Assembly: GCA_001874305.1 (NCBI GenBank)
Contig: MPCU01000003.1
Coordinates: 372,001 to 436,000 of the forward strand
Reading direction: 5' to 3'
Length of the DNA stretch: 64,000 nucleotides
From: Bacteriovorax sp. MedPE-SWde
GTDB taxonomy: Bacteria > Bdellovibrionota > Bacteriovoracia > Bacteriovoracales > Bacteriovoracaceae
The notes beneath the pieces are model-generated. The model did not search any database. It was given only the letters and a program-made list of their open reading frames with translations, and had not been told where the DNA came from. Below are positions 1 through 64,000 of the stretch, in pieces (positions within the stretch are counted from its first letter, which is position 1; each line of letters starts with the position of its first letter). Made by a program: the position numbers and the translations under genes.

Positions 1-431
1 TCGTAGTAGAGGGCCAGACCATCTATAAAGGCACTACCTTCTTCAGATAACTCAGCTCTTTTATCTTCATCGTAAAAAAGAGAAAGCATTTCCGTGAGAA
101 AATCCCAAAGCTCTTCTAGTGATCCAAAGAAACCTGAAAAGCAAGAACCTAAACCATCAAGAGGATTAACGACTTCAAGAGTTACGTTACAGTCTCTTCG
201 GTATTCTTCTTTAACGTCCTTGCATATAGGACTCTTAGTAACAACTTCACAAAAATTCTTTTCAAACCCTCGAGGGAGACTTTGGTTATCAAAATCCACT
301 TCACAATACTCTTGATAGGCGAGAACAGTTGGTGAAATTTTGTTAAATGACAACTCGAAAGAATGAGTACTTAATGAAAAAATAAGTATATTGAATATGA
401 GTAAGAAGGTTTTAATTCTATAAGAAGTCAC
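1..431 (-). CDS. Secreted protein of unknown function (3' end outside window)
   Basis: An open frame runs from a GTG at 431 to the left window edge, about 143 residues with the C-terminus missing. An AGAGG ribosome site lies about six bases before the GTG, and the start overlaps the end of the upstream gene by 14 bases, so the two are probably cotranscribed. The N-terminus (VTSYRIKTFLLIFNILIFSL) is a basic stretch and hydrophobic core followed by a plausible signal peptidase site. The mature part has several cysteines (for example in YCEV, NFCEV, PICKD, RDCN), suggesting periplasmic disulfides. I recognise no family. An overlapping forward frame at 94-315 has no features of a gene. Confidence 0.6.
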   Translation of the reverse strand, partial: MTSYRIKTFLLIFNILIFSLSTHSFELSFNKISPTVLAYQEYCEVDFDNQSLPRGFEKNFCEVVTKSPICKDVKEEYRRDCNVTLEVVNPLDGLGSCFSGFFGSLEELWDFLTEMLSLFYDEDKRAELSEEGSAFIDGLALYY

Positions 432-873
432 TGAGGACCTCTTGTACTTCTTTCATTTCAATTTTTAATGATGCTTGTTTAGACTTTCTTTGTAGTGTTT
501 TTGTTTGAAGTACGAGTTTGAGTTCATTATCTTGGAAGTGATGACCTTCAAGAAATTGTACTTCCCTTCCTTTTGAATCTTTATATGTACCTTGGATATA
601 GAATATACCGCTTGAACTATGCCTTTTTCTAATGCTCCAATCCTGCGCTCCAATTAACTTAAGCATACGTGTCTTATTTTTAATTATGATCTGCTGATAG
701 ACTTTTTGCTTGAGAGGTTTATTTAATAGTCTTCTTTTAAACACAAGAATCTTATTGTCTTTCTTCCAAGCCTTGTGATTAATTTTCGTTGTAACAGGAG
801 TCCAACCAGTAGTTGAATTGGCAAAGGAGCTTAAAGATAGGATTGTGATTAATATTATTAGGTACTTCAACAT
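418..873 (-). CDS. Secreted protein of unknown function, 151 aa
   Basis: The protein starts with a clear signal peptide (MLKYLIILITILSLSSFANS) and continues as a small basic, beta-rich domain with no cysteines. I do not recognise the family. It sits between two other exported proteins on the same strand and overlaps the next gene by 14 bases. There is no purine-rich ribosome site. Instead the start codon is immediately preceded by a sigma-28-like -10 element (ACCGATAA) ending only six bases before the ATG, so the mRNA may be leaderless or nearly so. The start is supported by the signal peptide beginning directly at this Met. Confidence 0.7.
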   Translation of the reverse strand: MLKYLIILITILSLSSFANSTTGWTPVTTKINHKAWKKDNKILVFKRRLLNKPLKQKVYQQIIIKNKTRMLKLIGAQDWSIRKRHSSSGIFYIQGTYKDSKGREVQFLEGHHFQDNELKLVLQTKTLQRKSKQASLKIEMKEVQEVLSDFL

Positions 874-879
874 GCTTAC

Positions 880-906
880 TTATCGGTTTTTCTTTAACGA
901 GCTTTA
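880..906 (-). promoter_or_regulatory. Sigma-28 (FliA)-like promoter
   Basis: On the minus strand TAAAGCTC (906-899) is followed by exactly 11 bases and then ACCGATAA (887-880). The FliA consensus is TAAAGTTT-N11-GCCGATAA, so the match is 6/8 and 7/8 with ideal spacing. The transcription start would fall at or next to the ATG at 873. This is a motif match only. Confidence 0.5.
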
Positions 907-909
907 TTT

Positions 910-2376
910 TTAGAACTTCATTTCGTAGTTTACCCAAACAGTATCTTTGTTAGTGTTTGGTAGTCTGTCTCTTTGAAGTTTTAAAGATAATGTCCCTGTT
1001 TCTGCAACTTTTCTTTTGGAGCTGAGAGAATAGGATTCATTTCCTGAGGAGTGCTTAGTGAATTGCGTATTAAATAGTTCACTATTTCCATTTCTAATAG
1101 ATGCTGTAGCTCGATGTGTTCCAAGGTTATCAGTGCTTAGTACGCCTCCAACTGTGTAGTCGTCGTATACCGGAGCCTCGTATGGAACGCCTAGGTTAAC
1201 TCTCTCTTTTCTCGCAGTAATATTGAGGAGAGCGTTGTTATTAGAAGAGTCATATAGTGAAGCTGTAAGGGTCTCTCCCTTAAGTGTGTCGACTTCTACT
1301 TTACCTCTAACTTTATATACATCTACTAATTCTTGATCGTATGGAACCTGAACATTTGCTTCATTTAGCTGTGCTTTTATTCTAATAACTTCTTCTTTTG
1401 AATTGGCGTTTAAGACGGTGATTTTCGCTTCTTGATCTTTTGAATCAACGTGTAGATTAGACCTAACGAGATATTCTTTAAAAACTTCATTCTCTGTTTG
1501 TATATCGAGAATAGTTACTTCACTTGGTACATAGTACTTATAGTTAACTTGAGGCCCGACTGTCATTTTAAGATAGTCTTTTCCACTGTCAGACTTCCAT
1601 TGGAGATCAGCAGCTAAATCAATATTACCTGAGCTTCTCTCTTCAAGAGAATCTTCCTCTATAACTGGAGCGTTTTTTAAGTCAGGGATATTGTAATCAA
1701 CAACTTCTTTCTTCTTTTTTACTTTTGTATTAGGTGCGACATTCTTGAGAGTATAGAAACTAACTCTTCTATTATTTTCTCTATCAATATCAACCCTTAC
1801 TACTTTATCAATATCTTTTCCTGATCCTCTAAGCCAAATGATCTTGTGTTCAGAAGTCTTGCTATAGAATTGACCTGTCGTAAAATGAGTATCAATTAGC
1901 TGAGAGAATTGTAGTACTAGATCGCTCTTATCTAGAGTTGAAAATTCATCTGATAGACTAGGATCTGTATTTTGAAAACAAGTTCTTTCATTATCAACTA
2001 TAAACTCATGTAGGGTAGTGACTGCTATGAGATTATTTAACTCTAGCGATACTTCACTTGTAGGATCTTTAGTTTCAGGAAGCTCTGCTATGATATCGTT
2101 TATGGCCGTAGTTAATTTATTGATCTCTTTACAGTCAACACAAACTTCCATATCGAGGTTAGCTTTTGTATCTGCAGGAGCCATTTTCTTTGTTTTGCTA
2201 ATTGTTCGAAAGTCATTTCTAACTTCTTTGACTACATTGAGAATTGACTTAGCATCCTTATCTTTTTCTTTGAAAAGAGAAATATATTTATCTTCAAGTT
2301 TATTGATATCAACTGCATTTGCTTTAACAAATACAAATAGCGATATTATTAATGTAGATAGAGATATTTTCTTCAT
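910..2376 (-). CDS. Exported protein of unknown function, 488 aa
   Basis: The N-terminus (MKKISLSTLIISLFVFVKAN) is a signal peptide, with likely cleavage after ANA. Residues about 25-130 look helical and contain a CVDC pair. The rest is rich in alternating hydrophobic/polar strands, and the last residue is Phe (VWVNYEMKF), as in many outer-membrane beta-barrels, so an outer-membrane or surface location is possible. No named family is recognised. The start codon lies seven bases after a second sigma-28-like -10 box. It is followed on the same strand by two further exported proteins, suggesting a secreted-protein cluster. Confidence 0.7.
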   Translation of the reverse strand: MKKISLSTLIISLFVFVKANAVDINKLEDKYISLFKEKDKDAKSILNVVKEVRNDFRTISKTKKMAPADTKANLDMEVCVDCKEINKLTTAINDIIAELPETKDPTSEVSLELNNLIAVTTLHEFIVDNERTCFQNTDPSLSDEFSTLDKSDLVLQFSQLIDTHFTTGQFYSKTSEHKIIWLRGSGKDIDKVVRVDIDRENNRRVSFYTLKNVAPNTKVKKKKEVVDYNIPDLKNAPVIEEDSLEERSSGNIDLAADLQWKSDSGKDYLKMTVGPQVNYKYYVPSEVTILDIQTENEVFKEYLVRSNLHVDSKDQEAKITVLNANSKEEVIRIKAQLNEANVQVPYDQELVDVYKVRGKVEVDTLKGETLTASLYDSSNNNALLNITARKERVNLGVPYEAPVYDDYTVGGVLSTDNLGTHRATASIRNGNSELFNTQFTKHSSGNESYSLSSKRKVAETGTLSLKLQRDRLPNTNKDTVWVNYEMKF

Positions 2377-2383
2377 CGAGTAC

Positions 2384-2410
2384 TTATCGACAAATAAAAC
2401 TAAAATTCTA
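2384..2410 (-). promoter_or_regulatory. Sigma-28 (FliA)-like promoter
   Basis: On the minus strand TAGAATTT (2410-2403), 11 bases, then GTCGATAA (2391-2384): 6/8 and 7/8 matches to the FliA consensus TAAAGTTT-N11-GCCGATAA. It is the same arrangement as before the gene starting at 873, again placing the transcription start almost on the ATG (2376). Confidence 0.5.
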
Positions 2411-2435
2411 GGTTTTTTACTATGTAGTTGATTTT

Positions 2436-2469
2436 ATAGAGAAAAGGGACGGTGAGATACCGTCCCTTT
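2436..2469 (-). terminator. Intrinsic terminator of ileS
   Basis: An 11-bp perfect stem (2443-2453 with 2459-2469, AAAGGGACGGT paired with ACCGTCCCTTT) and a 5-base loop lie seven bases after the ileS stop codon. On the minus strand the stem ends in TTT and continues into a T-rich stretch. Confidence 0.7.
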
Positions 2470-2475
2470 ATATAT

Positions 2476-5400
2476 TTATGCTTTTGTAATATTAATTAAG
2501 AGAGTTTCGCTATCAACTTTGAATTCTACTTCTGAAGCTGAATCATCTTGAGTAAGAGCAAGAGTTAAAGTCTCTTTTGTTATGTAGTCATTATGATTAA
2601 TAATGGCCTTAGCAAGCTTTTCTGAAGCCTTGTAAGTTACATTAATTCTATCTTCAACATTGAGACCAATATCCTTTCTCGTTCTCTGGATTCTATTAAC
2701 GACTTCTCTTGCAAGTCCTTCAAGAATAAGATCTTCAGTAAGTTCAGTATCAATATCGATTGAAATGAATCTATTAGATAGAGCTTGAGTTCCTTCTTTA
2801 GCTTCACGGAAAACAAGAATATCAGATGGAGCAAATACTTCACCACCTAGCTCTAAAGATCCTTTCTCTTCTAGTGAGATCAGGTCAGCATCTTTAAGGT
2901 TTTTAATCATTCCCATAAATTTACCAAAATTCTTTCCTAGTCTCTTTCCAAGAACAGGTGAGTTTGGTTTAGCAAATAGAGTGATATACTTATCTTCTTC
3001 TGTTGAATAATTAACTGTTTTAACATTAAGCTCTGACTTAATATAAGTTTCAAGTTTAGAAATCTCGTCAAGAAGTGACTGATCCTTATGGATAACAGTT
3101 AGACTTGCAAGAGGAGTTTTAACCTTGATCTGAACCTGGTTACGCTTTTGGCGTCCAAGTAGAATGAGCTGTTGCATTCTATCTACAGCATCTTCTAATA
3201 TTGGATTAATTTTCGCTTCATCAGCAACAGGATAAGACACTAAGTGTACTGACTCTGCTTTCTCATTAGAGTCAAACTTCTTAAATTCCTGAAAGATATG
3301 TTCTGATAGGAATGGTGCAAATGGCGCCATAGCTTCAGTAACTTCTTTTAGAGTTAAGAAAAGTGCAGTGTAAGCTTCTTTCTTATCTTGTGTTAGTCCG
3401 TCACCCCAATATCTCGATCTGTTAAGACGTATATACCAGTTTGTGAGGTCTTCGATAAAGTTAAATAGTTCTGGAACAACATTATAGAGTTTATAATCTT
3501 CCATCTCTTTAGCAATATTCTTCTTCAGAGTTTGTAGTTTAGAGATTACCCAGTTGTCTGTAATATTTGAACCTAGAGCTGCATGCTCTGCATAGTTCCA
3601 TCCATCTACTTCTGCATATGTTGAGAAGAATTTAAATGAGTTGTACCAAGGAAGTAGGGCACGCCTTACCATGTCCTTAACACCTGTATCTGTGAATCTT
3701 TGCTCTTCACCTCTCACTAAACCAGAGTTGATTAGATATAATCTTAAAGCATCAGAACCAAACTTCTCCATTAACTCATCTGGAGCAGTGAAGTTTCTCA
3801 ATGACTTACTCATCTTCTTACCATCTTCAGCAAGAACCATTCCGTTAACGATTACGTTCTTGAATGCTGGCTTATCAAAGAGAGCTGTTGATAAAATTGT
3901 TAGCGTGTAAAACCATCCACGTGTTTGGTCTAGTCCTTCTGCAATGAACTCAGCAGGGAATCCATCTTTAAAAACATCTTCATTTTCAAATGGGTAGTGA
4001 AGTTGAGCATATGGCATAGAACCAGATTCAAACCAACAGTCAAAAACCTCAGAGATTCTCTTGTATGTTCCTTCTTCACCTTCAATTGTCCAAGTGATAT
4101 CATCAACAGTCTCTCTGTGAAGATCGTCAACTGTAACACCTGAGTATTTAGCAAGTTCTTCAACAGAACCTATACAGATGAACTTATTGGATTCGTCATT
4201 TCTCCAAACAGGAAGAGGTGTTCCCCAAACTCTGTTTCTTGAAACTGCCCAGTCTCTTGCACCTTCAAGCCACTTTCCGAAACGACCTTTCTTAATATGA
4301 CCTGGAACCCAATTGATTTGATCATTTGAAGCTAAGAGTCTTTCTTTGATCTCTTCAACTTTGATATACCAAGAAGGAATTGTTCTATAGATAAGTGGTG
4401 TATCTGATCTGTAGCAAAATGGGTAACTGTGAACAATATTTCCATGCTCATAAAGTGCTCCATTGTCTTTTAGATCTTTTAGAATATTCTTGTCTGCATC
4501 TTTTACATATTGACCAGCGTAATCAGAAACATCTTTTGTAAACTGACCTGCGTCGTTTAGAGGGCAGACTTCCGCCTTAATCCCGTGTGCTTTCATTACT
4601 CTATTATCGTCTTCACCAAAAGCAGGTGCCTGATGAACAATACCTGTACCGTTATCAGTTGTTACATAGTCATCAGTAAGAACTTGAAAAGCTCCTTCTG
4701 CTTCTAATTCTGCAAAGTATGGAAAGAGAGGCTCATATGAAACGTTCTTAAGTTCAGAACCTTTAAATGATTCTCCAATAACTTCAAGATCTCTCTTCTT
4801 AGAGTAGGCCTCAACACGAGCTTCGGCCATTATGATTACTTTTCCTTGCTCATTGTCTTTAACTCTTACGTAGTCAATGTCATCACCAACACAAAGAGCT
4901 AAGTTAGAAGGAAGTGTCCATGGAGTTGTCGTCCATGCTGCAATATATTCGTCAGCACCTTTTACTTTAAATAAAACTGTAACTGCTGGGTCTTGAACGT
5001 CTTTGTAGTTTTGACCAGCTTCAAAGTTTGAAAGAACTGTTCCAAGTGCCGTTGAATAAGGAACAACTTTTGTCCCTTGGTAAACATAACCTTTTTCCCA
5101 AAGACTTTTAAATACCCACCAACAAGATTCCATGAAAGATGGATCCATTGTTTTATAATCATTATCAAAATCAACCCAACGACCAAGACGCTTTACAGTC
5201 TTTTCCCATTCGGAAGTATATGTAAGAACAATTGATCTACACTCATCTGAATAACCTTTGATTCCAAGCTTATCTAGAGCATCATGAGCACTCATTCCTA
5301 ATTTCTTATTAATTTCTTGTTCAATTGGAAGACCATGAGTATCCCAACCAAATCTTCTTTGTACGTAGCGACCTTTCATTGTCCAGTAACGAGGTACAAT

Positions 5401-5595
5401 ATCTTTTAAAGTTCCGGCCAGAAGGTGACCGTGGTGAGGAAGTCCTGTCGCAAATGGGGGACCATCATAGAAAATAAATGGTTCATTCTCTGCAGTTTGC
5501 TCAAGGGACTTTTCAAAAATCTTATTTTCTTCCCAGAACTTTAAAACCTGATGTTCACTCTCAACAAAAGAGAACTGACTATTTTCCTGACTCAT
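2476..5595 (-). CDS. ileS: Isoleucyl-tRNA synthetase, type 2 (eukaryote-like)
   Basis: Charges tRNA-Ile with isoleucine in the cytoplasm (class Ia synthetase). The 1039-residue protein has the HIGH-type motif as HHGH at residues 54-57 within PPFATGLPHHGH and KMSKS at 594-598. The motif context (ATGLPHxGHLLAGT), the FGWDTHGLP block and the absence of a C-terminal CxxC zinc cluster are typical of IleRS type 2, the form found in eukaryotic cytosol and some bacteria and known for low sensitivity to mupirocin. I chose the ATG at 5595, preceded by AAAGGTG at good spacing. A TTG 30 bases upstream is also in frame but has no ribosome site. It is monocistronic, ending in a strong terminator. Confidence 0.97.
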   Translation of the reverse strand: MSQENSQFSFVESEHQVLKFWEENKIFEKSLEQTAENEPFIFYDGPPFATGLPHHGHLLAGTLKDIVPRYWTMKGRYVQRRFGWDTHGLPIEQEINKKLGMSAHDALDKLGIKGYSDECRSIVLTYTSEWEKTVKRLGRWVDFDNDYKTMDPSFMESCWWVFKSLWEKGYVYQGTKVVPYSTALGTVLSNFEAGQNYKDVQDPAVTVLFKVKGADEYIAAWTTTPWTLPSNLALCVGDDIDYVRVKDNEQGKVIIMAEARVEAYSKKRDLEVIGESFKGSELKNVSYEPLFPYFAELEAEGAFQVLTDDYVTTDNGTGIVHQAPAFGEDDNRVMKAHGIKAEVCPLNDAGQFTKDVSDYAGQYVKDADKNILKDLKDNGALYEHGNIVHSYPFCYRSDTPLIYRTIPSWYIKVEEIKERLLASNDQINWVPGHIKKGRFGKWLEGARDWAVSRNRVWGTPLPVWRNDESNKFICIGSVEELAKYSGVTVDDLHRETVDDITWTIEGEEGTYKRISEVFDCWFESGSMPYAQLHYPFENEDVFKDGFPAEFIAEGLDQTRGWFYTLTILSTALFDKPAFKNVIVNGMVLAEDGKKMSKSLRNFTAPDELMEKFGSDALRLYLINSGLVRGEEQRFTDTGVKDMVRRALLPWYNSFKFFSTYAEVDGWNYAEHAALGSNITDNWVISKLQTLKKNIAKEMEDYKLYNVVPELFNFIEDLTNWYIRLNRSRYWGDGLTQDKKEAYTALFLTLKEVTEAMAPFAPFLSEHIFQEFKKFDSNEKAESVHLVSYPVADEAKINPILEDAVDRMQQLILLGRQKRNQVQIKVKTPLASLTVIHKDQSLLDEISKLETYIKSELNVKTVNYSTEEDKYITLFAKPNSPVLGKRLGKNFGKFMGMIKNLKDADLISLEEKGSLELGGEVFAPSDILVFREAKEGTQALSNRFISIDIDTELTEDLILEGLAREVVNRIQRTRKDIGLNVEDRINVTYKASEKLAKAIINHNDYITKETLTLALTQDDSASEVEFKVDSETLLINITKA

Positions 5596-5732
5596 TGCTT
5601 CACCTTTACGTTTAATTAGGCCCAAATATTAGCATATCCAACACGGTATGGCACCGTTTTGGTCGCAAAATTTGCCTCTTTTAGGGTGAAATGTAATGAA
5701 ATGAGTGGCCATTAGACTTACTTGCCGAAAAG

Positions 5733-7172
5733 TTGAGTGTGAAAGCTATATTTTTAATTCTTATCTCATTTTTATGCTTTGCAGAAGTTGAAACTCTCTA
5801 CAAAGGTCAAACCATGTCCCTGATTGATTGGAAGGGGATGGATGCTCAGGATTGGCTAAATTTAGGGAAGTGGAAGGATAAGACAAAATTCAAAGATAGT
5901 TTTAAATATTGGAAGAGTTTAGAGAGAATTCAGAGATTAAAAGAGCCTGTTGGAAGAGTTTTAGACTGCTTTGGTGATTGTCGTCTTTATAGAGATTCAA
6001 GTGAACACCGAATTCAACATATGTCTGAAATTATGGAGGCCGATGAGATTCTGACTTCTTCTAATAGTTACCTTTGGGTCTTTCTCTATGACGGTACGAT
6101 TGTAAGACTTTCTCCGAGTTCATCTGTAACGATTAAAGAAATTAATATTACGGATACTAAAATATTTCTTCATGCCAGACTCAATATTGGAAATATTCTT
6201 TGGCTTTCAAGACATATGCAAAAGTTCGAAAAACAGAAGATGAGAGAAACTGATACTATCTTCTTTCCTATGGCCATCCATGAAGCAAATCCCTTAACTA
6301 GGGATGGTAATATCTCGATGGATGATTACCTCTTTGGCGATGAGGATGTCATTACTGATCAGTATACGAGAGTAAATAATTTTATAAATGAGAATAATAA
6401 ATTTGTCTCGAAGCCGACTGAGGCGCTACTTGTTATGCCTGGTGCGACTGTTTTCGGAGAAAATATATCAATGGAAGCTTATCTCTCTATTGCTAGAGAA
6501 AACTTCTTCAAGTTAAGGACAGACAATGCACTTTTGCTAAGCGAAGAAAAAGAGCATAGTGCAGTTGTAAATCTTAGGGGTCACGTTAATAAAGAAATGA
6601 CAGATCTCTCATACGGTTCTTGGTACAAAGTGGCGATGCCTGCTAGGAAAATTGAACAAGTCGAACCTGATGGAATGATGAATATTAATGAACTCATAAC
6701 AAAGAGAATTCCTTCTATTTATTATAGTCGAGAGGCAATGCTTAAGAAGTATTCGCAGTTTCTCTTTGACAAGAAAATGAGCCGTGAACTCCTTGCTGTT
6801 AAGTATGGATATAGGAAGTGGACAAATAAAGAAGTTGAGCTAAGAAAGAAGTTTCTTTGGGATTTTAGTAGAAGACTTGAAACATCTAATATTGCTGTTG
6901 CCGAAAGGTACAGAGATGATATCTTAAAAAAATACAATATCGTTGAAAAGCCTGTTGTGAATAATGACTTCTTTAAGTTGGCTCTTGCCAAATACCTGGA
7001 AAGGGGAGAAGTTGATCGTGAAAGGTTTTACAATCCTAAACTAAATAGTGAAAAGAAAGAACTTTGGAAGAGGTTACATGGAATCAGGTCAAAAGCTAAA
7101 GCTAGTGCTCGCATCAGGGAGTCCGCGCAGGAAGGAACTTCTAGGTTGGATGAAAGTTCCCTTAAAAATTAG
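5733..7172 (+). CDS. Exported FecR-like domain protein
   Basis: The 479-residue protein begins with a signal peptide (MSVKAIFLILISFLCFAEVE). Residues about 73-160 fit a FecR-type beta domain: a VGRV start, a turn with EADEILTSSNS, then DGTIVRLSPSSSV followed by an amphipathic strand run. The remainder is charged and helical, without membrane segments, so this is not a classical anti-sigma FecR with a TM helix; a periplasmic or envelope protein is more likely. The start is either TTG 5733 or GTG 5739; neither has a clear ribosome site. Its last 95 bases overlap the Maf gene in another frame, an unusually long same-strand overlap. Function unknown. Confidence 0.65.
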   Translation: MSVKAIFLILISFLCFAEVETLYKGQTMSLIDWKGMDAQDWLNLGKWKDKTKFKDSFKYWKSLERIQRLKEPVGRVLDCFGDCRLYRDSSEHRIQHMSEIMEADEILTSSNSYLWVFLYDGTIVRLSPSSSVTIKEINITDTKIFLHARLNIGNILWLSRHMQKFEKQKMRETDTIFFPMAIHEANPLTRDGNISMDDYLFGDEDVITDQYTRVNNFINENNKFVSKPTEALLVMPGATVFGENISMEAYLSIARENFFKLRTDNALLLSEEKEHSAVVNLRGHVNKEMTDLSYGSWYKVAMPARKIEQVEPDGMMNINELITKRIPSIYYSREAMLKKYSQFLFDKKMSRELLAVKYGYRKWTNKEVELRKKFLWDFSRRLETSNIAVAERYRDDILKKYNIVEKPVVNNDFFKLALAKYLERGEVDRERFYNPKLNSEKKELWKRLHGIRSKAKASARIRESAQEGTSRLDESSLKN

Positions 7173-7737
7173 ACCTTCTGAAGTTGAAGAAATTACTGAA
7201 AAAACAGATCCAGTTGAAGTCGTAGAAGACCTTGCAGCACTTAAGGGAAGAGATATTCTTTCGCTTGAAATTGCCGAAGGTGAGTCGCCATTTATTGTGG
7301 CCTCGGATACAATTGTCTTTATCGATAATAAAATCTTGGGTAAGCCAAAAGACAGAGATCATGCAAGAGAGACACTTCTTTCTCTTTCTGGTAGAGAGCA
7401 TCATGTTTATACTGCTGTATATATGGCGATTAAATTACCTGGAAAAGAAGTTGTAGAGAAATCTTTTGTAGGGAAATCACATGTTACATTTTGCGATATA
7501 TCACCTGAGATACTAGATCTCTATCTTGAGGGAGATGAGGCTCTTGATAAAGCTGGTGCCTATGGAATTCAAGGTCAAGGGTTACTCTTTGTTGAAAAGA
7601 TGAGTGGTTCTTATTCTAATGTGGTCGGCTTTCCTCTATCTGACTTTATAGAAGAGATGAAAAGCTTCTTAAGTGAGGTAGGGCTAGATGGTGATAATTG
7701 GCGTGAAATATTCAATTCACAAAGAACAAAGGTCTAG
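7078..7737 (+). CDS. maf: Maf family nucleoside triphosphate pyrophosphatase
   Basis: Hydrolyses non-canonical or excess NTPs (probably dTTP/UTP) to monophosphates. The protein has the hallmark ASGSPRR near residues 12-18, SDTIV, and KAGAYGIQG, the last resembling the YhdE (dTTP/UTP) rather than the YceF subgroup. I chose the ATG at 7078, which has AGAGG five bases upstream. An in-frame upstream Met (7048) would add ten residues not expected in the family. About 219 residues is slightly longer than usual (190-200) because of a C-terminal extension. The 5' end, including the catalytic SGSPRR block, is encoded inside the 3' end of the FecR-like gene, so the two are translationally linked. Confidence 0.92.
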   Translation: MESGQKLKLVLASGSPRRKELLGWMKVPLKIRPSEVEEITEKTDPVEVVEDLAALKGRDILSLEIAEGESPFIVASDTIVFIDNKILGKPKDRDHARETLLSLSGREHHVYTAVYMAIKLPGKEVVEKSFVGKSHVTFCDISPEILDLYLEGDEALDKAGAYGIQGQGLLFVEKMSGSYSNVVGFPLSDFIEEMKSFLSEVGLDGDNWREIFNSQRTKV

Positions 7738-7780
7738 GTTACTATTTATTTAAGATTGATCAAACATTCTAGGATTTAAG

Positions 7781-8272
7781 TTGAATACTAAATATATTCT
7801 TACATTTTTTGTTTTATTGAGTAGCTCGGCTTATGGACAAGATGCACCTGAGAAAAATATCTTTGAATATACACGAGAAATGTATAAGAAAGTTAACTCT
7901 ATTAGTGATTTGAACCCTGAAGACTTCAATGGAAAAATTGCAAATATAAGAAATGAAATTGATCGCTATGTTGAGCATAAGAAAGGTGTTTGTCAGGGAG
8001 AGTTTTCGACTGTTATTCTTGAGCAGTCACAAGCTGAAAAATCTGATTATAAGTTAACAAAAACAGAACAAGAGCTTTGCTACAGAGAGCTTAAGGCCCT
8101 TCAGATAACTTATATAAATAAACTATTTACTGCCAGAAAAAACTATCTGGACTTCCTTCATACAGAAAGAATTAAGCAATTAAGTACTGTTCGTGAAGAT
8201 GCTCTCAAACAACTACAAGCGACCTTTAATAAAAAGGTCCGACGTAGAAAATCACGTAGAAAAAAGAAATAA
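7781..8272 (+). CDS. Small exported protein with basic C-terminus
   Basis: The 163-residue protein has a signal peptide (MNTKYILTFFVLLSSSAYGQ), a helical middle with two cysteines (GVCQG, ELCYRE) and an extremely basic tail (KKVRRRKSRRKKK). The start is TTG at 7781 with AGGA upstream; no ATG could include the signal peptide. The basic tail could bind nucleic acid or anionic cell-wall polymers, but no family is recognised. It is convergent with the next small gene, and a shared hairpin lies between them. Confidence 0.6.
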   Translation: MNTKYILTFFVLLSSSAYGQDAPEKNIFEYTREMYKKVNSISDLNPEDFNGKIANIRNEIDRYVEHKKGVCQGEFSTVILEQSQAEKSDYKLTKTEQELCYRELKALQITYINKLFTARKNYLDFLHTERIKQLSTVREDALKQLQATFNKKVRRRKSRRKKK

Positions 8273-8292
8273 AAAAAGTAGCTTTTGCTACT
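8266..8292 (-). terminator. Intrinsic terminator of the small basic-protein gene
   Basis: On the minus strand AGTAGC-aaaa-GCTACT (8292-8277) is followed directly by a run of seven or more T. The hairpin overlaps the stop codon of the 64-residue gene. In the opposite direction it follows the gene ending at 8272 but lacks a good T-tract there. Confidence 0.7.
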
Positions 8293-8482
8293 CCTCTTCT
8301 ATTGTCTTTCCTAGTACAGCTCTTGTTGGTCTAAAGCTCTTAACCTTTAAAAGAGACTTTCTAGGCTTCAAGCTAGTTCTCTTTCTTAAAGTTCTCGAAC
8401 GATTAACGATCACATGCGCTGGTGCAATGATTTCTGGTTTGTTTTCTACTGCTTTGTCTTGAGACGATGTTTCCTGAGACAT
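8288..8482 (-). CDS. Small basic protein, 64 aa, unknown function
   Basis: This short frame is supported as a gene by its signals rather than by homology: AGGAGA lies six bases before the ATG at 8482, and a textbook terminator overlaps its stop. The product is strongly basic in the middle (RSRTLRKRTSLKPRKSLLKVK) with an acidic end (IEEE), and has no signal peptide or membrane segment. Nucleic-acid or ribosome association is possible but only a guess. The upstream region contains a 9-bp inverted repeat 15 bases before the ATG that could regulate it. A forward frame overlapping it (8193-8462) lacks a ribosome site. Confidence 0.55.
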   Translation of the reverse strand: MSQETSSQDKAVENKPEIIAPAHVIVNRSRTLRKRTSLKPRKSLLKVKSFRPTRAVLGKTIEEE

Positions 8483-8496
8483 GTCTTTCTCCTGTT

Positions 8497-8527
8497 AATT
8501 AAGGTTTAACTTTTTTAGACCTTAATT
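8497..8527. repeat. Inverted repeat in leader of the small basic-protein gene
   Basis: AATTAAGGT (8497-8505) and ACCTTAATT (8519-8527) are perfect 9-bp arms around a 13-base T-rich centre. Placed just upstream of the ribosome site of the minus-strand gene, it could be an operator or an RNA hairpin controlling translation. Confidence 0.5.
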
Positions 8528-8848
8528 CCCAGATGAAAGCGACGTTGACGTCTTGATGAGCTTTTCCGGTGATTAAGACCTAGACTTTAAAAACAATCTG
8601 CTTGTTCCAGTCAATGGCCACTCCTGGTGACTTTGTAAAAAAAAGAACAAATATTTTTCGGTGTTTTGCTGAAAAATATTTAGACCTGTTTGCTAATGGC
8701 CTATTATATCACAAACTTAGGCGTTTTTCAAACGTGCGTCATCGACAAACATATTTTATAGGCGGTGCGTAGTCAAGTCCTTGTAAATACGTGTCAAATC
8801 GGGCATCTTTAATATAGGTATTATTTTATATTGGAGTACGTGCGTCAA
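8528..8848. other. Intergenic region between divergent genes
   Basis: No gene was found in about 320 bases. It must hold promoters for the divergent small basic protein and TatT genes. Visible structure: a perfect 11-bp inverted repeat (AAATATTTTTC 8649-8659 with GAAAAATATTT 8671-8681), two copies of GTGCGTCA (8734-8741 and 8840-8847) and a related TACGTG-TCAAAT at 8788-8799. I see no convincing sigma-70 promoter and no recognised riboswitch. Confidence 0.4.
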
Positions 8849-9814
8849 ATGATAGCAAGAATATTATCAGGTCTATTTCTTATAACAATTTTCTCGTCAT
8901 GTTCAGTGATGAAAACCATAGCGCTTAGGCCTACGGGAAAAATAATTTATGATGCTTCATTCGATCAACAAGTTGAGAATGACTGGGAACTTTTTGAACA
9001 GTCTCTAGGAAGCAATATAAAATTAATGGAAGCACTACTTTCTCAAGATGAGTGGAATAAGGATCTTCTTGTTTCTCTTTTAAAGGGATATGTTGCAAAG
9101 GGTTTTGCTATTCATGAGACCTATTATTTAAAAGATAAATTAAATGATGAAGATGACTCTATTCATAGGAAGAGAGCTCTAGCAAGCTATACTCGTGGAC
9201 TACAAGTTGGTGTTAAGTTTCTAATGTCAGAGGGACTACCTGAGAATGTTCTGACTCAGAACTTAAACACTCCTGATAAATTATATGAAATTATTGATAG
9301 TGAGTTCTCAAATAATAAAAGAGATATTGAAGGGATATTGTATACAGCTCAAACACTAGCTGCATTAGTTAATCTTCAAAGAGAAAATATGAAAGTTATT
9401 TCATACCTTCCTGTTGCAAAGAGATTATTTGATTGGGCCTGCTCAAAGGACCCAAATATTGCTCTTGGTGCTTGTGACATATTCTATGCCTCATACGATA
9501 GCGGAAGACCAAAAATGCTTGGGGGAGATCCAGAGCGTGGTAGACAGAAGTTCTTAGCTGGAATAAAGAAATGGCCAGAGAATTACTTAATGAGAGAAGC
9601 CTACGTTGAGTTCTATGCTCTTCCAATGATTGACCAGGATATCTTTGCGAGACAGAAGCTATTTTTTAGCAAGAAAGGTACTGAGTTTGAAAACTCTCGT
9701 TACTGGAAAGGGCAACCAATAAGAATTAATAAGAAGAGTTATACAAATGTATTTAATATGATTGCGATTAAGAGAATGCAAATCATAGAAAAATTTGAAG
9801 AAGATATTTTTTAA
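8849..9814 (+). CDS. tatT: TRAP transporter T-component (TatT) lipoprotein
   Basis: Periplasmic lipoprotein partner of a TRAP transporter. The N-terminus (MIARILSGLFLITIFSSCSV) is a lipoprotein signal ending at Cys. The body is all-helical and resembles the TatT/TPR-like family (PF16811), with the characteristic region LGACDIFYASYDSGRPKMLGGDPERG. The following three genes encode the TRAP receptor and both membrane subunits, matching the TatT-TatP-TatQM arrangement described in Treponema pallidum. The start is uncertain: ATG 8849 is chosen as it begins the signal peptide; GTG 8840 and TTG 8831 are in frame, with GGAG at 8833-8836. Confidence 0.85.
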   Translation: MIARILSGLFLITIFSSCSVMKTIALRPTGKIIYDASFDQQVENDWELFEQSLGSNIKLMEALLSQDEWNKDLLVSLLKGYVAKGFAIHETYYLKDKLNDEDDSIHRKRALASYTRGLQVGVKFLMSEGLPENVLTQNLNTPDKLYEIIDSEFSNNKRDIEGILYTAQTLAALVNLQRENMKVISYLPVAKRLFDWACSKDPNIALGACDIFYASYDSGRPKMLGGDPERGRQKFLAGIKKWPENYLMREAYVEFYALPMIDQDIFARQKLFFSKKGTEFENSRYWKGQPIRINKKSYTNVFNMIAIKRMQIIEKFEEDIF

Positions 9815-9830
9815 TTAATAGGGAACTGGA

Positions 9831-10796
9831 ATGAAAATTTTATTAACTTTATTAGTAACAGTATTCACTTTAAGCACTCAAGCATTAACTGTAAAAGTTG
9901 GTGTCCTTGCTCCTGAAGGAACAAGTTGGGCCAAGAACTTAAAGAGGATGGCGAAAGAAATAAAGAAAGCTACAAATAGAAAAGTAAAAATCAAATTCTA
10001 TTTTGGTGGTGCCCAAGGCGATGAACCTGATGTTCTAAGAAAGATTAGAGTTGGTCAGCTTCACGGCGGGATATTTACAGGAAAAACTCTTGGTGAGATT
10101 AATGGTGATGTAAGAGTTATCGAGCTACCATTTACTTTCTACCATGATAGAAAGAAGGCATGGTCAACTGTTGAGAAGATGACGCCATTCTTTAATAAGA
10201 GTTTTGGGAAAAGTCAGTTTGAAAACCTAGGTTTCTTTGAAATTGGAATGGTTTACTTTGTTTCTCAAAAAAGAACACAAAGCTTAGATAGTTTAGATGG
10301 CGTAAAAATTTGGTCTTGGGAAGGGGATGAACTTGTGGCATCTATGATTGAAACAATGAATCTTGTTTCAGTTCCACTCCCTCTTCCAGATGTTCTTTCC
10401 TCTCTTTCTACTGGAATCATTGATGCAGCTTATGCTCCACCTCTAGGGATACTTTCTCTACAGTGGAATACAAAGATAAAGTATCTTGTTGATTTTCCTC
10501 TATCATTTTCTGTTGGAGCTTTTCTTGTCGGTCAAAAAACTTGGAAGAAGATCTCTCCTGAGCATAAGAAGATTGTAAAAGAAATTTCTGCTCGCTATGT
10601 AAAAAATGTAAATGAAGCAAATGCTAAAGATAATGTTGAAGCATTAACTTCTCTCAAGTCTACTGGGATTGAGTTTTTAAAATTTCCGAAGAATGATATT
10701 GAGAGAGGCAAGCAGTTACGTACAAAAATCATCGGTAAACTTAAGGGAAAACTTTTTTCTGAAAAGGCCCTTAAAATGTTAGAGGCGGAGCTTTAG
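9831..10796 (+). CDS. tatP: TRAP transporter solute receptor, DctP family (TatP-like)
   Basis: Periplasmic binding protein that delivers ligand to the QM permease. The 321-residue protein has a signal peptide (MKILLTLLVTVFTLSTQALT) and the DctP fold signature: VGVLAPEGTSWAKNL, GGAQGDEPDVLRKIRVGQL, and SLDSLDGVKI. The Arg that usually follows this last block (KIR) and contacts a carboxylate ligand is Trp here (W161, KIWSW), so a non-carboxylate, perhaps hydrophobic, ligand is inferred. It follows TatT by 16 bases and overlaps the small membrane subunit gene by one base (TAGTG). Confidence 0.92.
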   Translation: MKILLTLLVTVFTLSTQALTVKVGVLAPEGTSWAKNLKRMAKEIKKATNRKVKIKFYFGGAQGDEPDVLRKIRVGQLHGGIFTGKTLGEINGDVRVIELPFTFYHDRKKAWSTVEKMTPFFNKSFGKSQFENLGFFEIGMVYFVSQKRTQSLDSLDGVKIWSWEGDELVASMIETMNLVSVPLPLPDVLSSLSTGIIDAAYAPPLGILSLQWNTKIKYLVDFPLSFSVGAFLVGQKTWKKISPEHKKIVKEISARYVKNVNEANAKDNVEALTSLKSTGIEFLKFPKNDIERGKQLRTKIIGKLKGKLFSEKALKMLEAEL

Positions 10797-11284
10797 TGTT
10801 TCAAAAAATCGGATCTCTCATTGATAAGTTTGTACAAACGGTACTTGTCATCAATGTATTTTCAATGCTTTTACTTACTGTCATTTCGATCTTTCTACGA
10901 TGGATAGGTATTTCATTCTTATGGGTAGAACCACTTGTAAGACACATGGTTTTTGCGACAGCATTCCTTGGAGCTACTCTCGCAACAGCTACCGGACGAC
11001 ATATTGCTATTGAAATTTTAGCAAAGTCTATGGAAGCAACTGGTAAGAATAACTATCAATTTCTAATAACTAAACTTACTTCATTTTTAACGGTGCTAGC
11101 ATTGGTATGGTTAACGTACTCTGGCTACTCATTCTTCCTTGTTGAAAAACAATACGGAAAAATAGCATTTCTAGGATTACATAGCTCATTTCTTGTTGGA
11201 ATTATTCCGGCAGGATTCTTTCTTATGCTAGTTCGTGGAATCTGTGATTTCTTAGATTTTCAACCTAAGGAGATCGAGTCATGA
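10796..11284 (+). CDS. tatQ: TRAP transporter small permease, DctQ family
   Basis: Inner-membrane subunit with four predicted helices (162 residues, normal for DctQ), containing the conserved W-E/V-x-R-H block (FLWVEPLVRHMVF) and ATGRHIAIEIL. It couples the solute receptor to the large subunit. The GTG start shares its G with the TAG of the receptor gene, and a GAGGCGGAG stretch upstream serves as ribosome site. The stop overlaps the next start as ATGA, so translation of Q and M is probably coupled. Confidence 0.92.
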   Translation: MFQKIGSLIDKFVQTVLVINVFSMLLLTVISIFLRWIGISFLWVEPLVRHMVFATAFLGATLATATGRHIAIEILAKSMEATGKNNYQFLITKLTSFLTVLALVWLTYSGYSFFLVEKQYGKIAFLGLHSSFLVGIIPAGFFLMLVRGICDFLDFQPKEIES

Positions 11285-12543
11285 CATTTGGTTTGATTGT
11301 AGTCATTGCCTTACTTGTTGGAATGCTAGGTGTACCTCTCTTTGCTGTTATTGGTACAACAGCTTTAGCATCATTCTTTTTAAATGATATTGACCCATCT
11401 GCGGTATCTGTTGAGATCTATCGTCTCTCTTCGGCTCCAACTCTATTAACGATTCCACTTTTTACATTTGCTGGATATATCATGGCAGAATCGGGAGCAC
11501 CTAAGAGGCTTGTACGTTTTGCTGATGCTTTAATGGGTTGGTTACCTGGTGGGGTTGCTATTGTAGGACTTGTTGTATCGGCCTTCTTTACTGCCTTTAC
11601 AGGGGCAAGTGGTGTAACTATTGTAGCACTTGGTGGATTACTTTATCCAATTCTTAAAGATGAGGGCTTCTCTGAAAAGTTTACGATGGGGTTTATTACG
11701 ACATCGGGTTCTCTTGGACTTTTATTTCCTCCAAGTTTACCAATTATTCTATACGGTTTAGTTGCTAAAGTTGATATTGATGAGCTCTTTAAAGCAGGAA
11801 TAGTTCCTGGGGTTTTACTAATTCTTGTTCTTGCTCTTTGGTCTATGAAGAATGGAGTTGCTCGCACTGAGAAAGTGTCCTTTGATAAAGTCGAGTTGCT
11901 AGCATCTTTTAAAGCGTGCTTTTTTGAGTTGCTTCTACCTTTCGCTGTTCTCGGTGGAATCTACGGTGGGATAACAACTGTATCTGAAGCAGCGGCCTTT
12001 ACGGCATTCTATATTCTCTGTGTAGAATGTTTTATTTATAAAGATTTATCACTGAGAAAAGATATCCCTAAAATCATTATAGAGTCTATGACTCTAGTAG
12101 GTGCAATTCTAATTATCCTGTGTTGTGCTCTCGGTCTGACAAACTTCTTAGTTGATGAAGAAGTTCCTATGCAGATTTTTGAAGCTATGAGGGGAGTGAT
12201 AACTGACAAATATGCTTTCTTATTATTCTTAAATGTCTTCCTACTAGTTGTTGGAAGTTTAATGGACATTTTTAGTGCGATAATAGTCGTTGTTCCATTA
12301 ATTTTACCAATGGCGGCAGAGTTTGATATTCACCCGATTCACTTGGCCATCGTTTTTCTTACAAACCTTGAAATTGGTTATATTACGCCTCCTGTAGGGA
12401 TCAATCTCTTTATAAGTAGTATTAGATTTAAGAGGCCTATAACAGAACTGTACCGTTCTTCTCTACCATTTTTATTCCTACTACTAATATGCTTGGCCAT
12501 AATTACCTATGTACCAGCATTAAGCCTTCTCTGGGTAAAATAG
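11281..12543 (+). CDS. tatM: TRAP transporter large permease, DctM family
   Basis: The 420-residue integral membrane protein has about twelve hydrophobic segments and DctM signatures (PLFTFAGYIMAESG, FFTAFTGASGVTIVALGGLLYP, GSLGLLFPPSLPIILYG, LEIGYITPPVGINLF). It uses the sodium or proton gradient to import the ligand delivered by the receptor. Q and M are separate genes here rather than the fused QM polypeptide of some Tat systems. It is the last gene of the four-gene transporter operon, though the next gene begins only 15 bases later. Confidence 0.94.
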   Translation: MTFGLIVVIALLVGMLGVPLFAVIGTTALASFFLNDIDPSAVSVEIYRLSSAPTLLTIPLFTFAGYIMAESGAPKRLVRFADALMGWLPGGVAIVGLVVSAFFTAFTGASGVTIVALGGLLYPILKDEGFSEKFTMGFITTSGSLGLLFPPSLPIILYGLVAKVDIDELFKAGIVPGVLLILVLALWSMKNGVARTEKVSFDKVELLASFKACFFELLLPFAVLGGIYGGITTVSEAAAFTAFYILCVECFIYKDLSLRKDIPKIIIESMTLVGAILIILCCALGLTNFLVDEEVPMQIFEAMRGVITDKYAFLLFLNVFLLVVGSLMDIFSAIIVVVPLILPMAAEFDIHPIHLAIVFLTNLEIGYITPPVGINLFISSIRFKRPITELYRSSLPFLFLLLICLAIITYVPALSLLWVK

Positions 12544-12558
12544 ACCCAGTGAGGTTTA

Positions 12559-14049
12559 ATGAATTATATTAAGTATTTAGTTATCTTTTTCTGTGTAAAC
12601 CAGGCGGTTTTGTCTGGCCCTGCGCAGGGGTCAAAATATTGGTTAGGCGAGAGTGACTTTGAAGAATATAGTGGACCACTAGATCCAAAACTAGACGTAG
12701 AGTTTAGAAAGGGTGGAGTGCAGTTTAGCGATAAGAGATATCAAAGTCGATATCCTATGGAGAATATATCTTCTTCAGTTTTTGATTTAACAACATATTA
12801 TGAAGACTTTATAAGGCCAAGCTTTCAGTGTTCGCAGCTCGACTTTATCGAGTCGGCTGAATATATACACTATCTTCATCGTTTAACTGCAATTTCTTTA
12901 AATTATGAATTTGCACGAAAGCTACATATTGCTCTCTATCAGTTAGGGGAGATGGAAGATACTTGTAGTATTGACTACGATAATCTCTTTAAAAAGTGTC
13001 GCCCAAAATCAAATGATATGCTTCTTTTCCAAAACAGAGTTCAGGATCTATTTCCTGATATTATTGACTGGGGTAGATTTCCTCTTCTAAGAAGAAATGG
13101 AAACCTCTATAACCTAAAAAAGTATCATGGTGATTCGATGAGTATCGTAGACCGACACTTTAGGGATGATAACTTAGAAGTTTCACTACAAAGATCCTGT
13201 GAGTATATTAAGAAGGAAATAATTAGCCTTTGCTCTGAAGAGGATTCTTACTTTGGAATTAGTCAGATAGGTGACATCCATGACTTTATCCTTTCAAGTA
13301 GTGCATTTAAAGTTGCTAATACTACAGGAAGTGGCCCTGCATGTATGAACCAATTTATTGTTCTTAATAAACTTAAAGAAAGTATCAAGCCTGTGACAAT
13401 GAAAATATTAAAACTTAATTCCGATGAAGAGAAGGGAAGAGTTTTTTGGTATGGTTCACTTCGAGAATTTGATGAGCTTGGTGTTACAATTATTGAAGAA
13501 GAAGTTGAAGTCGAGGTAGAGGCTCCTGTAGTTGCAAAAGCTGTGGTTAAAAAGAAAGGGCCTGCGATTGTTGCTCCACCAGTTAAAAAGATAATCAAAA
13601 AGAAAGTCGTAAGAAGAGTTGTCCCTAAGAAAGTTAAAAAGAAGAAGAGAATTTCGGCGCTTGAAAAGGCAATTACTGAACATCTAAAAACGAAGACACT
13701 TACTGAGGTACATATGACTCATCTCAAAGGTGATTTCAAGTACTCTAAGAAAATTTTAAAAATGCTTAATGGACCACTAAGACCTTATCAGACGCGAAAA
13801 GCCTTAACTGATATGAAGAAGGTAGATAAACTTGGCTCAAAAGAAAAGCCACTTAGTTTTCTATTTCTAAAATTTCTAATTGATCATAAACTTCATCAAG
13901 GACTCTACAATATAAAAGGAATAATTGGTGATGAGCTATATGTTGTAAATGATATTGAAAAGAGAAAGGGTGCAATTAAGATAAGATTAGATAATAACAA
14001 AGAAACTAAATTTAAATGGCAAATATGGATAAAGGAAGTAATTAGATAA
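12559..14049 (+). CDS. Exported protein of unknown function with Lys/Val-rich linker
   Basis: The 496-residue protein has a signal peptide (MNYIKYLVIFFCVNQAVLSG). Residues about 60-310 form a helical domain with several cysteines. A low-complexity stretch at about 313-370 alternates acidic (EEEVEVEVE) and basic Pro/Val/Lys segments (PPVKKIIKKKVV). A basic C-terminal domain of about 120 residues follows. The layout resembles a periplasmic protein with a flexible spacer, but no family is recognised. It follows the TRAP permease by 15 bases with GAGG before the ATG, so it may be cotranscribed, but a transport role is not evident. Confidence 0.65.
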   Translation: MNYIKYLVIFFCVNQAVLSGPAQGSKYWLGESDFEEYSGPLDPKLDVEFRKGGVQFSDKRYQSRYPMENISSSVFDLTTYYEDFIRPSFQCSQLDFIESAEYIHYLHRLTAISLNYEFARKLHIALYQLGEMEDTCSIDYDNLFKKCRPKSNDMLLFQNRVQDLFPDIIDWGRFPLLRRNGNLYNLKKYHGDSMSIVDRHFRDDNLEVSLQRSCEYIKKEIISLCSEEDSYFGISQIGDIHDFILSSSAFKVANTTGSGPACMNQFIVLNKLKESIKPVTMKILKLNSDEEKGRVFWYGSLREFDELGVTIIEEEVEVEVEAPVVAKAVVKKKGPAIVAPPVKKIIKKKVVRRVVPKKVKKKKRISALEKAITEHLKTKTLTEVHMTHLKGDFKYSKKILKMLNGPLRPYQTRKALTDMKKVDKLGSKEKPLSFLFLKFLIDHKLHQGLYNIKGIIGDELYVVNDIEKRKGAIKIRLDNNKETKFKWQIWIKEVIR

Positions 14050-14057
14050 TTACTTCC
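14034..14057. terminator. Bidirectional hairpin between convergent genes
   Basis: GGAAGTAATTA and TAATTACTTCC form a near-perfect palindrome spanning the stop codon at 14047-14049. On the minus strand it is followed by TTT and AT-rich sequence. Likely terminates both the gene ending at 14049 and the lipoprotein gene at 14070. Confidence 0.5.
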
Positions 14058-14069
14058 CTTATCATATAA

Positions 14070-14708
14070 TTAAAACTTTCTAGATTGTCTTTTAAGTTTC
14101 TTGATCTGTGAAGACTTTGAAACTGATAGTGCAATAAAGAAACCAGAGTTTTCACCGTTCTCATCTTTCCCAAATAGAGAAATATTTCCAACGTGCTTAT
14201 TTCCGGCCTTAAATCCTTTTGTCCAAGCAAACCCATATAGCTCAAACTTAGGAAGTGGTACCCAAATACCAAAAACTTTTGGACCAACGTAGAACGCAGT
14301 GTTCTTTAGCTTGTCTTTGATTGTAAATGCTACAGCTGGAAGAGCTCCTGAAGCAACACCTGGAATCATTCTTCCACCAGGAAGAGTTTTTGGATCTAGC
14401 TCTTGAACATCTCCTGAGAAGATATCATCAAGTGAAACAGTGAATGTTAAAACAGTCCCTGGTCCTTCTAGATTTGGATTTAATCCGACAAATGATTTGT
14501 CATACTTTGGTACTTTGTAAGTCGCACCAACCATCATCGTAACATCTTCAAGTACCATCGACACGATGATATTATCTTCAAGAAGACTTACATTTGGTCC
14601 CTGTACCCCAGGGATAACAATATTACCCTCTCCGCATGACACAGAGAAAAATGATAGCCCTAAAATTGTTAGGACTGTTAGGAACTTGTTCCTCATAGCA
14701 TTTACCAT
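14070..14708 (-). CDS. Lipoprotein, member of a tandem paralogous pair (copy 1)
   Basis: The 212-residue protein has a lipoprotein signal ending at LSFFSVSCGEG. It is clearly homologous to the neighbouring 219-residue protein: both share TLPGGR-x-IPGV-x-SG-x-LPAVAF, then AFY(V/I)GPKVFGIWVPL, then GN(I/L)SL with a GENxGFF segment and a basic end. The repeated hydrophobic/Gly pattern suggests a beta-sandwich on an outer- or inner-membrane lipid anchor. Family and function are unknown. GAGGT precedes the ATG at 14708. It lies 133 bases after the paralogue, separated by that gene's terminator. Confidence 0.72.
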   Translation of the reverse strand: MVNAMRNKFLTVLTILGLSFFSVSCGEGNIVIPGVQGPNVSLLEDNIIVSMVLEDVTMMVGATYKVPKYDKSFVGLNPNLEGPGTVLTFTVSLDDIFSGDVQELDPKTLPGGRMIPGVASGALPAVAFTIKDKLKNTAFYVGPKVFGIWVPLPKFELYGFAWTKGFKAGNKHVGNISLFGKDENGENSGFFIALSVSKSSQIKKLKRQSRKF

Positions 14709-14773
14709 AACTACCTCGCTTTTGTTTGGAATCTACCGTCTGGAAAGCTTTTCGGAAAATTTATTTGGAGCTT

Positions 14774-14809
14774 TAAAAAAAGAAGCCCCCGCTAGAAAAA
14801 AGCGGGGGC
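14774..14809 (-). terminator. Strong intrinsic terminator between the lipoprotein paralogues
   Basis: GCCCCCGCT (14785-14793) and AGCGGGGGC (14801-14809) form a GC-rich 9-bp stem; on the minus strand it is followed by TTCTTTTTTT. It ends the transcript of the gene at 14842-15501, so the downstream paralogue probably needs its own promoter. Confidence 0.9.
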
Positions 14810-14841
14810 GAAATGTTTTACTCAATTATTATTCTTAATTT

Positions 14842-15501
14842 CTAGTATCTTCTAGCTTGTTTCTTTAATAGTCTCTTAGCTGAACTTGATACAGTAAGTG
14901 CTAAGAAGAAACCTGCATTCTCACCATTTTGATCTTCACCAACAAGTGATAAGTTACCCATTCTCTTTGAACCAGTATAAAATCTTGTTGTAATCATAGC
15001 TCCAGGCATACCTACTTTCTTAAGTGGAACCCAAATACCAAATACTTTTGGACCAATGTAGAAAGCTACGTTCTTAAACTTCTCAATTGAGAATGCAACC
15101 GCTGGTAGAGTTCCTGATGAAACACCTGGAATCGCACGACCACCTGGTAAAGTTAGTGGATCAAGTTGGCTAACCTTATCTCCAAATACGTCATCAAGAG
15201 ATACTGAGAATGCCAGTAGAGTACCGTCTGACTCTAGATCAGGAGATATTTCTACATAAGAATTAGGGTACTTTGGAATATTGTATCTTGCACCACCTTC
15301 AATGGTCATGTTTTCAAATACAACATCAATAAGAATGTCATCGCCAAGAAGAACAACGCTTGGTCCTTTAAGGCCGTTGATCTTAAGGTTCTTTCCACTT
15401 GTTCCACTTCCACAAGAAGTTAGAAGGATAGTAAGTGTGATTAATAAAGTTGATACTGCTGCTCTTGAGTTACTAAGTGTTTTTGTAAGTGTGTTGTTCA
15501 T
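14842..15501 (-). CDS. Lipoprotein, member of a tandem paralogous pair (copy 2)
   Basis: The 219-residue protein has a lipoprotein signal with cleavage before Cys in TILLTSCGSG. It aligns with the neighbouring 212-residue lipoprotein along nearly its whole length, including TLPGGRAIPGV and GPKVFGIWVPL, so the pair arose by gene duplication. The difference is concentrated in the N-terminal linker and in the segment after VPL (KKVGMPGAMITTRF here). GAGG precedes the ATG at 15501. Function unknown; no enzyme motifs are visible. Confidence 0.72.
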   Translation of the reverse strand: MNNTLTKTLSNSRAAVSTLLITLTILLTSCGSGTSGKNLKINGLKGPSVVLLGDDILIDVVFENMTIEGGARYNIPKYPNSYVEISPDLESDGTLLAFSVSLDDVFGDKVSQLDPLTLPGGRAIPGVSSGTLPAVAFSIEKFKNVAFYIGPKVFGIWVPLKKVGMPGAMITTRFYTGSKRMGNLSLVGEDQNGENAGFFLALTVSSSAKRLLKKQARRY

Positions 15502-15948
15502 GGTTGCCTCAAAAGAAACGTGGTTTCCCTTGAAGATTACGATCTATCTCAAATGACGTACAACAGTTAACAGACGGACAATAAGATCATAAGTGTAAAT
15601 TTTAAATTCTCTCTCAGGGTTATTCCTGAAGTGAAAATCATTATGCCTGATCAAAAAATAACCTCAATAGCTGAAAGCATTAAATTGTCATATTCGTGTT
15701 GAGAACGTGAAAAGAATTTTATAATGCTTGTATTTTCAGTATGTTATAATTGAAGATTTTAATCTAAGGTTAATTTATTGATAGTTCAGGTCTCGAACTA
15801 TCGAAAAATTGATTTCGCCAAATATTCTGGGAGGAGAGTAGTTAAAGTCTTGAAGCTGCGTTGTGGTGCGGTGTTTGCCGGCTTAAAAGGAGTTCAGATT
15901 ATTGGTATTCTATTAATGGCTAAATAGGACAATAGTAAGAGGTTTTGA
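15502..15948. other. Intergenic region with hairpin and possible small gene
   Basis: About 450 bases between divergent genes. Visible: a sigma-70-like TTGAGA (15699-15704) with TATAAT (15720-15725) at a short 15-base spacing; a perfect 8-bp hairpin GATAGTTC/GAACTATC (15780-15787, 15795-15802); then a G-rich stretch (about 15825-15890) unlike the surrounding AT-rich DNA. It could be a structured leader of the gene at 15949 or contain the short frame listed separately. It matches no riboswitch I know. Confidence 0.4.
15778..15927 (+). CDS. Possible 49-aa small protein
   Basis: A TTG at 15778, preceded by AAGG at about eight bases, opens a 49-codon frame ending at TAG 15925-15927, just 21 bases before the next gene. 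The product would be basic then hydrophobic (ending QIIGILLMAK), compatible with a small membrane-associated peptide or a translated leader peptide. Evidence is weak: the 5' part overlaps a perfect hairpin, so the region may instead be a structured untranslated leader. Confidence 0.22.
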   Translation: MIVQVSNYRKIDFAKYSGRRVVKVLKLRCGAVFAGLKGVQIIGILLMAK

Positions 15949-16623
15949 ATGAGAATTCTTTCAGCAACACAACAAGCAACACAGAATACTTCAAAGAAGG
16001 CGTCGAAGAAGGCCCGTCCTTCAAATCAAAACTCTGAAGTAGCGAATAAGCAAGTTGTTGGAAAAACCACTGGTGGACAAACTATTGTGAAGCTTGATGG
16101 GTCACGTCGGAAACTGTCTGATTCAGATATAAGAGCTAAGATTGCAGAAAAAAATAAACCAAAAGATCCAAATGTCACAGCTCAAGAAGCAGCAAAGAAA
16201 AAGCCATTCTTTGATACATCGATGAAAGAAGATATTGCAGACAATGTAGTTGTTAAGTCACCAATTGTTAAAAAGACTCCCGGTATAGCGACTCCTGATG
16301 CAAAAGGTGAAGCAGCACAAAAAGCAACTGAAGCAAGAATGATTGCTACAAATAAAAAGAACGAAGCAAAGAGGGCCGAGATAGATAAGGCGAAAGTTGC
16401 AAAAACAAACCCTTCTGAAACTACTGAAGCCGTTGCTAAAGAAGCTGAAACTCCTAAGGTTGTAAATGCCCAGGGTGAAGCAATTGAAAGTGATGTAAAA
16501 AAGAATGACCCTAAAGATCCAAGAGTACAAGAGAAGCTAAGGGCCTTGTTAAAAACGAATGCTTTTAGTTTTAATCAAAAAGAAAAATCTGCTCTTGCAA
16601 ATATATTGAACAAACAGGCCTAG
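15949..16623 (+). CDS. Ala/Lys-rich, probably disordered protein
   Basis: The 224-residue protein has no signal peptide or membrane segment. It is dominated by Ala, Lys, Glu, Thr and Pro with no obvious fold until a C-terminal segment (PRVQEKLRALLKTNAF, then FNQKEKSALANIL) that looks like two amphipathic helices. Such a layout is seen in small binding partners or regulators, but I recognise no family. AAGAGG before the ATG supports the start. It ends six bases from the stop of the convergent nrnA gene. Confidence 0.6.
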   Translation: MRILSATQQATQNTSKKASKKARPSNQNSEVANKQVVGKTTGGQTIVKLDGSRRKLSDSDIRAKIAEKNKPKDPNVTAQEAAKKKPFFDTSMKEDIADNVVVKSPIVKKTPGIATPDAKGEAAQKATEARMIATNKKNEAKRAEIDKAKVAKTNPSETTEAVAKEAETPKVVNAQGEAIESDVKKNDPKDPRVQEKLRALLKTNAFSFNQKEKSALANILNKQA

Positions 16624-16628
16624 ACTAT

Positions 16629-17615
16629 TTAGTCGTTAAATCTAAGCATTGTTTCAACTTTATCAATAATTTCAGGGATAACCTTATCGAGTTTTCCGTC
16701 AACTACAGTCGCTGCTGAGTGATTGTGACCACCACCACCTAAGGCCTGTGCCATAATTCCAACATCAACATTGTCTTTAGCTGCACGAAAAGAAACTTTT
16801 ACTTTGTCCCCAATCTGTCTAAACATACAAGCAACTTTGATATTATCGAGAATGAGAAGATGGTTGATAAAGCCATGTGTATCTTCGGCCTCTGAACTAT
16901 GTTTCTCAATGAGTTCTTCGTTCAGGGAGATCCATGCAACTGACTCATCATCATTTGTCTGTGAAGATGTTAGAACTGTTCCTAGAAGCTTCATATAGCA
17001 AACTTTCTTAGTTCCATTAATTCTATTAAATGCCTGTGGAGGACTTACTCCCGCATCTAGAAGTTTTGAGATTACCTTATGAGTATTTCCCGTAACTGTT
17101 GGATAGCGAAAACTGCTGGTATCTATAATTATTGAAGTATAGAGCGCAAGCGCCATATCCTTATCAATTTCAATATCAATTGATTCTATGAGTTCTGCAA
17201 CTAGCTCACCAGTTGCTGCCTTGTTCGAGTCAATACAGTGAATTGCCGCTAACTCTTTTGGACAAGGGTGATGATCAATGAATAGTAAGTCGTGTGACTT
17301 AAGAACAAGTTCTTGTACATTTGCACCAATTCTCGGTAGGGAATTAGTATCTGTAACTATAAGTAAATCAATTTTATCTAAAGAGTCTTTAAGTTCTGCA
17401 TAAGATTTAACAACATCTTTAGGGTCAAGGTACTTGTATCTATCAAAGAGAGGCTCTTCGTTAATACAGTAGACTTCTTTTCCCATTTTTTCGAGCGCCA
17501 TACATAGGGCTATCTCACTACCTATTCCATCGGCATCGGGATGAATATGTGTCGTAATAACAATCTTTTGGGCCTTGTTAATACGGTCTTGAAATCTTTT
17601 TATCGCATTTGTCAT
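16629..17615 (-). CDS. nrnA: DHH-family phosphoesterase, NrnA-like
   Basis: Degrades short oligoribonucleotides and probably dephosphorylates pAp in the cytoplasm. The 328-residue protein has DHH motif I (HIHPDADGIGSE, residues 23-34), motif II (VTDTN), the DHH motif itself (FIDHHP), an Asp-rich motif IV (IIIDTSSFRYP) and the C-terminal DHHA1 block GGGGHNHSAA. Length and motif order match bifunctional oligoribonuclease/pAp phosphatase NrnA. It is monocistronic and convergent with the disordered-protein gene. Confidence 0.92.
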   Translation of the reverse strand: MTNAIKRFQDRINKAQKIVITTHIHPDADGIGSEIALCMALEKMGKEVYCINEEPLFDRYKYLDPKDVVKSYAELKDSLDKIDLLIVTDTNSLPRIGANVQELVLKSHDLLFIDHHPCPKELAAIHCIDSNKAATGELVAELIESIDIEIDKDMALALYTSIIIDTSSFRYPTVTGNTHKVISKLLDAGVSPPQAFNRINGTKKVCYMKLLGTVLTSSQTNDDESVAWISLNEELIEKHSSEAEDTHGFINHLLILDNIKVACMFRQIGDKVKVSFRAAKDNVDVGIMAQALGGGGHNHSAATVVDGKLDKVIPEIIDKVETMLRFND

Positions 17616-17730
17616 ACGATCCTTTTCGGTAGTTTGCAGCTTAAAGTTAAGCAGCTTAAATTATTGGACTTTCCCAATCGTCTCACTTTTTGTTAGGATT
17701 TTAAAGTAAATCTAAAAACAGAGAAGTTAC

Positions 17731-18624
17731 ATGGAAAGTACTTTAGTTAAATTCTCGGGTATAGAAAAAAGCTATCCTGGAAAAGTCGTCTTAAGTGGCG
17801 TCAACTTTGAGATTCAAAAAGGATCTGTTCATGGTTTCCTAGGGCCGAATGGTGCGGGAAAGTCGACACTCATGAATATTCTCTTAGGTGAAATTGAAAA
17901 TGATAAAGGTGAAATTAACTTCACTGAAGAATCTTCAATTGGCTACCTTCCAGAACATCCTCCTCTTTATATGAATATGAAGGTTTGGGAATATCTTTGC
18001 TTTGTTCAAGATATTTATGACTCTACTGATAGAGACTTCTTAAATGGAGTCATAGAGAAATGCGGTTTACAAGAAGTACGAAATAGAATGATAGGGCATC
18101 TATCCAAAGGCTATAAGCAAAGAGTAGGTTTAGCACAGGCAATTTGCCACAAACCAGACCTTCTTGTTCTTGATGAGCCAATGGTAGGTCTTGATCCCCA
18201 TGCAATAATACAAATGAAAGAACTGATAAGTGAACTTTCAAAAGAACATACGATATTCGTATCGAGCCATCAGTTACATGAGTTATCTCAAATTTGTGAT
18301 CAAATCTCTATTCTACATCAAGGGGTCATTGTACAAGATGGAACAATTGAAGAAATAGAAAAGTCACTAAATCAGCAGCAAGTTGTTGAGGTTGAATTTG
18401 AAAATAAAATTGGTGAACTCCTTGGAGATATTTCAGCGCTTGATGATTTAAGTTATTCAGTTATTGAAGGTAATAGATATCGCTTTAAGTCTCAAAGTGA
18501 AAATGATTTAAGATCTACTCTCGGGAGATTCTTTCTTGAGAAGAATATAGCTGTCCTATCACAAAGGGAAGTGAAGATGGACTTAGAAGAGATCTTTAGA
18601 ACAGCTACTAAGGAGAATGTATAA
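17731..18624 (+). CDS. ABC transporter ATP-binding protein, GldA-like
   Basis: Cytoplasmic ATPase of an ABC-2 exporter. Walker A GPNGAGKST is at 38-46, the signature is LSKGYKQRV, Walker B is LLVLDEPMVGLDP, and the switch His is in SSHQLHE. The C-terminal extension after residue 215 is usual for ABC-2/GldA ATPases. It starts a five-gene run with one-base or no overlaps (permease, GldG-like, DUF4340 and Yip1-like proteins). In Bacteroidetes GldA/F/G are linked to gliding, but the module is widespread and its substrate is unknown. Confidence 0.9.
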   Translation: MESTLVKFSGIEKSYPGKVVLSGVNFEIQKGSVHGFLGPNGAGKSTLMNILLGEIENDKGEINFTEESSIGYLPEHPPLYMNMKVWEYLCFVQDIYDSTDRDFLNGVIEKCGLQEVRNRMIGHLSKGYKQRVGLAQAICHKPDLLVLDEPMVGLDPHAIIQMKELISELSKEHTIFVSSHQLHELSQICDQISILHQGVIVQDGTIEEIEKSLNQQQVVEVEFENKIGELLGDISALDDLSYSVIEGNRYRFKSQSENDLRSTLGRFFLEKNIAVLSQREVKMDLEEIFRTATKENV

Positions 18625-19364
18625 TGACTTTTATAAAAGGAGTTAAACTTCTCTCAAAGAAAGAATTAGGTGAGACTTTTTCTTCTCCGATGATTTATAT
18701 CTTTACTGCTATCTTTTCATTCCTCGTAGGAGGAGTCTTTTATAATAATCTCTCGTTTATAAAAGAAGTTACGAATGTATCTATTGTAAATGGAGCATTA
18801 GCACCAACTTTTTCTGCAATGAACTTCATGCTAATGATTTTTGCTCCAATGATTACAATGGGATGTTTTGTAAAAGAAAAAAGAGAACATACTTTACCTT
18901 TATTAAAGCTATCGAAGATAGGGGATAAAGAAATATTTTGGGGTAAGTATATAGCTCTAATAGTGAAGGGACTTTTTATTATACTTCCTTCAATCACTTT
19001 TCCTATCATCTTGAGTTTCTCTGGCTTTAATGATTGGGCGATTGTTTTAACAAACTACATCGGAATAATAGGGTTATTCTGTTGCTACCTTGTTGTAGGG
19101 GCCTTTGCATCTCTTCTTACGAGGAATTATATAATTGCAATTGTTTTAACTTTTGGAATTCTCTTCTCATTTCTAATTCTTGCTTCAACTGGAGCAAGTA
19201 TAAATAATGAAATTGTTAGTCAGCTTTTAAAGTACGCTAGCCTTGGGCAACATACATACTACTTTGCCCGTGGCGCAATTGTATCTTATGACCTTGTTTA
19301 CTTTGCTTCTTTCATTGGGTTCTTCTCATATGTCAGTGTTAGGCTATTAGGAGTTAGAAGATAA
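18624..19364 (+). CDS. ABC-2 permease, GldF-like
   Basis: The 246-residue membrane protein has six hydrophobic segments. The N-terminal ISKKELGETFSSPMIYI-type block (here LSKKELGETFSSPMIYIF) and KEKREHTLPLL after the second helix match ABC-2 subfamily permeases of the GldF type. It partners the ATPase encoded immediately upstream; the start ATG overlaps the upstream TAA by one base (TAATG), pointing to coupled translation. Confidence 0.88.
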   Translation: MTFIKGVKLLSKKELGETFSSPMIYIFTAIFSFLVGGVFYNNLSFIKEVTNVSIVNGALAPTFSAMNFMLMIFAPMITMGCFVKEKREHTLPLLKLSKIGDKEIFWGKYIALIVKGLFIILPSITFPIILSFSGFNDWAIVLTNYIGIIGLFCCYLVVGAFASLLTRNYIIAIVLTFGILFSFLILASTGASINNEIVSQLLKYASLGQHTYYFARGAIVSYDLVYFASFIGFFSYVSVRLLGVRR

Positions 19365-20866
19365 TGAAGAAAATGTATCATAATTTGATTTTAGGACTAG
19401 TTAGTTTTGCATATATATGTGGAACGTTCTTAATAGTTGTACTTCCTGATCATCCAATGATTATAGGGATTGTCTTTTCTATCGCTATCATAGGAACTGT
19501 TATTCTCTCTTTAATTAATCGAAAGAAAATAACTCTATTAATGACTTCTACATATGGAAGAAATATTTCTAATAATATAATAGGTTTCTTCTTAGTCTTT
19601 TGCATTCTGGGGCTTGTTAACTATATTGCCTTTAAAAGACCAAAAGTTTTTGATCTCAGTGATAGAAGACTGAACTCTTTAACTACCCAGTCTGAAAAAA
19701 TAATATCTCAAATTGATGAAGAAACAACTCTAACGTTATTTGCGAGTAAAGCACATGAAGAGAATATTCGAAAGTTCTTAATGCTCTACTCAAATAGAAA
19801 TTCCAATTTAGTGGTTAAGTATGTAGATCCAGAGATTAGACCTGATCTTGTTTCTGCACATGGGGTGACTTTGTCACCAAGCATAATGATTAAGAATAAG
19901 AAAAGATCAATCATTGTTACTAAGATGCAAGAGCTCTCAATGACTAATGGTTTGATTCAAGTCAATCGTCAGTCTGACCCTATTGCTTGTTTTGCATACT
20001 CCCCACTTCTAGAGGAAAAAGGTGATACAGGTTTTACAGGACTCCTTCACATCTTAAAGAGTTCAGCATTTAAGTTAAAAGTTGTCGATCTCTTAAAGGT
20101 AAAGAGTATTCCAAGTGAGTGTCAGGTCTTTTCTATACTTGCTCCTCAGGGAGACTTCCTGGATTCTTCATTTGAGAAGGTTAAGAAGTATCATCGTGAT
20201 GGGGGAGTTCTCTTAACAACTTTCTTTCCAATGTTTAATGGAGATAAAATTTCAAACTTAAGAAAGTACTATCAAGAGAATGGCTTAATCGTAGCTAATA
20301 ATGTTGTAATTGATAGATCTAATAGTATCGAAGGAAGTATGGGTAGTGCTCCTATAGTTAAGTCCTTTGATAATAAAGGGATTAATACTAATCTGAGTGG
20401 ACAGGTGTTCTTTCCTTTAACAACTTCAATTTATCCAACTAAGGAAGTTGATGACTCTTATGTTGCCCTCGCAATTTCCTCTCCAAGTAGTTGGGCGGAG
20501 GCCACTCTTTCTGAGATAGTAAGTGGAAACCTTCAATTTGATGGTAAGGACACAATTGGTCCAGTAGATATTGCCGGTGCTGTAACTGTTGATAGTCGAC
20601 CACGACTGATTGCCATTGGAAACTCATCAATGGTGTCGAATAAATTCTATAAGTTTCAAGCTAACTTTAATTATATGGTAAATATTCTTCACTGGACTGT
20701 TGGACAGGATCTTCTTACTAGTACAAGAGCAGCAGTCTTTAAAGAGGTACCTCTTTTTATAGGAACAACTCACAAAAGAGTTATCTTTTATTTCTCTATA
20801 CTGGCGCTTCCTCTAACTCTACTACTTATTGCTGTAGTACAGTTTAGAAGAAGGAGAATGTCTTAG
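19364..20866 (+). CDS. GldG-like ABC auxiliary protein
   Basis: The 500-residue protein has two N-terminal membrane helices, another near residue 75-90, a large periplasmic domain (about 95-470) and a final C-terminal helix followed by RRRR-type residues. It fits the GldG/ABC-type uncharacterised transport family (PF09822): FDLSDRRLNSLTxQS, the PEIRPDL segment, and the late SRPRLIAIGNSSMVSN-type motif typical of this family. It overlaps the permease gene by one base and probably forms the periplasmic part of the same exporter complex. Confidence 0.85.
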   Translation: MKKMYHNLILGLVSFAYICGTFLIVVLPDHPMIIGIVFSIAIIGTVILSLINRKKITLLMTSTYGRNISNNIIGFFLVFCILGLVNYIAFKRPKVFDLSDRRLNSLTTQSEKIISQIDEETTLTLFASKAHEENIRKFLMLYSNRNSNLVVKYVDPEIRPDLVSAHGVTLSPSIMIKNKKRSIIVTKMQELSMTNGLIQVNRQSDPIACFAYSPLLEEKGDTGFTGLLHILKSSAFKLKVVDLLKVKSIPSECQVFSILAPQGDFLDSSFEKVKKYHRDGGVLLTTFFPMFNGDKISNLRKYYQENGLIVANNVVIDRSNSIEGSMGSAPIVKSFDNKGINTNLSGQVFFPLTTSIYPTKEVDDSYVALAISSPSSWAEATLSEIVSGNLQFDGKDTIGPVDIAGAVTVDSRPRLIAIGNSSMVSNKFYKFQANFNYMVNILHWTVGQDLLTSTRAAVFKEVPLFIGTTHKRVIFYFSILALPLTLLLIAVVQFRRRRMS

Positions 20867-22093
20867 ATGAGAAATATTGCACTTCTTGTTATTCTGTCTT
20901 CGCTTGTTGGTTATGTTTACTTCTTTGAAGAAAAGAATTCTATTGAGGCCTATCGAGACAGAGAGAAGGCAGAGAGTCTCCTTGATTTAAGAAGTGCTGG
21001 GGAAATGTTATCCTTAAAAACAGCAAAATTTCATCTTGAAAAGAGAGGTGAAAATTTCTTTGTTGATAGTGATTTTGAAGTGGCACAAAACCAACTAGAT
21101 ACTTTCTTTTCTCAGTTGGAGAATATACGTGTCCAGCGAATCTTGACTCAAGAGGAACTTAAAAATTTAAATCCTAGTAATCTTGAATCACCACTGAAGC
21201 TGGACGTATCAGTATCTTTTAAAAACTCTATCTTAAATTTTTCTTTGGGAAAGAAGATAGAGTTTAATCAAAACTTCTATCTTAAAATAACTAATTCTCA
21301 GACTAAGAACGAAAAGTGGGTCATTGCAAAATATCAAAATACTTATTCAGGTAAGTCTTCTGAAAAGAACCAGTACAGATCTGATATAGCATATAAGCAA
21401 ATAATTTCATTATTTAGTCTTGGTGCCGACTTTTTTAAGAATAAACTTCCATTTAATATCTCAAAGGGTTTTAAAGTTATTAAAATCGAGTCTTTTCGAA
21501 ATAGACCTTACGAGATAGAGGGGACTTCGTTAACATCGGTTCCTACTAAGCCAAATGGAATTGAAGAATCAAAGGACAGGATAAATTTCTACCTAAAGGG
21601 TTTAAAAGAATTACAGGCCAAGTCTGTATCTAAAGTATTAGATAGAAATAAGCTTAAAGATTCTCTTGGGAAAATAATAGTTGATGACAAGAGTTACGAA
21701 ATGTTTAGGAACTATAAAGGTAAGAGGGGGTACTTCTTAACCCTTGATAAGTATATTTATGAGTTTGACGGTGCCGCCTTTAGACATATATTTTCCCCTC
21801 AACAAGACTTCTGGATTAAGAAGTTTAAATTAGATAGTTCTTCAGAGCTTACGATTAAAGATATGGAAGATAATGTTGTGCTTGTATCTAAAATTACTGA
21901 TAAGAATATCTGGACACAGGTAATGCTAGGTGAGGCTCACTCTGTAAGAGACAATAATAAACAGAAGTTTAAAGCTTACTACAAAGTTATTAACGGTAAG
22001 AAGACTTTTTTAGTCAGACAATCTGATGGTGGACTAGAATTACTTGATGTGGATCTGGATGTTATTTTTCACTTCTTAGAAAAAATAAAGTAG
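20867..22093 (+). CDS. DUF4340 domain protein
   Basis: The 408-residue protein has one N-terminal membrane anchor (residues 3-18) and a periplasmic region consistent with DUF4340: the segment EMLSLKTAKFHLEKRGENFFV and the following short helical/beta repeats. Genes of this family commonly follow GldG-type genes and are assumed to be part of the same exporter. It begins directly after the GldG stop codon, with AAGGAG in the end of that gene. Function unknown. Confidence 0.8.
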   Translation: MRNIALLVILSSLVGYVYFFEEKNSIEAYRDREKAESLLDLRSAGEMLSLKTAKFHLEKRGENFFVDSDFEVAQNQLDTFFSQLENIRVQRILTQEELKNLNPSNLESPLKLDVSVSFKNSILNFSLGKKIEFNQNFYLKITNSQTKNEKWVIAKYQNTYSGKSSEKNQYRSDIAYKQIISLFSLGADFFKNKLPFNISKGFKVIKIESFRNRPYEIEGTSLTSVPTKPNGIEESKDRINFYLKGLKELQAKSVSKVLDRNKLKDSLGKIIVDDKSYEMFRNYKGKRGYFLTLDKYIYEFDGAAFRHIFSPQQDFWIKKFKLDSSSELTIKDMEDNVVLVSKITDKNIWTQVMLGEAHSVRDNNKQKFKAYYKVINGKKTFLVRQSDGGLELLDVDLDVIFHFLEKIK

Positions 22094-22102
22094 AATTTAG
22101 CT

Positions 22103-22792
22103 GTGTATAATTTGATCTATAACTACATTGACCTCTTACTACATCCTGTTAAATCCCATCAAGACTTAGCAAACGAAAGAGAGAAACTTGAAAAAGTGAA
22201 AAAGAGTAGGGACTTCTCTTTAGTTGATGATGATTTACATGAAACCCGAGAAGAAAAAAAGAACTTCATTCTCGACTTCGCTTCATTTGCGACTATCTCT
22301 TGGGCCTTTGTTTTAATATTTGCAATATACTCGCTAATATTCTTTCACTTCGGGCAATACCTAAGTGACGACCTTAGTGAAGATGGTTTCTTGGCAAGTG
22401 TCCTTGGCGGATCTCTTTTTCAGAAAAAAATATTTATAATATCGCTTCTATTTGAAGCAGTGTTCTTTCCATTGGCCGCTTGGGTATATATTAAATTTTG
22501 GAGAGTCATTATTTCTTTCTTCGCTAATCTCTTTGATAAGAATGTGGAAAGAGAGAGTTTAGATGAAGTTGTTAATACTTCACTCGTTGGTAACTTCTTT
22601 TTACTTATTCCAATTCTTGGAAAGATGATTAAGTCTGTATCTCAAATCTTTTATATATTCATAGGATTAAAGCATAATTTAAAATTTACAACGACACAGT
22701 CATTTATCGTTGTCATATCTCCACTTATTTTCATCGCAATGTTCATGTTATTCATGGCGATGTACGGAATGCTTATAATTAACCTTTATTGA
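22103..22792 (+). CDS. Yip1-like multi-pass membrane protein
   Basis: The 229-residue protein has about five hydrophobic helices after a charged N-terminal region, and its general pattern (helices with a conserved proline loop, IPILGKMIKS, and LKHNLKFTTTQSF) resembles the Yip1/DUF1282 membrane family. It starts with GTG nine bases after the DUF4340 stop, so it is the last gene of the exporter operon. Its role is unknown. Confidence 0.62.
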   Translation: MYNLIYNYIDLLLHPVKSHQDLANEREKLEKVKKSRDFSLVDDDLHETREEKKNFILDFASFATISWAFVLIFAIYSLIFFHFGQYLSDDLSEDGFLASVLGGSLFQKKIFIISLLFEAVFFPLAAWVYIKFWRVIISFFANLFDKNVERESLDEVVNTSLVGNFFLLIPILGKMIKSVSQIFYIFIGLKHNLKFTTTQSFIVVISPLIFIAMFMLFMAMYGMLIINLY

Positions 22793-22857
22793 GTTAAGCG
22801 AAATCCATTAATTCAGTAACTTACAGCGAATATTTTTTACCTAAAGATAAAGTTCTG

Positions 22858-22886
22858 CTGACTTTTTTTCAATGATTCTCTATAAC
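22858..22886 (+). promoter_or_regulatory. Sigma-70-like promoter of the serine protease gene
   Basis: CTGACT (22858-22863), 17 bases, then TATAAC (22881-22886), 28 bases before the TTG start codon. It matches 4/6 and 5/6 to consensus with ideal spacing. Confidence 0.42.
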
Positions 22887-22914
22887 CTTAAAATTCAAAT
22901 TTAAGGAGTAAAGC

Positions 22915-23784
22915 TTGAAAAACTTAACAGTAGTTTTATTGTCATTACTATTCACGAACTCATATGCAAGTTCACTAGATAAGGTTGTTTATGGTGTAGA
23001 CAACAGACTTAATTATTCACAAGCGCCAAAGAAAATTCAAAAGCTAGCTGATGCAACAGCTGGAATGGTGACTTCAGGAAAGTTATCGCTAGGTGAGAGT
23101 ACATATCTCTTTAGTGGGACAAGATTTGGTGGAAGCTTTGTTGGAAACTATTGGGATAATGGTCCAATCTGTGAAGATGAGAAATTCGCGGATGAATATA
23201 AACTTCCAATTTGTTCAGGATTTCTAGTTGGTAAAGATACTCTTGTGACTGCTGGTCACTGTGTTTACGATGAGAATGACTGCAAGAAGAAGACATGGGT
23301 ATTTGGTTATACAAAAGATGTCGCGGCCAAGGGGGAAGTACCTTCTAAAAATGTTTATGAGTGTAAAGAACTTGTAAGTAAGGGCGAGTGGGGTGAAGAC
23401 TTTGCTGTAATTAAACTTGATAGAAAAGTTAAAGGTAGAACTCCTCTAAAAATGGCTAAAAATAGAGTTAAAGTAAATGATAAAGTATTTGTAATTGGAC
23501 ACCCTAGCGGTCTTCCAACGAAGATTGCGGCTGGAGCAAAGGTTGTTAGCTCTAAGGTAAATGTTTTTAAAACTAACCTCGATACATTTGGCGGTAACTC
23601 CGGTTCTGCAGTTTTTCTTGAAAAGACAAATAAAGTCGTTGGAATCCTTGTTCGAGGAGCTACAGACTATAAGCGAGATCAAGATGCTGGTTGCTTTCGT
23701 ACTAATAAGTGTGAGGCCATTACAAGTGGAATTGGTTGTGGTGGTGAAGGCGTCACACATTTAGATATCGTAAAATTCAAATAA
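22915..23784 (+). CDS. Secreted trypsin-like (S1/V8-type) serine protease
   Basis: The 289-residue protein has a signal peptide (cleavage near SYASS) and a complete catalytic triad: H115 in TAGHC, D162 in GEDFAVIKL and S229 in GGNSGSAV. A VIGHPSGLP block and the short length favour the V8/HtrA-like branch without PDZ domains. Several cysteines suggest disulfides (CEDE, LPICSG, AGHCV, DCKKK, CFRTN, KCEA, GCGGEG). The start is TTG with AAGGAG at good distance. It is monocistronic with its own promoter and a perfect terminator. A role in prey or envelope digestion is plausible but inferred. Confidence 0.9.
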   Translation: MKNLTVVLLSLLFTNSYASSLDKVVYGVDNRLNYSQAPKKIQKLADATAGMVTSGKLSLGESTYLFSGTRFGGSFVGNYWDNGPICEDEKFADEYKLPICSGFLVGKDTLVTAGHCVYDENDCKKKTWVFGYTKDVAAKGEVPSKNVYECKELVSKGEWGEDFAVIKLDRKVKGRTPLKMAKNRVKVNDKVFVIGHPSGLPTKIAAGAKVVSSKVNVFKTNLDTFGGNSGSAVFLEKTNKVVGILVRGATDYKRDQDAGCFRTNKCEAITSGIGCGGEGVTHLDIVKFK

Positions 23785-23792
23785 AAACCTAG

Positions 23793-23820
23793 GCCAGTAT
23801 TTCGATACTGGCTTTTTTTT
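23793..23820 (+). terminator. Intrinsic terminator with UUCG loop
   Basis: GCCAGTAT-TTCG-ATACTGGC followed by eight T: a perfect 8-bp stem with an extra-stable tetraloop, nine bases after the protease stop codon. Confidence 0.96.
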
Positions 23821-23862
23821 GTTATATTACTTCTATCTTAAAATCTTTGTGGAGTAGATATA

Positions 23863-24567
23863 ATGAAAATCCTAATTATCATGGCAATGGAAGCTGAAGC
23901 GATGCCAATCATAGAAGAGCTTGGCCTAAAGAAACTTCCAATCAATGAAAAACTACACTCTTGTTTTCCTCGCTATAGGGGAGAGTTCGAAGGTAAGGAA
24001 ATCATTATATCTTTAAATGGAAAATCAAAAGAATATGGCGTTGATAGAATTGGGACAGAGTACGCAGCTCTCAATACTCAATCAGCTATTATCGAATTTT
24101 TTCCAGATCTAATAATTAATGCTGGTACATGTGGTGCATTTTCTCAAGATGCAGAAATTGCAGATATTATTACAACTGATAGACCGGCCGTTTACCATGA
24201 TCATCGAGTTCCTATTGAAGGCTTTGATGAATTTGCTAAAGGTCGATATCCAACAATTCATAGACCAGAGTATTTTACAGGCATTGATTTTAAACTAGGT
24301 GTTGTTACAACTGGTAGCTCTCTAGATATGCCTAAAATAGATGAGCAGTTAATTAGAGAGGGAAGTGGAATGGCCAAAGAGATGGAGTGCGCTTCTGTTG
24401 CCGCCGCTGCTCAACTCCATGGGATTGACTTCTTCCCGATTAAATCTGTGACAGATATTATAGATGTTGAACTTGATAATGTTGATCAATTCTTAGCTAA
24501 CCTTAGTAAGGCCAGCGAGAAGCTTGGTAAGACTCTTATTCAAGTTCTTAAAAACATAAAAGGCTAA
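23863..24567 (+). CDS. MTA/SAH nucleosidase family protein
   Basis: Likely cleaves methylthioadenosine or S-adenosylhomocysteine to adenine and the thio-sugar. The 234-residue protein matches the nucleoside phosphorylase type I fold: start MKILIIMAMEAEA, NAGTCGAFS, ADIITTDR, the substrate-binding KEMECASVA near residue 177, and KSVTDIID with the catalytic Asp. The MEMESAA-like motif is intact. A related activity (futalosine or purine nucleosidase) cannot be excluded. A small gene follows two bases later. Confidence 0.85.
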   Translation: MKILIIMAMEAEAMPIIEELGLKKLPINEKLHSCFPRYRGEFEGKEIIISLNGKSKEYGVDRIGTEYAALNTQSAIIEFFPDLIINAGTCGAFSQDAEIADIITTDRPAVYHDHRVPIEGFDEFAKGRYPTIHRPEYFTGIDFKLGVVTTGSSLDMPKIDEQLIREGSGMAKEMECASVAAAAQLHGIDFFPIKSVTDIIDVELDNVDQFLANLSKASEKLGKTLIQVLKNIKG

Positions 24568-24569
24568 AG

Positions 24570-24854
24570 ATGTATTCATCAGACAGAAGATATAAGAAGA
24601 ATGATTGGTGGGACTTTCTGACAGTCATTGATCAGGAACTAGAGAAGCTTCCTGCAAAAGAAACTTTCTTTAATCTTATTGATGAACTTAGAATGAGAAA
24701 GGCCGAGTCTATTTCTGAAGGTGCGACATTTAAAATGAAGGCACCTGCCAAAGATCTTCTTGAAAAATTTAAAGACAGAATGGACAAGGATGAAGAGTTT
24801 GCTTCAAGTGTAGACCTAGAAGAGTTTAATAGACTTGTAGATTTCCTCTTATAG
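24570..24854 (+). CDS. Small cytoplasmic protein, 94 aa
   Basis: A charged, helical protein without signal peptide or membrane segment (starts MYSSDRRYKKNDWWDFL). No family recognised. It starts two bases after the nucleosidase gene and is presumably cotranscribed with it. It ends four bases from the stop of the convergent NnrU-like gene. Confidence 0.65.
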   Translation: MYSSDRRYKKNDWWDFLTVIDQELEKLPAKETFFNLIDELRMRKAESISEGATFKMKAPAKDLLEKFKDRMDKDEEFASSVDLEEFNRLVDFLL

Positions 24855-24858
24855 TTTA

Positions 24859-25425
24859 TCAGCTTAAAGAAACACCAGATAAGAAATAATGAAGCTTAAT
24901 TAAACTCACGTGACCAATTAGGCCTAGAGCTACAACTGCTAAGTCATTTTTCCAAGAACACTTGCTAGCTTTCAAATTGAACCTATCCCTAGTTTCAATT
25001 CCTATAATCATATAAATATTAAAAGCAATCATTGCAAAGAAGAATATATCCTGATTATATTGAGTATTTATCAATAGATGAGTGGTTGCCCAGATAGTTA
25101 GACCTATGAGCATTGGATGCCTTAAATACTTTTTAAAGTGGTTATTTGGTATATATGCAGCAATGATTAAAATGGAGGAAACCGGAAGAACCTTATGAAT
25201 ATTATTGAAGACAAAGTTATTTAATTCAGAGTTTTCTGAACCCGGATAAAAGCGAAGTACTAAGAACATCCCTGTAAATGAGACTCCTGCAATAAGAGAA
25301 TATACCGCCTTATACCTATTATTACTTCCAAGCTTCTCTATAAGACTTTTGCGTAACGTCACGTTTAAACTTATGGAGTGTATTAAGAAAAAAACTAGAA
25401 TTGATAAAATTAATATATAAGTCAT
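24859..25425 (-). CDS. NnrU-like membrane protein
   Basis: The 188-residue protein has five or six hydrophobic helices. The RHPMLIGLTIWATTHLLIN segment, with its conserved HPxxxG and HLL, is diagnostic of the NnrU family (PF07298), associated elsewhere with denitrification and also related to isoprenylcysteine methyltransferase-like membrane folds. No denitrification genes are nearby, so the local role is unknown. It is divergent from a MarR-type regulator 71 bases away, which may control it. Confidence 0.78.
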   Translation of the reverse strand: MTYILILSILVFFLIHSISLNVTLRKSLIEKLGSNNRYKAVYSLIAGVSFTGMFLVLRFYPGSENSELNNFVFNNIHKVLPVSSILIIAAYIPNNHFKKYLRHPMLIGLTIWATTHLLINTQYNQDIFFFAMIAFNIYMIIGIETRDRFNLKASKCSWKNDLAVVALGLIGHVSLIKLHYFLSGVSLS

Positions 25426-25433
25426 ATAGTAAA

Positions 25434-25479
25434 CCCTTGTTGTCTAGATAGTAAGTCTGTATTGACTATATTGCAAGGG
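25434..25479. promoter_or_regulatory. Divergent promoter/operator region between nnrU-like and marR-like genes
   Basis: CCCTTG (25434-25439) and CAAGGG (25474-25479) are inverted arms within the 71-base gap between the divergent genes. TTGACTATATTGC lies between them. This is a likely binding site for the adjacent MarR regulator; weak arms, so only a suggestion. Confidence 0.3.
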
Positions 25480-25496
25480 CCCTATATATTAATTTC

Positions 25497-25949
25497 ATGG
25501 AAGAAATTGAAACGAATCAACTCATAGAGCAAAGTTTTGGGCATAAGTTATCGAAAGCATCACGTCTATTTCAAGACTATGGTGTTCAAAAGCTAAGACA
25601 CTCTATGAAGGTTGATACAATCAAGCCATCACACCTTAAATTATTCCCTCATATCGAAGACGCTGGCTCAAGTGTAGTTGAGATAGCTAAAAAACTTGGG
25701 ATCTCCAAGCAAGCGACAGGTCTACTTGTAAATGAGTTAATAGAATTCAATGTACTTGTTAAAGAGGATAACCCTGAAGATAAGAGATCTTTTCTAGTAA
25801 AATTTAATAAGAAAAAAAGTGGCCCATATATAAAGGGGATATCAGTTTTTCAAGAGTTGGATGAAGTTATTACTAAATCAATGACCAAGAGAGAGCTAGA
25901 AATTTTATCTAGTGCGTTAGATAAAGTTATAAATATCTGTCAGAAATAG
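25497..25949 (+). CDS. MarR-family transcriptional regulator
   Basis: The 150-residue protein has a winged-helix DNA-binding region: SVVEIAKKLGISKQATGLLVNELIEFNVL fits the helix-turn-helix followed by a wing with EDNPEDKRSFLV (the usual DxRxxxV-like wing). Terminal helices would form the dimer interface. It is divergent from the NnrU-like gene, suggesting it regulates that gene and itself. No ligand can be guessed. Confidence 0.85.
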   Translation: MEEIETNQLIEQSFGHKLSKASRLFQDYGVQKLRHSMKVDTIKPSHLKLFPHIEDAGSSVVEIAKKLGISKQATGLLVNELIEFNVLVKEDNPEDKRSFLVKFNKKKSGPYIKGISVFQELDEVITKSMTKRELEILSSALDKVINICQK

Positions 25950-26008
25950 TAAGAAAAAAGTTACAAGGCCATACACCTAAAATCACTACGAAATTCAAAT
26001 GACACACA

Positions 26009-26098
26009 GGGCGCGGCCGTTTACGGAAGGCCCCGGTTCTGTTTTAATATTTAGCACACACAAAGAAACACAACATTACAGCAATGCTGAGCGTTGCT
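26009..26098 (+). other. Structured leader upstream of thymidine kinase gene
   Basis: The gap 25950-26139 holds no gene. It contains a GC-rich imperfect stem (GGCC 26015-26018 with GGCC 26029-26032) and, further down, an 8-bp hairpin AGCAATGC-TGA-GCGTTGCT (26080-26098, one G-T pair). Neither has a T-tract, so they look more like leader RNA structure or protein-binding sites than terminators. Confidence 0.35.
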
Positions 26099-26139
26099 AA
26101 ATTTGAGACATTAATTGACATTAGCGAAAGGAGTTCGAA

Positions 26140-26802
26140 ATGTCCTTAGTAGGAAGCCACATGAGTATGATTGGGGGAATTGAAGTAGTTTGCGGACCGA
26201 TGTTTTCAGGTAAGACAGAGGAATTGATTCGTAGAGTTAAAAGAGCGCAGATTGCCCGTCAAAAAGTTCAAATCTTTAAACCAGTAATTGATAATAGATA
26301 TTCTAAAACAGATGTCGTAAGCCACTCGTCACAAGCGATTGAGGCCACTCCAGTTACTGATGCAATTGATATTTTACAAAAAGTTTTCGATTCAACAAGA
26401 ATTGTTGCAATTGATGAGGTACAATTCTTTGACGACGCGATCATCAAAGTTATCTCAAAGTTAGCACGTCGTGGAATCAGAGTAATTTGTGCAGGACTTG
26501 ATCAAGATTTTAAAGGTCAACCATTTGGTCCAATGCAACAATTATTATGTATTGCCGATGACGTTATGAAGGTAGCCGCTATTTGTACAGTTTGTGGAGT
26601 TCCAGCTTCAAAGACTTATAGAAAGCCTTCAACTAATAAGGACCAAGTCCTTGTTGGTGAAACTGATTTATATGAAGCTAGATGTCGCTCTCACTTTGAT
26701 TACTATGGTGAAGAAGAAGATGTCATGGCCTTCTCAATTTCTCTTGGTGGTTTAAAGTCTTTAAACTCAGAAGGCCAAGCGGAATTAATGAGCGATGTAT
26801 AA
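26140..26802 (+). CDS. tdk: Thymidine kinase (type II)
   Basis: Phosphorylates thymidine to dTMP in salvage. The 220-residue protein has the P-loop GPMFSGKT (19-26), the Walker B-type AIDEVQFFD, and a zinc site with CTVCG and a later CRSH. Length and motif order match bacterial/animal-type TK1. AAGGAG before the ATG at 26140 supports this start; in-frame Mets follow at residues 8 and 10. It leads a salvage operon and overlaps the next gene by eight bases. Confidence 0.96.
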   Translation: MSLVGSHMSMIGGIEVVCGPMFSGKTEELIRRVKRAQIARQKVQIFKPVIDNRYSKTDVVSHSSQAIEATPVTDAIDILQKVFDSTRIVAIDEVQFFDDAIIKVISKLARRGIRVICAGLDQDFKGQPFGPMQQLLCIADDVMKVAAICTVCGVPASKTYRKPSTNKDQVLVGETDLYEARCRSHFDYYGEEEDVMAFSISLGGLKSLNSEGQAELMSDV

Positions 26803-27568
26803 TTTAAGTGAAGTAAATCATAAGTACGGAGAGAATGTTCATATTCTCTCCAATCCTCTCTCTAGTACACTATTAACAAAGTTCTCTTCAAAAGATGTTA
26901 TTCAGCCAGAGTTGAACCATCTCTTACATAAGATGTATTTTATTCTTCTTGAAGCGGTAACTAGTCATAGTTTTCCAAGAGCTCACTCAGAAGTAGTAAC
27001 GAGAATGGAAGAGAAGCTTGAATCAGAAGTCCTAACTTTTGATCAAAGAGTTGTTCTTGTAGATCTTGCTCGTGCGGGAATTTATCCGGCACATATGTGC
27101 TTTGAGATCCTTAATTATATTTTAAAACCAGAAGGATTAAGACAAGACCACTTCTACGTGAATAGAAAAGTTGATGAAAATGATCAGGTCATTGGAGTTG
27201 ATGTTTCAGGTTCAAAGATTGGAGGAGATGTAGATGAGGCAATCGTTCTACTTCCAGATCCAATGGGCGCTACGGGAGGTTCTCTCTCTTTTGCAATTGA
27301 TCACTATAAGAAATCAGTAGAGGGACAAGCAAAGAAGTATATTGCTATGCACTTAATTATCACACCTGAATATATAAAGAGAATGTCTCAAGACCACCCT
27401 GAAGTAGAGATTTATGCTCTAAGGCTAGACAGAGGAATGTCTAGTGAGAAAGCTCTGAAGGCTATTCCTGGTGAGTTTCCTGAAGAGGAACGTGGCCTAA
27501 GTGGAATACAATATATTATTCCTGGTGCAGGTGGAGTTGGAGAAATCCTTAACAATTCTTTCGTATAA
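26795..27568 (+). CDS. Divergent uracil phosphoribosyltransferase-like protein
   Basis: Probably converts uracil plus PRPP to UMP. The 257-residue protein is longer than usual Upp (about 208) but shows the phosphoribosyltransferase loop as LLPDPMGATGGSL (152-164), the VDLARAGIYPA segment and a C-terminal GLSGIQYIIPGAGGVGE that corresponds to the uracil-binding GYIVPGLGDAGD of Upp. The middle has an insertion around VDENDQVIGVDVSG. Overlap with tdk and proximity to hpt support pyrimidine/purine salvage. Substrate could differ from uracil. Confidence 0.8.
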   Translation: MYNLSEVNHKYGENVHILSNPLSSTLLTKFSSKDVIQPELNHLLHKMYFILLEAVTSHSFPRAHSEVVTRMEEKLESEVLTFDQRVVLVDLARAGIYPAHMCFEILNYILKPEGLRQDHFYVNRKVDENDQVIGVDVSGSKIGGDVDEAIVLLPDPMGATGGSLSFAIDHYKKSVEGQAKKYIAMHLIITPEYIKRMSQDHPEVEIYALRLDRGMSSEKALKAIPGEFPEEERGLSGIQYIIPGAGGVGEILNNSFV

Positions 27569-27614
27569 CATGATACAATTTTTTCGCTAAGACTTTAGAA
27601 CAGATGGGGGGAAA

Positions 27615-28130
27615 ATGTCTGTATCTACTTATATTTCGGCCGAAAAGATTCAAGAACGTATTAATGAAATCGCACACCTTGTAGACATTGATTACAACGG
27701 AGAAGAAGTTGTTGTCATCGGAGTTCTCAATGGTGCCTTTATGTTTGTCTCTGATTTAATTAGAGCTATGCAAACACCTGTCTATCTCGACTTTATTGCT
27801 GTTAGCAGTTACGAAGGAACAGAAAGTACGGGAAAATTAAAAATGCTAAAAGACATTAAAGTCGATGTTAAGGACAAGCATGTTCTCATCATTGAAGATA
27901 TTGTTGATACAGGTTTAACAATTACTAAGCTTAAGGCCTTGATGTTGGAAAGAGGACCTAAGTCTCTAAAGTTAGCAAGTCTATTACACAAGCCATCAAG
28001 AACAGAACATAAAGTTGATATCGACTATCTTGGTTTTGAAATTGAAGATAAATTTGTTATTGGCTATGGACTAGACTTTAACGGTCTCTATAGAGAATTA
28101 CCTTATATTGGAGAGTATAGTGCAAGTTAG
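27615..28130 (+). CDS. hpt: Hypoxanthine phosphoribosyltransferase
   Basis: Forms IMP (and likely GMP) from free purine bases and PRPP. The 171-residue protein has VVIGVLNGAFMFVSDL, the YEGTESTGKLK flexible loop, and the PRPP motif VLIIEDIVDTGLT, followed by KVDYLGF-like DIDYLGFEIEDKFVIGYG as in Hpt. Length matches the family. It is preceded by GGGGGAAA and lies 46 bases after the UPRT-like gene; its end overlaps the kinase gene downstream. Confidence 0.95.
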   Translation: MSVSTYISAEKIQERINEIAHLVDIDYNGEEVVVIGVLNGAFMFVSDLIRAMQTPVYLDFIAVSSYEGTESTGKLKMLKDIKVDVKDKHVLIIEDIVDTGLTITKLKALMLERGPKSLKLASLLHKPSRTEHKVDIDYLGFEIEDKFVIGYGLDFNGLYRELPYIGEYSAS

Positions 28131-29127
28131 CGAACAAGGATCAGTTCGAGTTGATTTACTAGGTGGAACACTGGATTTAGTTCCTATTAATGTTATTTTA
28201 CGAAACACTGTAACTTTAAACCTAGCAACTTCTTTAAAGGCGAAAGTTGATATTGAAGCAATAGATGAAGAAGTCGTAGAAATTATTTCTAAAGACTATG
28301 ATTCTAAAAATACATTTCTAAAAAAAGACTTTCTGGCCGAGAACTTTGATGGTGATCACTTTGGACCTCTTAGTTTTGTCTGCCAAATCCTTAACCATTT
28401 TAATATTACTGATAAGGTTAGAGTAACTCTAGAATCAGGATCTCCTCCTGGAGCTGGACTTGGTGGTTCTTCTTCAATGGGAGTTACTCTTTATAAAGCT
28501 TTGGCAAAGTACACTGGCTCTGACTTTGATAGATTAACTGCAATAAGAACAGTTCAAAATATTGAAGCTAAAATATTAAATAAAGGTCCTTGTGGTTATC
28601 AGGATTATTATCCTGCACTATTTGGTGGTGTCCTAGCACTTGTTCCAAATGATAATGAAATTATCGTTGAGCAACTTTATGACAAAGAGTTTAAAGACTT
28701 TTTGGAAAAGAGAGTGACGTTAATCTACTCAGGTAACTTAAGACTATCTGCAATTAATAACTGGGAAGTTTATAAAGACTTCTTCGACTCTAAAAATGGA
28801 GTTAGGGAAGGTCTAACTGAAATCGCTAATTTAGCGAGTGAAGCACTGACTTGTTTAAAAAATAAAGACTTTGAAAGATTTCTTACTCTACTTGGCCTTG
28901 AAGGGGCAACTAGGGAAAAGCTCTTTAGCAATATTGTAACTGACGATATGCGAGAGCTAAAAAATGAGCTTGGTGAAGTAGCTACTGGGCTGAAAGTATG
29001 TGGTGCTGGAGGTGGAGGGTGTTTTATTATTACCCACAATGAAGGTGATCATGATAAAATTAAGATAACTGCTGAAGCAAAGAATATGAAAGTTCTTGAG
29101 TTTCAGGTTTGTGAACCTCTTAACTAG
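28120..29127 (+). CDS. GHMP-superfamily kinase
   Basis: A small-molecule kinase. The ATP-binding glycine-rich motif PPGAGLGGSSSM is at about 109-120, an N-terminal VRVDLLGGTLDL segment binds substrate, and a late CGAGGGGCFIITH loop is motif 3. The GGTLDL start is closest to sugar kinases such as heptose-7-phosphate kinase; mevalonate or galactokinase-type substrates cannot be ruled out. I chose the GTG at 28120 with GGAGA upstream; a TTG at 28108 is possible. It overlaps hpt by 11 bases. Confidence 0.85.
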   Translation: MQVSEQGSVRVDLLGGTLDLVPINVILRNTVTLNLATSLKAKVDIEAIDEEVVEIISKDYDSKNTFLKKDFLAENFDGDHFGPLSFVCQILNHFNITDKVRVTLESGSPPGAGLGGSSSMGVTLYKALAKYTGSDFDRLTAIRTVQNIEAKILNKGPCGYQDYYPALFGGVLALVPNDNEIIVEQLYDKEFKDFLEKRVTLIYSGNLRLSAINNWEVYKDFFDSKNGVREGLTEIANLASEALTCLKNKDFERFLTLLGLEGATREKLFSNIVTDDMRELKNELGEVATGLKVCGAGGGGCFIITHNEGDHDKIKITAEAKNMKVLEFQVCEPLN

Positions 29128-29137
29128 TGGGGAGACC

Positions 29138-30085
29138 TTGTCTAATAATCGTGTTGCAGGACTAAGTATGAAAGGTGGAAGAAGAGATAACTTCTTTTTC
29201 TGCTTATTAGATCACTTTGAAGATGGAGATAGATGGTTTTTAAAATCTGTTCTCCAAGTGCAAGATGACGACGAGGTCGAAGATGGTGATGATGCTATCC
29301 GTACTTGGATTGAAAAATTCGAAGTTGATAATGTTGTTATTGATTTTCCTCTTTCTCATCCGGCATGCCATGATTGCGAGATCGATTGCCCAGGGATAAA
29401 CAAATGTCCTGTGTATGAAGTTAGCCATGTTCAAAAAGAAGCACAAGCAATCTTAGATAAAGATGAAGAACTCCAAAGAACAAACCCAAAACACTATGAA
29501 CGTGAAAGAAATATTGATGATCTCTTTGACTATGGAAGAGATATATTTGAAAAGTGGCCAGTGGAGCACTTACTTTCTCGTTCATTTAAAAGAAGACTTA
29601 AGAAAGGATTTATCCCTTATTGGAATAGAACTTTAGATTTTTGGGTTTGGTGTTTCTATCACGATCAGTTATTAAATCTCTTCAAGACGACTTTTGATTC
29701 ATTTGGAAATACTTCTCTGATGATTCTCTCACGTTTCTCTTATATGAAGAGACACTTTCCAAAGTCTCTCAATATGTTTGAAGGGAATGTTAATTTAACT
29801 CTAATCGAACTGATACGATCTAAAACTCTATTAAAGAAGAATATTCAAAATATGTCAGACTTAGACCTTGGCGTTGAGGCAAGACTTGATATTATTAAGA
29901 AAGTTGAAAATAAGCTGAATATTTTTATCTATGATAATGACTTAGAAGTTCTAGTTAAGAACCCAAGAGCATTTGATTCATTCTTATTGGCCATTGCTGG
30001 ACAAAGAAAGCTATTGAATAAGACTATCGATATTCCAGATTGGACAAGACCAGAAAAGACGAAGTTTATTCTTCCGTACTTTTAG
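29138..30085 (+). CDS. DUF429-like (RNase H fold) protein
   Basis: The start (RVAGLSMKGGRRDNFFFCLL) and the VVIDFPLSHP segment followed by a cysteine-rich stretch (ACHDCEIDCPG, NKCPV) look like DUF429-type predicted RNase H-fold nucleases; the identification is tentative. The rest is helical. The preferred start is TTG 29138 just after GGGGAGA, 11 bases past the kinase stop; an in-frame TTG at 29096 would overlap that gene by 32 bases. The four cysteines of the insert might bind zinc. Its 3' end overlaps a convergent gene by 20 bases. Confidence 0.6.
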   Translation: MSNNRVAGLSMKGGRRDNFFFCLLDHFEDGDRWFLKSVLQVQDDDEVEDGDDAIRTWIEKFEVDNVVIDFPLSHPACHDCEIDCPGINKCPVYEVSHVQKEAQAILDKDEELQRTNPKHYERERNIDDLFDYGRDIFEKWPVEHLLSRSFKRRLKKGFIPYWNRTLDFWVWCFYHDQLLNLFKTTFDSFGNTSLMILSRFSYMKRHFPKSLNMFEGNVNLTLIELIRSKTLLKKNIQNMSDLDLGVEARLDIIKKVENKLNIFIYDNDLEVLVKNPRAFDSFLLAIAGQRKLLNKTIDIPDWTRPEKTKFILPYF

Positions 30086-30551
30086 AATCTGGAAAGTGTT
30101 TAACACCTAAGGCCACAAATAGTAGAGCTATTCCTGGTATAAGGAACATAGCACCTTCTAATGATTGAATCCCAATGATGGCGAATAGTGTCATCAATAC
30201 TCCACCAGACCAAGCGTAGAGCTTAATATAGCCATACGCAAAGCTCTTTCCATAGTGATGAAGAAGATAAACTATAGAGTGAAGAAGTAAGTATATAATT
30301 ATAATACTAACAAGTGTTGTCATAAACACATGCCAAAGCTGCGCATAGAACTCTGGAACCATTTGGCCCGCTAAATGAGGGTTTGATTGTTTAATGACAC
30401 CAACAGCAAAGTCATATGAGCTTTTAAATGTCTGCTCATTAGAAAATTTAATGTAAATATATCCGGCCACAAATAAATCAGCGAATAAGCAGCAGATAAT
30501 AGTTAGATATTTGAATTTTTTTGCATTAATATTAGTGTATAGATTACTCAT
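30066..30551 (-). CDS. Membrane protein of unknown function
   Basis: The 161-residue protein has four hydrophobic segments (about 18-36, 78-96, 112-128, 132-150) and no recognised motif. It is convergent with, and overlaps by 20 bases, the DUF429-like gene, and is divergent from the CaCA antiporter gene 24 bases away. No family assignment possible. Confidence 0.65.
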   Translation of the reverse strand: MSNLYTNINAKKFKYLTIICCLFADLFVAGYIYIKFSNEQTFKSSYDFAVGVIKQSNPHLAGQMVPEFYAQLWHVFMTTLVSIIIIYLLLHSIVYLLHHYGKSFAYGYIKLYAWSGGVLMTLFAIIGIQSLEGAMFLIPGIALLFVALGVKHFPDSKSTEE

Positions 30552-30575
30552 AACATTAATTATTGGAAATATATT

Positions 30576-31508
30576 ATGGTATTACAAGTTATACTTTTAG
30601 CACTCGCTATTATCATGCTTTATTACGGAGCGGAGTTTGCTCTTGAGTCAGCAGAAAAAATTGGTCTTGCTTTAGGACTTTCTCCTTTAGTGATAGGTTT
30701 ACTCATTGTTGGCTTTGGTACATCACTTCCTGAATTCTTCGTTTCTCAACTGGCATGTCTAAGAGGTGAGAGTCCGATGGCCTTGGGAAATGTCGTTGGG
30801 TCCAATATCGCCAATCTCTTTTTGATCTTAGGGATTTCTGGAACGATGGTAAAACTCTATGTTTCACGTGAAGAAATAAAGATTCAACTTATTCTTCATC
30901 TCATACTTACAAGTCTTTTAATTTTCACTCTTGTTCAAGACAGAGTTTACCCTTGGTCGGCGGCAATGTTTGGAGCATTCTTTGCTTATTATCTCTATGA
31001 TACTTTTAAGCAAATGCGCAAGCAGAGACATACTGGACACATTGAAGATGCTCATGAAGCAGATAAGATTCATTGGAAAGAATATGTATTTCTAGTCATT
31101 GGCTTTGCTCTTTTATATCTTGGTGGAGAGTTACTAGTGACAAGCGGATCTGCATTAGCAGCTCTTGCTGGTGTTGATAGTTATGTCATCTCGGCGGTAT
31201 TCGTCGCGTTTGGAACTTCATTTCCGGAGCTTGTAACTGCGATCATGGCATGTAAGAGAGGTAAGAATACTGATATTATTACGGGTAATATTATAGGTTC
31301 AAATATCTTCAACGTAGCATTTGTTCTTGGAAGTTTAAGCTTCTACGATATTCCAATTAACAAGGATTTCTCAATTGAGATTTCCTCTTTAATTTTTGCA
31401 GCGGTATTCCTTTTAGGCCTCTCAATAGCTAAGAAAAACTTTGGAAGAATTAGTGGTATCATCTTCCTTATTTGTTATGCATTATCTGTATACAATTGGA
31501 TTAGCTAA
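30576..31508 (+). CDS. Calcium/cation:sodium antiporter (CaCA family, YrbG-like)
   Basis: Inner-membrane exchanger with ten predicted helices in two inverted halves. Both alpha repeats are intact: GFGTSLPEFFVS then GNVVGSNIANL in the first half, and AFGTSFPELVTAIMA then GNIIGSNIFNV in the second. Length (310) is typical. The ABC ATPase gene follows after two bases, so the antiporter and ABC exporter may be one transcript. Confidence 0.94.
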   Translation: MVLQVILLALAIIMLYYGAEFALESAEKIGLALGLSPLVIGLLIVGFGTSLPEFFVSQLACLRGESPMALGNVVGSNIANLFLILGISGTMVKLYVSREEIKIQLILHLILTSLLIFTLVQDRVYPWSAAMFGAFFAYYLYDTFKQMRKQRHTGHIEDAHEADKIHWKEYVFLVIGFALLYLGGELLVTSGSALAALAGVDSYVISAVFVAFGTSFPELVTAIMACKRGKNTDIITGNIIGSNIFNVAFVLGSLSFYDIPINKDFSIEISSLIFAAVFLLGLSIAKKNFGRISGIIFLICYALSVYNWIS

Positions 31509-31510
31509 TT

Positions 31511-32149
31511 GTGAGTTTCATAGAGGTGTATCATATTTCTAAAAGTTTCAATGAAAGTTTTAGACTTGATGACATCTCTCTTTCCCTTGAAAAAGGGGAA
31601 CACGTCTTCTTTGTAGGTGCTAATGGTGCAGGAAAGACTACGCTATTAAAAATGTTAGCAGGAAAGCTACTTCCAGACTCCGGTGAAATTCGAATTGATG
31701 GCTATCCCATTACTCGCTATGAGAAAGACATTCGCTCACTTATTGCTTGGATTCCAACTCGAGATAATGGATTCTTTCCTCGCTTAACAGGACTTGAAAA
31801 TATTCACTTCTTTCAAAAATTCTTAAAAATGGATTGTATTGAAGAGCGTATCCAAAGGTGGAGCAAGCTTAGTAGCTTCAAGAATATGTTAGAGCGTAAT
31901 TACTCTGACTGTTCATCTGGAATGAGACAATTACTACAGATCTTCTGTCTTACTCTTCATTCTCCAAAGCTAATAGTAATGGATGAACCTTTTAGATCTC
32001 TAGATCCTGATACAAGACTGGCGCTAAAAGAGATATTACTTGAAGACTTTCCAGAAGCTAATTTTATAATGAGTACACATAATTTAGAGGACACTGATTT
32101 TCTTTCCGGAAGAGTTGTGAAAATTGCTGGAGGTAAGTTTGTTAATTAG
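31511..32149 (+). CDS. ABC transporter ATP-binding protein
   Basis: The 212-residue ATPase has Walker A GANGAGKTT (36-44), signature CSSGMRQLL, Walker B LIVMDEPFRSLDP and the switch His in MSTHNLED. The short length and the separately encoded ABC-2 permease downstream suggest a drug/peptide/lipid-type exporter. The GTG start is two bases after the antiporter stop. It converges on the radical SAM cluster, making export of that cluster's product a possibility but not shown. Confidence 0.88.
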   Translation: MSFIEVYHISKSFNESFRLDDISLSLEKGEHVFFVGANGAGKTTLLKMLAGKLLPDSGEIRIDGYPITRYEKDIRSLIAWIPTRDNGFFPRLTGLENIHFFQKFLKMDCIEERIQRWSKLSSFKNMLERNYSDCSSGMRQLLQIFCLTLHSPKLIVMDEPFRSLDPDTRLALKEILLEDFPEANFIMSTHNLEDTDFLSGRVVKIAGGKFVN

Positions 32150-32954
32150 ACTGATATTCGCAATTTTTAAAATGAATATTAAGAGCGTTCTATTTTATCG
32201 CTTTGCGTACCTCTTTGAAATAATCTCTATTCTTATATCTTTAGTAATTTATTACTTCACGTCTAAGGCGTTTAACTCTTCTGTTGCAAGTGGACTAACA
32301 AGCTATGGAGTAGATTACTTCTCATATATCGTACTTGGTGAAGTTCTATTAGCAATTCCACTATACTTTCTTGAGGGTCCATATAGAAATTTAAAAACAG
32401 CGGTAATTGAAGGGACATGGGAGACGATGATCTCTCTTCCTAAATCACCATTCAAGTCCCTTGTGTATATTTCAACTTTTGATTTACCACGTGTTGTTCT
32501 GAGATGCTTTACAACTCTAGCTCTAGCGGTTGTTTTCTTTGGGTTACGAATATCTCCTATGGAGTTTATACAAATTTCATTTTTTCAGATACTTGCAATC
32601 CCGTTCTGTTTTGGCTTTGGACTTATTGCATGTTCTCTCTTTATTCTCTCAGGTCGGGGACAGGCAGTTATAGCATATCTGACAACTCTTACTGCCTTCT
32701 TGTCTGGTGGATTCTTTCCTATATCAGTCTTTCCAGAGTGGTTAAGAGAGGCATCTTACTTGATAAGTCCATTTACATTCTTACTTGAGAATTCTCGATT
32801 AATTATTGCAGGTCGAATGGAGCTAAATCAATTCATATATGCTTGCGCTACAATAATTGTATGGAGTGCGGTCTTCTTTGCAGGCCATCTAGCAGTAGGC
32901 AAGGCAATGTACTTTAGAAAGAAGAATGGTGGGCAAATAATTATTTCGAACTAA
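32139..32954 (+). CDS. ABC-2 type permease
   Basis: The protein of about 271 residues has six membrane segments and an ABC-2 signature with GxFFPISVFPEWLREASYLISPFTFLLENSR-like topology (short motif GGFFPISVFPEW). I chose TTG 32139, preceded by GGAGGT at five bases and overlapping the ATPase stop by 11 bases; other in-frame starts are TTG 32124 and ATG 32172. Its final 14 bases overlap the convergent radical SAM gene. Confidence 0.82.
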   Translation: MLIRLIFAIFKMNIKSVLFYRFAYLFEIISILISLVIYYFTSKAFNSSVASGLTSYGVDYFSYIVLGEVLLAIPLYFLEGPYRNLKTAVIEGTWETMISLPKSPFKSLVYISTFDLPRVVLRCFTTLALAVVFFGLRISPMEFIQISFFQILAIPFCFGFGLIACSLFILSGRGQAVIAYLTTLTAFLSGGFFPISVFPEWLREASYLISPFTFLLENSRLIIAGRMELNQFIYACATIIVWSAVFFAGHLAVGKAMYFRKKNGGQIIISN

Positions 32955-33993
32955 GGTCGTGCTTGATCTTTGCTTGTTTGTAAATAGTTGGATCACAACC
33001 AGTATAGTCCCCAGTGTTGATATAAACACTTCCGCTACTTCTATTGCAAGATTCTATATAATCACATGTCTGACATGATTTAAAATCTGTTTCTTTTATA
33101 TTTCTGATCTTATTTAATTCCTTAGAGTTCTTCCATATATCTACAAGCGAAGTATCATTTATGTTTCCAGACTTTATAGGAGCACCTATACATGGATAGA
33201 CATCCCCTGAAGAACTAATTCCACATACTGATCTCGCACATGAGCATTGAACAGCTTTCTCTGTATTCTTGCCATTGAAGTATTCTTTATATGGACCTTT
33301 TAATAGATCAATGAATTGTTCAGAAGTAATTTCATTTTCTCTTGCACCATTTGAATCATCATATCGATCTGTTACTTCCAGTGAGAGTTGAAAATTGAGA
33401 GATCTTTGATTACAGATCTCGATCATCTCGCTAAGTTGATGAACATTTCTTCGATGGATTATAATACTTATATGAAGATCAACTCCAGATTCCTTTAATC
33501 TATCGATGCCAGCTAAACTAGTACTAAGAGAGTTTTTGATACCTGTGAAATCTTGATAGACTTCTTCTGTAGCACCATAGAGGCTTATATCAACACCACC
33601 TAACCCTGCATTAACTAATTTTTCACATTTCTCTTTATCTATTAGAGCACCATTTGATTTAAGACGTGGCTCCATATGAAGAGAGCGAACATATGCAATA
33701 TAGTCTTCAAGATGTGGACTAGCTGTGGCCTCACCACCTGTGAAGTTAATATAGAGAGCTCCTAGTTCTCCAAGCCCATCAATAACTTGATAGACTTGCT
33801 CTTTAGTCATCTGGTTATCTTTAGTTGCTTTAGGCATTGGACCTGTACGATCATAATTATAGCAGTGTGAGCACTTGAAGTTACATGTTTGTGTTATTTC
33901 AATAGTTGAAACTAATGGAATGCAATTCTTAAAAGCGTATTGAAGAGACTTTTCAAGTAGATGAGTTTTAAAGAAAGGATCTTTCTTACTCAT
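32941..33993 (-). CDS. Radical SAM/SPASM peptide-modifying enzyme
   Basis: The radical SAM Cys cluster is C37-x3-C41-x2-C44 (CNFKCSHC), followed by the GGEAT motif and a TIM-barrel. Residues about 245-330 form a SPASM-type domain with many cysteines (QCSCARSVCG, VYPCIGAP, CQTCDYIESCNR) for auxiliary 4Fe-4S clusters. This architecture is characteristic of RiPP maturases. The adjacent upstream gene (overlap of 8 bases) encodes a PqqD-like protein, the usual leader-recognition partner. The likely substrate is the 61-residue peptide encoded about 2.5 kb away on the same strand. Confidence 0.9.
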   Translation of the reverse strand: MSKKDPFFKTHLLEKSLQYAFKNCIPLVSTIEITQTCNFKCSHCYNYDRTGPMPKATKDNQMTKEQVYQVIDGLGELGALYINFTGGEATASPHLEDYIAYVRSLHMEPRLKSNGALIDKEKCEKLVNAGLGGVDISLYGATEEVYQDFTGIKNSLSTSLAGIDRLKESGVDLHISIIIHRRNVHQLSEMIEICNQRSLNFQLSLEVTDRYDDSNGARENEITSEQFIDLLKGPYKEYFNGKNTEKAVQCSCARSVCGISSSGDVYPCIGAPIKSGNINDTSLVDIWKNSKELNKIRNIKETDFKSCQTCDYIESCNRSSGSVYINTGDYTGCDPTIYKQAKIKHDLSSK

Positions 33994-34267
33994 TAGTGCC
34001 CTCTGTTGTATCTAAAAGAGATTTTGTTCTTAATTCATCAAGAAAGTACATTATATCTTTGTCAGCTGTGCCTTCATCTATATCGAAGTCAGATACCAGA
34101 TTATTCTTAATATCACTTAAGCTATTTTCTCCAGTGCATAACTCCCAGAGATAAGCTCCAACTTCATTAAGGTGATGAACTTCCTGGTTAACTCTAGAGT
34201 CTAGGATTACTGTATGCTCGCCTAGTTTTCTCCAGGATAAATGTTGTGCTCTTTTTGGATTTGTCAT
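33986..34267 (-). CDS. PqqD-like peptide-recognition protein (RRE)
   Basis: The 93-residue protein shows the PqqD winged-helix pattern: VILDSRVNQEVHHLNEVGAYLW (beta strands then helix, with LN-x-x-G-x-x-LW) and a C-terminal DIMYFLDELRTKSLL helix. PqqD domains bind the leader of RiPP precursors and hand it to a radical SAM enzyme, here encoded by the next gene with an 8-base overlap. It is divergent from the nucleotidyltransferase gene. Confidence 0.85.
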   Translation of the reverse strand: MTNPKRAQHLSWRKLGEHTVILDSRVNQEVHHLNEVGAYLWELCTGENSLSDIKNNLVSDFDIDEGTADKDIMYFLDELRTKSLLDTTEGTNE

Positions 34268-34309
34268 AAGAAAATTTTAGGTAATTTCCAACATGAAGGG
34301 AAGGGAATA

Positions 34310-35230
34310 ATGTATAATTATGACATGACCATTCCTAAGTTATTAAAAAAAGATAATATTCTCAGTATTGCAAATGAGCATTTAATTGAAGGGTTATTAT
34401 TTCGTGAATATGATCTCTTTGAAGCTTCTTCAAAAAGTGGGGAACGTTCATGGAAGCAACAATGGTACCACAATACTGTACTCCAAGATTCTCTAGTCGA
34501 ACTCTCTAGAGAACTGAGTTCTAATGTCGTTATATTAAAAGGTATGGCCTTACTTGACTCTATTTATGAGGATACGGGAAAGAGATTCATGTCAGATATT
34601 GATCTGCTTGTTCCTCAAGATGAAGTGTCAAAGCTACATGATCTCCTCGATAGAGAAGGTTATAAGAATATCACTGGGCCACAGTGGAAAGGTAATGACT
34701 TTAAGGGGGAATGGACAAAAACTACCAATGGAATTGAAGTTAATATAGAAATACACACAAGGTTGTTTTATCACGCAAGGGATCTCGATTGGGAACTTGA
34801 GAACTCTAGTATTACTCCATTAAAAATCTTGGCTCCAAATGATATGATCCTTCATCTTATTGGTCACTGTGCCTTTCAACATAATTTCTTAAAACTCTAT
34901 TGGCTAATGGATATTTATCTCTATCAGCTTAATCAAGAAATAGATTGGAAACTGGTACTAGATAGAGCTAAGAAGTTAAAAGTCTATAATTCTGTTATAT
35001 CAACAATCTGGGTATTAAATAAGTACTTTGAATCTGATATTTATGTAGAAGAAGTACCTAGTAGAAAAGTTCAAAATCTTTTAACTGAAGAATTTCTCTT
35101 AAACCCTAATCAGCAGGGTAGTGACTACTATAGAATCAAACATTATATGAAAGACAATATTATTGAGGCCCTTAAGTATGACTTTGCTTGGTTCTTTGAC
35201 AGAATAAAAAAGAAGTTTGCACGACAATAA
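34310..35230 (+). CDS. Nucleotidyltransferase-fold protein (NTP_transf_5-like)
   Basis: The protein has the segment VVILKGMALL then KRFMSDIDLLV: the Gly and the D-x-D pair (D96, D98) of the DNA-polymerase-beta-type nucleotidyltransferase fold, as in the PF14907 family often found with HPr-kinase-like/PqqD peptide clusters. In those clusters it may add a nucleotide or polyphosphate to the peptide or a partner; here that is inference. ATG 34310 is chosen (GAAGGGAAGGGA upstream); an in-frame start further upstream lacks a ribosome site. The last 59 bases overlap the S26-like gene on the other strand. Confidence 0.8.
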   Translation: MYNYDMTIPKLLKKDNILSIANEHLIEGLLFREYDLFEASSKSGERSWKQQWYHNTVLQDSLVELSRELSSNVVILKGMALLDSIYEDTGKRFMSDIDLLVPQDEVSKLHDLLDREGYKNITGPQWKGNDFKGEWTKTTNGIEVNIEIHTRLFYHARDLDWELENSSITPLKILAPNDMILHLIGHCAFQHNFLKLYWLMDIYLYQLNQEIDWKLVLDRAKKLKVYNSVISTIWVLNKYFESDIYVEEVPSRKVQNLLTEEFLLNPNQQGSDYYRIKHYMKDNIIEALKYDFAWFFDRIKKKFARQ

Positions 35231-35585
35231 CTAATAGAGCAAAGTGCAAGTATCTAAACGGAGAGTTCTTTGTCATTCTCTTAGAGAGAAAAGAGATAAG
35301 TCTTTTAAATGGTTGTCCTTTCTTACCCCAGAAGTACCTTTGATTACCCAGTGCCGTTGCAATAACAATAGCGCCAGTGTCATCATTAGTATAAACGCGA
35401 TCGCCCTTCGTAATTTGAGAGTCAATAAGCCGATGAGTAACAAGCTCTCCACTTAAATGGTCTTTAAATAAAACTATATTTCCTTGGACCTTAGAATCCA
35501 TTTCATCTGTAAATATTATCTCATCGCCATCTTTAAAAGTTGGCCACATGCTAATACCGGAAATTTTAATTCTTTGAAGGGCCAT
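35172..35585 (-). CDS. S26-like signal peptidase (Ser/His type)
   Basis: The 137-residue protein has GISMWPTFKDGDEI with nucleophile Ser12, GNIVLFKDHLSGELVTHRLI with His51, and VYTNDD..., the usual signal peptidase/SipW-Sec11 layout in which His replaces the catalytic Lys of LepB. A hydrophobic helix lies near the C-terminus (about 112-128), where SipW-type enzymes have their anchor. It overlaps the HPr-kinase-like gene by 20 bases, so it is part of the peptide operon and could cleave the precursor or mature peptide. It lacks the N-terminal helices of LepB. Confidence 0.72.
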   Translation of the reverse strand: MALQRIKISGISMWPTFKDGDEIIFTDEMDSKVQGNIVLFKDHLSGELVTHRLIDSQITKGDRVYTNDDTGAIVIATALGNQRYFWGKKGQPFKRLISFLSKRMTKNSPFRYLHFALLVIVVQTSFLFCQRTKQSHT

Positions 35586-36459
35586 CGATTAAGTCCCAGA
35601 AGTCTGTCGTTTTAGTAAATGATAGTTTATACATTGGATAATTCTGTGCCATTGAATAAGTCTTATCCATAATCTCTTGTATGATTTCTTCTTCTAAATT
35701 ATCCCAAAATAAGTTTGTTATACTTGCCATGAGCTTTGTATGTGCAGAAGAAGAGCTTATCTTTGAAAGTGAGTTATTATCTGATTGTTCTAGCCAGTAA
35801 AAGCCTTCGACATCGAAAGTATCGCAATAATCTACACCACTAAAGAATATTCCTCCAATAGCACCGGCCATTGCTTGGTTATCTTTAAAGTTAAAGAGAT
35901 TCATATCATCACCAAGGATTTTTCTTTCCTCTGCAAGTCCTGCAACAGTACTTTTTCCCGCACCTGAGTGACCAAGAAAGAACCTTGCTTTGCCATCTCT
36001 GCCAACGATACATGATGAGTGAATTACGAAATGATCTGTAGATAATAATTTCTTGGGTAGGAACCATCTGAGAAAGTTATATAGTCCATCGCCAAGTTCA
36101 TCATCACTAATAAGGAGGACTTTATTTGATTCCAAATCCTTTGCGATAAAATCTCTTTGAATCGCAAGCGCTGTTCCTTCTTCTAAGAAACAGTCCTGTG
36201 AGGATTCATCGCACCAGGCCTCTGGTGATATACCTAACTCCTGTGGAGTATAGAGATAAATATCATAAGGATTTTCCGTTTGAGTTAACCAGCTCTGTGG
36301 AAGAGTCTTTCTTATACTATCTGCTAATCTTTGTGTCGGACAGTGAAAGTGTAGGGGGATTCCATGATAGTTAACTTCTATAGAGAAACCTCTGTCATGA
36401 GACTGAGTTTCAATTTTATTAATGGTTTGAATTTTTAGATTATAGAGATCGGTATTCAT
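35566..36459 (-). CDS. HPr-kinase-related ATPase
   Basis: The 297-residue protein has a P-loop GHSGAGKST (163-171), then ILGDDMNLF and GGIFFSG, the core of HprK-like kinases, with an N-terminal beta-rich region. It lacks the HPr-specific signature of true HprK/P. Similar kinases occur in peptide clusters; in the paeninodin lasso system a homologue phosphorylates the C-terminal Ser of the precursor. The putative precursor here, encoded directly upstream (2-base gap), ends in Ser. Regulation of another target is equally possible. Confidence 0.82.
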   Translation of the reverse strand: MNTDLYNLKIQTINKIETQSHDRGFSIEVNYHGIPLHFHCPTQRLADSIRKTLPQSWLTQTENPYDIYLYTPQELGISPEAWCDESSQDCFLEEGTALAIQRDFIAKDLESNKVLLISDDELGDGLYNFLRWFLPKKLLSTDHFVIHSSCIVGRDGKARFFLGHSGAGKSTVAGLAEERKILGDDMNLFNFKDNQAMAGAIGGIFFSGVDYCDTFDVEGFYWLEQSDNNSLSKISSSSAHTKLMASITNLFWDNLEEEIIQEIMDKTYSMAQNYPMYKLSFTKTTDFWDLIDGPSKN

Positions 36460-36461
36460 TA

Positions 36462-36647
36462 CTATGAATTAAGTCTTGAGGCCCTACATGGAGTTGGTGG
36501 AGCAGTTGATGCTTTTCTTCCACCATTAAATGTCCCGTTACATACAGCACCATAAGTATTGAGCTTTTCTGATTCAATTTCCGGCTTAGAATAAGGCTTC
36601 TTAACCTTTGTCTCTTCACTTAATGTCTTATTCGTTTCTTCTACCAT
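36462..36647 (-). CDS. Candidate modified-peptide precursor, 61 aa
   Basis: A strong AGGAGA ribosome site lies before the ATG (36647), which sits inside the last codons of the gingipain-like gene (20-base overlap). The peptide has an acidic/basic leader with KKPYSKPEI (Y19-x-x-P22-x-I24, the YxxPx[L/I] motif read by RRE proteins), then TYGAVCNGTFNGGRKAS and PPTPCRASRLNS. It has two Cys (C36, C54), a Gly-Gly at 42-43 and a C-terminal Ser (S61). Gene context (HPr-kinase-like, S26 peptidase, PqqD, radical SAM) makes it a RiPP precursor candidate. Core boundaries and modification are unknown. Confidence 0.75.
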   Translation of the reverse strand: MVEETNKTLSEETKVKKPYSKPEIESEKLNTYGAVCNGTFNGGRKASTAPPTPCRASRLNS

Positions 36648-39600
36648 TTAGAATCTCCTGCCACTTATTATACCTCATGAATGCGAGGAGGACAAAGCAA
36701 ATGAAATATTCAAGTATTCCTGTATACCAAGGAAGTCCACCAGTATGAGCTGCGTTAACTGAGCAACCACCACCACTACTAGGCGTCTCTTCAACTACTG
36801 GAGGAGCATCAGGAAACATTGAGGAAGGAATTTGTAGAGATGGATCTCCTATAATAGTGTAACTCTTAACAATATCTTGTTCATAGGCACCGGTTCCAGT
36901 TGCCGCCTTAGCTCTTATTATAAGGTCTCCAATTCTTTGACCTTTATAATATGTCTGGATATCTCCCTCAAGTGTTGAGAAGAAATTCTGTGCTAATGTA
37001 TTTTGGGCAGAAGGAGTTGTTTGGGTTGTTGACCCCATAAATACAACCGCTCCACCAGTTGGGTTAAATATAAGTTTCTCAGAAAGAGATTCTTCGTATC
37101 TTGCTGAGTAGAAGTAAAGTGCTGTTTCACAATTCCAAGTCATAACTATTGGAAGTTTTGTATTAGTAAGAGCACTTGCATCAGTAGTTTGTAAAATATT
37201 AGTACCGAAAGTATTTGAAGCACCATGACCCATCATTGATACAATTAGTGGTGAGTTCGTGAAGCTATTAATGACTTCTGTTTTTGTCGCTGCATCTGAG
37301 CCAAGCGCCGTTCTATCAATCTGTGTCGACACAAAGCTTGATGCAGTTGAAGCAAGCTCAGTACTTCTTTGGGAGAACTTTTCATAATAACCAAGGTCAG
37401 TATCTGAAACAAAGGATATTGTTTTAAGTTCATCTGGTTGAGACGTTCCATTCTCATATGCTATTAGTTTCGTAACATAGTTTCGAATATCTTCAGGATC
37501 ATTAGAAGGAAGACGTCCAACTGAGATTCTTGGAAGAGTTGAACCTTCTTGAGTTACAAAGTAGTTATCTGTTCCAAATTCCATAAAACGACCTGTCATA
37601 TGAGGTGTTGGAATTGTTTCTTCGTCAAGAACAACTCTATCAGCAGCAGATTCACTATCAATATTATGATCAAGAGGATCATTCGTTCCATCCCCAAGAA
37701 CTAGAAGGTATTCTGGTTTATTAGTCCATGAGTCTATTGCGAAATTCATAAAGTCTCTAATTGCCGAAGTACTAACTTGTCCATTACTAAACTCACCATA
37801 GATCTGTCTCGGTGTAACTAGCATTACTTCTAGCCCTTGAGATGTTCTCTGTGTGATAAGCTCATCAACAGCAGGTAATAGATTCTTATGTCCTATAATA
37901 ATTAAATCTGCACGATTATCAGTATTTTTTAAACTCTGTTCATTTCCTGGATTTAAGGACAATCCATTTGGTGAAAGGAATGATCCCGTTTCAATAATCT
38001 GAATATTTTTTAAGCTTTCATCATTTTCATTGTCATTAACAAAGAATGAGGCTGTGTAGCTTGCTCCTGCATCAGGTGTTGTAATACTTGCATTACTTAT
38101 AATAGAAGCATCCAGAGGTGTTGTCGTATCATAAATATTTAAGTTTAAAGATCCAAAGTTTGTAATAGTATGTACTGCTGAACTTTCTTCTAATGTAATA
38201 ACAGATTTTCCGAGGCTCCCATCACCATTACCAACATAAGCTATCTCTGTCTTATCTATATATACCTGCTCAAATGTTCCAGCGGCCGCATATGTTCCAA
38301 GTAGTTTGAAATCTATTGTATTATTACCTGCAATGAAGCGATCCGCAGGTATCTCAAATGTTAGAATTTGTCTTTCATCTGCAAAAGTATGATCCATCTC
38401 TTCAGAACCACTCATTTCAACAGACATGTGGTGAAGAGTCACAACTCCATTATAGTTTAATCCCTTAACGTGAAGTTTAATAATTACGTTAGTATCAGAT
38501 GTGTTATCTATTTCTGGAGTATTTACAGTTAGTGAATAAGTATCAAATCCACCTATATTAAATAGTCTTGAACCAAAGAAGTGATCTTCTGTGTCTTCAA
38601 GTGTTTCTCCATCAACATATAGAGTATTACTTTCATATGTTTTGGTGAAGATTGAAAGACTATCGGATGCAGCTTGCTCTCCTGAAGGGTCACCGTTAAG
38701 TGATGCCATTCTCTTGGCAGTATTAGAATCCTCACTGATTTCGACAGTACTAAGTACAACACTATTTTTTAAGTCTTCAAGAGACGCTGAAAATGGAGCA
38801 TAGAATCTAATATAGTCACCAGTGCTAAAGAACCCTGATGGAGAATTTATCTCAAGAGGTATTTCAGAACCATTATAATAGAGACGAAGGTCGTTTATAT
38901 CAACACCATCAAATGGACCTTCAACCGAAGAGTTATTAAGATCGTTATAATCTAATTGGTACATTCCGGCCTGAGAGTAATCAACCTTCAGTGTGTTCGC
39001 CACTATAAATGGATTTATAATATCACCGGCCGATGGAGGAGTGATTGACCAATCATTTCCATCAAGTCCTATATCAAGCTCTATAGATGTCGCTCGTGTT
39101 ACATCTTGAGAGACAGGGTTATACTTTAGAGGATTAACTTTTATTCTTAAGTAAGTCTTACTTCCACTTTTTTGAAGTGTTGTATCTACATCAAAGTACT
39201 GACTCGGTGTGTCTGCGCTTGTTGCATAGTGTGTCGCGTTTGGACTGTATGAAGCTTGAAGATCTCCATTACCATCCATTGTCCACGTTGGAGCTGGAGA
39301 AATATTATGGCCTGCAAGTGTTGATTCACCTGAGACTGTTGAGTTAATCAGACTTGCAGTTGTTGCATAGTCATAAACTTCAATAAGAAGAATTCTTTCT
39401 GGTATCTCTGGAAGACCGGCCGTCGATTCTTTAGAATAACCGGTAACACTAACATCTTCATAAGTACCATTCCATGCACTTGCAGTGAACACTGGTGCAT
39501 CTGGAGTAATAACTAGTCTTATATTAGAACTGGTTTGATTGTGTATAACAACACCATTTCCAAGATCTCTGTAAGAAGGATTTTGAATAGGGAATGGGTT

Positions 39601-42600
39601 TGCACCATTACCATCATCTCCATCATTTGGATTAGTTCCACTATTATCATCTGCACCATCAGCAGGTGGTGCTCCAAGAGTTGCGTCTGGTGTTGCGTGA
39701 ACTGGACCATGGAGAGTTCTCTTTCCAGCGATCTCGATATCTTCAATATAATAGAAGTACGTGTTGTCATTATCAACGTCGCTATCAATGAATCTATATG
39801 TTCCTCTAGCTTGACCGGCATTATTAAAGTTTCGAATGATTGTGCTATTTATTTGTTGGTATTCATCTCCTGATTCATCAGCTCGATAAATATTAAAACC
39901 TAGATGATTTGATTCTGAGTTTGTCTCCCAACGAATATCTATAGCTGCATTATATGGAATAGCTTCAAGAGATCTTAGTGCTACAGCAGATGCTGCACTT
40001 GCCATATTTACTGTACAACCACTTGCTGAAACTCTCGTCGTAACATCAAAGGTAACTTGTGACTCGAACCAGTCACCAGACCACCCAGTGAAGTCTATAG
40101 TTTGGCCACTACATCCTGTTGAGCTAACAAGTGTGTAAGGGTCTGTTGGTGCAGGAGTTCCTCCATTGGCCGGATTAAACGAGTTAAATGCACCCCAACT
40201 CCATGCAATATTAGATGCTGTTAATGGTAGTGAACCTGTAGAATTTAGCTGAATTGCTTTTACTGAAGCATATGAAGTTGGAAGATTTGTAAGTTGACCA
40301 CCATCAAGTGCTTGAAGGATTGTTGAGCCGCTTATATTAAGTCCATTTGCATCGAGATAATCTAGTTGGAAACCTTTAAGGTTAACTGTTCCTGATATCG
40401 CAGAGAATGTCCAAGAGCCAGTTCCTCCTTGTGGACGGATAATGGCCTTTGTTGCAACATTTTGTGGAAAAGTATCATTGATTCCAAGCGCTGAGATTAC
40501 ACCACCAGATACTTGGAGAGTTTGCGCATTTCCAATTTCTAAAATACCACCAGTACTGACACGAAATTCTCCGCCTGTAATATTCACCCCATTTGGTAAA
40601 ACTAATTTTCGAGAAGAGGCAATATTTAGGCGATAGTTTGTTCCTGTAATGGTCACAGAATTTATAATTAATTCACTATCTGTTACTTCAATTATACCGC
40701 CACCTGTTTTGTTGATATCAAGATTTGCAAGTGTTGAAGTCGAAGTTAAGTTGTGACTTGTATTTGTACCACCATCTGCGATTGATAGAGTACCTGTTTG
40801 AGAAAATGTACCAGTGTTCGTAAAATTCCCGTAGACTTCAAGAATCGCGCCACCACTAAGGGTGAGCGTACCATTTGTTATATCGACATTTTGACAATTT
40901 GCGGTACCTGTAGAGATTATTGGGTTATTTCCGGCACTTGGTATTTGACAAGTTTTAGTTGTACTCGGTACACCCGCTGACCAGTTTGAAGCATCAGTCC
41001 AGTCTGTAGAAGTTGTTCCCGTCCATATAGTTGTTGATGGTGCATAGATAGTTGAAGCGGTACCAAGCTCCATTGGAGGTGCTGCTGATGCCGAAAAATT
41101 ATAAGTTTCAGAGTTTGTAACATCTGAAGCAGATGCTATTTTTACACCAACAGTATTCCCATTTGTTGCGTTACTAGAAATATCATACTCTACATAAACA
41201 CAATTCTTTGGAGGAGTTGCAACATCGGCCAGTATTGTAAAACTACTTGGAGTAATTGAGAAACTTGCCTTTGCTGGAAGACCTGAGAATGTTGTCGTTC
41301 CAAGAAGTGTTCCAGATGCACCATCACAATTACTATCTGAGTAGAGTCTTACTGCCGTAATGTCTGTAGCAGGGGCAGTTCCTGTTAAAGAGAGTGCAAT
41401 TTTAGTGACGTCAGTATCATTATAAGAAGCTCCTGCGAGGGATTGTGTGAAACCAAAACGACCCATGTTATAAGTCCCGCCAACTGTCACTGTTCCTGGC
41501 CCTGTAGCTTCTGTAGAGAGATCAATTGTATTTGTCTGTCCTGACCAAGCTATTAAGTATGTTGGGTCGTTATCAAGTGTTGGCCCACCAAGGTTTCCAG
41601 AATAACTTGAAATTGTGAGAGTTCCTGCGGCAGCACCTGTTGTGTCAATATTTGTCGTCCCGGCAGCACCTGATCCATTATCATCAAAGGTCATATTTGA
41701 AAGTGTGTTACCAGGAATTTGCGTTTTTAAAGCTAGTTGAGTTGATCCTGAATTCACAGGATAGATATATGATCCATCTTGAAGGAAATTCGTCGCATCA
41801 ATTGTCGCACCAGCTTCTATTGAAACACCATTAGTTCCAAGATGATCAAATGTATAGTAGCGAGCCTCAATAGTTCCATTAACTATGACGTTATAAGAAG
41901 CGGCTCCAGAGTTACTTCCAACTGTTGCATATGTTCCAGATGTTCCTACTACTTTTAGTTTACCACCTGTATTTATTGTTAGTGTTTGTGTGTCTGCTAA
42001 AGATAGTGTTCCACCTGCTCCAATTGAGACCTCACAACCTGTCTGTACAGTAATACTTCCAAGTACAGTTAGTGTTGTTCCATTTGGAATATAGAGTACA
42101 CCATCTGTACAAGTTAGATTTCCATTAACAGTGGAAGAAGCACCAAGTGTTACAATATTACTATTGGCAATACCTGAATTATTGATAATAAGGTTTCCAG
42201 GAAATGCTGTCGCTAAAGTAAGGTTTTGGTTCATAGAACCATTCATTACAATATTTCCAGATGTCGAATTATTGAATATAAAACTTGGTTGAACTTCTAG
42301 AGTTCCATAAACATTGAATGAATTTGATGTCGAATTCCAATCAATAATACCGTTTGAAAGTAAGTTTGCATTAGCACATTCAACTGGAGTTGTATTAACT
42401 TGTGCGAGATTTGTCGCAACCCCAATATGGCAATCTCTTGCAGAAGAAGGTAGACCGCCATCCCAGTTTGATCCATCATTCCAGGCCGTACTTGTCTGTC
42501 CACTCCATGTTGAATAATTTGGATTTCTAATCGTACTCATATTAGACTCTATTGGCGTACCTGATGTTGCAGATAGCGTATAGCCTGTAGAGTTAACTAC

Positions 42601-44127
42601 ATCTGTCGAAGAGATGATACCGAACTTAACAGTTTTTTGGTCAACGGGATTTGCGCTGGCCTTCGCTCTTATTATAAGACAGGCTTGATCGGTAGGTGAG
42701 TTCGTATTTAAGTCACCCGGACTTAGTGAGATTGTCGCTTTTGCTGGTGAGCCAGAAAAAGATAAGTCTCCAATTAGCGTGTCATTAGCAGCATTAAAAT
42801 TACAATTTGAGTTAGTATCAAGATAAGCTCTGACATACTCTAAATCTGATATAGATGCAGATCCTGTCATTGTTACCTGAACTTCTGTTATGTCTGTTGC
42901 TGTGTCTACCTGACTTAAAGAGAAAGCAAATTCAGCAAATGTAAATTCATCTCCAGGGTCAAAGAATTGACCTGGCTCTCCAGTTTCTGAGTCATTTAAT
43001 ATTGCTAGTTCTGTGGCCGCTGGCACAGACCATGCTATTTGATTATTTGGATCATTTTCTTGGGCCGAAGTTACATCCCCTGAAAAATTAGTAAAGGTAA
43101 TAAGTCCTGCACTATAAGCTGACGCATCAACACTTGTGACTGTTCCTCTGTCATCATCATTGAACATACCAATAGTATCTAGAGTTCCTGGCATGACAGC
43201 TGTTGCAGATAGAGTTATTGCTGCTCCTGAACCTGCAATCCCTCGAAACTCACCATTATCCATTTGAGTTACAGTTCCTGTAATATTTGTTCCAGCAGAA
43301 TCTGTCCTTTGAATAAGAAAGTTATTTGCAGTGAGAGTACCATTCATATTGAACATGAAAGATCTATTTGCAGCTTCTGATACAACTCTCGCTGGGTTTC
43401 CAGAAGCACCTGCTAATTGAAGAATACCACCTGGATTTACTGTTAATGATTTTGTCCTGTAGAGTCTAAGTTCTCCACCTGCCTCAATCTTTACAACTCC
43501 TTCAATTGTTAAGTCACTTCTTGTATAGAGTGATGCTCCACTTTTGATTACTAGAGTGTGACCCGCAGGGATTACATGATTTAGAGATGTATTATGTAAC
43601 CAAAGATCACCTTCAACATATGTTGTTCCTGTACTGTTGATTATAAGATCTGATCTAACTCGAAAGTTATTTTTTAAAGTTACACTGGTATCATTTGATA
43701 AAAAGAGATCACGAATATCATCAACAGCTTCAAATGTTTGCGGTGATGTTCCGGCCATATCAATTTTAAAATTATTACTTGTAAAACTTAGAGTGTTTGC
43801 ATTTGGAGCGCTAAAGTAATCTCCAACAACAGTGAGCCTTCTATTTTGTGTTCCTTCAAGAACACCGGATTGAACATCGACGCAACCAACTGTTGATGTT
43901 GTTGTCATTCTTGCATTAGTGGCAGTGTTGATAATTACGACATCTTCTGCAGATGTATTAGGGTAGTCAGCTGGTGACCAGTTCGCGTTTGAGTTCCACG
44001 CATTAGAACCATTTCCGGCCCAAGTTCTTGTTGAGCCTCCGCAAGCAGCATATAAATTTGTGCTGACTAGAATTAATACTAGTCCGACAAAGAATTTATA
44101 ATATGATTTGTATCGCTCGCTCATCAT
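36628..44127 (-). CDS. Giant surface protein with gingipain-type (C25) protease domain
   Basis: The 2499-residue protein has a signal peptide (cleavage near LYAACGG). Residues 30-1380 are long repeats: W-G-x-x-x-x-x-W-x-x-x-x-NW units at about 35, 541 and 1035, each followed by Thr/Ser/Asn-rich beta-helix-like sequence, and two copies of a roughly 130-residue domain (the DITEVQ and DITAVR regions). A fibronectin III-like segment is near 1385-1480. The C25 domain (about 2070-2430) has the catalytic H2301 (MMGHGAS) and C2333 (MTWNCETA), spaced as in gingipains. The tail (after GGGCS, C2455) is a hydrophobic helix plus NGRRNE, resembling MYXO/GlyGly-CTERM sorting tails. It overlaps the precursor start. 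Confidence 0.85.
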   Translation of the reverse strand: MMSERYKSYYKFFVGLVLILVSTNLYAACGGSTRTWAGNGSNAWNSNANWSPADYPNTSAEDVVIINTATNARMTTTSTVGCVDVQSGVLEGTQNRRLTVVGDYFSAPNANTLSFTSNNFKIDMAGTSPQTFEAVDDIRDLFLSNDTSVTLKNNFRVRSDLIINSTGTTYVEGDLWLHNTSLNHVIPAGHTLVIKSGASLYTRSDLTIEGVVKIEAGGELRLYRTKSLTVNPGGILQLAGASGNPARVVSEAANRSFMFNMNGTLTANNFLIQRTDSAGTNITGTVTQMDNGEFRGIAGSGAAITLSATAVMPGTLDTIGMFNDDDRGTVTSVDASAYSAGLITFTNFSGDVTSAQENDPNNQIAWSVPAATELAILNDSETGEPGQFFDPGDEFTFAEFAFSLSQVDTATDITEVQVTMTGSASISDLEYVRAYLDTNSNCNFNAANDTLIGDLSFSGSPAKATISLSPGDLNTNSPTDQACLIIRAKASANPVDQKTVKFGIISSTDVVNSTGYTLSATSGTPIESNMSTIRNPNYSTWSGQTSTAWNDGSNWDGGLPSSARDCHIGVATNLAQVNTTPVECANANLLSNGIIDWNSTSNSFNVYGTLEVQPSFIFNNSTSGNIVMNGSMNQNLTLATAFPGNLIINNSGIANSNIVTLGASSTVNGNLTCTDGVLYIPNGTTLTVLGSITVQTGCEVSIGAGGTLSLADTQTLTINTGGKLKVVGTSGTYATVGSNSGAASYNVIVNGTIEARYYTFDHLGTNGVSIEAGATIDATNFLQDGSYIYPVNSGSTQLALKTQIPGNTLSNMTFDDNGSGAAGTTNIDTTGAAAGTLTISSYSGNLGGPTLDNDPTYLIAWSGQTNTIDLSTEATGPGTVTVGGTYNMGRFGFTQSLAGASYNDTDVTKIALSLTGTAPATDITAVRLYSDSNCDGASGTLLGTTTFSGLPAKASFSITPSSFTILADVATPPKNCVYVEYDISSNATNGNTVGVKIASASDVTNSETYNFSASAAPPMELGTASTIYAPSTTIWTGTTSTDWTDASNWSAGVPSTTKTCQIPSAGNNPIISTGTANCQNVDITNGTLTLSGGAILEVYGNFTNTGTFSQTGTLSIADGGTNTSHNLTSTSTLANLDINKTGGGIIEVTDSELIINSVTITGTNYRLNIASSRKLVLPNGVNITGGEFRVSTGGILEIGNAQTLQVSGGVISALGINDTFPQNVATKAIIRPQGGTGSWTFSAISGTVNLKGFQLDYLDANGLNISGSTILQALDGGQLTNLPTSYASVKAIQLNSTGSLPLTASNIAWSWGAFNSFNPANGGTPAPTDPYTLVSSTGCSGQTIDFTGWSGDWFESQVTFDVTTRVSASGCTVNMASAASAVALRSLEAIPYNAAIDIRWETNSESNHLGFNIYRADESGDEYQQINSTIIRNFNNAGQARGTYRFIDSDVDNDNTYFYYIEDIEIAGKRTLHGPVHATPDATLGAPPADGADDNSGTNPNDGDDGNGANPFPIQNPSYRDLGNGVVIHNQTSSNIRLVITPDAPVFTASAWNGTYEDVSVTGYSKESTAGLPEIPERILLIEVYDYATTASLINSTVSGESTLAGHNISPAPTWTMDGNGDLQASYSPNATHYATSADTPSQYFDVDTTLQKSGSKTYLRIKVNPLKYNPVSQDVTRATSIELDIGLDGNDWSITPPSAGDIINPFIVANTLKVDYSQAGMYQLDYNDLNNSSVEGPFDGVDINDLRLYYNGSEIPLEINSPSGFFSTGDYIRFYAPFSASLEDLKNSVVLSTVEISEDSNTAKRMASLNGDPSGEQAASDSLSIFTKTYESNTLYVDGETLEDTEDHFFGSRLFNIGGFDTYSLTVNTPEIDNTSDTNVIIKLHVKGLNYNGVVTLHHMSVEMSGSEEMDHTFADERQILTFEIPADRFIAGNNTIDFKLLGTYAAAGTFEQVYIDKTEIAYVGNGDGSLGKSVITLEESSAVHTITNFGSLNLNIYDTTTPLDASIISNASITTPDAGASYTASFFVNDNENDESLKNIQIIETGSFLSPNGLSLNPGNEQSLKNTDNRADLIIIGHKNLLPAVDELITQRTSQGLEVMLVTPRQIYGEFSNGQVSTSAIRDFMNFAIDSWTNKPEYLLVLGDGTNDPLDHNIDSESAADRVVLDEETIPTPHMTGRFMEFGTDNYFVTQEGSTLPRISVGRLPSNDPEDIRNYVTKLIAYENGTSQPDELKTISFVSDTDLGYYEKFSQRSTELASTASSFVSTQIDRTALGSDAATKTEVINSFTNSPLIVSMMGHGASNTFGTNILQTTDASALTNTKLPIVMTWNCETALYFYSARYEESLSEKLIFNPTGGAVVFMGSTTQTTPSAQNTLAQNFFSTLEGDIQTYYKGQRIGDLIIRAKAATGTGAYEQDIVKSYTIIGDPSLQIPSSMFPDAPPVVEETPSSGGGCSVNAAHTGGLPWYTGILEYFICFVLLAFMRYNKWQEILNGRRNE

Positions 44128-44320
44128 CTAAAATTGTTTCCAAAATTTACACTTCTCTCTATTGTAAATTCGGTTAATTTTAACGAAGACTTTATTTAAT
44201 TTTATATATAAAATCAGCAACTTAGGTGGCTAAGTTGAAAAAAATGTAGAGCTGAACGCCATAATTACGTGTTGAACTATTAATTGATCTTGATACTTAA
44301 AGAAATGGCCCGTAAGTACC
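44128..44320. other. Gap between smpB and the giant protease gene
   Basis: About 190 bases without a gene. An 8-bp perfect hairpin CAACTTAG-GTGG-CTAAGTTG (44218-44237) could be a terminator or a regulatory site. On the minus strand it lacks an immediate T-tract, so termination of smpB here is only tentative. No tmRNA gene is present in this gap. Confidence 0.4.
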
Positions 44321-44770
44321 TTAAAAGTCGTCGCCACTTCTAAGGCGTCTTTTGACGTCTTTTTCTTGCTGAGCAGCTCGTTTATCGTGAGTTTTCTTAC
44401 CTTTAGCGAGTGCAATTTCAAGCTTTACTCTAGATTCCTTAAAGTAAATGATCGTTGGAATAATTGTGAGTCGCTGAACTTTTGCCTCGTGAGCAATATA
44501 TTTTATTTCAGAAGCATTTAAGAGAAGCTTTCTCTTTCTGTCTTCCTGGTGATTATTTATGTTACCAAATTCATAATGAGGGATTTTAATATTATAAACC
44601 CAGGCCTCACCATCGTTGTCGATTGTTATATGAGCTTCAGCAATAGTTACTTTCCCTGAACGTAGACTTTTAACTTCAGTTCCTTGAAGAACTAAACCGG
44701 CCTCAAACTTTTCAACAAGGTGAAAGTCGAATCCCGCACGTTTATTCTTAGCAATTATTTTCATACCCAT
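44321..44770 (-). CDS. smpB: SsrA-binding protein
   Basis: Binds tmRNA and carries it to stalled ribosomes. The 149-residue protein has the typical start (KIIAKNKRAGFDF), GLVLQGTEVKSLRSGKV, the Y/H-rich loop PHYEFGNINNH, and the basic tail KTHDKRAAQQEKDVKRRLRS. Start ATG 44770 or the Met two codons later. It is the last of three housekeeping genes on this strand (tsaD, rsmA, smpB). Confidence 0.97.
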   Translation of the reverse strand: MGMKIIAKNKRAGFDFHLVEKFEAGLVLQGTEVKSLRSGKVTIAEAHITIDNDGEAWVYNIKIPHYEFGNINNHQEDRKRKLLLNASEIKYIAHEAKVQRLTIIPTIIYFKESRVKLEIALAKGKKTHDKRAAQQEKDVKRRLRSGDDF

Positions 44771-44779
44771 AATTATTTC

Positions 44780-45580
44780 CTACTTATCTCTTAGTAATAT
44801 ATATAATTTCTGAATATCACTAAGTTGTAAAGCCTCTGCGCGTACTGTTATTGGTTGATCGATCTCTTTTAGAAGAATCTCAAGCTCATCTCTGTTGGCA
44901 TATGATGTTAGGCCTTTTGCAATTTGCTTTCTCTTAAATTGAAATAATGCTCTTAAGAACTTTTCAAATTTTGAAAACTCAGAAAGAGAAATTATTGGAT
45001 CAGCAATTCTTTTAAAAGTTATTACCGCCGAGTCAACTTTTGGTGGTGGAATAAATGCACCTGGAGGAACTTGGCAAAGAAGTTGAGTTTCAAAATAAGT
45101 CTGACTTAGAGTCGTTAAAGATCCCATCGTATTCTTCTTGGAAGAAAATGGAAAAACCTTATCAGCAACCTCTTTTTGAAACATCAGAGTCATATATTTG
45201 ATCTCTGGAGTTTGTAAGAACATGATTAGAAGTGGCGTAGAGACGTTATATGGAAGGTTAGACACTAGCCAAAGGTCTTCTTCGATTCCTCTTTCTTTTA
45301 TAAATTCACTATAGTTTATTTTGAGTGCATCAATGAAATTAATATTTCCATCTTTTACAATATCACCAAGATATTCAATCATTCTCTTATCTTTTTCAAT
45401 AACATGAAAAGGTAATTGGTGATTTGCAAGATGCTCTGTGAGGATTCCTGGACCTGGTCCAATTTCAATAATATTCTTTGCAGAATCTTTAAAGTCATCA
45501 GTTATACCAGTGATAACTTTTTGGTCTTTTAAGAAATGCTGACCAAGATCTTTATTGGCCCAAGGTAATTTTTTAGACAT
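44780..45580 (-). CDS. rsmA: 16S rRNA dimethyltransferase
   Basis: Dimethylates the two adjacent adenosines near the 3' end of 16S rRNA (KsgA). The 266-residue protein has the SAM-binding IEIGPGPGILTE and the catalytic NLPYNVSTPLL (motif IV, N-x-PY), then PPPKVDSAVI. It overlaps tsaD by eight bases and precedes smpB by nine bases. Confidence 0.97.
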   Translation of the reverse strand: MSKKLPWANKDLGQHFLKDQKVITGITDDFKDSAKNIIEIGPGPGILTEHLANHQLPFHVIEKDKRMIEYLGDIVKDGNINFIDALKINYSEFIKERGIEEDLWLVSNLPYNVSTPLLIMFLQTPEIKYMTLMFQKEVADKVFPFSSKKNTMGSLTTLSQTYFETQLLCQVPPGAFIPPPKVDSAVITFKRIADPIISLSEFSKFEKFLRALFQFKRKQIAKGLTSYANRDELEILLKEIDQPITVRAEALQLSDIQKLYILLRDK

Positions 45581-46646
45581 TTGTCTTTCCTCTTTTTATA
45601 AATCTACTTCTTGCATCTAGTGTAAGTGTTTCTGGGTACTGTGATGCCGCCCCTTGAGTTCTAAGAGCGTAATTTGCAATCATTGCTCCATTGTCAGCAC
45701 AATACTTAGGCTCAACAAATGAAACATTCTTATATGATGTTGTTAGAACTTCTCTAAGATAACTATTGCATGCAACACCACCACCAACAACAATTGGTAA
45801 ATCATGCCCAATTTTTTCTTTTGCTGCTTTGATTGCATATCTAAGTTTTAGCTTTAGAGCTGCTACGATTGCATGTTGATAAGATGCACACATATCAAAG
45901 TGCTTTTGTTCAAGCTCAGTTGAATCAGTTACAAGTAAGTCAGGGTTCTTTTCAAGAAACTGTCTAAGAGATGTTTTAACACCTGAGTAACTAAGGTTAC
46001 AGTCGGCAGAACCTCTAAGACCAATAGGGAACTCATACTTCTTTGGATCACCTTTCTTAGCAAGCTCATCGATTATTCTTCCTGCTGGATACCCAAGTCC
46101 TGCAAGTTTTCCACCCTTATCAAATGCTTCACCAGCAGCGTCATCTAGAGTTGAACCTAGAATTTCCATATTAGTTGGATCGTGAATGATAGCATACATA
46201 CTGTGGCCACCGCTTACGAGGAGACCAAGGTATGGATAAGAAATTGTTTTAGTAATATGTATCGCTTCAAGATGAGCGAAGAGATGATTAACTGGAACTA
46301 TTGATGTCTTGTGTAGCATTGAAATAGTTTTTGCAGCATTTAGTCCCGTGAGTAGGGGACCAAGTAGACCTGGAAATGTTGTCACTCCAATGAGGTCAAT
46401 ATCACTAAGTTTTATATCTGCTTTCTTTAAAATATTTTTAAGTAGAGGTGCAATTTTATCCAAATGATTTCTTGAAGCAATTTCGGGAACAACACCACCC
46501 CACTCGGCAAGGAGTGTTTCTTGCGTGAAGCTTTCTAGCGCTATAATCTCTGGCCTCTCTTCAAGAGAGTCAAAGTCTGCACGCATAATTGCAAATGAAG
46601 TATCATCACAGCTCGTTTCGATACCTAGTACTGTCTTCTTAGACAT
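45573..46646 (-). CDS. tsaD: tRNA t6A37 threonylcarbamoyltransferase
   Basis: Catalytic subunit of the t6A37 complex that modifies ANN-decoding tRNAs, working with TsaB/TsaE. The 357-residue protein has the N-terminal LGIETSCDDTSFA, metal-binding HLFAHLEAIH (cf. HxxxH), SGGHSMY, DDAAGEAFDKG and VVGGGVACNSYLR, all diagnostic. The order tsaD-rsmA-smpB with short overlaps indicates one operon. Confidence 0.97.
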   Translation of the reverse strand: MSKKTVLGIETSCDDTSFAIMRADFDSLEERPEIIALESFTQETLLAEWGGVVPEIASRNHLDKIAPLLKNILKKADIKLSDIDLIGVTTFPGLLGPLLTGLNAAKTISMLHKTSIVPVNHLFAHLEAIHITKTISYPYLGLLVSGGHSMYAIIHDPTNMEILGSTLDDAAGEAFDKGGKLAGLGYPAGRIIDELAKKGDPKKYEFPIGLRGSADCNLSYSGVKTSLRQFLEKNPDLLVTDSTELEQKHFDMCASYQHAIVAALKLKLRYAIKAAKEKIGHDLPIVVGGGVACNSYLREVLTTSYKNVSFVEPKYCADNGAMIANYALRTQGAASQYPETLTLDARSRFIKRGKTNV

Positions 46647-46717
46647 GTGGAAAACCTTTTCTTTTCAACTATTTAAAGGTTCTATTTAGCAAATTTTATA
46701 GTGAGGTTCAATGACTT

Positions 46718-46748
46718 TGAAAAAAGAAGCACCTCAGATGAGGTGCTT
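46718..46748 (-). terminator. Intrinsic terminator of the pal/cytochrome operon
   Basis: AAGCACCTCA (46727-46736) and TGAGGTGCTT (46739-46748) with a 2-base loop are followed on the minus strand by a T-rich tail. It lies 16 bases after the cytochrome gene stop and separates that operon from tsaD. Confidence 0.88.
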
Positions 46749-46764
46749 ATGTAATATTAGATAG

Positions 46765-48411
46765 TTACTTAATCTTAGGACAAGAGATTTTCTTCATCAT
46801 TTGGCGAATCTTTCCATCATCGATACGACTTTGAATTCCTCTCTTATCTTTTCCATACCATTCTGGTGCTTGCTCTGGAGTGTGACATGAAAGACATCTA
46901 TCCTTCATTGCCTGAAATTTCTTCTCAGGTGTCTTTTCACCTTCACCAACAGAGAAAGGGTGGTCTGGATGTTGAGCATGACAATTTAAACATTGAACAT
47001 TGGCAAAGCTATGCTCAACTCCAAATTTCTTATCAATTGCAATCCATTTATCTGATAATCTCTTAATTGATTTCTTAGATTCTTTTCTGACACTTTCAAC
47101 ACCTTTAAAAGCATTCTTCACTTCTTTCCAGTATTTGTCTTGGTGTGCCTTAAACTCTTTTTCTTTTTTCTGATCTTTTCCTTTAAATGCGACCATGTCG
47201 TTGAAGTTAACAAATCCGGCCTTATCATCAAGTCCAAGAGAGTGGCACTTAATACAAGTCGTATTATTCGCCTCATTCGCATTTATTAGAGAAGCAAATG
47301 AAACCGAGTGAGCTGTTTGTTGCCAGTGATCACTTTGATCTTGGTGACACTCAAGACAACTCTGTGCTGTCGCTAGTTTCTTATGTTCTGAGCTAAATGA
47401 AGAAAACATTTTCTGTTCTTGTTCTCTAATTACTTCAAGCTTTGTTTTGTGATCATTGATGAACTTTGTCCAAGGATTATCTTTAAGAAGCTCAGAGACT
47501 TGTTCTCTCATTTCATGATACTTAAATGGCTCTTTGATTTCTTGGCCTTCATCCGCAATCATTACTTCACCAAAGTAATGGTTCTTGGAGAGGACTTGTA
47601 CTAGCTTCGTTTTTCCAACTTCATTAGGAAAATTTGTAAAACTTTGCGAGTGAGCTCCAATAACCCAGTCTATTTGTGGGAACTTCTTAGCTAGAACTTC
47701 ATCGGCATCCATTCCTGCGTGAGAGAGAACAACGAGAAGATCGTTCTTATTCTTATTGTCATAACCCTGTGCTTTAAGTTCATTAAGAAGCTTAGGCATC
47801 GCAGTTATAGGGGAGATGAAGTCCTTAGATAGCTTTCTATTATTAAAAGCTTCTGGATGAACGAGACCAACCATATAGATTTTCTTCTTACCAAATTTTA
47901 TTTTAACAAACTTCTTATGTGCAATTGTCTTTTCATTAGCAAGGTTCGAGATCAGAAGTTCAAACTTTACTTCTTTTAAAACTGTTTTAAGAAATGGCCA
48001 ACCTAGGGCAAGATCTTGATCACCTGGTACAAAGTACTTAAGACCGATCTTATCAAGTCCTTTTGCTAAGTTTAGTGCAGCAAAGGAAAGTGACTTCTCT
48101 ATATGTGAAGGAACGACATTAGATGGAAAGAGTAAATCTCCCGTATCAACATAGAAAATGTCTTTTGACTTTTTAAGGTCATGAAGTTTTCCTGCAACTT
48201 GTGGAAGACCTCCAAGAGGATGGTGACGACAACCACATGGGTGGGTTTCACCAGATACAGAATGCGAAAAGACTATAGAGAAATGCTTCTTATCAATATC
48301 TACAGATGTTGCATTATGTTTCTTATCTAGACCTATGATTAAACCGCAAGAAACTAAGGATAACCCAAGTAGTGCTCCTGCAACAATTTTCTTTGTTAAA
48401 TTAATCTTCAT
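46765..48411 (-). CDS. Metallophosphatase-like / tetraheme cytochrome c fusion lipoprotein
   Basis: The 548-residue protein has a lipoprotein signal (LSLVSCG). Residues about 40-300 resemble the 5'-nucleotidase-type metallophosphatase (SIVFSHSVSGE, VDTGD, LSHAGMD, VIGAHSQ), but the usual metal ligands are altered: the DxH of the first motif is SHS and GNHE is GDQD. The C-terminal half has four CxxCH heme sites (CLECH, CIKCH, CLNCH, CLSCH). A cysteine/His-rich loop (PCGCRHH) sits near the N-terminus. It is the last gene of an operon with a CpoB-like protein and pal. Likely periplasmic electron carrier or sensor; enzyme activity is doubtful. Confidence 0.82.
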   Translation of the reverse strand: MKINLTKKIVAGALLGLSLVSCGLIIGLDKKHNATSVDIDKKHFSIVFSHSVSGETHPCGCRHHPLGGLPQVAGKLHDLKKSKDIFYVDTGDLLFPSNVVPSHIEKSLSFAALNLAKGLDKIGLKYFVPGDQDLALGWPFLKTVLKEVKFELLISNLANEKTIAHKKFVKIKFGKKKIYMVGLVHPEAFNNRKLSKDFISPITAMPKLLNELKAQGYDNKNKNDLLVVLSHAGMDADEVLAKKFPQIDWVIGAHSQSFTNFPNEVGKTKLVQVLSKNHYFGEVMIADEGQEIKEPFKYHEMREQVSELLKDNPWTKFINDHKTKLEVIREQEQKMFSSFSSEHKKLATAQSCLECHQDQSDHWQQTAHSVSFASLINANEANNTTCIKCHSLGLDDKAGFVNFNDMVAFKGKDQKKEKEFKAHQDKYWKEVKNAFKGVESVRKESKKSIKRLSDKWIAIDKKFGVEHSFANVQCLNCHAQHPDHPFSVGEGEKTPEKKFQAMKDRCLSCHTPEQAPEWYGKDKRGIQSRIDDGKIRQMMKKISCPKIK

Positions 48412-48421
48412 TAAAGTAATC

Positions 48422-49192
48422 CTACATTTTCTTTAGTAACTTCTTTGCTGTTTTTGATCTCTTATGCTTTGGAAACTGCTTAAGCATTGTATCCAATGTT
48501 TGTTTTGCTTGTTCAACTTGACCGAGTCTCTTAAAAGTTTTTGCTAAGTGGATAAGCCCATTTGCATTATAAGTAGATTTTGGATATTCAGTGAATAGCT
48601 TAGAGAAGTAGGTTAGTGCATCCTGATCATTTTTTAAGATGAATGAAACCATTCCTAGATTATGGAGAACTCTAGCTTTTTTTGAGCTTGTAAGTTTCTT
48701 TTCTAGGAGCGCTTGAAGTTGAGGACGAGCAGTCTTATATCTGCCTTTCCCATAATTATTCATAGCCGTTGCATATGGACCAAGTTTCTTAGCTTTCTTT
48801 CTCTTTTTCTTAGGCGCTTTTAAATTCTTAAGGATCTCCTTAATGAACTTATCTTGAGCACTTAATCTTTTTTCAACAGCGGTAACTTTATTAGTCGAAT
48901 CTTGTAGTTGAGTATTAAGAGATTGAGTTAAATCTTCTAAGGCCTTGATACGCTCTTCAAGTTTCACAGCATTTTCATTTTTTGAATAAGCTGATTCTTC
49001 AAGTACACCTTGAAATTTATTAACTTTTTCTTCTATTTCTTGAAGCTTAACTGTTGAGTCTGCTGATAGTCTTTGGTTTTGTACCATTTGTACTGAAATA
49101 CTATCTACAAGTTGTTCTCTTTTGATTTGTTCCTGTGTTTTACAAGAGGTAATGATCAAAAGTAGTGCGATGAGTGGAAGTGTTCTTTTCAT
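48422..49192 (-). CDS. CpoB/YbgF-like periplasmic lipoprotein
   Basis: The protein of about 256 residues has a lipoprotein signal (LLIITSCKTQ), a long coiled coil (about 30-135), a Lys-rich spacer and three TPR-like repeats at the C-terminus, the layout of CpoB (YbgF), which trims cell-wall synthesis to Tol-Pal constriction. The better start is ATG 49192 with AAGGG upstream; ATG 49198 sits right after that site. Position after pal and a small lipoprotein supports the call. Residual doubt because coiled-coil/TPR proteins are common. Confidence 0.72.
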   Translation of the reverse strand: MKRTLPLIALLLIITSCKTQEQIKREQLVDSISVQMVQNQRLSADSTVKLQEIEEKVNKFQGVLEESAYSKNENAVKLEERIKALEDLTQSLNTQLQDSTNKVTAVEKRLSAQDKFIKEILKNLKAPKKKRKKAKKLGPYATAMNNYGKGRYKTARPQLQALLEKKLTSSKKARVLHNLGMVSFILKNDQDALTYFSKLFTEYPKSTYNANGLIHLAKTFKRLGQVEQAKQTLDTMLKQFPKHKRSKTAKKLLKKM

Positions 49193-49221
49193 TGTCATCC
49201 CTTATGTGAATGTTCGTTATT

Positions 49222-49524
49222 TTAAATGTTGTCGAGAGCTTTCTTCTTATAGGCCTTAAACTCGGCCTTTTCAGAAAATCTCTTTGATAGGTCAGCGTAC
49301 TTCTTCGCTTTGTTGAAGAACTTTCTACGATAACTCGATTTTGCTTTTAGGTAATAGAATTCTGCTTTTCGGTATAGGGCAGGGGCAAGACTTTGACCAC
49401 CGGCTTCTTTTGCTGAAATAAATGCTGCTTGAGCAAGAGTCATTTCTAACTTAGGGCGTGCGGTAGTTAAACCGCAGCCCGTAAGTAGTAATAATGTAGT
49501 TGTGAGAATTAGAAAATTTTTCAT
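49222..49524 (-). CDS. Small DUF4398-like lipoprotein
   Basis: The 100-residue protein has a lipoprotein signal (LLLLTGCGLT) and an all-helical domain (ALYRKAEFYYLKAKSSYRRK) like the DUF4398 group that lies next to Pal-like genes. It begins with the ATG overlapping the pal stop codon by one base (TAATG) and is cotranscribed with pal and the CpoB-like gene. Function unknown, envelope-related by context. Confidence 0.75.
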   Translation of the reverse strand: MKNFLILTTTLLLLTGCGLTTARPKLEMTLAQAAFISAKEAGGQSLAPALYRKAEFYYLKAKSSYRRKFFNKAKKYADLSKRFSEKAEFKAYKKKALDNI

Positions 49525-50021
49525 TACTTAGCTGTAATAACGAAGTTTCCTCTTCTGTTTTGTGACCATGCTGAGTCGTCGTGACCAAAAGCAATCGGTC
49601 TCTCTTTACCGTAAGAGATAGTTTGGATTCTAGAAGCAGAAACACCCATAGTTGTTAGGTATCTTTTTACTGTTCTAGCTCTTTTCTCTCCAAGAGCGAT
49701 GTTAAACTGTACACCACCTCTTTCATCACAGTGACCTTCAACTTGTACTTCTACAGAAGGGTTGTCCTTTAGAAATTGTGCATTAGTTTCAAGTGCTGTT
49801 CTTGTTGCTGCTGTAAGTACTGCAGAATTAAATCCAAAGTATACAGATTGAAGTGAACCAGCTTTGCTTGAATCTGAGTCTCCATTAATTTCTAGAGCAG
49901 AACTTGAAGTTGTGTCCGTAGAAACTGTTGGTGAGTCAGAACCAGTTTTCTTAGCATCTCCACCACATGATGTTAGTGTAAGTGAACCAGCAATAAATAA
50001 AAGTGTGAATAGTTTTTTCAT
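49524..50021 (-). CDS. pal: Peptidoglycan-associated lipoprotein
   Basis: Anchors the outer membrane to the cell wall. The 165-residue protein has a lipoprotein signal (LTLTSCGG), a Ser/Thr-rich linker and an OmpA-like domain with VEVQVEGHCDERGGVQFNIALGEKRA, the peptidoglycan-binding signature. AAGGAG precedes the ATG. It heads an operon with DUF4398-like, CpoB-like and cytochrome genes. Confidence 0.94.
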   Translation of the reverse strand: MKKLFTLLFIAGSLTLTSCGGDAKKTGSDSPTVSTDTTSSSALEINGDSDSSKAGSLQSVYFGFNSAVLTAATRTALETNAQFLKDNPSVEVQVEGHCDERGGVQFNIALGEKRARTVKRYLTTMGVSASRIQTISYGKERPIAFGHDDSAWSQNRRGNFVITAK

Positions 50022-50138
50022 CTTATCTCCTTAAGTCCTTTTAAGGTTAGTTATATTTTCATTTCCTAAACCTATGTCATTTTAGTACATTATATAAGAA
50101 ATAACACTTTTAAGATACAGGATAAATGGTACTTTTTT

Positions 50139-52733
50139 ATGTTGATAAAAATGGTCGGTCTTGTGTGTCTGCTTTCGGCGACAACACATGCAAAAAATAT
50201 TACTTCAAAGTTTAATATTCAAACAAAATTAGGTGAAGTCTCATTCGCATTTCATGGAAATGAAAAAAATATTGAATTAGCAAAGAACCTTAGTGCTGTA
50301 GCCAAAAAAGATATTCCAAAAATCGTGGATTACTTTAGATATAAGCCTGAAGACATAATCAATGTTAATATCGTTGACTCTGAAACGTCATCAAATGGTA
50401 CAGCTCAAACATTTCCAAGAAATCAAATTAAGCTCTATACGATGCAACCTCTAGGGCAGAATTATTTAACTTCAAGTGTAGACTTCTATAAGAAATTATT
50501 TATTCATGAGTTCATACATATTATTCATATGGAACAGACCAATGGATATATTGATACAGCAGAGTCAGTCTTTGGATCAATTGCAAAACTCTTACCAGCT
50601 GTCGTTCCACGTTGGTTTAGTGAAGGTATAGCAATGTGGGGAGAGGATCATTTTACTAATGAAGGTAGAATGAAAAATCCATTTCTTCTAAATGATGTAT
50701 CTAATTACTTTTTAAATAAGAAAGAGTGTCAGAATATTTCTTGTCTTGATGATCCTGGTACATATCCCCATGGAAGCTTGTCATATTGGGCCGGCGGATT
50801 CTTTATGAAGTATTTAGAAGGATTAAGATCAGGAAATATTGCATGTTTAGTAAATTCCAACTCTTCAGCGATACCTTTCTTTCTTAATGATGCTTTTATC
50901 GCCTGTACTGGAGATAGAGCGCAAGTTCATTTTGACATGTTTCGCTCGAAGTTGATTAAGAAAAAGACTTTTGATTTTCTTTATCAAAAAGGGATTCACT
51001 TTACAGGAGAATATCCTGTTTACTTTAAAGAAGTTGATCGAAAAGTCTTCTTAAGCGGAAATGGTACGAATATTGACCTTAAAAAGGCTGTCGTTTCAAT
51101 TCAGCCATCTTTAGATGATCTTACTTATATTGCAGTAGATAGTTTAGGCTCTAAACAGCACTACCAAACATATAAAGTCACAAAGGATGGATCTTCGAAA
51201 TTAATCTCTGAAGGTCCACAGTACTTCTTTGAGCTAAATGGTGAATCATGGAGCTTTGAGTTTCTTAAAAATCATTGGCAAATTAATAAGAATAAAGAGA
51301 AGGCAATCTCACTACCAAAGTTTGATACGCTAGTTAATCCTTATGCCTATGAAGGCGAGGTTTACTTCTCAACTTACGGATTAAGTGAAGGCTATCAAAT
51401 AAAGAAAATCAATAGAGCTGAATCTAAAATAGATACTATCGTAAACCTAAAAGATACATTCAATTATATTGGACTCTGTGAAGGTGAGGGAGCCTTTTAC
51501 AAAACTAAAACGGGCTACCTTCAAGTAGATAAAAGTAAAGTAAGCTTCTTAGATCTTAAAGAAGGTTCACCAATATCGTATATAGCTGGTAGAAATGGTA
51601 AAACGTTAGCACTTAGATCAGATTTAGAAAAAAGAGATGGTAAATGTCGTGACCTCTTCAAAGTTTCAAAGGATTCTCCTGTCGGGCAATATCCGAAATA
51701 TGAAAAATCAGCTAGTATTGATGAAGATTATTCGGCCTTTAAGCACCTTGCTCCTAATCACTGGTTCTTCTTAGCAAGTACAACAGAGGACAATCTCTCT
51801 TTTTGGAGAGTTTTTACTACAATCAATGATCCTCTAGACAAACATACTTTTATATTAAATGGAGATTACTACTCTGAGCTAGAGTCTTGGGGTGGTCTTT
51901 TGGACTACACTTACGCTGCAAAGTACTTTGATATTAATCTTAGCTACCTTAAAGAGTTTCAAAAAAATACCATTAACCCAAGTGTAAGAAGCTTTGAAGA
52001 AGGACAAACTCTTTCTTTAGTTAAATCCAAAGAATGGGGACTTTTAGAAACTAGAGTCGCTGCTTTTTACGGTATGACTAAGAGTCGTGGTGTTTTTTCA
52101 AGTGAAGAAACTGATCAGTACGGAGTAAACTTCACTATCTTTAAGAATGCTAAATACAAATATCAATTCTTTAAGAATATGACTCTTTACACAGCAGTAT
52201 CTAATAACTCTACGTCTAAAATTGACGACTATAAGCGCTACAGAGCACTTGGGTCCTTTAGATTTGATCTCTATAAGAACTCAATTTTTGAAGTAAGAAG
52301 TACATATGAAAAGCTTGATAAGACGACTCTTAACGGAGGAGTAATTTATGGTGGAGGGAATCTAAGATCTATTCACCAAATTTACGGGCTAGATTATTCA
52401 GATGCTTTTGGAAATGAAATGGAGACATTGAGATTTAAGTTTAATATCGAAGTCTTTAGACCTTATAAGGGATGGGGATTTGTTCCTTACTATTTAAAAA
52501 GAATAAATCTAATTACAGGCGTTGATTATCTTAAAACCGATTACATCTTCTTTAATAACTCACTTTATAGAGATAGATCAGTGACTTCTAAATATGTTGG
52601 TGTCAGTATTGATTCACAAGTTTTCTATCATTTACCACTGACGATAGAGATCGTGTCATCTGATGTGGCAATGGAAGATAATGGTAGTAAGAGTGCACTA
52701 GATATCTTTGTTCAAGGTGGATATGCTTTCTAA
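50139..52733 (+). CDS. Secreted zinc metalloprotease with outer-membrane-like C-terminus
   Basis: The 864-residue protein has a short signal peptide (LLSATTHA) and a gluzincin site: H123-E-x-x-H127 (HEFIH) with the downstream Glu in RWFSEGIAMW (E162). Residues about 290-560 look like beta-propeller blades. The C-terminal 300 residues are amphipathic strands ending in Tyr-Ala-Phe (GGYAF), typical of outer-membrane barrels. No good ribosome site before ATG 50139. A surface protease attacking prey or envelope proteins is plausible; family name uncertain. Confidence 0.78.
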   Translation: MLIKMVGLVCLLSATTHAKNITSKFNIQTKLGEVSFAFHGNEKNIELAKNLSAVAKKDIPKIVDYFRYKPEDIINVNIVDSETSSNGTAQTFPRNQIKLYTMQPLGQNYLTSSVDFYKKLFIHEFIHIIHMEQTNGYIDTAESVFGSIAKLLPAVVPRWFSEGIAMWGEDHFTNEGRMKNPFLLNDVSNYFLNKKECQNISCLDDPGTYPHGSLSYWAGGFFMKYLEGLRSGNIACLVNSNSSAIPFFLNDAFIACTGDRAQVHFDMFRSKLIKKKTFDFLYQKGIHFTGEYPVYFKEVDRKVFLSGNGTNIDLKKAVVSIQPSLDDLTYIAVDSLGSKQHYQTYKVTKDGSSKLISEGPQYFFELNGESWSFEFLKNHWQINKNKEKAISLPKFDTLVNPYAYEGEVYFSTYGLSEGYQIKKINRAESKIDTIVNLKDTFNYIGLCEGEGAFYKTKTGYLQVDKSKVSFLDLKEGSPISYIAGRNGKTLALRSDLEKRDGKCRDLFKVSKDSPVGQYPKYEKSASIDEDYSAFKHLAPNHWFFLASTTEDNLSFWRVFTTINDPLDKHTFILNGDYYSELESWGGLLDYTYAAKYFDINLSYLKEFQKNTINPSVRSFEEGQTLSLVKSKEWGLLETRVAAFYGMTKSRGVFSSEETDQYGVNFTIFKNAKYKYQFFKNMTLYTAVSNNSTSKIDDYKRYRALGSFRFDLYKNSIFEVRSTYEKLDKTTLNGGVIYGGGNLRSIHQIYGLDYSDAFGNEMETLRFKFNIEVFRPYKGWGFVPYYLKRINLITGVDYLKTDYIFFNNSLYRDRSVTSKYVGVSIDSQVFYHLPLTIEIVSSDVAMEDNGSKSALDIFVQGGYAF

Positions 52734-52738
52734 TTTGC

Positions 52739-54520
52739 CTATTGGTGAAGAGGGAAGGTAATGATGAAGGTAGTATTTGCTGCCTTCTCATCAATTGTAA
52801 TCGTTCCAAGGTGCCTTTCGATAAGCTTCTTACAAACACCCATTCCAAGTCCTGTTCCAGCAGCTTCACCCTTTGTCGTAAATAATGTATCAAAAATTCT
52901 CTCTCTAATTTCCTGAGGAATTCCTGGTCCACTATCTTGAAAAGTTATAATGACATGACTACCTGATACTTCGGCCTTAACGTCAATCCATCTATCAGAC
53001 ATTTTCTCTATGGCGTCAGACGAGTTGTTAACAAGGTTTAAAAAGACTTGAGATAAGTCAGACTGAGTCGTCTTAATATTGATATTATCAGGTACTTTAT
53101 CGTATTTTACATGAACATCACGTGACTTGAGCTTTGCCTTAACAAGAGATAGAGACTTCTCTAGAGTATCTCTAACTGGGACTGAAGTCGGCTCTCCACT
53201 ATTCTTTCTCACAAGAATAGAGCGCATATTTTCAAAGATCTCTTCGATCTTTTCATAGTTCATTTTAATCTCTGTAAGGTTTGTTCTAATAGGATTTACT
53301 TGAGCTGCATCGACTTTTAAGTCTTCTATATCATCTTCAAGATTTTCAATACTCAAAGAGATAATTGAGAGGGGAGTCATAACCTCATGGAGAATTTGAG
53401 CAGATATTTCACCGATAGAGCTTAGCTTCTCAGAAACCATAAGCTCTTCGTTAAGCTTCTTGTTTTCAGTAAAGTCTCTTTGAATAGAGAGATATTGATA
53501 AATTCGACCAATAGAGTTCTTAAAGGGGATAATTGTCGTATCTACCCAGAACATACTACCGTCTTTGGCCTTATTCTGAATTTCTCCTGTCCAAACTTCA
53601 CCCTTTGTAATTTGCTCCCACATGTCTTTCCAAAAATCTTGGTCATGATATGAGGCACATATTAGTGAGTGGGTCTTACCAATAAGCTCTGGTCTAGAGA
53701 ACTTACTTATTTCACAGAACCTATCGTTAACTTCTGTGATGACACCGTATCGATCAGTAATAGAAACAATTGATGATTTATCCACGGCCTCTTGATAGTC
53801 TTCTGCTTTACGCTCTATTCTTCTAACATCAGTTAAATCTTGAATAGTACCTTTAACTATAGTTCTATCGTCTACCTTCTCGGCTTTCGCTACAAAGCGA
53901 GCAGTGGAAGGCTTGAACTTCCCTGATACAAAACTTAGCTCTTCATCAAAAGTAGCACCATGTTCTACAAGTTGATTTAACTTTTCATTAAATGTAACAA
54001 GAGACTCTTTTCTAAAAAATTGCTTCATTCTATCAACATTAATCTCTGTTGATTCTGATAACTCGTAGATGTCAAAGACCTGATTATCCCACTTAAGGAA
54101 ATTGGTTTCGACGTGAAATTCCCACACTCCAACTTTTGCTAATTTCTTAGCATCTCCATAAACATCATCAGAGATTTCTTCAAGAACTCGTCCAATAGAG
54201 GTAATAGAGTCCTGCTCAGAGATGTATATGGAATTCCAATGAAGGTGAGTGATATCTCCAGATTTTGATATGAATCGGAACTTCTCCGTCATAAAAGTAT
54301 CTGAATTTGTTTTAAGATCTTTATAATACTTTTTGGCCTTATCAATATCATCTAAATGGATGAAAGAGAGGTGACCTTGGGACTTGAAAGCTTCTGCATC
54401 AACTTTTAACAACTTTGCAATCATATCATTAAGATACAAGTAATCTGACTCCCCTTTAAAGGAGAAGACAATATCAGTCGTACTCTTGATAAATTTTAAG
54501 ATGTTCTCGTTTATGTTCAT
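52739..54520 (-). CDS. PAS-domain sensor histidine kinase
   Basis: The 593-residue cytoplasmic protein lacks membrane segments and a signal peptide. PAS domains are likely at about 10-95, 130-220 and 235-355. The dimerisation/phosphoacceptor region has H378 (QILHEVMTPL), and the ATPase domain shows N-box (FLNLVNNSSDA), DSGPGIP and GTGLGMGVCKKL. Its response regulator is not encoded nearby. It is convergent with the metalloprotease gene (6-base gap). Confidence 0.9.
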   Translation of the reverse strand: MNINENILKFIKSTTDIVFSFKGESDYLYLNDMIAKLLKVDAEAFKSQGHLSFIHLDDIDKAKKYYKDLKTNSDTFMTEKFRFISKSGDITHLHWNSIYISEQDSITSIGRVLEEISDDVYGDAKKLAKVGVWEFHVETNFLKWDNQVFDIYELSESTEINVDRMKQFFRKESLVTFNEKLNQLVEHGATFDEELSFVSGKFKPSTARFVAKAEKVDDRTIVKGTIQDLTDVRRIERKAEDYQEAVDKSSIVSITDRYGVITEVNDRFCEISKFSRPELIGKTHSLICASYHDQDFWKDMWEQITKGEVWTGEIQNKAKDGSMFWVDTTIIPFKNSIGRIYQYLSIQRDFTENKKLNEELMVSEKLSSIGEISAQILHEVMTPLSIISLSIENLEDDIEDLKVDAAQVNPIRTNLTEIKMNYEKIEEIFENMRSILVRKNSGEPTSVPVRDTLEKSLSLVKAKLKSRDVHVKYDKVPDNINIKTTQSDLSQVFLNLVNNSSDAIEKMSDRWIDVKAEVSGSHVIITFQDSGPGIPQEIRERIFDTLFTTKGEAAGTGLGMGVCKKLIERHLGTITIDEKAANTTFIITFPLHQ

Positions 54521-54577
54521 GCAAATCCCTACAATAGAAATTATCGTAGAAATTCACAAAATTAAGGAGATAGAAAA

Positions 54578-55579
54578 TTATTCCGCTAACTTATAGAGTT
54601 TCTTAAGAGTAGCGATAAGTTGTTTATTAAGCTCTTTTGCACGAGGTTGCTTATCTCTATTTAGGCTTTTTTTAATTTCAATTACCGAGGCCTGGAATAC
54701 CTTTTCAATTAACTCGGTCTTCTCTTCGTCTGTTGTTGGCCATAGGTTTTCACCGATGAACTGTCTTGTCGGTGCAAACATCGTATGCTCTTCAAACATG
54801 TAAGGGCCGTTCATATCAAGATAGTTATTGGAGAACTGTCTTGCGAGGACGAATTCATACCTATTATCACTCATCTCATTATAAAAAAGTGCATTAGTTA
54901 TAGCGCTCTTATCATTTAAAACAGCTACCGCCACAACATCTGCAAATAATTCGTTATACGCTCTTGTTATACGTGCTGTTGCTTGAAGTTCTTTATCTTC
55001 TCGTCTTTGCTTATTTATTTTTGAAAGGAGGTTGAAGTAATGTTCAGTGATGCCTCCAGGGTTTCCTGTTGCATAGGCCTCTTGAATATTAATCTCTAAA
55101 TTTGAAGCTTTCATCGAAAGGGCCTGAATCTTATTATAGAAATCATACTTCTTCATTTTATTTGCAAAGATAGCATGACCATATTCGTGGGCCAAGATTG
55201 TATGAGAAGCAAAGTAGCTTCCTCTATAAGTCATACCGTACTTCCCTGAAAATGTGAGTGTCAGAGGAATTCGGATGATACTTCCCATATCAAATGAAGC
55301 GTTTGGATACTCTTGTTGGATGAATAAATTTACCTTTGGAGCATCTTTTACAATCCCCTTAACTTCATTAAGAGTGTCATTGAAGGCAGTAATCTGACTA
55401 CAAGATAGGTAGTTTCCTTTATTCGCCTTATAGGCCCTAGAAATTGGGGCGTTATCTCCTAGCTCACAAACCTGCTGTTCCATAGCATTTGGAATATTTG
55501 GTAATAGCTTATCTGCATGATGTGCAGAGGCCAAAGTTAGTGAATTTACTAAGATAAGTGCGAGTGTAGTTAATTTCAT
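54578..55579 (-). CDS. Exported zinc metalloprotease (HEXXH)
   Basis: The protein (about 333 residues from ATG 55579) starts with a signal peptide (LILVNSLTLASA). The zinc site is H131-E132-x-x-H135 (AHEYGH), with a downstream ELFAD (E210, D214) whose Glu could be the third ligand, as in gluzincin-type proteases. Two Cys (C39, C60) may pair. A longer frame reaching 55672 adds 31 residues without signal-peptide character. No ribosome site is clear. Family not identified. Confidence 0.75.
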   Translation of the reverse strand: MKLTTLALILVNSLTLASAHHADKLLPNIPNAMEQQVCELGDNAPISRAYKANKGNYLSCSQITAFNDTLNEVKGIVKDAPKVNLFIQQEYPNASFDMGSIIRIPLTLTFSGKYGMTYRGSYFASHTILAHEYGHAIFANKMKKYDFYNKIQALSMKASNLEINIQEAYATGNPGGITEHYFNLLSKINKQRREDKELQATARITRAYNELFADVVAVAVLNDKSAITNALFYNEMSDNRYEFVLARQFSNNYLDMNGPYMFEEHTMFAPTRQFIGENLWPTTDEEKTELIEKVFQASVIEIKKSLNRDKQPRAKELNKQLIATLKKLYKLAE

Positions 55580-55762
55580 GAACCATTTATACAGCATGTA
55601 AAGATAGGGGTGGGCAAACTTGTAATAATTACTTTGTGGTGTCAAAGAGTCTACGCTTTTCTTACAAATCATTACAAAACCTGACTAATTCTATTCTTTT
55701 TATAGAGTCAATTGTACTCGACGCCGTTTTCCTATAAACCATAACTATAGGAGAGGTTTTTT

Positions 55763-58700
55763 ATGAGAGAGAGAACTAAAGCTTTAAGTATTTTAATGAG
55801 TGTTGTTGCAACATCACAGGCATACGCTAACTTACCGGATGAGATTGATTTTAAAACCTATCTCAAACAGTATAACGCTAGTAAGAACTCGGCAGATACA
55901 ATTCGTACTCAAGCAACTGAGGCGATGCAGGCCGTTATTCACACTGAGCAATCTATTGAAGATCTCAAATCTCAAGTTTCGAATAAGCAAATTGAAATTG
56001 ACCAATCCTACCAGAATATTGATAGACTCATTCAGTTAAACTCTTCTCTTGAAAGCGAAAAAAATCAACTTGAAGAAGAGAATAGATCGTTAAGATTTAA
56101 TACGGAAAGACTATCAGATGAAATCTCTCAAATTGAAAATGGAATCAATAGAGCAAATAATGAACTGAGAAGACCTCTAGAAAGAAAGAGAGGACTTGAT
56201 CAGAGAATGGTTGTTGTTCAGCAGGATCTTGATAATCTCATCGTAAGAAAGAGAGACCTTGAAAGAGAAAAAGATCAAGGTGAGAAAAGGCTTGCTAAGA
56301 ATAAAAATAAGTTTCAGGCCCTAAGAGATGAAGTTCAAAAACTTACAACTCAAGTTCCACGTATAGAAAATAAAATCCAAACAATAAAGTCAGAGCAAGT
56401 TGAATTAAGAAATAAGCTATCTCAACTAAAAGCTAAGAAAATATCTCAAAAAAATAAAGTTGATTCTCTAAAGTCAGAACTATCGCCACTAGAGCAAGAA
56501 CTTGCTGGAGCGAAAGGAAAGCTAAGAGAGTTTAATAAGAAGCTTGGTCCACTTAAGACAAAACTTGCAAATGTAAAAAGCAAAGAAGGAGTTTTAAAAG
56601 AAGAGCTTTTAAACTTAAAGTATGCTGTTAACTCTGCTAACGCAGAAATTGAAAATTTCAAGAAACAAAAATCATCTCTTCCTCAAGAGATTTCTAGTTT
56701 AAAGAGTGATCTTGCAACAAACTCTAGCGAGACAAGTGCAGCAAAAGCGACTCTTGCTAGTAAGGAAAGTGAAGCACAAGAAATTAGAACTACAATGCAG
56801 AGCAAGCGTCTTCGTTTAAAAGAGCTTAAGCAGGCACCACAAACTCCTGAGACAAAAGCAGAAGCGCAAAAGCTAAGAAGAGAAATACAAAAACTTAGAG
56901 GACTTCAAAAGAATATTACTTCTCAAATTGCTCAAGCAAAAGGTCAGATAGATTCACTTGTTAAAGAAGAAGGAAGAATCACAAAGACTATTCAAAGCAA
57001 GAAGGCACTACTTAAGAATATTGACTCTAAAATCGCTGCAAAGAAGCAAGAGAAGAAAGCTGCCAAGGCCAAGATTCCTGGTGTTTCTAGTAAGCTTGCA
57101 ACAGTTGAAGGTGAAAGATCTGTAATTGAAGCAGAGCTATCACAGTTTGATGGTAAAGTTGCTAAGCTAAAGCAAAGAGTTGCTAATAAGAAATCAGCAG
57201 TTGAAAAGAAACAAGGTGAAATCTCAACAGTTCAATCGAAACTGACAGATACAGAAACTAAAATAAGTAATAAGTCACAAGAAGTTAAAAATAATACTGT
57301 TGAAGTTAAGAGATTAAAAGATAAGCTTGCAAAGGGTGAAGTTCGCCTAGCTGAAGCTAAGAAAGAAAGTAAGCAGGTAAGAAGAAAGATTTCTAGGATT
57401 AATGATAACCTTGGAGAGATCTCTAATACACTTAACCTTACACGATCAAGTATCGAGTCTCTAAGAGTAGAAAGAGCAAGTGTCGAGAGAAGACTGGCAG
57501 AGGTAAACTCTACTGTTGCTGCAATTCAATCACACCTTTCATCTCTACATAGAGATCGTGAAATTAGAATATCTCAATTAGCTGATACTCAAGTGATCAT
57601 AAGTCAAAACGTTGATCAAATAATCAGCAATACTGAAGAGATTGCTCAAAATAATGAAGATGTAACTTTAAATAATGAGGCAATTGCTTCAGCACAAGAC
57701 CTCATCATTCAATTAAAAGATGAAAAGCTTAAACTAATAACAGAGCTACCAAGTTTAAAAGAAGATCATAAGTTAAAAGATACTGATGCTCTTAGACTTG
57801 AGGCACTAGCAGAAGGTGATTTTCAAGAATTCGCTAAAAGAGATAGTCTTTATAAGAGCTACTTAGCAGAGGCGAATGAGCTTGGAGATTCTCAAGGTGA
57901 ACTAGCTGGTAAGGTCTCTGGTGTTATTGTTTCTTCGAGAGATGTACAGGCAAGTGCGAATAAGTACGGAACTAAGAATGGTAAAATTCTTGGCGACTTA
58001 TCAGGGTACTTAAAAGGATTACTAACAGGTAAGGAAAACGGAAATCGTGATGGATATGACTCTGGGGTACAGTCTCAAGATGATTATTCTGCAGGACATA
58101 ATGAAGGTTATGAACTTGGACACCTTAATGCGAAAGATTTTGCAAAGAGAACTGAGTTTCCAAGAGGATATCGTGAACTTAAGGCTGAACTTTTAGCGGA
58201 TCTTCCTGCAAGTAAGGTTGTTGTAAATAATAACTCACAACTTACAAAATCTAGTTTTGAAAAAATGATAAATGCATCACCTTTTGATACGAATGAAATA
58301 GTTCCGACAAGTGATGAAGACTTAAACTATGTGGTTCTAAAGGCAGAGACATCTGGAGATAATGTTCCGTCAAGTGTTGATGCTGAAATCTCTAGTGTTG
58401 CAAAGAGTATTGCAACGAATAAAGAGCCAACAACAGCAAACTCAAGACCTGATTTGGTCTATGTAACTCCTTCTCAAATAAGTATCGAGACACAGGATAG
58501 AGATTGTAATGCTGTCTATAAGAATGTGACTGATTTTATCGCAGCTTGTGAAGAGTCTTATAAGTCAGGTTATGAAGTATCATTTAAAGCTTCTCATAAA
58601 GATAAGTTCTTTGAGAAATATGAAGAGCTTTTTGAAAAGTATAGAGATAGTGGAATCGCTGATACTGAAGAAGGTCGCTTTGAAATTGGAAAAGATAAGG

Positions 58701-59599
58701 CCTACAAAATTGTTTTTGCTGAAGCTAAGCAAAGAGGTGCTGCAGTTGCGTACCAAGCAGGTTTTGATGAAGGTAAGGTTAAAGGTTATGACGAAAATAT
58801 CCTTGATGAAAGAGCAGTATACTTCCAAAAAGGTAAGATCGCTGTTGGATCATTCTTTGATAATAATGGAGTTGTAAGACTAAACTCAGGACAAAACACT
58901 TTCATTGAAGCAATAAACCCAAAGGGATTAATTCAAGGATCAGAATTTAAAATGGGTGCTGAGTTAGTTAACTTTGGTAAGAAAGAATCTGTACTTGGAG
59001 ATGTGATCGCTGAGGTTGTTAACTCAAGTTCAAATATTTCTTTTAAATCAAAGAGAGAGATTGTAACGAATATTCCTGCTAAGTCTCAAGCAAAGCTTCT
59101 TGAGTTATTCAAATCAAGAATCACTCAAAACGCTATGCCAGGGTCAAACTTTAATGTAACTGTTAAGTTTACATATCCTGGAGATGATCTTGATGGGAGA
59201 GTAACAGAGCTTGCGACATTCATGGGGAAAGTAAAAGTTAACCCTGAGATTAAGTCTGCTCTTGGATTTGATAGTGAAGTTAAGTGGAGAAAGTGGAAGC
59301 CATGGCCAATTAAGTGGAAATACCGTGCTCACAATATCAATGTAAATTTAACTGGTCTTAGAGACAATATTCCAGGAAACTATAGAGTTACTCTTGAAGC
59401 GACTAGTGGACAAAAGTATATCAACGTTGAGACTAAATCTCTTGAGGTCGCTGCACCTGCACAAGGAGCCGTTAAAACTGTAGGTCTACGTTATAAATTT
59501 AAGAACAAGGCCAAGGATAAGAAGGTTTCTTTTAGAGTAAAAGTCTTCTACGGAAAAGAGCTTTTAAAAACAGAAAATATCACAATTAAGTCTAAGTAA
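55763..59599 (+). CDS. Giant exported coiled-coil protein
   Basis: The 1278-residue protein has a signal peptide (SVVATSQAYA). Residues about 55-690 are an almost continuous coiled coil with Lys/Glu/Gln/Ser/Ala-rich heptads. Residues about 700-1090 are rich in Gly and polar residues, with segments such as GYDSGVQSQDDYSAGHNEGY and AYQAGFDEGKVKGY that look like repeated helical units. The last about 230 residues contain WRKWKPWPIKWK and then beta strands. SMC-like coiled coil outside the cytoplasm suggests a long periplasmic or surface filament. GGAGAGG precedes the ATG. No family recognised. Confidence 0.75.
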   Translation: MRERTKALSILMSVVATSQAYANLPDEIDFKTYLKQYNASKNSADTIRTQATEAMQAVIHTEQSIEDLKSQVSNKQIEIDQSYQNIDRLIQLNSSLESEKNQLEEENRSLRFNTERLSDEISQIENGINRANNELRRPLERKRGLDQRMVVVQQDLDNLIVRKRDLEREKDQGEKRLAKNKNKFQALRDEVQKLTTQVPRIENKIQTIKSEQVELRNKLSQLKAKKISQKNKVDSLKSELSPLEQELAGAKGKLREFNKKLGPLKTKLANVKSKEGVLKEELLNLKYAVNSANAEIENFKKQKSSLPQEISSLKSDLATNSSETSAAKATLASKESEAQEIRTTMQSKRLRLKELKQAPQTPETKAEAQKLRREIQKLRGLQKNITSQIAQAKGQIDSLVKEEGRITKTIQSKKALLKNIDSKIAAKKQEKKAAKAKIPGVSSKLATVEGERSVIEAELSQFDGKVAKLKQRVANKKSAVEKKQGEISTVQSKLTDTETKISNKSQEVKNNTVEVKRLKDKLAKGEVRLAEAKKESKQVRRKISRINDNLGEISNTLNLTRSSIESLRVERASVERRLAEVNSTVAAIQSHLSSLHRDREIRISQLADTQVIISQNVDQIISNTEEIAQNNEDVTLNNEAIASAQDLIIQLKDEKLKLITELPSLKEDHKLKDTDALRLEALAEGDFQEFAKRDSLYKSYLAEANELGDSQGELAGKVSGVIVSSRDVQASANKYGTKNGKILGDLSGYLKGLLTGKENGNRDGYDSGVQSQDDYSAGHNEGYELGHLNAKDFAKRTEFPRGYRELKAELLADLPASKVVVNNNSQLTKSSFEKMINASPFDTNEIVPTSDEDLNYVVLKAETSGDNVPSSVDAEISSVAKSIATNKEPTTANSRPDLVYVTPSQISIETQDRDCNAVYKNVTDFIAACEESYKSGYEVSFKASHKDKFFEKYEELFEKYRDSGIADTEEGRFEIGKDKAYKIVFAEAKQRGAAVAYQAGFDEGKVKGYDENILDERAVYFQKGKIAVGSFFDNNGVVRLNSGQNTFIEAINPKGLIQGSEFKMGAELVNFGKKESVLGDVIAEVVNSSSNISFKSKREIVTNIPAKSQAKLLELFKSRITQNAMPGSNFNVTVKFTYPGDDLDGRVTELATFMGKVKVNPEIKSALGFDSEVKWRKWKPWPIKWKYRAHNINVNLTGLRDNIPGNYRVTLEATSGQKYINVETKSLEVAAPAQGAVKTVGLRYKFKNKAKDKKVSFRVKVFYGKELLKTENITIKSK

Positions 59600-59613
59600 A
59601 TATCTTATACTGC

Positions 59614-59636
59614 GGGTGTCTAGTTAATGGACACCC
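59614..59636 (+). terminator. Possible terminator of the coiled-coil gene
   Basis: GGGTGTC (59614-59620) and GACACCC (59630-59636) form a 7-bp GC-rich stem 14 bases after the stop codon. Only a short, mixed tail (CCTGTATACCTTT) follows, so intrinsic termination is uncertain. Confidence 0.45.
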
Positions 59637-59692
59637 CCTGTATACCTTTCATAAACCCCTTATAAAACTCAAAGATCTGTCATAGTAGAAGT

Positions 59693-60313
59693 ATGAAAAA
59701 ATACTTTCTTCTCATCGCCATTATGGTGGGAACTACTATTCACGCAAGCACTGGTTATTTGAAATCAGCACTAGCAAAAGAGCCTCAAGTAATTAAAATT
59801 ACAGAGGATTCTGGTCTGACGATATTTGACTTCTGCCACTATAAGAAGAGCAGAAAGTGCATTCGTTTAGGACGTGAAGAAGGCTATACAGAAGAAGAGC
59901 TGATGAAGCTCAGTCGTGAAATTCTTAAAAAATCAAAAGTAAATAAAGTACTAAAACCAATCCTTGAAGTTCTAGGTTTCGTGGCACCAATTGCTGTCAT
60001 GGCAACACCTATTGGACCAGTTGGAGCGATGTTTGTTGGCTCCGCGAGTGTGAGTTTCTCTGCTTATGCAGGTGCAAGTTTAAGCTTGAGCCCTGAAGCA
60101 AATAAGAGGCTGACAAAGGTTCTTATGCCGGCATCGACTCGCTTCGATCAGAGAATGGCATTCAATGTGAGCATCGTGGAATTCTCTGAATATATTGAAG
60201 AGAAACTAACTAAGATGGATCGCTGTAAATTGGTTAAGTTCGGTATGTCGAGAATGAGAAAACAATGTAGTAAATATATTCCAAATTATAAATTTCATAC
60301 GGAGGACATGTAA
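59693..60313 (+). CDS. Exported protein, first of a small-secreted-protein operon
   Basis: The 206-residue protein has a signal peptide (MKKYFLLIAIMVGTTIHAST), then a domain with CHYKKSRKCIRLG, followed by a hydrophobic Gly/Ala-rich segment (about 100-135) that may insert in a membrane. Its N-terminal region resembles the next gene product (DSGLTIFDFCHYKKSRKC and ESGFQFELCESGEECRTLG share spacing). Start overlaps are seen through the operon. No family recognised. Confidence 0.68.
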   Translation: MKKYFLLIAIMVGTTIHASTGYLKSALAKEPQVIKITEDSGLTIFDFCHYKKSRKCIRLGREEGYTEEELMKLSREILKKSKVNKVLKPILEVLGFVAPIAVMATPIGPVGAMFVGSASVSFSAYAGASLSLSPEANKRLTKVLMPASTRFDQRMAFNVSIVEFSEYIEEKLTKMDRCKLVKFGMSRMRKQCSKYIPNYKFHTEDM

Positions 60314-60879
60314 TGAAAAAACTTCTACCGCTAATTGCGACCGCACTAATAGGTTTCAATGCAATGGCATCAACCCTTGAAATCAGAGATTCTATTTCTG
60401 AGGATAAACTCTTTATCCATGAAGACGAATCAGGTTTTCAATTTGAGTTATGCGAATCAGGTGAAGAGTGTCGAACTCTAGGTATGAAAAGCTATACGAG
60501 AAAGGAATTTGTTGATCAGGCCCATGCCCTAGAAAAACAAAGAAAAGCTCAAAAGAATAATTTAATGATCATTGGAGCGATGTCAGTTATTGCACCAATC
60601 GTTTTCTTTAAATACGACAAAATGATTCTTGCTGGAAGAGTTGGAGCGAGAAAGGCCGCTGAAGGTGCGATGCCCGCAAGCTTTGGTTTTAAACTAGGTG
60701 CAGTTCTTGGTGTGACAAATGTTGGTCTAACAGCATTAGCTCAAGAGGACTTAAAAGATAAGACATATGTAACAGAGAATATAAGAACTCTAACTGGTGA
60801 CGATCATATTAGATCAGTAGAGGAGTACACAGAAGTATTAGGCGAAGTATTATCAGAAATCGAAATGAGGAAACTATAA
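60313..60879 (+). CDS. Exported protein, related to its upstream neighbour
   Basis: The 188-residue protein starts with MKKLLPLIATALIGFNAMAS (signal peptide). The Cys-x(5-6)-Cys (ELCESGEECRTLG) pattern and following Tyr-x-(R/E)-K/E-E-(F/L) segment parallel the preceding protein, suggesting divergent duplication. A hydrophobic stretch lies at about 83-100. The ATG shares the A of the upstream TAA (TAATG), implying coupled translation. Confidence 0.68.
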   Translation: MKKLLPLIATALIGFNAMASTLEIRDSISEDKLFIHEDESGFQFELCESGEECRTLGMKSYTRKEFVDQAHALEKQRKAQKNNLMIIGAMSVIAPIVFFKYDKMILAGRVGARKAAEGAMPASFGFKLGAVLGVTNVGLTALAQEDLKDKTYVTENIRTLTGDDHIRSVEEYTEVLGEVLSEIEMRKL

Positions 60880-61322
60880 TGAAAAAACTACTATTAGCAG
60901 CAACACTATTACTTTCAGTCTCATCAACAGCAGCAGTCGATTGGGATAAACTTGAAATTACAATGGAAGAAGCTGCAACACAAGCAGCAGTTCTAACTGA
61001 TTTACATTTTTGTGTAACAATGTCCCACGGAGTTTCATATACAAGTAACTCAGATGCAGGAATTTTAAAGGCATTAGGTTGTGAAGATAAGGTCCAAGAA
61101 GCAAGAGATGTTAAAAATACAGAAGAAGAAATCAATAATACAATTATTCGCGCTTTAAAAGTAGTTTCTCTAAATGAAATAGAAAAATGTGGAAGTGCAG
61201 TTATTACTGGAGAAGTAGATAGTTGTTCTTCACAAATTGAAGAAGCAAAAGACCTTGGTCTTACAGAAGAAGATATTAGAGAAGAACTAGGACTTATTGG
61301 AAGATTTGCCATTGGTTCATAG
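60879..61322 (+). CDS. Small exported protein, 147 aa
   Basis: Signal peptide MKKLLLAATLLLSVSSTAAV, then an acidic helical domain with five cysteines (HFCVT, LGCED, EKCGS, DSCSS) likely forming disulfides. The ATG overlaps the preceding stop (TAATG). It is followed by a hairpin. No family recognised. Confidence 0.68.
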   Translation: MKKLLLAATLLLSVSSTAAVDWDKLEITMEEAATQAAVLTDLHFCVTMSHGVSYTSNSDAGILKALGCEDKVQEARDVKNTEEEINNTIIRALKVVSLNEIEKCGSAVITGEVDSCSSQIEEAKDLGLTEEDIREELGLIGRFAIGS

Positions 61323-61332
61323 TATTTATCCT

Positions 61333-61375
61333 GTGTGTTGACAGTTTTACTTTGTAAACGTCAACGCACTTTGTT
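61333..61375 (+). terminator. Hairpin after the small-secreted-protein operon
   Basis: GTGTGTTGAC-A-GTTT pairs with AAAC-GTCAACGCAC (61333-61347 with 61356-61369): a 14-bp stem with one G-T pair and one bulge. It is followed by TTTGTT, a weak T-tract. Confidence 0.5.
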
Positions 61376-61401
61376 GATCTTTTCTGCAGATATTGTATAA
61401 C
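61374..61401 (+). promoter_or_regulatory. Sigma-70-like promoter of the 168-aa secreted-protein gene
   Basis: TTGATC (61374-61379), 16 bases, TATAAC (61396-61401), 28 bases before the ATG at 61430, with a GGGGAGA ribosome site between. Confidence 0.45.
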
Positions 61402-61429
61402 TTCCCCAGATCAAACATAGGGGAGAGAC

Positions 61430-61936
61430 ATGAAAGCAATCAAATTATTAGTTCTAACATTATTCATATCAATTACATCAATTCAAAATTCTAAAGCAGC
61501 TGTTGCTGGTGTTATGGCCATTGCTGGATCTCCTGCCGCTGGCGGTGTCGCTCTTGCTGGTCTTAGCTCAGTTGGCGTTGGATTCATTGCTACAGCTGGA
61601 GCAAGCTCATGTGATGGCGGTCTCTGTGTTATTCCACTCTTTCTAGGAGTTGTTGTTGGAGCAATCGTTCTTGATGAAGAGAGCGGATCAATTGAATTCA
61701 ATGAAGTTAATTACAGCGAAGGGGAAGAGCTTAACTTATCTGATAAAGAGATAGAGATTTATAACTCAGAGGTAGAGGAAGCAAATATCGTCTTTAGTGA
61801 AGTTCTGGCAAATCTCGCTGCAAGTTCAAGTGTTGAGGATTCTAGAGAATTGTGGACGGAGTTTAGTGAGTTTGTTTCACCTGAGACTTTTATAGTTATG
61901 AAGAGATTAGCTGTCCCAGAAAGGAACACTTTCTAG
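61430..61936 (+). CDS. Exported Gly/Ala-rich protein
   Basis: The 168-residue protein has a signal peptide (MKAIKLLVLTLFISITSIQN, cleavage near SKA) followed by a highly hydrophobic Gly/Ala segment (about 24-80) that looks like membrane hairpins, one cysteine pair (SSCDGGLC), and an acidic helical tail. Own promoter and ribosome site. No family recognised; similar in layout to the preceding small exported proteins. Confidence 0.66.
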   Translation: MKAIKLLVLTLFISITSIQNSKAAVAGVMAIAGSPAAGGVALAGLSSVGVGFIATAGASSCDGGLCVIPLFLGVVVGAIVLDEESGSIEFNEVNYSEGEELNLSDKEIEIYNSEVEEANIVFSEVLANLAASSSVEDSRELWTEFSEFVSPETFIVMKRLAVPERNTF

Positions 61937-62016
61937 AATGGACATTTGTAAGTTCTCAATAATTCACAGCTTTAGTGTGGAGAGCTAGTTGCATCTTTTA
62001 TAAAAAAGGATGTGAT

Positions 62017-63186
62017 ATGAGAAAGAAAATAGTTTGGATAAACCAGTACCCTAGCCGAAAAGGTGGAGCTGAAAGAGTAATTGAAAATATTATTTTATCA
62101 CTTGATAAATCTGAGTATTGCAATATTTTATTATACAAGTTTGATGAAGAATTAAGTAACGAGTTTATAGGCCTCTTTGATATAGCTTTTCCAATTGTAA
62201 ACTTACACAAACAACTGTCTTCTATAAATCCAGATAATATACAGATTCACAACTACATAGATGAATACATTTTTCAAGAACTTGGCAAGTATCGAGATAT
62301 ATCATTTATATTCCTTCATGATCATAAAATATTTTGTCCTAGAGAGCATAAATATAAAGGAATAGGAAAAGAAACTTGTAAAAAAGAGATGAGTACTTTG
62401 GACTGTTTTGCATGTTGTGGATTAATTCAGAAGAAAAAGTCGCGTGAGTTCTCGATTGTAACGCCTCACAAACTATCAAAATATCAAAATTTCATAAAAT
62501 CATGTAGAGGAGTAGTTGTTGCTTCTAAGTACATGAAGAGACAGTTGATTGATTCAGGCTTTGAACAAAAGAAAATTTTCTATCATGCTTTAGCTACAAA
62601 CTTTTTAAATATAGCACCAGTAAAGGCAATACCTAACGAAGTAACATACTTTGGACAATTAGAGACAGGAAAAGGGGTCGATATATTAATAAGGGCACTC
62701 GCATTATGTGGAAAGGAAATAATTGTTAATATAATTGGTGATGGAAAAAGTCGTGAGTCATTAGAAAATTTAGCTCTAAAACTTGGAGTATCACATCTTG
62801 TGAATTTCCTAGGTAGATTACAAGATCGAGATTTAAAAGAATATATAGGACGTTCAGTTGCTTGTATATCACCGAGTCGCTCTCCTGAGACATTTAATCT
62901 TGCTGCATTAGAATCCCTATCTTGTGGAACGCCTGTCATATCATCAAAGGTGGGAGCCTATGAGGAATGGTATATCGAGAATATTACGGGAGAACTCTTT
63001 GAATCAACTAACTTCAAAGAACTATCGAATATCTTATCATCTATATATGACAATAGAGAGAAGTGGGAAATGTATAGACGATTAATTAGGGAAAACTTTG
63101 AGACCGAAAAGTTCTCTGTTGGTGTCTATCGCGATTTCTTTATGAGAAAAGTTCTAAATTTAACGATAACAGGTAAGGCCACATGA
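62017..63186 (+). CDS. Glycosyltransferase, GT4-like
   Basis: The protein of about 389 residues has GGAER near the N-terminus (residues about 12-16, binding the acceptor side) and a GT4 C-terminal domain with GDGKSRESLENLA and the E-x7-E segment PETFNLAALESLSCGTPVI. A cysteine-rich insert (TLDCFACCGLI) near residue 120-140 is unusual for the family. ATG 62017 is preferred (AAGGA upstream); an in-frame GTG at 61975 lacks support. It overlaps the next gene as ATGA. Confidence 0.88.
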   Translation: MRKKIVWINQYPSRKGGAERVIENIILSLDKSEYCNILLYKFDEELSNEFIGLFDIAFPIVNLHKQLSSINPDNIQIHNYIDEYIFQELGKYRDISFIFLHDHKIFCPREHKYKGIGKETCKKEMSTLDCFACCGLIQKKKSREFSIVTPHKLSKYQNFIKSCRGVVVASKYMKRQLIDSGFEQKKIFYHALATNFLNIAPVKAIPNEVTYFGQLETGKGVDILIRALALCGKEIIVNIIGDGKSRESLENLALKLGVSHLVNFLGRLQDRDLKEYIGRSVACISPSRSPETFNLAALESLSCGTPVISSKVGAYEEWYIENITGELFESTNFKELSNILSSIYDNREKWEMYRRLIRENFETEKFSVGVYRDFFMRKVLNLTITGKAT

Positions 63187-63995
63187 TAATAACTTGCGAT
63201 ATTCACCATCAAAGTCTGGGGACAGGGAACCAGTTACACTCAAATAAGAGTGAACTGGATTGTGCTTATGACTTTTTTAAATACTGTGAAGAAATGAACT
63301 TTAAAATGACATTCTTTTTTAGTGGCCTGGCCATTAGAGACGATTGGAACGAAAAGCTAGAAGAAATTACATCTTCCAAGCTTGTTGAAATAGGTGGTCA
63401 CAATTGGGATTGTTTTTCACCAGAAATTGTACATAGAGTTTGTAATAAACTATTTGGTTCTTACAATGGAACCATTGATATGCAGACTAAGGATTGTGAA
63501 AAAACGATCGATATCATAAGACAGAAAACAGGGCGAGATATTACATCTTGGAGAAATCATATGTATATGCATGGTCCACATACTGAAAAAGTTCTAAGGA
63601 ATTGTGGAATAAAGGTTTGTTCAGATGGAGTAATGAGAGACTCTTCGGGATTCATAAGAAAAGGTAAATTACTTGATCTTCCTATAAACGTGCTACCTGA
63701 TCATGAACATTTATACCATGCCGAGAGAACTAAGGAGTGGGTAGAGAAATGGAAGTCACGTTATAACTGGTCAGATGACTTTGGATCAGACTCATATGAA
63801 ATAGAGGAATGGGGGATGTTTTACAAAAGATCGTATTTCGAAAAATACTCGCAAGGGCATTTACCGGTGTCAATAATTCATCCAATAACTATGTATCTTG
63901 CAGATAACTTTAAAACTATAAAAAAGCTTTTAAAAGATATTGTAAAAGACGAAACCTATACTGTCGACGAGGCAAGGATCATTTATGAGAAATAA
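63183..63995 (+). CDS. NodB-like polysaccharide deacetylase family protein
   Basis: The 270-residue protein begins CDIHH (D6, H8) and has a GGHNWD motif (H73) as in NodB-fold deacetylases. The second His of the usual H-x3-H metal pair is Cys here (C77), so catalysis may differ. Later SWRNHMYM and a C-terminal VSIIHPITM fit motifs 3-5. ATGA overlap with the glycosyltransferase indicates one operon for cell-surface glycan. Confidence 0.75.
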   Translation: MIITCDIHHQSLGTGNQLHSNKSELDCAYDFFKYCEEMNFKMTFFFSGLAIRDDWNEKLEEITSSKLVEIGGHNWDCFSPEIVHRVCNKLFGSYNGTIDMQTKDCEKTIDIIRQKTGRDITSWRNHMYMHGPHTEKVLRNCGIKVCSDGVMRDSSGFIRKGKLLDLPINVLPDHEHLYHAERTKEWVEKWKSRYNWSDDFGSDSYEIEEWGMFYKRSYFEKYSQGHLPVSIIHPITMYLADNFKTIKKLLKDIVKDETYTVDEARIIYEK

Positions 63996-64000
63996 AATCG
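63985..64000 (+). CDS. Start of a further gene (cut off by window edge)
   Basis: An ATG at 63985, with AAGGA upstream and in a different frame from the deacetylase, opens MRNKI and runs to the edge. The overlap style matches the rest of this operon. Too short to name. Confidence 0.4.

Follow-up and report, generated by a model that had tools for sequence, protein, structure and literature searches.

Organization of the locus

A first-pass annotation of the window (the whole 64-kb stretch of DNA analysed here) had reported a precursor-like peptide together with HprK-like, S26-type, PqqD-like, radical SAM/SPASM and NTP_transf_5 proteins within about 3.7 kb. All six genes, which occupy both strands, were found where it had put them, and comparison with Pfam and NCBIfam profiles gave matches to the expected families. 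Of the individual profile checks that it had proposed, those for Radical_SAM, SPASM, PqqD and NTP_transf_5 gave matches above cut-off, and the kinase had no HprK match; the S26/S24 match of the peptidase stayed below cut-off. The genes for a C25 peptidase, the precursor, the kinase and the S26 peptidase form an overlapping string, and the NTP_transf_5 gene lies on the opposite strand, between those for S26 and PqqD. Downstream, the genes of an ABC exporter are convergent with the radical SAM gene and overlap its stop codon. The GC content of the locus (about 0.35-0.38) is similar to that of the remainder of the window, so that recent horizontal transfer cannot be judged from base composition.

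The precursor peptide

The putative substrate of the locus is a 61-residue peptide, MVEETNKTLSEETKVKKPYSKPEIESEKLNTYGAVCNGTFNGGRKASTAPPTPCRASRLNS (36462..36647, minus strand). Its profile matches 34 of the 369 genomes of the phylum, in six families, mostly with E values of 1e-15 to 1e-28. Variation among 24 aligned cores is greatest at third codon positions, and codons with a single difference comprise 2303 synonymous versus 588 non-synonymous cases. A degenerate core pattern gave one match, compared with none expected in shuffled windows. By its profile matches, alignments and coding signature, this ORF is a genuine precursor and no chance ORF.

The leader carries the motif YSKPEI (YxxPxI; 36576..36593, minus strand), the predicted binding site of the PqqD-type RRE, in which the tyrosine and proline are invariant (35/35). 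Relatives share the form YxxPx(I/L/V) at the spacing seen in lasso peptides: tyrosine and the first core cysteine are 17 residues apart in 31 of 35 sequences, and the same motif at the same spacing (Y-17, P-14, L-12) occurs in the lasso leader described in PMC10368454. Placing the cleavage site by this lasso spacing yields the predicted core CNGTFNGGRKASTAPPTPCRASRLNS (36465..36542, minus strand), with two invariant cysteines and invariant glycine and lysine residues. Its consensus is C-N-G-x3-G-G-R-K-x5-P-x2-C-x4-L-x-S, the first cysteine, the lysine and the second cysteine each being present in 35/35. The last residue of complete precursors is serine (32/34) or threonine (2/34), next to a variable residue; Ser/Thr is last in 34/34, against a share of 19% in the rest of the cores. 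The C-terminal Ser61 (36465..36467, minus strand) is the predicted phosphorylation site. With a gene-encoded precursor, divided into a leader and a conserved core, and adjoining putative modifying enzymes, the locus has the genetic constituents expected of a RiPP system.

The predicted modifying enzymes

The HprK-like precursor kinase (297 aa; 35566..36459, minus strand) was recognized from an alignment of 29 members and from its predicted fold. Residues H147, G163, S165, G168, K169, T171 and D185 are invariant in all 29 and the P-loop, GHSGAGKST, lies at 35947-35973 on the same strand. Its best Pfam match is PEPCK_ATP, barely above cut-off (26.9 vs 26.5 bits), and an AlphaFold model (pLDDT 93.9) shows the fold of the PEPCK/HprK superfamily. 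A His, GxSGxGK and Asp motif is required in the lasso kinase BsfK (PMC10368454). BsfK phosphorylates Ser3 and not the last residue (PMC10368454), so kinase homology alone leaves the phosphorylation site unfixed. Precedent is provided by the experimentally characterised lasso precursor kinases PadeK and PsmK, the latter with PsmN (PMC9266682), and three features of the locus agree with such kinases: the kinase motif, a leader of lasso-type spacing and a C-terminal residue that is always Ser/Thr (PMC9266682, PMC10368454).

The S26-type peptidase (35172..35585, minus strand) has a Ser12-His51 pair and a C-terminal hydrophobic helix. Its scores fall below cut-off for both TIGR02228 (E 3e-8) and Pfam S26/S24 (0.0028), and S12, H51, R52, G61 and D62 are invariant in 28 sequences; a search for solved structures related by sequence found none. 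It is predicted to be a cytoplasm-facing leader peptidase. Its involvement in the pathway is supported by two gene fusions, one to the kinase (G113) and one to the radical SAM enzyme (G127).

The nucleotidyltransferase-fold protein of the NTP_transf_5 family (PF14907, E 2.7e-33) is encoded on the plus strand from 34310 or 34325 to 35230. The longer ORF starting at 34241 is probably misassigned, because the family alignment is invariant at the column of Met29, and the true start is probably the ATG at 34310 or 34325. K100, G101, R115, D119, D121, E170 and H172 are invariant; a structural model (pLDDT 88) is nearest to ANT(2'')-Ia, MenT1 and LnuA, and the search for solved structures related by sequence gave no credible match. 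The PqqD-like protein (33986..34267, minus strand; PF05402, E 2.9e-14, above cut-off) is a stand-alone RRE that comes nearest, among NCBIfam models, to the lasso PqqD chaperone.

The radical SAM/SPASM enzyme (350 aa; 32941..33993, minus strand) exceeds the cut-offs of PF04055 (1.4e-24) and of PF13186 (SPASM, 3.6e-11). Cysteines 37, 41 and 44 are accompanied by auxiliary cysteines at positions 250, 252, 268, 307, 310, 316 and 333. Two subtypes with different auxiliary cysteines, one found in the window and the other in G200, accompany the same precursor, so the chemistry may vary or may miss the conserved core residues. With regard to sactipeptides and ranthipeptides, in which radical SAM/SPASM enzymes form Cys thioethers, a SPASM enzyme and two invariant core cysteines are present, and scores against sactisynthase models are low (SkfB 66/300, StsB 62/625 bits). 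The best-scoring NCBIfam models are AhbD, MftC, PqqE and GeoRSP. This last result, together with the PqqD partner and a core as strongly conserved as those of cofactor precursors, raises the idea of a peptide-derived cofactor pathway of the PQQ/mycofactocin type, in which the modified precursor would be degraded to a small redox cofactor and the kinase and nucleotidyltransferase would build a nucleotide-like handle. Such a pathway is improbable: some 26 residues are conserved, including both cysteines, GGRK and the last residue, which exceeds the need of a small excised unit, and an exporter of ABC type and a surface protease suggest a role outside the cell. Membership in the PQQ and mycofactocin systems themselves was rejected, with scores far below cut-offs. 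The S26 protein, the kinase and the radical SAM enzyme all lie far below every equivalog cut-off, and the functions assigned to them therefore rest on motifs and context.

The exporter consists of an ATPase (31511..32149, plus strand; PF00005, 2e-28) and a DrrB-like ABC-2 type permease (32124..32954, plus strand; PF01061 just below cut-off). That this convergent exporter may be linked to the locus had been suggested, and the comparison agrees, ABC genes being found near 22 of 35 related loci. A PADLOC search for anti-phage defence systems gave weak viperin matches for the radical SAM enzyme, as expected for any radical SAM protein, and no match for the other five proteins; a defence role was rejected.

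Distribution and co-occurrence

All six genes occur together in 26 loci besides that of the window, where their order and orientation are shuffled among relatives. Incomplete loci are nearly all fragments or fusions, with one exception (G034). Homologous loci that keep the enzymes and lack the precursor had been named by the first-pass annotation as evidence against a peptide pathway. Within the order, 22 of the 24 kinase-bearing relatives have the precursor, no genome has the precursor only and 105 have neither (Fisher 8e-23), although these genome counts are not independent observations, since relatives share ancestry. The two exceptions, in which no precursor was found, are a kinase gene lying right at the edge of a 4-kb contig (G042) and a different, weakly similar cluster (G063).

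A scan of the DNA of 84,980 species with the core pattern, verified on known loci and strict enough to miss divergent cores, gave 18 matches. Presence beyond the phylum was discounted, 17 of the 18 being labelled as Bdellovibrionota-type MAGs (Bacteriovoracaceae, Halobacteriovoraceae, Bdellovibrionales and similar). A search of plasmids found none. The distribution is patchy within genera: in genus g4, for example, G016 alone among the genomes listed has the locus and the C25 peptidase.

The giant C25 peptidase

The gene upstream of the precursor, which shares the 20 bases at its 3' end with the start of the precursor gene, encodes a giant, apparently secreted peptidase of the C25 (gingipain/PorU-like) family (2499 aa; 36628..44127, minus strand; PF01364, 4.3e-62). 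This peptidase, absent from the first-pass annotation, is the strongest partner of the locus. Its His-Cys dyad (H2301/C2333) is invariant in 32/32 sequences, in keeping with a catalytically intact C25 domain. It resembles PorU, the sortase of type IX secretion, in the C25 domain and the preceding region (about 36826-38994, minus strand), 723 aa of which align with the PorU model NF033707 (1.7e-50). It differs from PorU in scoring 172/420 bits, below the equivalog cut-off, and in two additions, N-terminal repeats that span about 1700 aa and a private, anchor-like GGGCS-TM tail (in 36631-36780, minus strand). This tail was considered as a general C-terminal sorting tag and dismissed, being confined to C25 proteins at 1-3 per genome; among non-C25 proteins of 14 genomes, nothing was found except one match at E 0.017. 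The type IX translocon protein SprA had no match in the same genome, and no control genome matched either.

Across the 369 genomes, 28 have both the C25 peptidase and the locus, 7 the locus only, 3 the peptidase only and 331 neither; by genus the corresponding counts are 19, 3, 2 and 158. The locus is present in 28 of the 31 C25-bearing genomes, often on a separate contig; in G031 the S26, NTP_transf_5 and ABC permease genes adjoin the C25 gene on a contig apart from that of the precursor. This co-occurrence even when unlinked, together with the conserved core and a PorU-like domain that is described as a transpeptidase in Porphyromonas (PMC8545088, PMC4560394), could mean that the peptide is a ligand, an inhibitor or a covalent part of the giant peptidase or its surface, with the locus as the maturation system of one surface machine. 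This is possible but somewhat unlikely: G073 and G217 have the locus and no detected C25 peptidase, and three C25-positive genomes, G230 and G256 among them, have no detected precursor.

Alternatively, the product could be a secreted antibacterial or predation factor that the C25 peptidase activates extracellularly, or from which it protects the producer, like maturation proteases of the NisP or CylA type. The linked exporter, the secreted-looking and catalytically intact peptidase with its anchor-like tail and the patchy distribution within genera would fit such a role. It is likewise possible but somewhat unlikely, since typical bacteriocins are far less conserved than this core, the analysis identified no separate immunity gene, and a protease of 2000-3500 aa is oversized for leader removal, the conserved GGRK moreover lying inside the core.

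Comparison with known systems

The closest parallels are phosphorylated or glycosylated lasso peptide systems (paeninodin PadeK, ThcoK, SyanK; pseudomycoidin PsmK/PsmN; BsfK/BsfN). These share with the locus an HprK-like precursor kinase that carries the His, GxSGxGK and Asp motif, a nucleotidyltransferase, a stand-alone PqqD-type RRE, an ABC exporter, a YxxPx(I/L/V) leader at equal distance and a C-terminal serine. In spite of the lasso-like leader motif and spacing, RRE, kinase and nucleotidyltransferase, the locus is extremely unlikely to be a lasso peptide cluster, whether degenerate or simply unusual. None of the 34 precursors has an Asp/Glu ring acceptor at core positions 7-9, counted from Cys36, which argues against a lasso ring. 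The claim that lasso cyclase and transglutaminase-like protease are missing holds genome-wide for the protease (Transglut_core3, B2-type; PF13471 matched nothing in this genome, which is 99.7% complete, and the control matched in 2 genomes); for the cyclase, which is asparagine-synthetase-like, it holds among the locus genes, none of which was so named by Pfam. The locus carries a radical SAM/SPASM enzyme in their place, along with an S26 peptidase of the Ser-His type, and its -2 residue is alanine, not threonine.

Several other systems overlap in part. The SynChlorMet cassette also combines HprK-like, PqqD-like and radical SAM/SPASM proteins, but a single radical SAM enzyme is present here, SynChlorMet is not known to include the S26 protein, the NTP_transf_5 protein or this precursor, and membership was rejected on scores far below cut-off (ScmC 25/125, ScmD 24/100, ScmE 89/400, ScmF 66/400 bits). 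GeoRSP likewise pairs a radical SAM/SPASM enzyme with PqqD; the kinase, NTP_transf_5 and S26 proteins fall outside the named GeoRSP models, and the scores (radical SAM 110/400, PqqD 31/100 bits) are below cut-offs. The HPr-rel-A system (TIGR04352/TIGR04353) has an HprK-related kinase and a PqqD-like protein, and was set aside on scores of 16/200 bits for the kinase and 22/35 bits for a PqqD2 relative. HPr-rel-A is not known to include a radical SAM enzyme, and one is present in this locus.

A proposed pathway

The locus is likely to represent a new RiPP family of Bdellovibrionota in which radical SAM chemistry is combined with C-terminal phospho/nucleotidyl or glycosyl tailoring. The first-pass annotation had raised a RiPP joining radical SAM chemistry and phosphorylation as a possibility, and precursor-kinase co-occurrence, the invariant Ser/Thr, the leader spacing and the kinase motif support it. 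The 61-residue precursor would be produced from the overlapping C25-precursor-kinase-S26 string, presumably by co-transcription. By analogy with lasso systems, the PqqD-type RRE would bind the YxxPx(I/L/V) leader and present the peptide. The HprK-like kinase would then phosphorylate the C-terminal Ser/Thr, a step suggested by the invariance of the last residue and by the characterised lasso kinases PadeK, ThcoK and PsmK. The NTP_transf_5 protein may add a nucleotide or a sugar to the phosphate, on the model of PsmN, which adds a hexose (PMC9266682).

The radical SAM/SPASM enzyme would modify the core; the invariance of Cys36, Lys45 and Cys54 hints, if weakly, at a thioether or other side-chain crosslink as the likeliest product. 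Leader removal on the cytoplasmic side, probably beside Cys36, would fall to the tail-anchored Ser-His S26 peptidase, and the linked ABC exporter could secrete the product. The co-occurrence data suggest that this product may act with, or be completed by, the PorU/gingipain-like surface peptidase. A core so well kept in six families points to a product that probably has one constant partner and is not a diversifying toxin. A more speculative and very improbable extension is that the RiPP is a surface anchor: its phosphoserine would be joined via NTP_transf_5 to a nucleotide-sugar or glycan, and the freed N-terminal cysteine would be the nucleophile or acceptor with which a PorU-like C25 transpeptidase ties on surface proteins. 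If true, this would be a sortase system with a RiPP as anchor.

Peptide natural products of predatory-lineage bacteria are hardly known, and the locus points to a fixed-core RiPP in such bacteria, linked to a giant surface peptidase that resembles PorU. If it works as proposed, the pathway would unite lasso-type C-terminal phosphorylation and nucleotidyl/glycosyl tailoring with radical SAM/SPASM core chemistry, and would place both the lasso precursor kinases and the PsmN-type nucleotidyltransferase, itself unexplained so far, in a second, non-lasso context. Radical chemistry and last-residue phosphorylation, which the locus probably combines, are described apart in the literature searched, with no earlier report that joins them. 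Specific predictions, testable in E. coli, follow from the leader motif, from the core and from the gene fusions.

Gene organization and family assignment

The locus occupies the minus strand in the order C25, precursor, HprK-like kinase, S26, PqqD and radical SAM/SPASM. The giant C25 peptidase gene (36628-44127) is above the Pfam cut-off for Peptidase_C25. It is followed by the precursor (36462-36647), which matches no Pfam or NCBIfam model, the kinase (35566-36459; PEPCK_ATP at the Pfam cut-off, HprK-related models weak), the S26-like peptidase (35172-35585; below the Pfam cut-off), PqqD (33986-34267; above it) and the radical SAM/SPASM enzyme (32941-33993; both domains above their Pfam cut-offs). 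The plus strand carries the NTP_transf_5 gene between S26 and PqqD (from about 34310 or 34325 to 35230; above the Pfam cut-off) and an ABC exporter (31511-32954) head-on to the radical SAM gene. Coordinates and family searches bear out the peptide-modification gene set that the first-pass annotation had observed. The 20-base overlaps between C25 and precursor and between kinase and S26 suggest a single transcript, and a ribosome-binding-like AGGAGA can be read 5' of the precursor. The long NTP_transf_5 ORF start overlaps that of PqqD (34241-34325). Family conservation starts at Met29 (34325), so that a short divergent promoter region remains.

The precursor and its distribution

Kinase homologues in the order are repeatedly adjoined by the same small ORF, and a profile (A1) built from 20 of these ORFs detects the precursor in 34 of the 369 Bdellovibrionota genomes, in six families. 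The 24 cores that could be aligned vary most at third codon positions, with synonymous cases outnumbering non-synonymous ones about fourfold among single-difference codons. The consensus is KxYxKPxIx(S/T)ExL...GAxCNGxxxGGRKxxxxxPxxCxxx(R/K)LxS, with the Tyr, Pro, both Cys, one Gly and the Lys invariant (35/35). All 34 complete precursors end in Ser (32) or Thr (two), next to a variable penultimate position (N, L, K, T, S, I, Q or M). Divergent precursors in two related loci (L050, 11754-11933; L053, 267-494) end in Thr and have a Gly-rich insert ahead of the first Cys; C25 was not detected in their genomes, one of which (G049) belongs to the window's genus.

Within the order, kinase and precursor occur together in 22 genomes, kinase alone in two, precursor alone in none and neither in 105, a co-occurrence whose P value is a guide only since related genomes are not independent. 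The gene-neighbourhood comparison proposed earlier, with up to about 20 kb fetched around each relative, bears out the six-gene set: 26 further loci hold it complete, with order and strand rearranged. Most incomplete loci are at contig ends or in fragmented genomes; in G034, S26 and NTP_transf_5 are absent within the fetched stretch. Titled carriers are MAGs of Bacteriovoracaceae, Halobacteriovoraceae, Bdellovibrionales and similar, and a scan of 84,980 species revealed none titled as belonging to another phylum. Four loci (L034, L035, L036 and L037) carry a second PqqD-like gene straight after the kinase, a copy absent from the window; that of L034 scores best with the lasso PqqD chaperone model. 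G063 (L054) holds a different cluster, possibly another peptide-modification system, in which an ABC exporter and a weak kinase-like match accompany two radical SAM proteins.

Predicted leader recognition and C-terminal tailoring

The C-terminal Ser of the precursor is the phosphorylation site of the lasso precursor kinases PadeK, ThcoK, SyanK and PsmK; addition of hexose to the C-terminal phosphate requires PsmN, an annotated nucleotidyltransferase (PMC9266682). BsfK is helped by its RRE, requires His148, Gly163, Lys169, Ser170, Asp186 and Asp187, and uses a leader carrying Tyr(-17), Pro(-14) and Leu(-12); unlike PadeK-type kinases, it phosphorylates Ser3 (PMC10368454). The precursor described here has its Tyr and Pro at the spacing of that leader. 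In 31 of 35 precursors this Tyr is 17 residues away from Cys36, which would make Cys36 core residue 1 in lasso numbering. The kinase is invariant at His147, Gly163, Ser165, Gly168, Lys169, Thr171 and Asp185 over 29 members, and its structural model, a confident one (pLDDT 93.9), aligns to PEPCK (Z 14.7, 258 residues). NTP_transf_5 conserves KG...RxxxDxD plus other polar residues, and its modelled structure is similar to ANT(2'')-Ia, MenT1 and LnuA.

Under this numbering a lasso ring is nevertheless excluded, since the window's genome has no match to the Transglut_core3 protease and no core, counted from Cys36, is acidic at any of positions 7-9. Membership of the SynChlorMet, GeoRSP, HPr-rel-A, PQQ and mycofactocin systems was also rejected, model scores being far below cut-off. 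Judged from sequence, the locus probably represents a new RiPP family, which would join lasso-type leader recognition and C-terminal tailoring with radical SAM/SPASM core chemistry, and include a putatively cytoplasmic S26 peptidase and a PorU-like surface partner. The conserved precursor, gene set and kinase motif support the earlier suggestion of a RiPP possibly joining radical SAM chemistry with phosphorylation. RiPPs as an overall kind are already known; a literature search, with most subscription papers outside its reach, turned up no description of these parts in combination.

The invariant Cys36, Lys45 and Cys54 are the obvious candidates for a crosslink, which is the model's weakest step. 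The radical SAM/SPASM enzymes form two subtypes differing in auxiliary-cluster cysteines (250, 252, 268, 307, 310, 316 and 333 in group 1; 250, 257, 268, 316 and 319 in group 2). The same precursor family is paired with both, as in L040, L042, L050 and L087-L095 contrasted with the window.

The two peptidases

Apparent losses of S26 in G113 and G127 are fusions in one ORF, to the kinase (L039, 9192-10448) and to the radical SAM enzyme (L041, 9960-11435) respectively. Such natural fusions speak for S26 being part of the pathway, with its catalytic part in the cytoplasm, on the same membrane side as kinase and radical SAM. Ser12, His51 and a KGD motif are kept in all or nearly all of 28 members, a Ser-His pattern like that of SipW/Sec11-type signal peptidases, and a hydrophobic C-terminal helix ends many members.

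C25 and the locus are both present in 28 phylum genomes, with locus only in seven, C25 only in three and neither in 331 (by genus: 19, 3, 2 and 158). In G031, S26, NTP_transf_5 and an ABC permease adjoin C25 on a contig separate from the precursor, and in several genomes C25 is present though unlinked to the locus. Together these observations make C25 probably a functional partner, which may finish, bind or use the peptide. The protein has a signal-peptide-like start, about 1700 residues of repeats and a region aligning with PorU, the type IX sortase (E 1.7e-50, below cut-off), with a His2301/Cys2333 dyad that is invariant (32/32). In Porphyromonas, PorU acts as a transpeptidase linking cargo to anionic LPS (PMC8545088, PMC4560394). 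The tail, GGGCS followed by a transmembrane and a basic segment, was found on C25 proteins only. Its Cys is invariant, and the tail is similar to an anchor of the MYXO-CTERM type, the model comparison being an NCBIfam scan. Giant C25 peptidases (about 2000-3550 aa) with this tail and a PorU-like domain occur in the window and in relatives L032-L052 and L118-L138.

Follow-up and report, generated by a model that had tools for sequence, protein, structure and literature searches.

The window, a stretch of 64,000 nucleotides from Bacteriovorax sp. MedPE-SWde, contains a 61-amino-acid frame which, judged by its conservation, is a member of a real RiPP precursor family that is unnamed in the libraries searched and appears to be new. 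By its gene content, the surrounding cluster is a lasso-style set of leader, kinase, and nucleotidyltransferase combined with a putative radical SAM maturase. Besides, the precursor occurs across the phylum together with a giant, presumably surface-exposed C25 protease, whose gene overlaps the precursor gene in the window. Since genomes with the precursor mostly hold C25 as well, we consider it very probable that the peptide and the protease are functional partners. The features are compiled in Table 1.

Table 1. Predicted features of the peptide cluster and the adjoining C25 gene (positions in the window)
Feature	Position	Strand	Remarks
RiPP precursor, 61 aa	36462..36647	-	YxxPx[ILV] leader; core CNGxxxGGRK...P..C; C-terminal [R/K]-L-x-Ser
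Shine-Dalgarno AGGAG	36655..36659	-	7 nt 5' of the precursor ATG, read from the sequence
HprK-like peptide kinase, 297 aa	35566..36459	-	H147, G163, G168, K169, and D185 invariant in 30 aligned proteins
S24/S26-type peptidase, candidate leader peptidase	35172..35585	-	Conserved GxSM (S12) and HR (H51)
NTP_transf_5 nucleotidyltransferase	34241..35230	+	Opposite strand inside the cluster; 116 bits (cutoff, 31.2)
PqqD-type RRE protein	33986..34267	-	PF05402, 53.6 bits (cutoff, 23.4)
Radical SAM/SPASM maturase	32941..33993	-	PF04055, 87.6 bits; PF13186, 43.6 bits
ABC transporter ATPase	31511..32149	+	Pfam/NCBIfam match
ABC-2 type permease	32124..32954	+	26.8 bits, slightly below the Pfam cutoff of 26.9
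Giant C25 protease, 2499 aa	36628..44127	-	N-terminal signal-like stretch; 3' end shares 20 nt with the precursor
C25 catalytic domain, aa 2076-2432	36832..37902	-	PF01364, 211 bits; H2301 and C2333 invariant in 33/33
C25 C-terminal tail (Cys, transmembrane, basic)	36631..36780	-	G2454-C2455 invariant in 33/33; MYXO-CTERM-like layout

The precursor family

The original prediction, which was made from the DNA letters of the window, had described a leader motif Y19-x-x-P22-x-I24, two Cys residues, a C-terminal Ser, and a strong ribosome site. All of these are present: the translation contains Y19-S-K-P22-E-I24, C36, C54, and Ser as the end residue, and the ribosome site precedes the ATG (Table 1). 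The precursor (P0001) occurs as a single copy in its 3.76-Mb, 15-contig genome, and its 5' end lies within the 3' end of the C25 gene upstream.

A search of 58 related genomes with the single sequence gave matches in 17 of them at an E value of ≤1; seven beyond the window's own genome were clear or lay beside the cluster, with E values of 3e-15 to 1e-3. With a profile, the order yielded 22 matching genomes out of 129 at E values of <1e-12 (29 at ≤0.1), and the phylum yielded 34 out of 368 at ≤1e-3, the latter corresponding to 35 places. The 31-row alignment made from these (A10) omits L138, which is cut by a contig end, the divergent variant L131, and L133 and L141, which were seen as frames only; the precursors of L131, L133, and L141 also end in Ser.

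Seven residues (Y19, P22, C36, G38, G42, K45, and C54) are invariant in the alignment, and seven others (E27, L29, A34, N37, R44, P51, and L59) are nearly so, position 44 being Arg or Lys in 30 of the 31 rows. The last motif position is Ile, Val, or Leu throughout. The end residue is always hydroxylated (29 Ser and 2 Thr) and forms the sole Ser/Thr column occupied in all 31 precursors; Ser or Thr is found at S26 in the leader in 29/31 and at S47 in 27/31. The second Cys lies exactly 7 residues before the C terminus in 30 precursors, and the two Cys residues are separated by 17 residues in 24 precursors, by 18 in 4, by 15 in 2, and by 14 in 1. Homologues lacking the leader motif or the terminal Ser had been named as the observation that would speak against the original prediction; when this was checked, the motif, both Cys residues, and a terminal Ser or Thr were retained in all 31. 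Because its homologues are conserved in this way, we take the frame to be real, and a chance open frame was ruled out. Eight pairs were tried for substitution rates; in the only close pair whose dS was not saturated, dN was 0.124 and dS was 0.866, and the other seven gave no dS estimate.

The window precursor matched no NCBIfam model, and the 31 members gave three weak matches of one member each (best E value, 0.0029). The precursor had no match among 72,556 plasmid records, and our searches of the open PMC literature returned no description of the family. The motif in all 31 precursors, together with a PqqD-type protein in the window (Table 1) and at 29 of the 35 loci, places the family among candidate RiPPs with an RRE-read leader.

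Two other frames were observed in the course of these searches. In G259, a second, divergent precursor (L137:231-404, minus strand; CDGSGMGGTK...GRLLS) has a complete cluster of its own. In G026, another short frame with YVKPQI (L038:12430-12675, minus strand) lies in the vicinity of genes for PqqD-like, radical SAM, and ABC proteins; it has more Cys residues and a different C terminus and perhaps represents a sister family.

Putative maturation genes

The adjacent kinase, described as HPr-like in the original prediction, contains H147, G163, G166, G168, K169, S170, D184, and D185. This is the same active-site set, H-G-G-G-K-S-D-D, as that published for BsfK and other lasso kinases (H148-G163-G166-G168-K169-S170-D186-D187; PMC10368454). 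In addition to the residues in Table 1, S165 and T171 are invariant in the 30 aligned kinases, and G166 is conserved in at least 90% of them, so that the His, the P-loop G..G.GK[ST], and the Asp-Asp pair by which RiPP and lasso kinases are recognized are found in the window kinase family. Its best Pfam and NCBIfam matches were PEPCK-, ScmC-, and HprK-related models with low scores, and a single-sequence AlphaFold model (mean pLDDT, 40.9) was too poor for a fold search.

According to the accessible text of the reports cited, lasso pathways include an HPr-kinase homologue that places a phosphate on the side chain of a C-terminal Ser (PMC8498205), and BsfK phosphorylates Ser3 of the core, not a C-terminal Ser, in a reaction strongly raised by the RRE BsfB1 (PMC10368454). 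It is likely that the window kinase phosphorylates the terminal Ser of the precursor. Because BsfK targets a core Ser, the assignment of S61 rests on conservation; the well-kept S47 is a counterpoint, and BsfK demonstrates that RiPP kinases of the HprK type can use another Ser. The precursor family provides a defined, conserved set of substrates for the kinase.

The PqqD-like protein and the radical SAM enzyme of the original prediction were borne out by the domain matches in Table 1. That prediction held for the leader motif, the kinase, the PqqD-like protein, and the radical SAM enzyme, but overlooked the C25 protease linked to the cluster and, within the cluster, both the S24/S26-type peptidase and the nucleotidyltransferase. 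In the radical SAM enzyme, C37, C41, and C44, as well as C250, C268, and C316, are invariant among 28 aligned proteins, which gives the family both the CxxxCxxC motif and the SPASM Cys residues. The two invariant Cys residues of the precursor are the point bearing on a thioether of the sactipeptide or ranthipeptide type, and there may be an even chance that the enzyme modifies C36/C54.

The S24/S26-type proteins keep GxSM and HR in 20 of 20 members, with S12 and H51 invariant. The window member scored 17.8 bits against Pfam S24, under the cutoff of 23.3, and 15 of the 20 members matched S24 at an E value of ≤0.01. A single-sequence AlphaFold model of this protein (mean pLDDT, 48.2) was also too poor for a fold search. 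In L033, the peptidase forms a single protein with HprK, and in L035, it forms one with the radical SAM enzyme. The true start of the nucleotidyltransferase may lie downstream of position 34241.

Over the 35 precursor places, HprK was found at 33, the radical SAM enzyme at 31, PqqD at 29, the nucleotidyltransferase at 28, the S26-type peptidase at 24 as a separate protein and at 2 as a fusion, the ABC ATPase at 17, and the permease at 16 (E value of ≤1e-3, or 1e-10 for the ABC ATPase, with the single best label per frame). Some of the absences arise because contigs are short. At L075, L076, and L077, neither an S26-type peptidase nor a nucleotidyltransferase was found near the precursor.

We also noted that L032, L069, L070, and L072 each have two PqqD-like genes, one by the kinase and one by the radical SAM enzyme, which suggests separate RREs for the two enzymes. 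In addition, two types of radical SAM enzyme share this one precursor family, with approximately 21 to 26% versus 34 to 54% identity to the enzyme of the window; the loci set against the window in this respect were L034, L035, L073, L081, L129, L130, L132, L136, L139, L140, and L141.

The C25 protease and its pairing with the peptide

The protein encoded upstream of the precursor (P0007) has the C25 domain and the catalytic His and Cys by which Peptidase C25 is recognized. The alignment of 33 proteins used here was obtained from 35 extracted proteins by dropping the window's copy and two partial ones and then adding the window sequence. As in gingipain and PorU, the catalytic His and Cys are in place, aligning with those of the gingipain R and PorU structures, and the solved structures nearest to the domain by sequence were PorU (52 bits) and then gingipain R (30 bits). 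Unlike gingipain and PorU, the C25 frames are approximately 2500 to 3500 aa long, with a long N-terminal region and a Cys-transmembrane-basic tail, and the window protein scored 171.7 bits against the PorU model of NCBIfam, below the cutoff of 420.

The tail combines an invariant Gly-Cys with a transmembrane segment and a basic end and resembles a sorting signal with one client. Its C-terminal Cys motif, transmembrane helix, and basic end are like those described for MYXO-CTERM/myxosortase substrates in the accessible text of PMC11980579. No C-terminal-tail model of NCBIfam, MYXO-CTERM included, matched the protein at an E value of ≤0.1. A profile of the tail searched against 15 genomes gave 15 matches at E values of <1e-7, all of them C25 proteins and spread over 12 genomes, while everything else had E values of ≥0.07. 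Because the matches were limited to C25 proteins, the tail does not serve these 15 genomes as a sorting tag of general use, in contrast to MYXO-CTERM, which occurs on dozens of proteins.

Among the 368 genomes of the phylum, 35 matched C25 at an E value of ≤1e-10, and 31 of these were strong (≤6e-61); the counts given here exclude the four weak matches, which lie in frames of approximately 670 to 680 aa. The precursor is present in 27 of the 31 genomes with strong C25, and 330 genomes have neither gene (Fisher P = 2.4e-30, a value that ignores shared ancestry). At the genus level, 19 genera have both, 3 the precursor only, 2 C25 only, and 157 neither (P = 1.3e-20, shared ancestry again being ignored); the precursor is thus present in 19 of the 21 C25 genera. 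The precursor occurs without strong C25 in G004, G085, G086, G106, G238, G256, and G260, of which G106 is 99% complete and has the peptide cluster. C25 occurs without the precursor in G089 (81% complete), in G091 (83% complete), where the kinase sits at a contig end, and in G250 and G276 (both 100% complete), where a lasso-type cluster with a kinase is found in place of the precursor.

C25 lies within the fetched neighborhood at 18 of the 35 precursor places, the window included, L075 and L076 having N-terminal pieces at contig ends. The two genes are neighbors in 17 of the 27 shared genomes, and the co-occurrence statistics ignore phylogeny; a pairing produced by linkage and shared ancestry, with a peptide that is an ordinary antimicrobial or signal functionally unconnected to C25, would be in keeping with both points and with the presence of C25 without the precursor in G250 and G276. 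We consider such a lack of connection improbable. In the other 10 shared genomes, C25 lies at a great distance or on a separate contig; some of these contigs are short, but on long contigs the genes are clearly unlinked in G012, G088, G223, and G354. Besides, within two genera the two genes show the same patchy distribution, with the exception of G004: in genus g14, G071 has both and the other 13 of 14 listed genomes have neither, and in genus g1, G000 has both, G004 has only a precursor, ending in Thr, and four genomes have neither. Our searches of the open PMC literature returned no link between C25 and a RiPP. That the precursor pairs with one surface protease across the phylum is an unusual genetic hint at the purpose of such a putatively phosphorylated peptide.

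For a functional partnership, the following pathway can be proposed. The PqqD-type RRE would bind the YxxPx[ILV] leader of the precursor, and the radical SAM/SPASM enzyme would modify the core, most likely at C36 and/or C54 in view of their invariance. Guided by the RRE, the HprK-like kinase would phosphorylate S61, as the kinase site and the terminal Ser or Thr of all 31 precursors suggest. The nucleotidyltransferase may next decorate the S61 phosphate, by analogy with that of pseudomycoidin, which adds hexoses to the Ser phosphate (PMC8498205). The S24/S26-type peptidase would presumably cut off the leader near the Gly-Ala/Ala-Ala preceding the first Cys, and the ABC transporter would export the product. 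Outside the cell, the product and the membrane-anchored C25 protease from the same locus would work together, the peptide most likely being a dedicated partner that regulates the protease or is bound by it. On balance, we lean toward this scheme of an RRE-read, radical-SAM-modified, Ser-phosphorylated, and exported RiPP that partners C25. Only tentatively do we propose the more specific reading that a radical-SAM-cross-linked peptide, phosphorylated or nucleotidyl/glycosyl-decorated at its C-terminal Ser, is a dedicated regulator, inhibitor, or covalent group of a giant gingipain/PorU-like surface protease. If true, RiPP chemistry would here serve the cell's own surface protease and have no antibiotic role.

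Gingipains cleave after Arg or Lys. The invariant K45 with a basic residue before it in 30 of the 31 precursors, the invariant catalytic His and Cys of all 33 C25 proteins, and the co-occurrence of the two genes would also fit a protease that acts as an extracellular activator and cuts the exported precursor after the R/K of GGRK, the peptide being an exported effector or signal. This seems unlikely, because GGRK/GGKK is retained in G004 and in the nearly complete G106, which are without C25, the cluster encodes a peptidase of its own, several C25 genes accompany one precursor in G012 (three, by their tails) and G088 (two), and PorU outranks gingipain R among the nearest solved structures. Retention of the motif where C25 is absent argues against a role solely as a C25 cut site, and the simple equation of GGRK with such a site was rejected.

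The basic pair could instead be presented to the protease. Flanked by the two invariant Cys residues at a nearly fixed spacing, the R-K loop might keep the active site blocked during export or for as long as the protease is not yet required, and the overlap of the precursor and C25 genes in the window would couple the production of such an inhibitor with that of its target. The pair is, however, equally conserved in G004 and G106 without C25, and we regard an Arg/Lys-presenting C25 inhibitor as rather improbable.

Relation to lasso and other kinase-containing clusters

In common with the phosphorylated lasso clusters of paeninodin, pseudomycoidin, and BsfA, as described in the accessible text of PMC8498205 and PMC10368454, the window cluster has a YxxPxL-type leader, a separate PqqD-like RRE, an ABC transporter, an HPr-kinase-like enzyme that agrees in its active-site residues, and a C-terminal Ser, the last of which is not found in BsfA. 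It shares the nucleotidyltransferase with pseudomycoidin (PMC8498205). Unlike these clusters, it has a radical SAM/SPASM enzyme, an S24/S26-type peptidase, and two invariant Cys residues in the core. It thus unites two tailoring logics that are described apart in the literature consulted, namely, C-terminal Ser phosphorylation and nucleotidyl transfer of the lasso type and radical SAM maturation. The accessible text of the RRE-Finder paper mentions neither HprK nor YxxP (PMC7470986).

BLAST with three queries from G276 (two Asn-synthetase-like proteins and one B2-like protein) gave no match to a lasso cyclase or B2 protease in the open reading frames of the 35 loci at an E value of ≤1e-3. Because homologues of these were not found, the identity of the product as a lasso peptide was rejected. 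The core of the 31 precursors has no conserved Asp/Glu column, and hence no Asp/Glu ring acceptor was seen.

The SynChlorMet (ScmC/ScmD/ScmE/ScmF) and HPr-rel-A systems of NCBIfam are likewise sets of kinase-like, PqqD-like, and radical SAM/SPASM proteins. The window proteins, however, scored far under the cutoffs of these models (ScmC, 25.4 bits against 125; ScmD, 24.2 against 100; ScmE, 88.6 against 400; HprK_rel_A, 16.1 against 200), the best E values of their relatives being 1e-9 to 1e-8, and the cluster was not assigned to either system.

At two further loci, L183:5815-6918 and L184:5536-6624 (both minus strand), we observed two proteins of 362 to 367 aa that begin with a leader of the lasso type (YAQPKL / YKKPVL ... 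FT) and a short segment resembling a core, fused to a PRMT/PrmA-like methyltransferase. These genes adjoin Asn-synthetase-like, B2-like, PqqD-like, and HprK-like genes, and it is possible that each product is a precursor fused to its own methyltransferase.
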